From contig JAUXGM010000126.1 of assembly GCA_030622125.1 (NCBI GenBank), forward strand, positions 1 to 6,702: a stretch of 6,702 nt of DNA, in the 5' to 3' direction. The stretch is from a bacterium. Its GTDB lineage: Bacteria; AUK180. The notes beneath the pieces were generated by a model. It did no database searches and was not told the origin of the DNA. It saw only the letters and a list, made by a program, of their open reading frames with translations. Below, one piece after another: positions 1-6,702 of the stretch. Position numbers and translations under genes: made by a program. Within the stretch, counting starts at the first letter, position 1. The number at the start of each line of letters is the position of its first letter.

Positions 1-1542
1 ATATTCGGAAAATTTTATAATGAAAGAATGATTACAGGACATTTGAAAGTTATGGTAAGTAGTGATTTTTTATTATTTTTACAATTTACCCTTCTTACCG
101 GTTTGGTTTTTTTCTTTGCAAGCCAAAAACAAAATTTGATCCAATATGAGGAATCACTTCCGCAAAGAAGAATTTTTCTTTTCTTTTCACGGTTTATCCC
201 CTGTTTATTGATTACCATTATTTTTAGTTATCTGATCTTGGCTATTCATAATGAGGCAATGACTTTTGATACTTTTGGGATCATATTATATATTGCTGTC
301 CTTTTCTTCGTTATTGTTTATCTCTGGTTTTATTACAGAAACCTTTTCTGGATACTGCTTGTTGTTGCTTTTATTTTAGGGATACTATTCCCATTTAAGA
401 TTACAGAACCTTTAAATAATTCTGCTGTGCAAAGCAGCTGGGGATTTGAAACTCCAATGTTGGCGGCATTTTTAGTTTCACTTGCCTTCTATTTTTTCAA
501 TTATTCACATAATATCTCACATACGAACAAGGTAATTGTTATTACAATTTTAGTTTATACGATCTTGAATTTTACCTATTTGGGATATCAGACCTATTCA
601 CATTGTGGGCAACCGACAGATGTATTGGGATATGAAAACTATATATCGGTGATAAAATCAAGGGCTGGAGATATAAGGTCTATCTATTATGATCTTGAAG
701 CAAAAAAAACTTTGAGAAAGCCTCAACATAGAGTAAAAACATATCTCTGGGACTCCGATAGGATAATATACTCCATTGACAAAAGAATTATTATAAAAGA
801 CATAAAAGTTTCATCACACATCATTGAAAAAACCTACATACTTAATAAAGAAATAAAAAATTTAGATTATTACTATTTTACAAAAAGAATGATTACAGAT
901 CTTGATAGATTTTTTCATCAGGAGAATGGAAAGGTAAATAATATTTATTATTATACGGGGAAATCATTATCAAGATTGGATATTGACACATTTAAAAAAG
1001 AGATCGTAATGAAAGATGTCTCTTTAAATTCACCTTCATTGTCAATTTTAAGTGTCAAGGATACCAATTGTATCTACATTGCAACGCCATTGGGAATAAA
1101 GGAATCCACCATCGGAAAAGCAAATCTATTGTGGGATAATATTGGTATTTACTATACAAAAGAAGATAAAATATTAAACGAAAACGGAAATATTATTTAT
1201 GAGTTCAAGAATGATAATAAAAGTTTTGTTTCCCCACGGAAATTTGCAGACGGAAATAACTGGAAAACAATCTACAACGGTAATACCTACGATATTCCAA
1301 AGGATTGCAAATTTAATGGGGATAAGATTTATTACAGAAAGGACGATAAAGTAATCTTTTGTTATATAGATGGCAAAGAGATCGCAAGAATGAAAATCAA
1401 AACCAATAAAAAGAAAAATAGGGATAATTTTTTCATCTATCAATACAAGAGTGATTATTACCTCTTTTTGTATCGGAAAAATCCAATTCGGGTTTACAAA
1501 TTAGTAAGTGGTAAGTGGGAATTTTATGATAGGTTCAGTTAA
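1..1542 (+). CDS. Multi-pass membrane protein with C-terminal propeller-like domain, ABC-2 permease-like (5' end outside window)
   Basis: I do not recognise a named family; this is paralogue 1 of three. The frame is open from base 1. An ATG at 28 is possible but has no clear SD. Numbered from that ATG, the ExxLPxxR motif falls at residues 41-48, against 71-78 and 74-81 in the paralogues, so about 30 residues, including the first membrane segment, should lie upstream. Six hydrophobic segments are visible at about 12-31, 49-73, 83-103, 106-123, 143-159 and 168-188. After residue 190 the protein is soluble and strand-rich. It shares GIKE (356-359), ILNENGNIIY (382-391) and the end GKWEFYD with its neighbours. 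By topology the soluble half should be extracytoplasmic. Inferred role: transporter permease subunit with an outer sensing or binding domain, acting with its paralogues. Certain as a gene, tentative in function. Confidence 0.85.
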   Translation: MFGKFYNERMITGHLKVMVSSDFLLFLQFTLLTGLVFFFASQKQNLIQYEESLPQRRIFLFFSRFIPCLLITIIFSYLILAIHNEAMTFDTFGIILYIAVLFFVIVYLWFYYRNLFWILLVVAFILGILFPFKITEPLNNSAVQSSWGFETPMLAAFLVSLAFYFFNYSHNISHTNKVIVITILVYTILNFTYLGYQTYSHCGQPTDVLGYENYISVIKSRAGDIRSIYYDLEAKKTLRKPQHRVKTYLWDSDRIIYSIDKRIIIKDIKVSSHIIEKTYILNKEIKNLDYYYFTKRMITDLDRFFHQENGKVNNIYYYTGKSLSRLDIDTFKKEIVMKDVSLNSPSLSILSVKDTNCIYIATPLGIKESTIGKANLLWDNIGIYYTKEDKILNENGNIIYEFKNDNKSFVSPRKFADGNNWKTIYNGNTYDIPKDCKFNGDKIYYRKDDKVIFCYIDGKEIARMKIKTNKKKNRDNFFIYQYKSDYYLFLYRKNPIRVYKLVSGKWEFYDRFS

Positions 1543-1547
1543 TTTTT

Positions 1548-1552
1548 AGGAG
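1548..1552 (+). promoter_or_regulatory. Ribosome binding site of paralogue 2
   Basis: AGGAG lies six bases before the ATG at 1559 in the 16-base gap after the first gene. It fixes the start. The following GAGAAAAC string recurs before the third gene (GAGAAAACATTATG), suggesting that gene and leader were duplicated together. Confidence 0.8.
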
Positions 1553-1558
1553 AAAACT

Positions 1559-3196
1559 ATGATCGATGAATTTAAGAGGGCGTGGAATGAAAATAGAACC
1601 AGGGTTATTTTGGTATTTGCAGAGATCCTGGCATTTTATATTCTTATATCAACAAATTCGGTATTGAAGGGCACTATAATATGGGAAAAATTGAGTTATC
1701 TTTTCCTATATGCACCATTGATTCTTATTCCAATTTTCTCAAGTATAAAAAGGAAAATCTTTGAATATGAACTTTGTTTACCGACAAGAAGAGCTTGCTT
1801 GATCTTAAACCGTTTTTTGATCTCGTATATACCGATAATAATCTTTTTCTTAATAGGTAAACTTCTCAATCCGAATCTAATTGGTTTATGGAAGGGGCTT
1901 TTAACCGTTACATTGCTTTCTATCTTTTTCTTTACATTGATAATTTATAATAATTACTTTAAATCGTTTGCTTTAATTTACATCATTCTTGCAATTGGAG
2001 CTTTTATATTAAATTTTTATTTTTTTGGACATTTAATCTTTATTGGCAGAGGAGCAAAATTAAATTATATCTACTATTTCTTTTTTCTTCTGCCTTTTAT
2101 AATATTTCTTATCCATTTTTCGGATACATCCAAATATAAAAAGATGGTAACATATCTTTCTCTGCTTCTTTTTATTGGCTTTCATTTACTCTTTTACTAC
2201 AATGAAATGACCAGTAAAAGCGGAAAATCCTTTGATATTAACTTTTTAAATGGTAGATTATACATAAAAAAAACTACACCTCTTAGGTATTGGAAAACAA
2301 TGTTTTATGATGTTAAAGATAAAAAATTGCAGAAAAAAGTTTTTTATGGTGATTGTATACTAAAAAATAAGAATGGGGTTATTGCTTATGGCAATTGGAA
2401 TTTTATTGGATCAACGGGATTTTATAAAAAATTAAAAGATCAAAAGAAAGAAAAATTTAAATACGGAGATTTAGAATCCCCATACATTCTTTTTTATAGC
2501 ATAAATATAGATCCCAAATATCTTTATACCATATCAAATTCAGGAAAGGAACTTTTGAAAATTGATCTGAAAACACTGAAAAGTGAAATGGTAATAGATA
2601 GTATCAAGAGAGAAGGAGAAAAATATAAATATAAAAGTTATATAACATTTACAGATCGGAAAAATAATAAAAATTATATTGCATCATCTCTGGCGGGAAT
2701 AAAGGAATTGAAATATAAAGATACAAATATAATACTTGGCAAGAATCAGATCTATTATATTGATAACAAAAATATATTAAATGAAGCCGGTGATATTATC
2801 TATCAATCGGAAAATAAACCCAAATTACATACATATTATTTTTATGATGGGGATACGATAAAATTCCCGTATAACAATGAGGTTTTTTCATTAAATATCG
2901 CAAAATATCAAAGTAAATGGAAAACAATAGAAGGTAAAGCAATGGAAAGAACAACCGCTATGGGAGATATTATTGGAAAGAATTATTACAGCATCTCAAA
3001 AAATCAGATCACAATAAATGATCTTAACGGAAATAAAATACTTTCCGATACCATTGATAAAATTCCTCAAAAGGGATATTTTAAATTTAAATTATTTTAC
3101 TATGATGAAAATTATTATTTTGCCTTTATCAAAAATAGAAATGTCTATATTTACAGATCGGAAAACGGAAAATTTATTTTTTATGACAAAATATAG
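1559..3196 (+). CDS. Seven-segment membrane protein with large C-terminal propeller-like domain, ABC-2 permease-like
   Basis: Complete 545-residue paralogue 2; no named family recognised. The N-terminus starts with a basic EFKRAW helix (4-9), shared with paralogue 3 (EFKRVW). Hydrophobic segments lie at about 15-32, 46-62, 80-101, 113-130, 136-160, 170-187 and 196-213. The loop between segments 2 and 3 is basic and carries the ExxLPxxR motif (E71, L74, P75, R78) followed by R85-F86. This is where ABC-2 permeases place the cytoplasmic coupling helix that contacts the ATPase. The loop before segment 7 (DTSKYKKM) is also basic, so the N-terminus is predicted inside and the domain after 214 outside. 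That domain repeats strand-turn patterns such as LLKIDLKTLKSEMVI, with GIKE (380-383), ILNEAGDIIY (406-415) and the end GKFIFYDKI. Probable transporter subunit or membrane sensor; substrate unknown. It sits 16 bases after paralogue 1 and 12 before paralogue 3. Confidence 0.9.
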   Translation: MIDEFKRAWNENRTRVILVFAEILAFYILISTNSVLKGTIIWEKLSYLFLYAPLILIPIFSSIKRKIFEYELCLPTRRACLILNRFLISYIPIIIFFLIGKLLNPNLIGLWKGLLTVTLLSIFFFTLIIYNNYFKSFALIYIILAIGAFILNFYFFGHLIFIGRGAKLNYIYYFFFLLPFIIFLIHFSDTSKYKKMVTYLSLLLFIGFHLLFYYNEMTSKSGKSFDINFLNGRLYIKKTTPLRYWKTMFYDVKDKKLQKKVFYGDCILKNKNGVIAYGNWNFIGSTGFYKKLKDQKKEKFKYGDLESPYILFYSINIDPKYLYTISNSGKELLKIDLKTLKSEMVIDSIKREGEKYKYKSYITFTDRKNNKNYIASSLAGIKELKYKDTNIILGKNQIYYIDNKNILNEAGDIIYQSENKPKLHTYYFYDGDTIKFPYNNEVFSLNIAKYQSKWKTIEGKAMERTTAMGDIIGKNYYSISKNQITINDLNGNKILSDTIDKIPQKGYFKFKLFYYDENYYFAFIKNRNVYIYRSENGKFIFYDKI

Positions 3197-3208
3197 AGAG
3201 AAAACATT

Positions 3209-4867
3209 ATGTTAAAGGAATTTAAGAGGGTATGGCATAATTTTAAATATCATATCATTTTATTAACGGTAGCTGAACTATTTTTTATTATTTTTTACAT
3301 AGTAAAAAAAATTGAAGATCCCGTTACCCTTGATAATTATAAGGAAGTTATCATTATGTTTATTTACATAATACTTGCTTTATTTTTCTATCTTTTTTTA
3401 CCGATAAAGGAAAGTATCTCCGATCTTGAATTGACACTTCCAAAAAACAGACTCAAATTATACATTACCAGATTTTTAGCAGGCTACATCGCTGTTTTAA
3501 TACCATTTTGTCTTTTTTATCTATTTATTTTCCCGGATATAAACTTTTTTAAATCCCTTTTAATCTTAACACTTTTTCTTGTTCTTATTTTTGCAACATC
3601 TATCTATGCTGTTTATTTTAAGAAGGCATTTTTAATTTTCTTCCTCAGTTCCATAGGATTTACAATTATTATAAGTTTAATAATACACTTTTCAAGGATG
3701 CTGTACGGAGGATTTTTACTTTTTTTTATTCTTGTGCACTTTCATATAGCACTTCTGATCTATTTAGTCCCTCTTATTCCATTTTTTTTGAATTATCGCA
3801 AAAACTACAGTTATACAATGAAAGTAATGATTATCCCGTTCATTCTTTTTATATTTTTTATAGGATTTTATTATTACAATGAGATATGGACAAGATTTGG
3901 GAATATAAATAATTTTTCTCTCAATAATGGGATATTATATATCACAAAAACAACAGAATCAATGAATGAAAAAACAATTTTTTATAGATTGGAAGATAAA
4001 AAATACGCAAAAAAGATATTTTTCGGAAGTGAATGTTATTATAGGAATCGGTATGGCAAAATAAGAAGTGGAAAAATATTACTGGAAGAGTACAATAAGA
4101 TATATATAGAGAGTAAAAATTTTAATATGAAATTAAATTACTTTAAAAACAATGAGATCAATTATCCTTTCTTTATATTCCATAATCGAAATAGTGTGCC
4201 TGAATTTATATTTGTAATAAATAATGGTGATCTTCACCGTCTTTATCTAAGGAATTTTAAAAGGGAACTGATAATGAAAAATGTTGAACCATATAAACTT
4301 CTTAATAGTAGGATTTTAGGTTTTAAAAAGGGTAAAAAGATATTTGCTGCAAATTATAAGATTGGAATAGAGGAAATAAAATATCCCAAATTAAAAATTA
4401 TAATTTCTGATAATACGATATTTTTCCTTGATAAAAAGAAAAAGGTTATACTCGACAAAAATGGAGAACTATTTTATCGATCATCCGCAAAGAAATTTGA
4501 TAGTAGGGGTACTTCGTTTATTGAGGATAAAAGAAGAAGTGTTATTCTAAAAAATAAAATCTATGAGATACCGGGAAATGCAAAATTTATGAATGAAGAT
4601 ACCATCCATTATAACGATGGAGATAAAATTATTATCAGAAAAATTAGCGGAAAGGTGATCATAGAAGATATTATAAAAGAGTTGCTAAAGAAAGGCAGTA
4701 GATATGTAATTTATGAAGAAAATAATGAATACTATCTAATCCTTAAAAAAAGCGAAAAGAAGAAGAGAACAATATCTCTATTTTTTCAATTTGATGAAGA
4801 TCTGAACATTTTACTCATATATCGTTTTGAGAATGGAAAATTTTGCTTTTATGATAAAATAAAATAA
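3209..4867 (+). CDS. Seven-segment membrane protein with large C-terminal propeller-like domain, ABC-2 permease-like
   Basis: Complete 552-residue paralogue 3, last gene of the apparent operon. The start is set by the EFKRVW N-terminus matching paralogue 2 and by GAGAG at 3196-3200, eight bases upstream. This weak SD overlaps the stop codon of the preceding gene, so translational coupling is plausible. Hydrophobic segments are at about 14-33, 46-64, 86-108, 115-136, 140-160, 168-194 and 204-223. The motif between segments 2 and 3 is E74, L77, P78, R81, then R88-F89. The soluble domain begins near 225, with GIEE (386-389) in place of GIKE, ILDKNGELFY (414-423) and a terminal GKFCFYDKIK. A lysine-rich insertion (about 506-515) near the end is absent from paralogue 2. 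The membrane half and the extreme C-terminus are more alike across the trio than the middle of the soluble domain, which would suit divergent ligand specificity. Function is inferred only. Confidence 0.9.
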   Translation: MLKEFKRVWHNFKYHIILLTVAELFFIIFYIVKKIEDPVTLDNYKEVIIMFIYIILALFFYLFLPIKESISDLELTLPKNRLKLYITRFLAGYIAVLIPFCLFYLFIFPDINFFKSLLILTLFLVLIFATSIYAVYFKKAFLIFFLSSIGFTIIISLIIHFSRMLYGGFLLFFILVHFHIALLIYLVPLIPFFLNYRKNYSYTMKVMIIPFILFIFFIGFYYYNEIWTRFGNINNFSLNNGILYITKTTESMNEKTIFYRLEDKKYAKKIFFGSECYYRNRYGKIRSGKILLEEYNKIYIESKNFNMKLNYFKNNEINYPFFIFHNRNSVPEFIFVINNGDLHRLYLRNFKRELIMKNVEPYKLLNSRILGFKKGKKIFAANYKIGIEEIKYPKLKIIISDNTIFFLDKKKKVILDKNGELFYRSSAKKFDSRGTSFIEDKRRSVILKNKIYEIPGNAKFMNEDTIHYNDGDKIIIRKISGKVIIEDIIKELLKKGSRYVIYEENNEYYLILKKSEKKKRTISLFFQFDEDLNILLIYRFENGKFCFYDKIK

Positions 4868-4927
4868 TGTAAGCAGAGTTTAGAGGTTAGTGAAAAACAA
4901 TATTAATCTCCGAAAAGCCATAAAAGA

Positions 4928-4973
4928 GGGACATACCTCATCAAACTGATTTTTTTTTGTTGAGATGTGTCCC
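4928..4973. repeat. Imperfect hairpin downstream of the operon
   Basis: The 17-base arms 4928-4944 (GGGACATACCTCATCAA) and 4957-4973 (TTGTTGAGATGTGTCCC) pair with 14 Watson-Crick pairs, one G-T wobble and two mismatches. The T run lies in the loop, not after the stem, so it is not a textbook intrinsic terminator. At 61 bases after the third gene it could still shield the 3' end of the mRNA. The right arm overlaps the first copy of the tandem duplication that follows, so it may belong to the same small repeat element. Confidence 0.55.
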
Positions 4974-5099
4974 GGATTCTTCCTTAGATAACGATAGACC
5001 ACCCGAGAACAGTATAGCCAAAGGGAATAGAATGACTGTGTCCCGGATTCTTCCTTAGATAACGATAGACCACCCGAGAACAATATAGACAAGGGAATA
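4966..5099. repeat. Tandem duplication with 71-base period
   Basis: Copy 1 covers 4966-5029 and copy 2 5037-5099. The first 46 bases (4966-5011 and 5037-5082, starting TGTGTCCCGGATTCTT) are identical. The rest, to GGGAATA, differs by two substitutions and one deleted A. The period of 71 is not a multiple of three, so the same translated string appears in two different minus-strand frames, which argues against coding. The near identity implies recent duplication or an active repeat family. Confidence 0.85.
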
Positions 5100-5170
5100 A
5101 GGAAATAAGTTGATACGGGGTCATTATGAAACCCCTTCCCTCACCGGAGTTTACCCCGTTCTTCTTCGGA

Positions 5171-5202
5171 GTCATTCAGAGCCCCTTGTGGGCGTGGAAT
5201 CC
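5171..5202. repeat. Palindromic intergenic repeat, GTCATTC/GGAATCC type, copy A
   Basis: It begins GTCATTCAGAGC and ends GTGGAATCC. The interior forms a small hairpin, GCCC (5181-5184) with GGGC (5190-5193). The same frame with a different stem sequence occurs at 6616-6651, supporting a repeat family whose hairpin is conserved by pairing rather than by sequence. Short elements with GTCATTC and GGAATCC ends are widespread in bacterial genomes as dispersed noncoding repeats. Confidence 0.6.
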
Positions 5203-5225
5203 AGCATTTTCTTTCATCTTTTTTT

Positions 5226-5274
5226 GTCATTCCTAACTTGCCTGTCCTCGACCTGATCGGGAAATTAGGAATCC
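5226..5274. repeat. Palindromic intergenic repeat, GTCATTC/GGAATCC type, copy B
   Basis: The outer stem ATTCCTAA (5229-5236) pairs perfectly with TTAGGAAT (5265-5272). An inner stem, CTCGA (5247-5251) with TCGGG (5257-5261), includes one wobble pair, so two hairpins are nested. The GTCATTC start and GGAATCC end match copies A and C. It may be a composite of one element inside another. Confidence 0.6.
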
Positions 5275-5490
5275 ATCTTTCCATTTTTTCTCAAATCTTT
5301 ATTTCCTCATCTACTCATAAACCCATTTACCCATCATACTGTTTTTACAACTCAAAATCACAGCACCTTAGGAAGATGCTGGACATGCCATCGCACCAAT
5401 ATTTAATGCGGGGTAAACTCACAACTCATCACTCAAAACTTCTTTTTACCCCACCTTCCCCATTTTTATTGTACGCGTGCAAGAAAAAAC
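5270..5490. other. Noncoding low-complexity stretch with G-free runs
   Basis: No gene is seen here. The plus strand contains no G from 5270 to 5340 (71 bases) or from 5414 to 5470 (57 bases). It consists largely of C/T/A words such as CTCAT, ACCCAT and ACTCA. The frame of the downstream HTH gene stays open back to a TTG at 5238, but the translation here is repeat-derived and unlike a protein. Confidence 0.7.
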
Positions 5491-5525
5491 TTGACAAATA
5501 CAAGAAAATGTTATATATATATAAT
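5491..5525 (+). promoter_or_regulatory. Sigma70-like promoter of the HTH gene, possible operator
   Basis: A perfect TTGACA (5491-5496) is followed, after a 17-base spacer, by TATATA (5514-5519). A perfect TATAAT at 5520-5525 is also present, but 23 bases away. With the 17-base arrangement, transcription would start near 5526, the A of the HTH start codon. A 14-base palindrome, TTATATATATATAA (5511-5524), covers the -10 region and could be an autoregulatory operator, though its simplicity weakens that idea. Confidence 0.7.
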
Positions 5526-5783
5526 ATGAAACAAAGAAAACTTTATAACAGGATCAATTTGTTGCGTCAAGAAAGAAAGCTTTCAAGAAAAGAATTGGCA
5601 GAAAAGATCGGCGTCAACTTCCAGACAGTAGGATATCTGGAAAGGGAAGAGTACAATCCCAGTTTGGATTTGGCATTTCGTATCAGCGAATGTTTCGGAC
5701 TGCCCATTGAATTGATATTTTCCACCAAACCTCAGCCGCCATTAAGCGAAGAGCTGATGAGGTGGAGAAATAAGGAGGAATAA
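5526..5783 (+). CDS. Small Cro/C1-type (XRE) HTH transcriptional regulator
   Basis: This 85-residue DNA-binding protein has a helix-turn-helix at about residues 20-39: S20-RKELAEKI as helix 2, a turn at G29, and NFQTVGYLE (31-39) as the recognition helix. It continues with YNPSLDLAFRI (43-53) and the amphipathic end LPIELIF (59-65). This layout is typical of small XRE regulators of about 65-70 residues that are often paired with membrane proteins. The tail from 66 to 85, with QPP and an acidic end, is longer than usual. I chose the ATG at 5526 because the core begins right after it. An in-frame ATG at 5508 would add MLYIYN but lies inside the promoter. No SD precedes 5526, consistent with a leaderless message. 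The stop codon abuts the next gene. It probably regulates its own two-gene operon; other targets are unknown. Confidence 0.9.
   Translation: MKQRKLYNRINLLRQERKLSRKELAEKIGVNFQTVGYLEREEYNPSLDLAFRISECFGLPIELIFSTKPQPPLSEELMRWRNKEE
5772..5778 (+). promoter_or_regulatory. Strong ribosome binding site inside the HTH gene
   Basis: AAGGAGG lies in the last codons of the regulator, five bases before the ATG at 5784. It fixes the start of the membrane protein and implies coupled translation. It contrasts with the missing SD of the regulator itself. Confidence 0.85.
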
Positions 5784-6206
5784 ATGAAAAAGCAAATGAA
5801 AAAAGTAACAGTGAGAATCATGCTAACGGTGAATTATTTATCGCTGTTTTCGGTCGTCGGCCTATTTCATGGTCTCAATAATGCGGAGGCCTCACCGTAT
5901 TTCTACCTTTGGGAGCTCTTACCTATTGCACTTTTAATATGGTCATTCGTGATCGTATTCTGGAAGAACGGTATGTGGAATATGGTGCATTATGATAAAA
6001 AGCTGGATGAGCGAGAAAAGGCCCAGGTATTGGAGGCTTTGCGTCTTGCCTACAGCATATTCTCGATATTAGTTCTTTTTGTCATATATGTAGCTGCCGT
6101 GATAGACAGAGGTCCAATAACTGTCATCGGTGCTGCGGGATTATTATATCTGGCTCACACGCTTCCCGCCGCTGTTCTGGGATGGAAGGCGGATCAGAAA
6201 AATTGA
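5784..6206 (+). CDS. Four-segment small membrane protein, partner of the HTH regulator
   Basis: This 140-residue protein has no family I can name. The start is ATG directly after the TAA of the regulator, with a strong SD. Hydrophobic segments lie at about 10-29, 39-60, 90-107 and 111-134. The basic N-terminus (MKKQMKK) and basic tail put both ends in the cytoplasm. The 61-89 loop is then also cytoplasmic and carries LDEREKAQ (74-81), then an amphipathic run into segment 3. A similar DERE-type loop occurs in several small membrane protein families encoded next to XRE regulators with the YNPSL motif; this is from general knowledge and unproven here. It may tune the regulator or act in envelope stress, but nothing in the sequence settles it. 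An 'AEAS' after segment 1 looks like a signal peptide end, but the later segments and charge pattern favour an integral membrane protein. Confidence 0.85.
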   Translation: MKKQMKKVTVRIMLTVNYLSLFSVVGLFHGLNNAEASPYFYLWELLPIALLIWSFVIVFWKNGMWNMVHYDKKLDEREKAQVLEALRLAYSIFSILVLFVIYVAAVIDRGPITVIGAAGLLYLAHTLPAAVLGWKADQKN

Positions 6207-6296
6207 CAATTATAAGATAGAACACAAAGAGGTTTTTATCTCAAACGAGTTTTCTCAACACCCCGATTCTGATTTTTCCGGAATCTATTTTCTTCT

Positions 6297-6315
6297 AACT
6301 CTCAATTCTCAACTC
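6297..6315. repeat. Short degenerate tandem repeat, 7-base unit
   Basis: AACTCTC, AATTCTC and AACTC follow each other. The words resemble the ACTCA-rich runs at 5414-5440 upstream of the regulator, so both flanks of the HTH module carry the same low-complexity style. Confidence 0.45.
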
Positions 6316-6549
6316 GTATTCCGTCATCCTCAAATCTTAAACTGTTCACCCCGTTAAAGGTTCCATCTGTAACTGGATCAACCTGTCACCGCTATTTCTA
6401 CTTTTTTCTAATTGCCAACTGTCAATTGTGGTTCATTTCCATTTTAGTTGATCCTTTTTCCAGGAAAAGCCTGCTTACACTTGAGAATAAAGTAGTTTGG
6501 ATCTAGGTATCCATATGCTGATCTTTTAATTATCAATTGTCCTTTGTCC

Positions 6550-6574
6550 CTGTCTGCGTGCAACGCACAGGCAG
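6550..6574. repeat. G/C-rich imperfect hairpin
   Basis: CTGTCTGCGTG (6550-6560) and CGCACAGGCAG (6564-6574) pair around a CAA loop with eight Watson-Crick pairs, two G-T wobbles and one mismatch. It stands out in AT-rich surroundings. There is no following T run, so a dispersed palindromic repeat is likelier than a terminator. Confidence 0.5.
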
Positions 6575-6615
6575 GCATTGTCAATTGCTTTACGTCACCG
6601 TCCCTGTTTTTTCCC

Positions 6616-6651
6616 GTCATTCAGAGCAATTGAAAATTGCGGAGGAATCTC
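6616..6651. repeat. Palindromic intergenic repeat, GTCATTC/GGAATC type, copy C
   Basis: It begins GTCATTCAGAGC like copy A and ends GGAGGAATCTC. The interior stem is GCAATT (6626-6631) with AATTGC (6635-6640) around GAA, different in sequence from copy A but again perfectly paired. Confidence 0.6.
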
Positions 6652-6676
6652 ATTTCTTCTTTGATTGGGGTACTTT

Positions 6677-6702
6677 CGTATATTCGTATATACGAACATA
6701 CG
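6677..6702. repeat. Near-perfect 26-base palindrome at window end
   Basis: The 14-base core TTCGTATATACGAA (6683-6696) is a perfect palindrome. It extends to CGTATA/CATACG on both sides with a single mismatched pair (6682 and 6697). It may continue past the right edge. It could be an operator or a TTCGTATA repeat array; no adjacent gene is visible to decide. Confidence 0.6.

Follow-up and report, generated by a model that had tools for sequence, protein, structure and literature searches.

What do three membrane proteins with large outer domains, encoded side by side in one bacterial operon, do, and do they act as a single complex? The question arises from a stretch of 6,702 nucleotides, here called the window, that makes up the whole of contig C100 in a genome of 2.08 Mb (96% complete, 192 contigs). 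An initial annotation had described three genes in it, at 1-4867, as tandem ABC-2-like permeases, each with a propeller-like outer half, and had proposed either a heteromeric complex or three ligand specificities. The locus probably encodes an ABC-2 exporter controlled by a YtrA-type repressor, in which each permease has an extra, seventh helix that leads to a C-terminal beta-propeller in the periplasm.

The operon and its regulator

The permeases lie on the forward strand: P1 at window positions 1..1542, P2 at 1559..3196 (545 amino acids) and P3, the last gene of the operon, at 3209..4867 (552 amino acids), with intergenic gaps of 16 nt between P1 and P2 and 12 nt between P2 and P3. Their mutual identity is 22-30%, homology between P2 and P3 is detected at E=1.9e-35, and all three align over their full length, which bears out the description of tandem paralogues in one operon. 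The coordinates first given for the trio were correct as well, except that P1 is open at the contig start and begins on another contig, at C48:5139. Its first 27 codons (L008:5139-5219) lie there, and the completed protein has 540 amino acids.

Positions 5220-5635 of C48 match window 1-416 at 97% identity, with 13 mismatches and no gap. These comprise five nonsynonymous and eight synonymous changes, where random changes would give 65-79% nonsynonymous. The simplest reading of the sequences is a single locus that strain variation split between C48 and C100. Duplication of P1 is another possible origin of the overlap, but both contigs terminate at it, the pattern expected of strain variants. The 13 SNPs (L008:5220-5635 against window 1-416) also suggest that strains co-exist within the assembly.

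Across the two overlapping contigs the operon reads gntR, ABC ATPase and three permeases. The GntR regulator comes first (C48 3917-4288, 123 amino acids), followed by the ATPase (C48 4288-5142, 284 amino acids) directly upstream of P1, and gene ends overlap at both the gntR/ATPase and ATPase/P1 junctions. This ATPase gene, which lay outside the view of the initial annotation, supports its proposal of ABC-2-like permeases. The ATPase matches PF00005 (4.4e-25) and has intact Walker A (GRNGTGKTT), signature (LSRGEK), Walker B (LIIMDEP) and H-loop (STH) motifs. Its best NCBIfam model is PmtA and that of the regulator is PmtR, with scores below the equivalog cut-offs (199.9 of 350 bits and 60 of 200 bits, respectively).

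The regulator matches PF00392 (1.7e-12), and a profile built from three GntR proteins aligns end to end with small solved GntR proteins, including 2du9, which we take to be Corynebacterium glutamicum Cgl2947. Judged by its sequence, the protein is a YtrA/PmtR-type repressor, with an N-terminal helix-turn-helix, a short C-terminal part and a place in an operon with ABC genes. Upstream of gntR, all three genomes that carry the operon have a TTGAC-N18-TATACT element and then a palindrome whose centre has the same position in each. The palindrome overlaps the predicted promoter, and its symmetry is equalled in 27 of 5000 column shuffles; it is taken as the candidate operator of GntR. A search for a second site elsewhere in the genome yielded none above control, with a pattern that, when equally strict, missed the operon's own copy and thus reveals little of the regulon. 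PmtR protects 36 bp across the pmt start site (PMC5080381), and YtrA-subfamily regulons mostly consist of one ABC operon (PMC4494728). Autorepression is likely by analogy, because the palindrome occupies a position equivalent to that of the PmtR footprint, which covers the transcription start (PMC5080381), and because the subfamily mostly controls a single ABC operon.

Membrane part and outer domain

By hydropathy, P2, P3 and the joined P1 each have seven segments, no more and no fewer, and 317-332 residues remain after the last; the seventh segment of P1 is encoded at 532..588 (+). Thus, the count of seven segments rather than six, first made on the two complete copies, extends to the completed P1. 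The loop between TM2 and TM3 carries an E..LP..R motif in all three permeases, within YEESLPQRR in P1, YELCLPTRR in P2 and LELTLPKNR in P3. In P1 it is a candidate coupling-helix motif (EESLPQRR, 148..171, +), and alignment places its counterparts in P2 (ELCLPTRR, 1769..1792, +) and P3 (ELTLPKNR, 3428..3451, +). The terminal GKxxFYD is likewise common to the three, as the initial annotation had read. The N-terminal EFKR(A/V)W that it also assigned to the family occurs in P2 and P3, but the completed P1 starts MIKEIKKIW.

Relatives of the ATPase provide a basis for comparison. The 80 best named loci for this protein come mostly from Bacillota, with a few archaea and one member of the Thermotogae, and the window's ATPase is at most about 39% identical to these named relatives. 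The typical locus among them encodes a GntR protein of about 125 amino acids, an ATPase and a short permease (about 210 amino acids) that has five or six segments, ends almost directly after the final one and thus lacks the outer domain. PF13346 was found in four of four permeases scanned from these loci but in none of six homologues from the present family at the Pfam cut-off, and P1-P3 and their family reached no permease family in Pfam or NCBIfam. Segment positions nevertheless correspond, with TM centres at residues 23/57/98/126/150/178 in P3 and 26/51/99/128/160/195 in the short permeases, and a seventh at 211 in P3. In a profile comparison, the loop after TM2 (K..i..yElsLP..R) falls in register with the P..R of the short permeases. 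This motif alignment scores 25.8, against at most 19.6 in 60 local shuffles, and also beats the reversed profile. A profile link to ABC2_membrane_5 is short and weak, covering about 45 columns.

The membrane part thus resembles ABC2_membrane_5 in its predicted six N-in segments and its TM2-TM3 P..R motif, and P1-P3 can be read as a distant ABC-2 module extended by one helix, the seventh, and by a new domain. AlphaFold models of P2 and P3 give this region a pLDDT of about 36-62, so that its fold is modelled at low confidence. Modelling left out an alignment that mixed in Bacillota permeases, because it placed their last segment on TM7. If the proteins were membrane-anchored propellers unrelated to ABC permeases and merely co-located in the operon, both the low model confidence and the missing Pfam ABC-2 match would be explained. 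This is highly improbable, however, given that they occupy the permease slot of an otherwise canonical cassette and that the operon contains no other permease.

The outer domain, of about 320 residues, is basic (pI 8.9-9.7). It is encoded at 589..1539 in P1, 2210..3193 in P2 (residues 218-545) and 3893..4864 in P3 (residues 229-552), all on the forward strand. Under an N-in topology, the cytoplasmic loops of six homologues contain 11-15 Lys and Arg residues and the outer loops 2-7. The C-terminal domain is placed outside because of this concentration of positive charge in the cytoplasmic loops. The genome encodes Omp85, and therefore the cell should be diderm and the outside the periplasm. A periplasmic location is accordingly predicted, in line with the extracytoplasmic domain first proposed.

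AlphaFold2 was run on six sequences, with P2 and P3 as the modelled proteins. In both, the C-terminal domain is all-beta. Most of its blocks reach pLDDT 70-89 starting at residue 321 in P2 and 333 in P3; values are lower before these points, and low-confidence stretches lie at 272-309 (P2) and 280-329 (P3). Foldseek and VIA-align matches to the two models are almost all propellers, among them Atg18, DPP4/8, EMC1, methylamine dehydrogenase and BamB. The best propeller Z scores, 9.5 and 9.4, are only modestly over background, and the modelled propellers are imperfectly closed, with full-domain rmsd values of 4.4-6 Å. The domain is predicted to be a beta-propeller of seven or eight blades, from these models and structure searches in P2 and P3 and by homology to them in P1. 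Structure prediction thus favours the propeller half of the initial proposal, and models the membrane part only at low pLDDT.

Relatives and subunit pairing

A permease profile search covered seven genomes of the class, that of the window among them, and about 380 others; besides the window's genome, two from the class contain the family, and none of the others does. A set of 386 genomes around another centre, mostly overlapping the earlier one, gave only a short weak match, and a contig scan with P2 as the single query found no relative. Weak matches in G001, G019, G023, G003 and G201 were treated as chance, being short and in some cases interrupted by stops. The lineage that encodes propeller-bearing permeases is poorly sampled.

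The two related operons have the same beginning, and their ATPases share 60% and 55% identity with the one in the window. In G005, gntR and the ATPase gene are followed by permeases of 590 and 541 amino acids, and the remaining 388 nt contain no third permease start. In G002, a permease of 516 amino acids follows, and 9 nt further on come 25 codons of another, which run to the contig end. A one-permease system in G002 was considered and ruled out by this open 25-residue start, MIRELKRLWYSKKIFIILYAIFEIL. Operons of this kind thus contain three permeases in the window, two in G005 and at least two in G002.

A permease tree joins P1 to the second G005 permease and the G002 permease, and P2 and P3 to the first G005 permease (support 89/90, unstarred), although the tree has long branches and its groups were named only after the fact. 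The test rejects a topology in which the window's three permeases form one group (p-AU 0.0066). These results are suggestive of two permease types, alpha (P1) and beta (P2 and P3), that predate the species split. Copy number varies, ABC-2 transporters work with two membrane subunits, and the tree gives two old types; a pairing of alpha with beta, in which beta has been duplicated, is therefore favoured over a trio.

The heteromeric complex of all three permeases was therefore the weak part of the initial annotation. P1, P2 and P3 do share one operon, and the five nonsynonymous to eight synonymous differences between strain variants suggest that P1 is under selection. An obligate complex of the three is nonetheless scarcely credible, as ABC-2 transporters have two membrane subunits and G005, with no further start in its remaining sequence, shows two copies only. 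Its other suggestion, three ligand specificities, could take the form of three separate homodimeric exporters that share one ATPase, each with a specificity set by its propeller. This would be in keeping with the low identity of P1-P3 (22-30%) and with the nearly equal divergence of propeller and membrane halves (23.7% and 24.6%, respectively). Alpha and beta types occur together in both G005 and the window's genome, suggesting an obligate pair, and no operon seen has fewer than two copies, so that independent homodimers are quite improbable.

Known systems and a proposed mechanism

The closest counterparts of the window's operon are the Bacillota gntR-ATPase-ABC2_membrane_5 cassettes, as in Blautia, Halothermothrix and Clostridium. 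They share its gene order, a GntR protein of about 125 amino acids, an ATPase of about 285 amino acids, six segments at matching positions and P..R after TM2. Their permease of about 210 amino acids differs in stopping at the last segment, without the seventh helix or outer domain. MacB, LptFG and BceAB-type ABC systems also have large extracytoplasmic domains, but these belong to other membrane folds and the domain is not a C-terminal propeller. Literature searches turned up no propeller-bearing ABC-2 permease, though such a silence argues only weakly that none exists. The predicted pump is thus of a familiar type, and what it adds is absent from its nearest relatives.

Two characterized systems resemble it in regulation. 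Staphylococcal Pmt (PmtR-PmtABCD), a phenol-soluble modulin exporter, also has at the head of its operon a YtrA-type repressor, which binds across the transcription start (PMC5080381). The window's operon differs in its one ATPase, three permeases and propeller domains, and scores far under the Pmt equivalog cut-offs. Bacillus subtilis YtrGABCDEF encodes the repressor YtrA, the ATPase YtrB and two permeases (PMC12772383), and so likewise combines a YtrA-type repressor with an ATPase and permeases. Unlike the window's operon, it has a second module, YtrEF.

We infer transport direction, substrate and propeller role from Pmt, Ytr and the anatomy of the proteins. Two copies of the ATPase would energise a permease pair, most likely alpha P1 with beta P2 or P3, and the pair would export a compound that is amphipathic or damages membranes. 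Above the pair, in the periplasm, the propellers may capture the substrate, pass it on or gate its exit. The repressor would let go once the compound accumulates, as in the Pmt and Ytr systems.

An ABC-powered periplasmic machine, modelled on FtsEX and BceAB, would instead use ATP hydrolysis to move propellers that act on or sense the envelope, and nothing would cross the membrane. A large conserved outer domain on every permease copy is consistent with this, as is the related Ytr operon, a cell-wall stress system whose role in transport is unclear (PMC12772383). It is unlikely, however, since both the segment positions and the motif of the membrane part resemble those of ABC2_membrane_5 permeases.

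If the locus is an exporter, it may represent a class of ABC-2 pump in which the seventh helix holds one propeller per permease and the propeller pair serves as a built-in receptor or exit gate, selecting or passing cargo in a diderm envelope; this generalization is tentative. Small GntR-controlled ABC-2 pumps are widespread yet minimal, and a propeller on every permease could help to reveal by what means pumps of this type recognise cargo or are coupled to the envelope. The early divergence of alpha and beta also predicts a subunit pairing that is open to experiment.

A Methanocorpusculum MAG (L090) has four tandem six-segment permeases (210-241 amino acids) after an ATPase, and permease multiplication thus also occurs without an outer domain. 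The window's genome encodes a separate ordinary ABC2_membrane_5 permease as a 242-residue open frame (L140, G000:C155:1624-2106). Downstream of P3, a unit of about 71 bp occurs twice in tandem at window 4966-5110, and window 4960-5240 belongs to an interspersed repeat family with 58 matches in the genome, many of them tandem (e.g. C74:2419-2840). At about 5529-6206, an Xre-type helix-turn-helix gene (PF01381, 5.7e-13) is followed by one for a hydrophobic protein of 140 amino acids, and GC content there is about 40%, compared with 25-30% in the permease genes.
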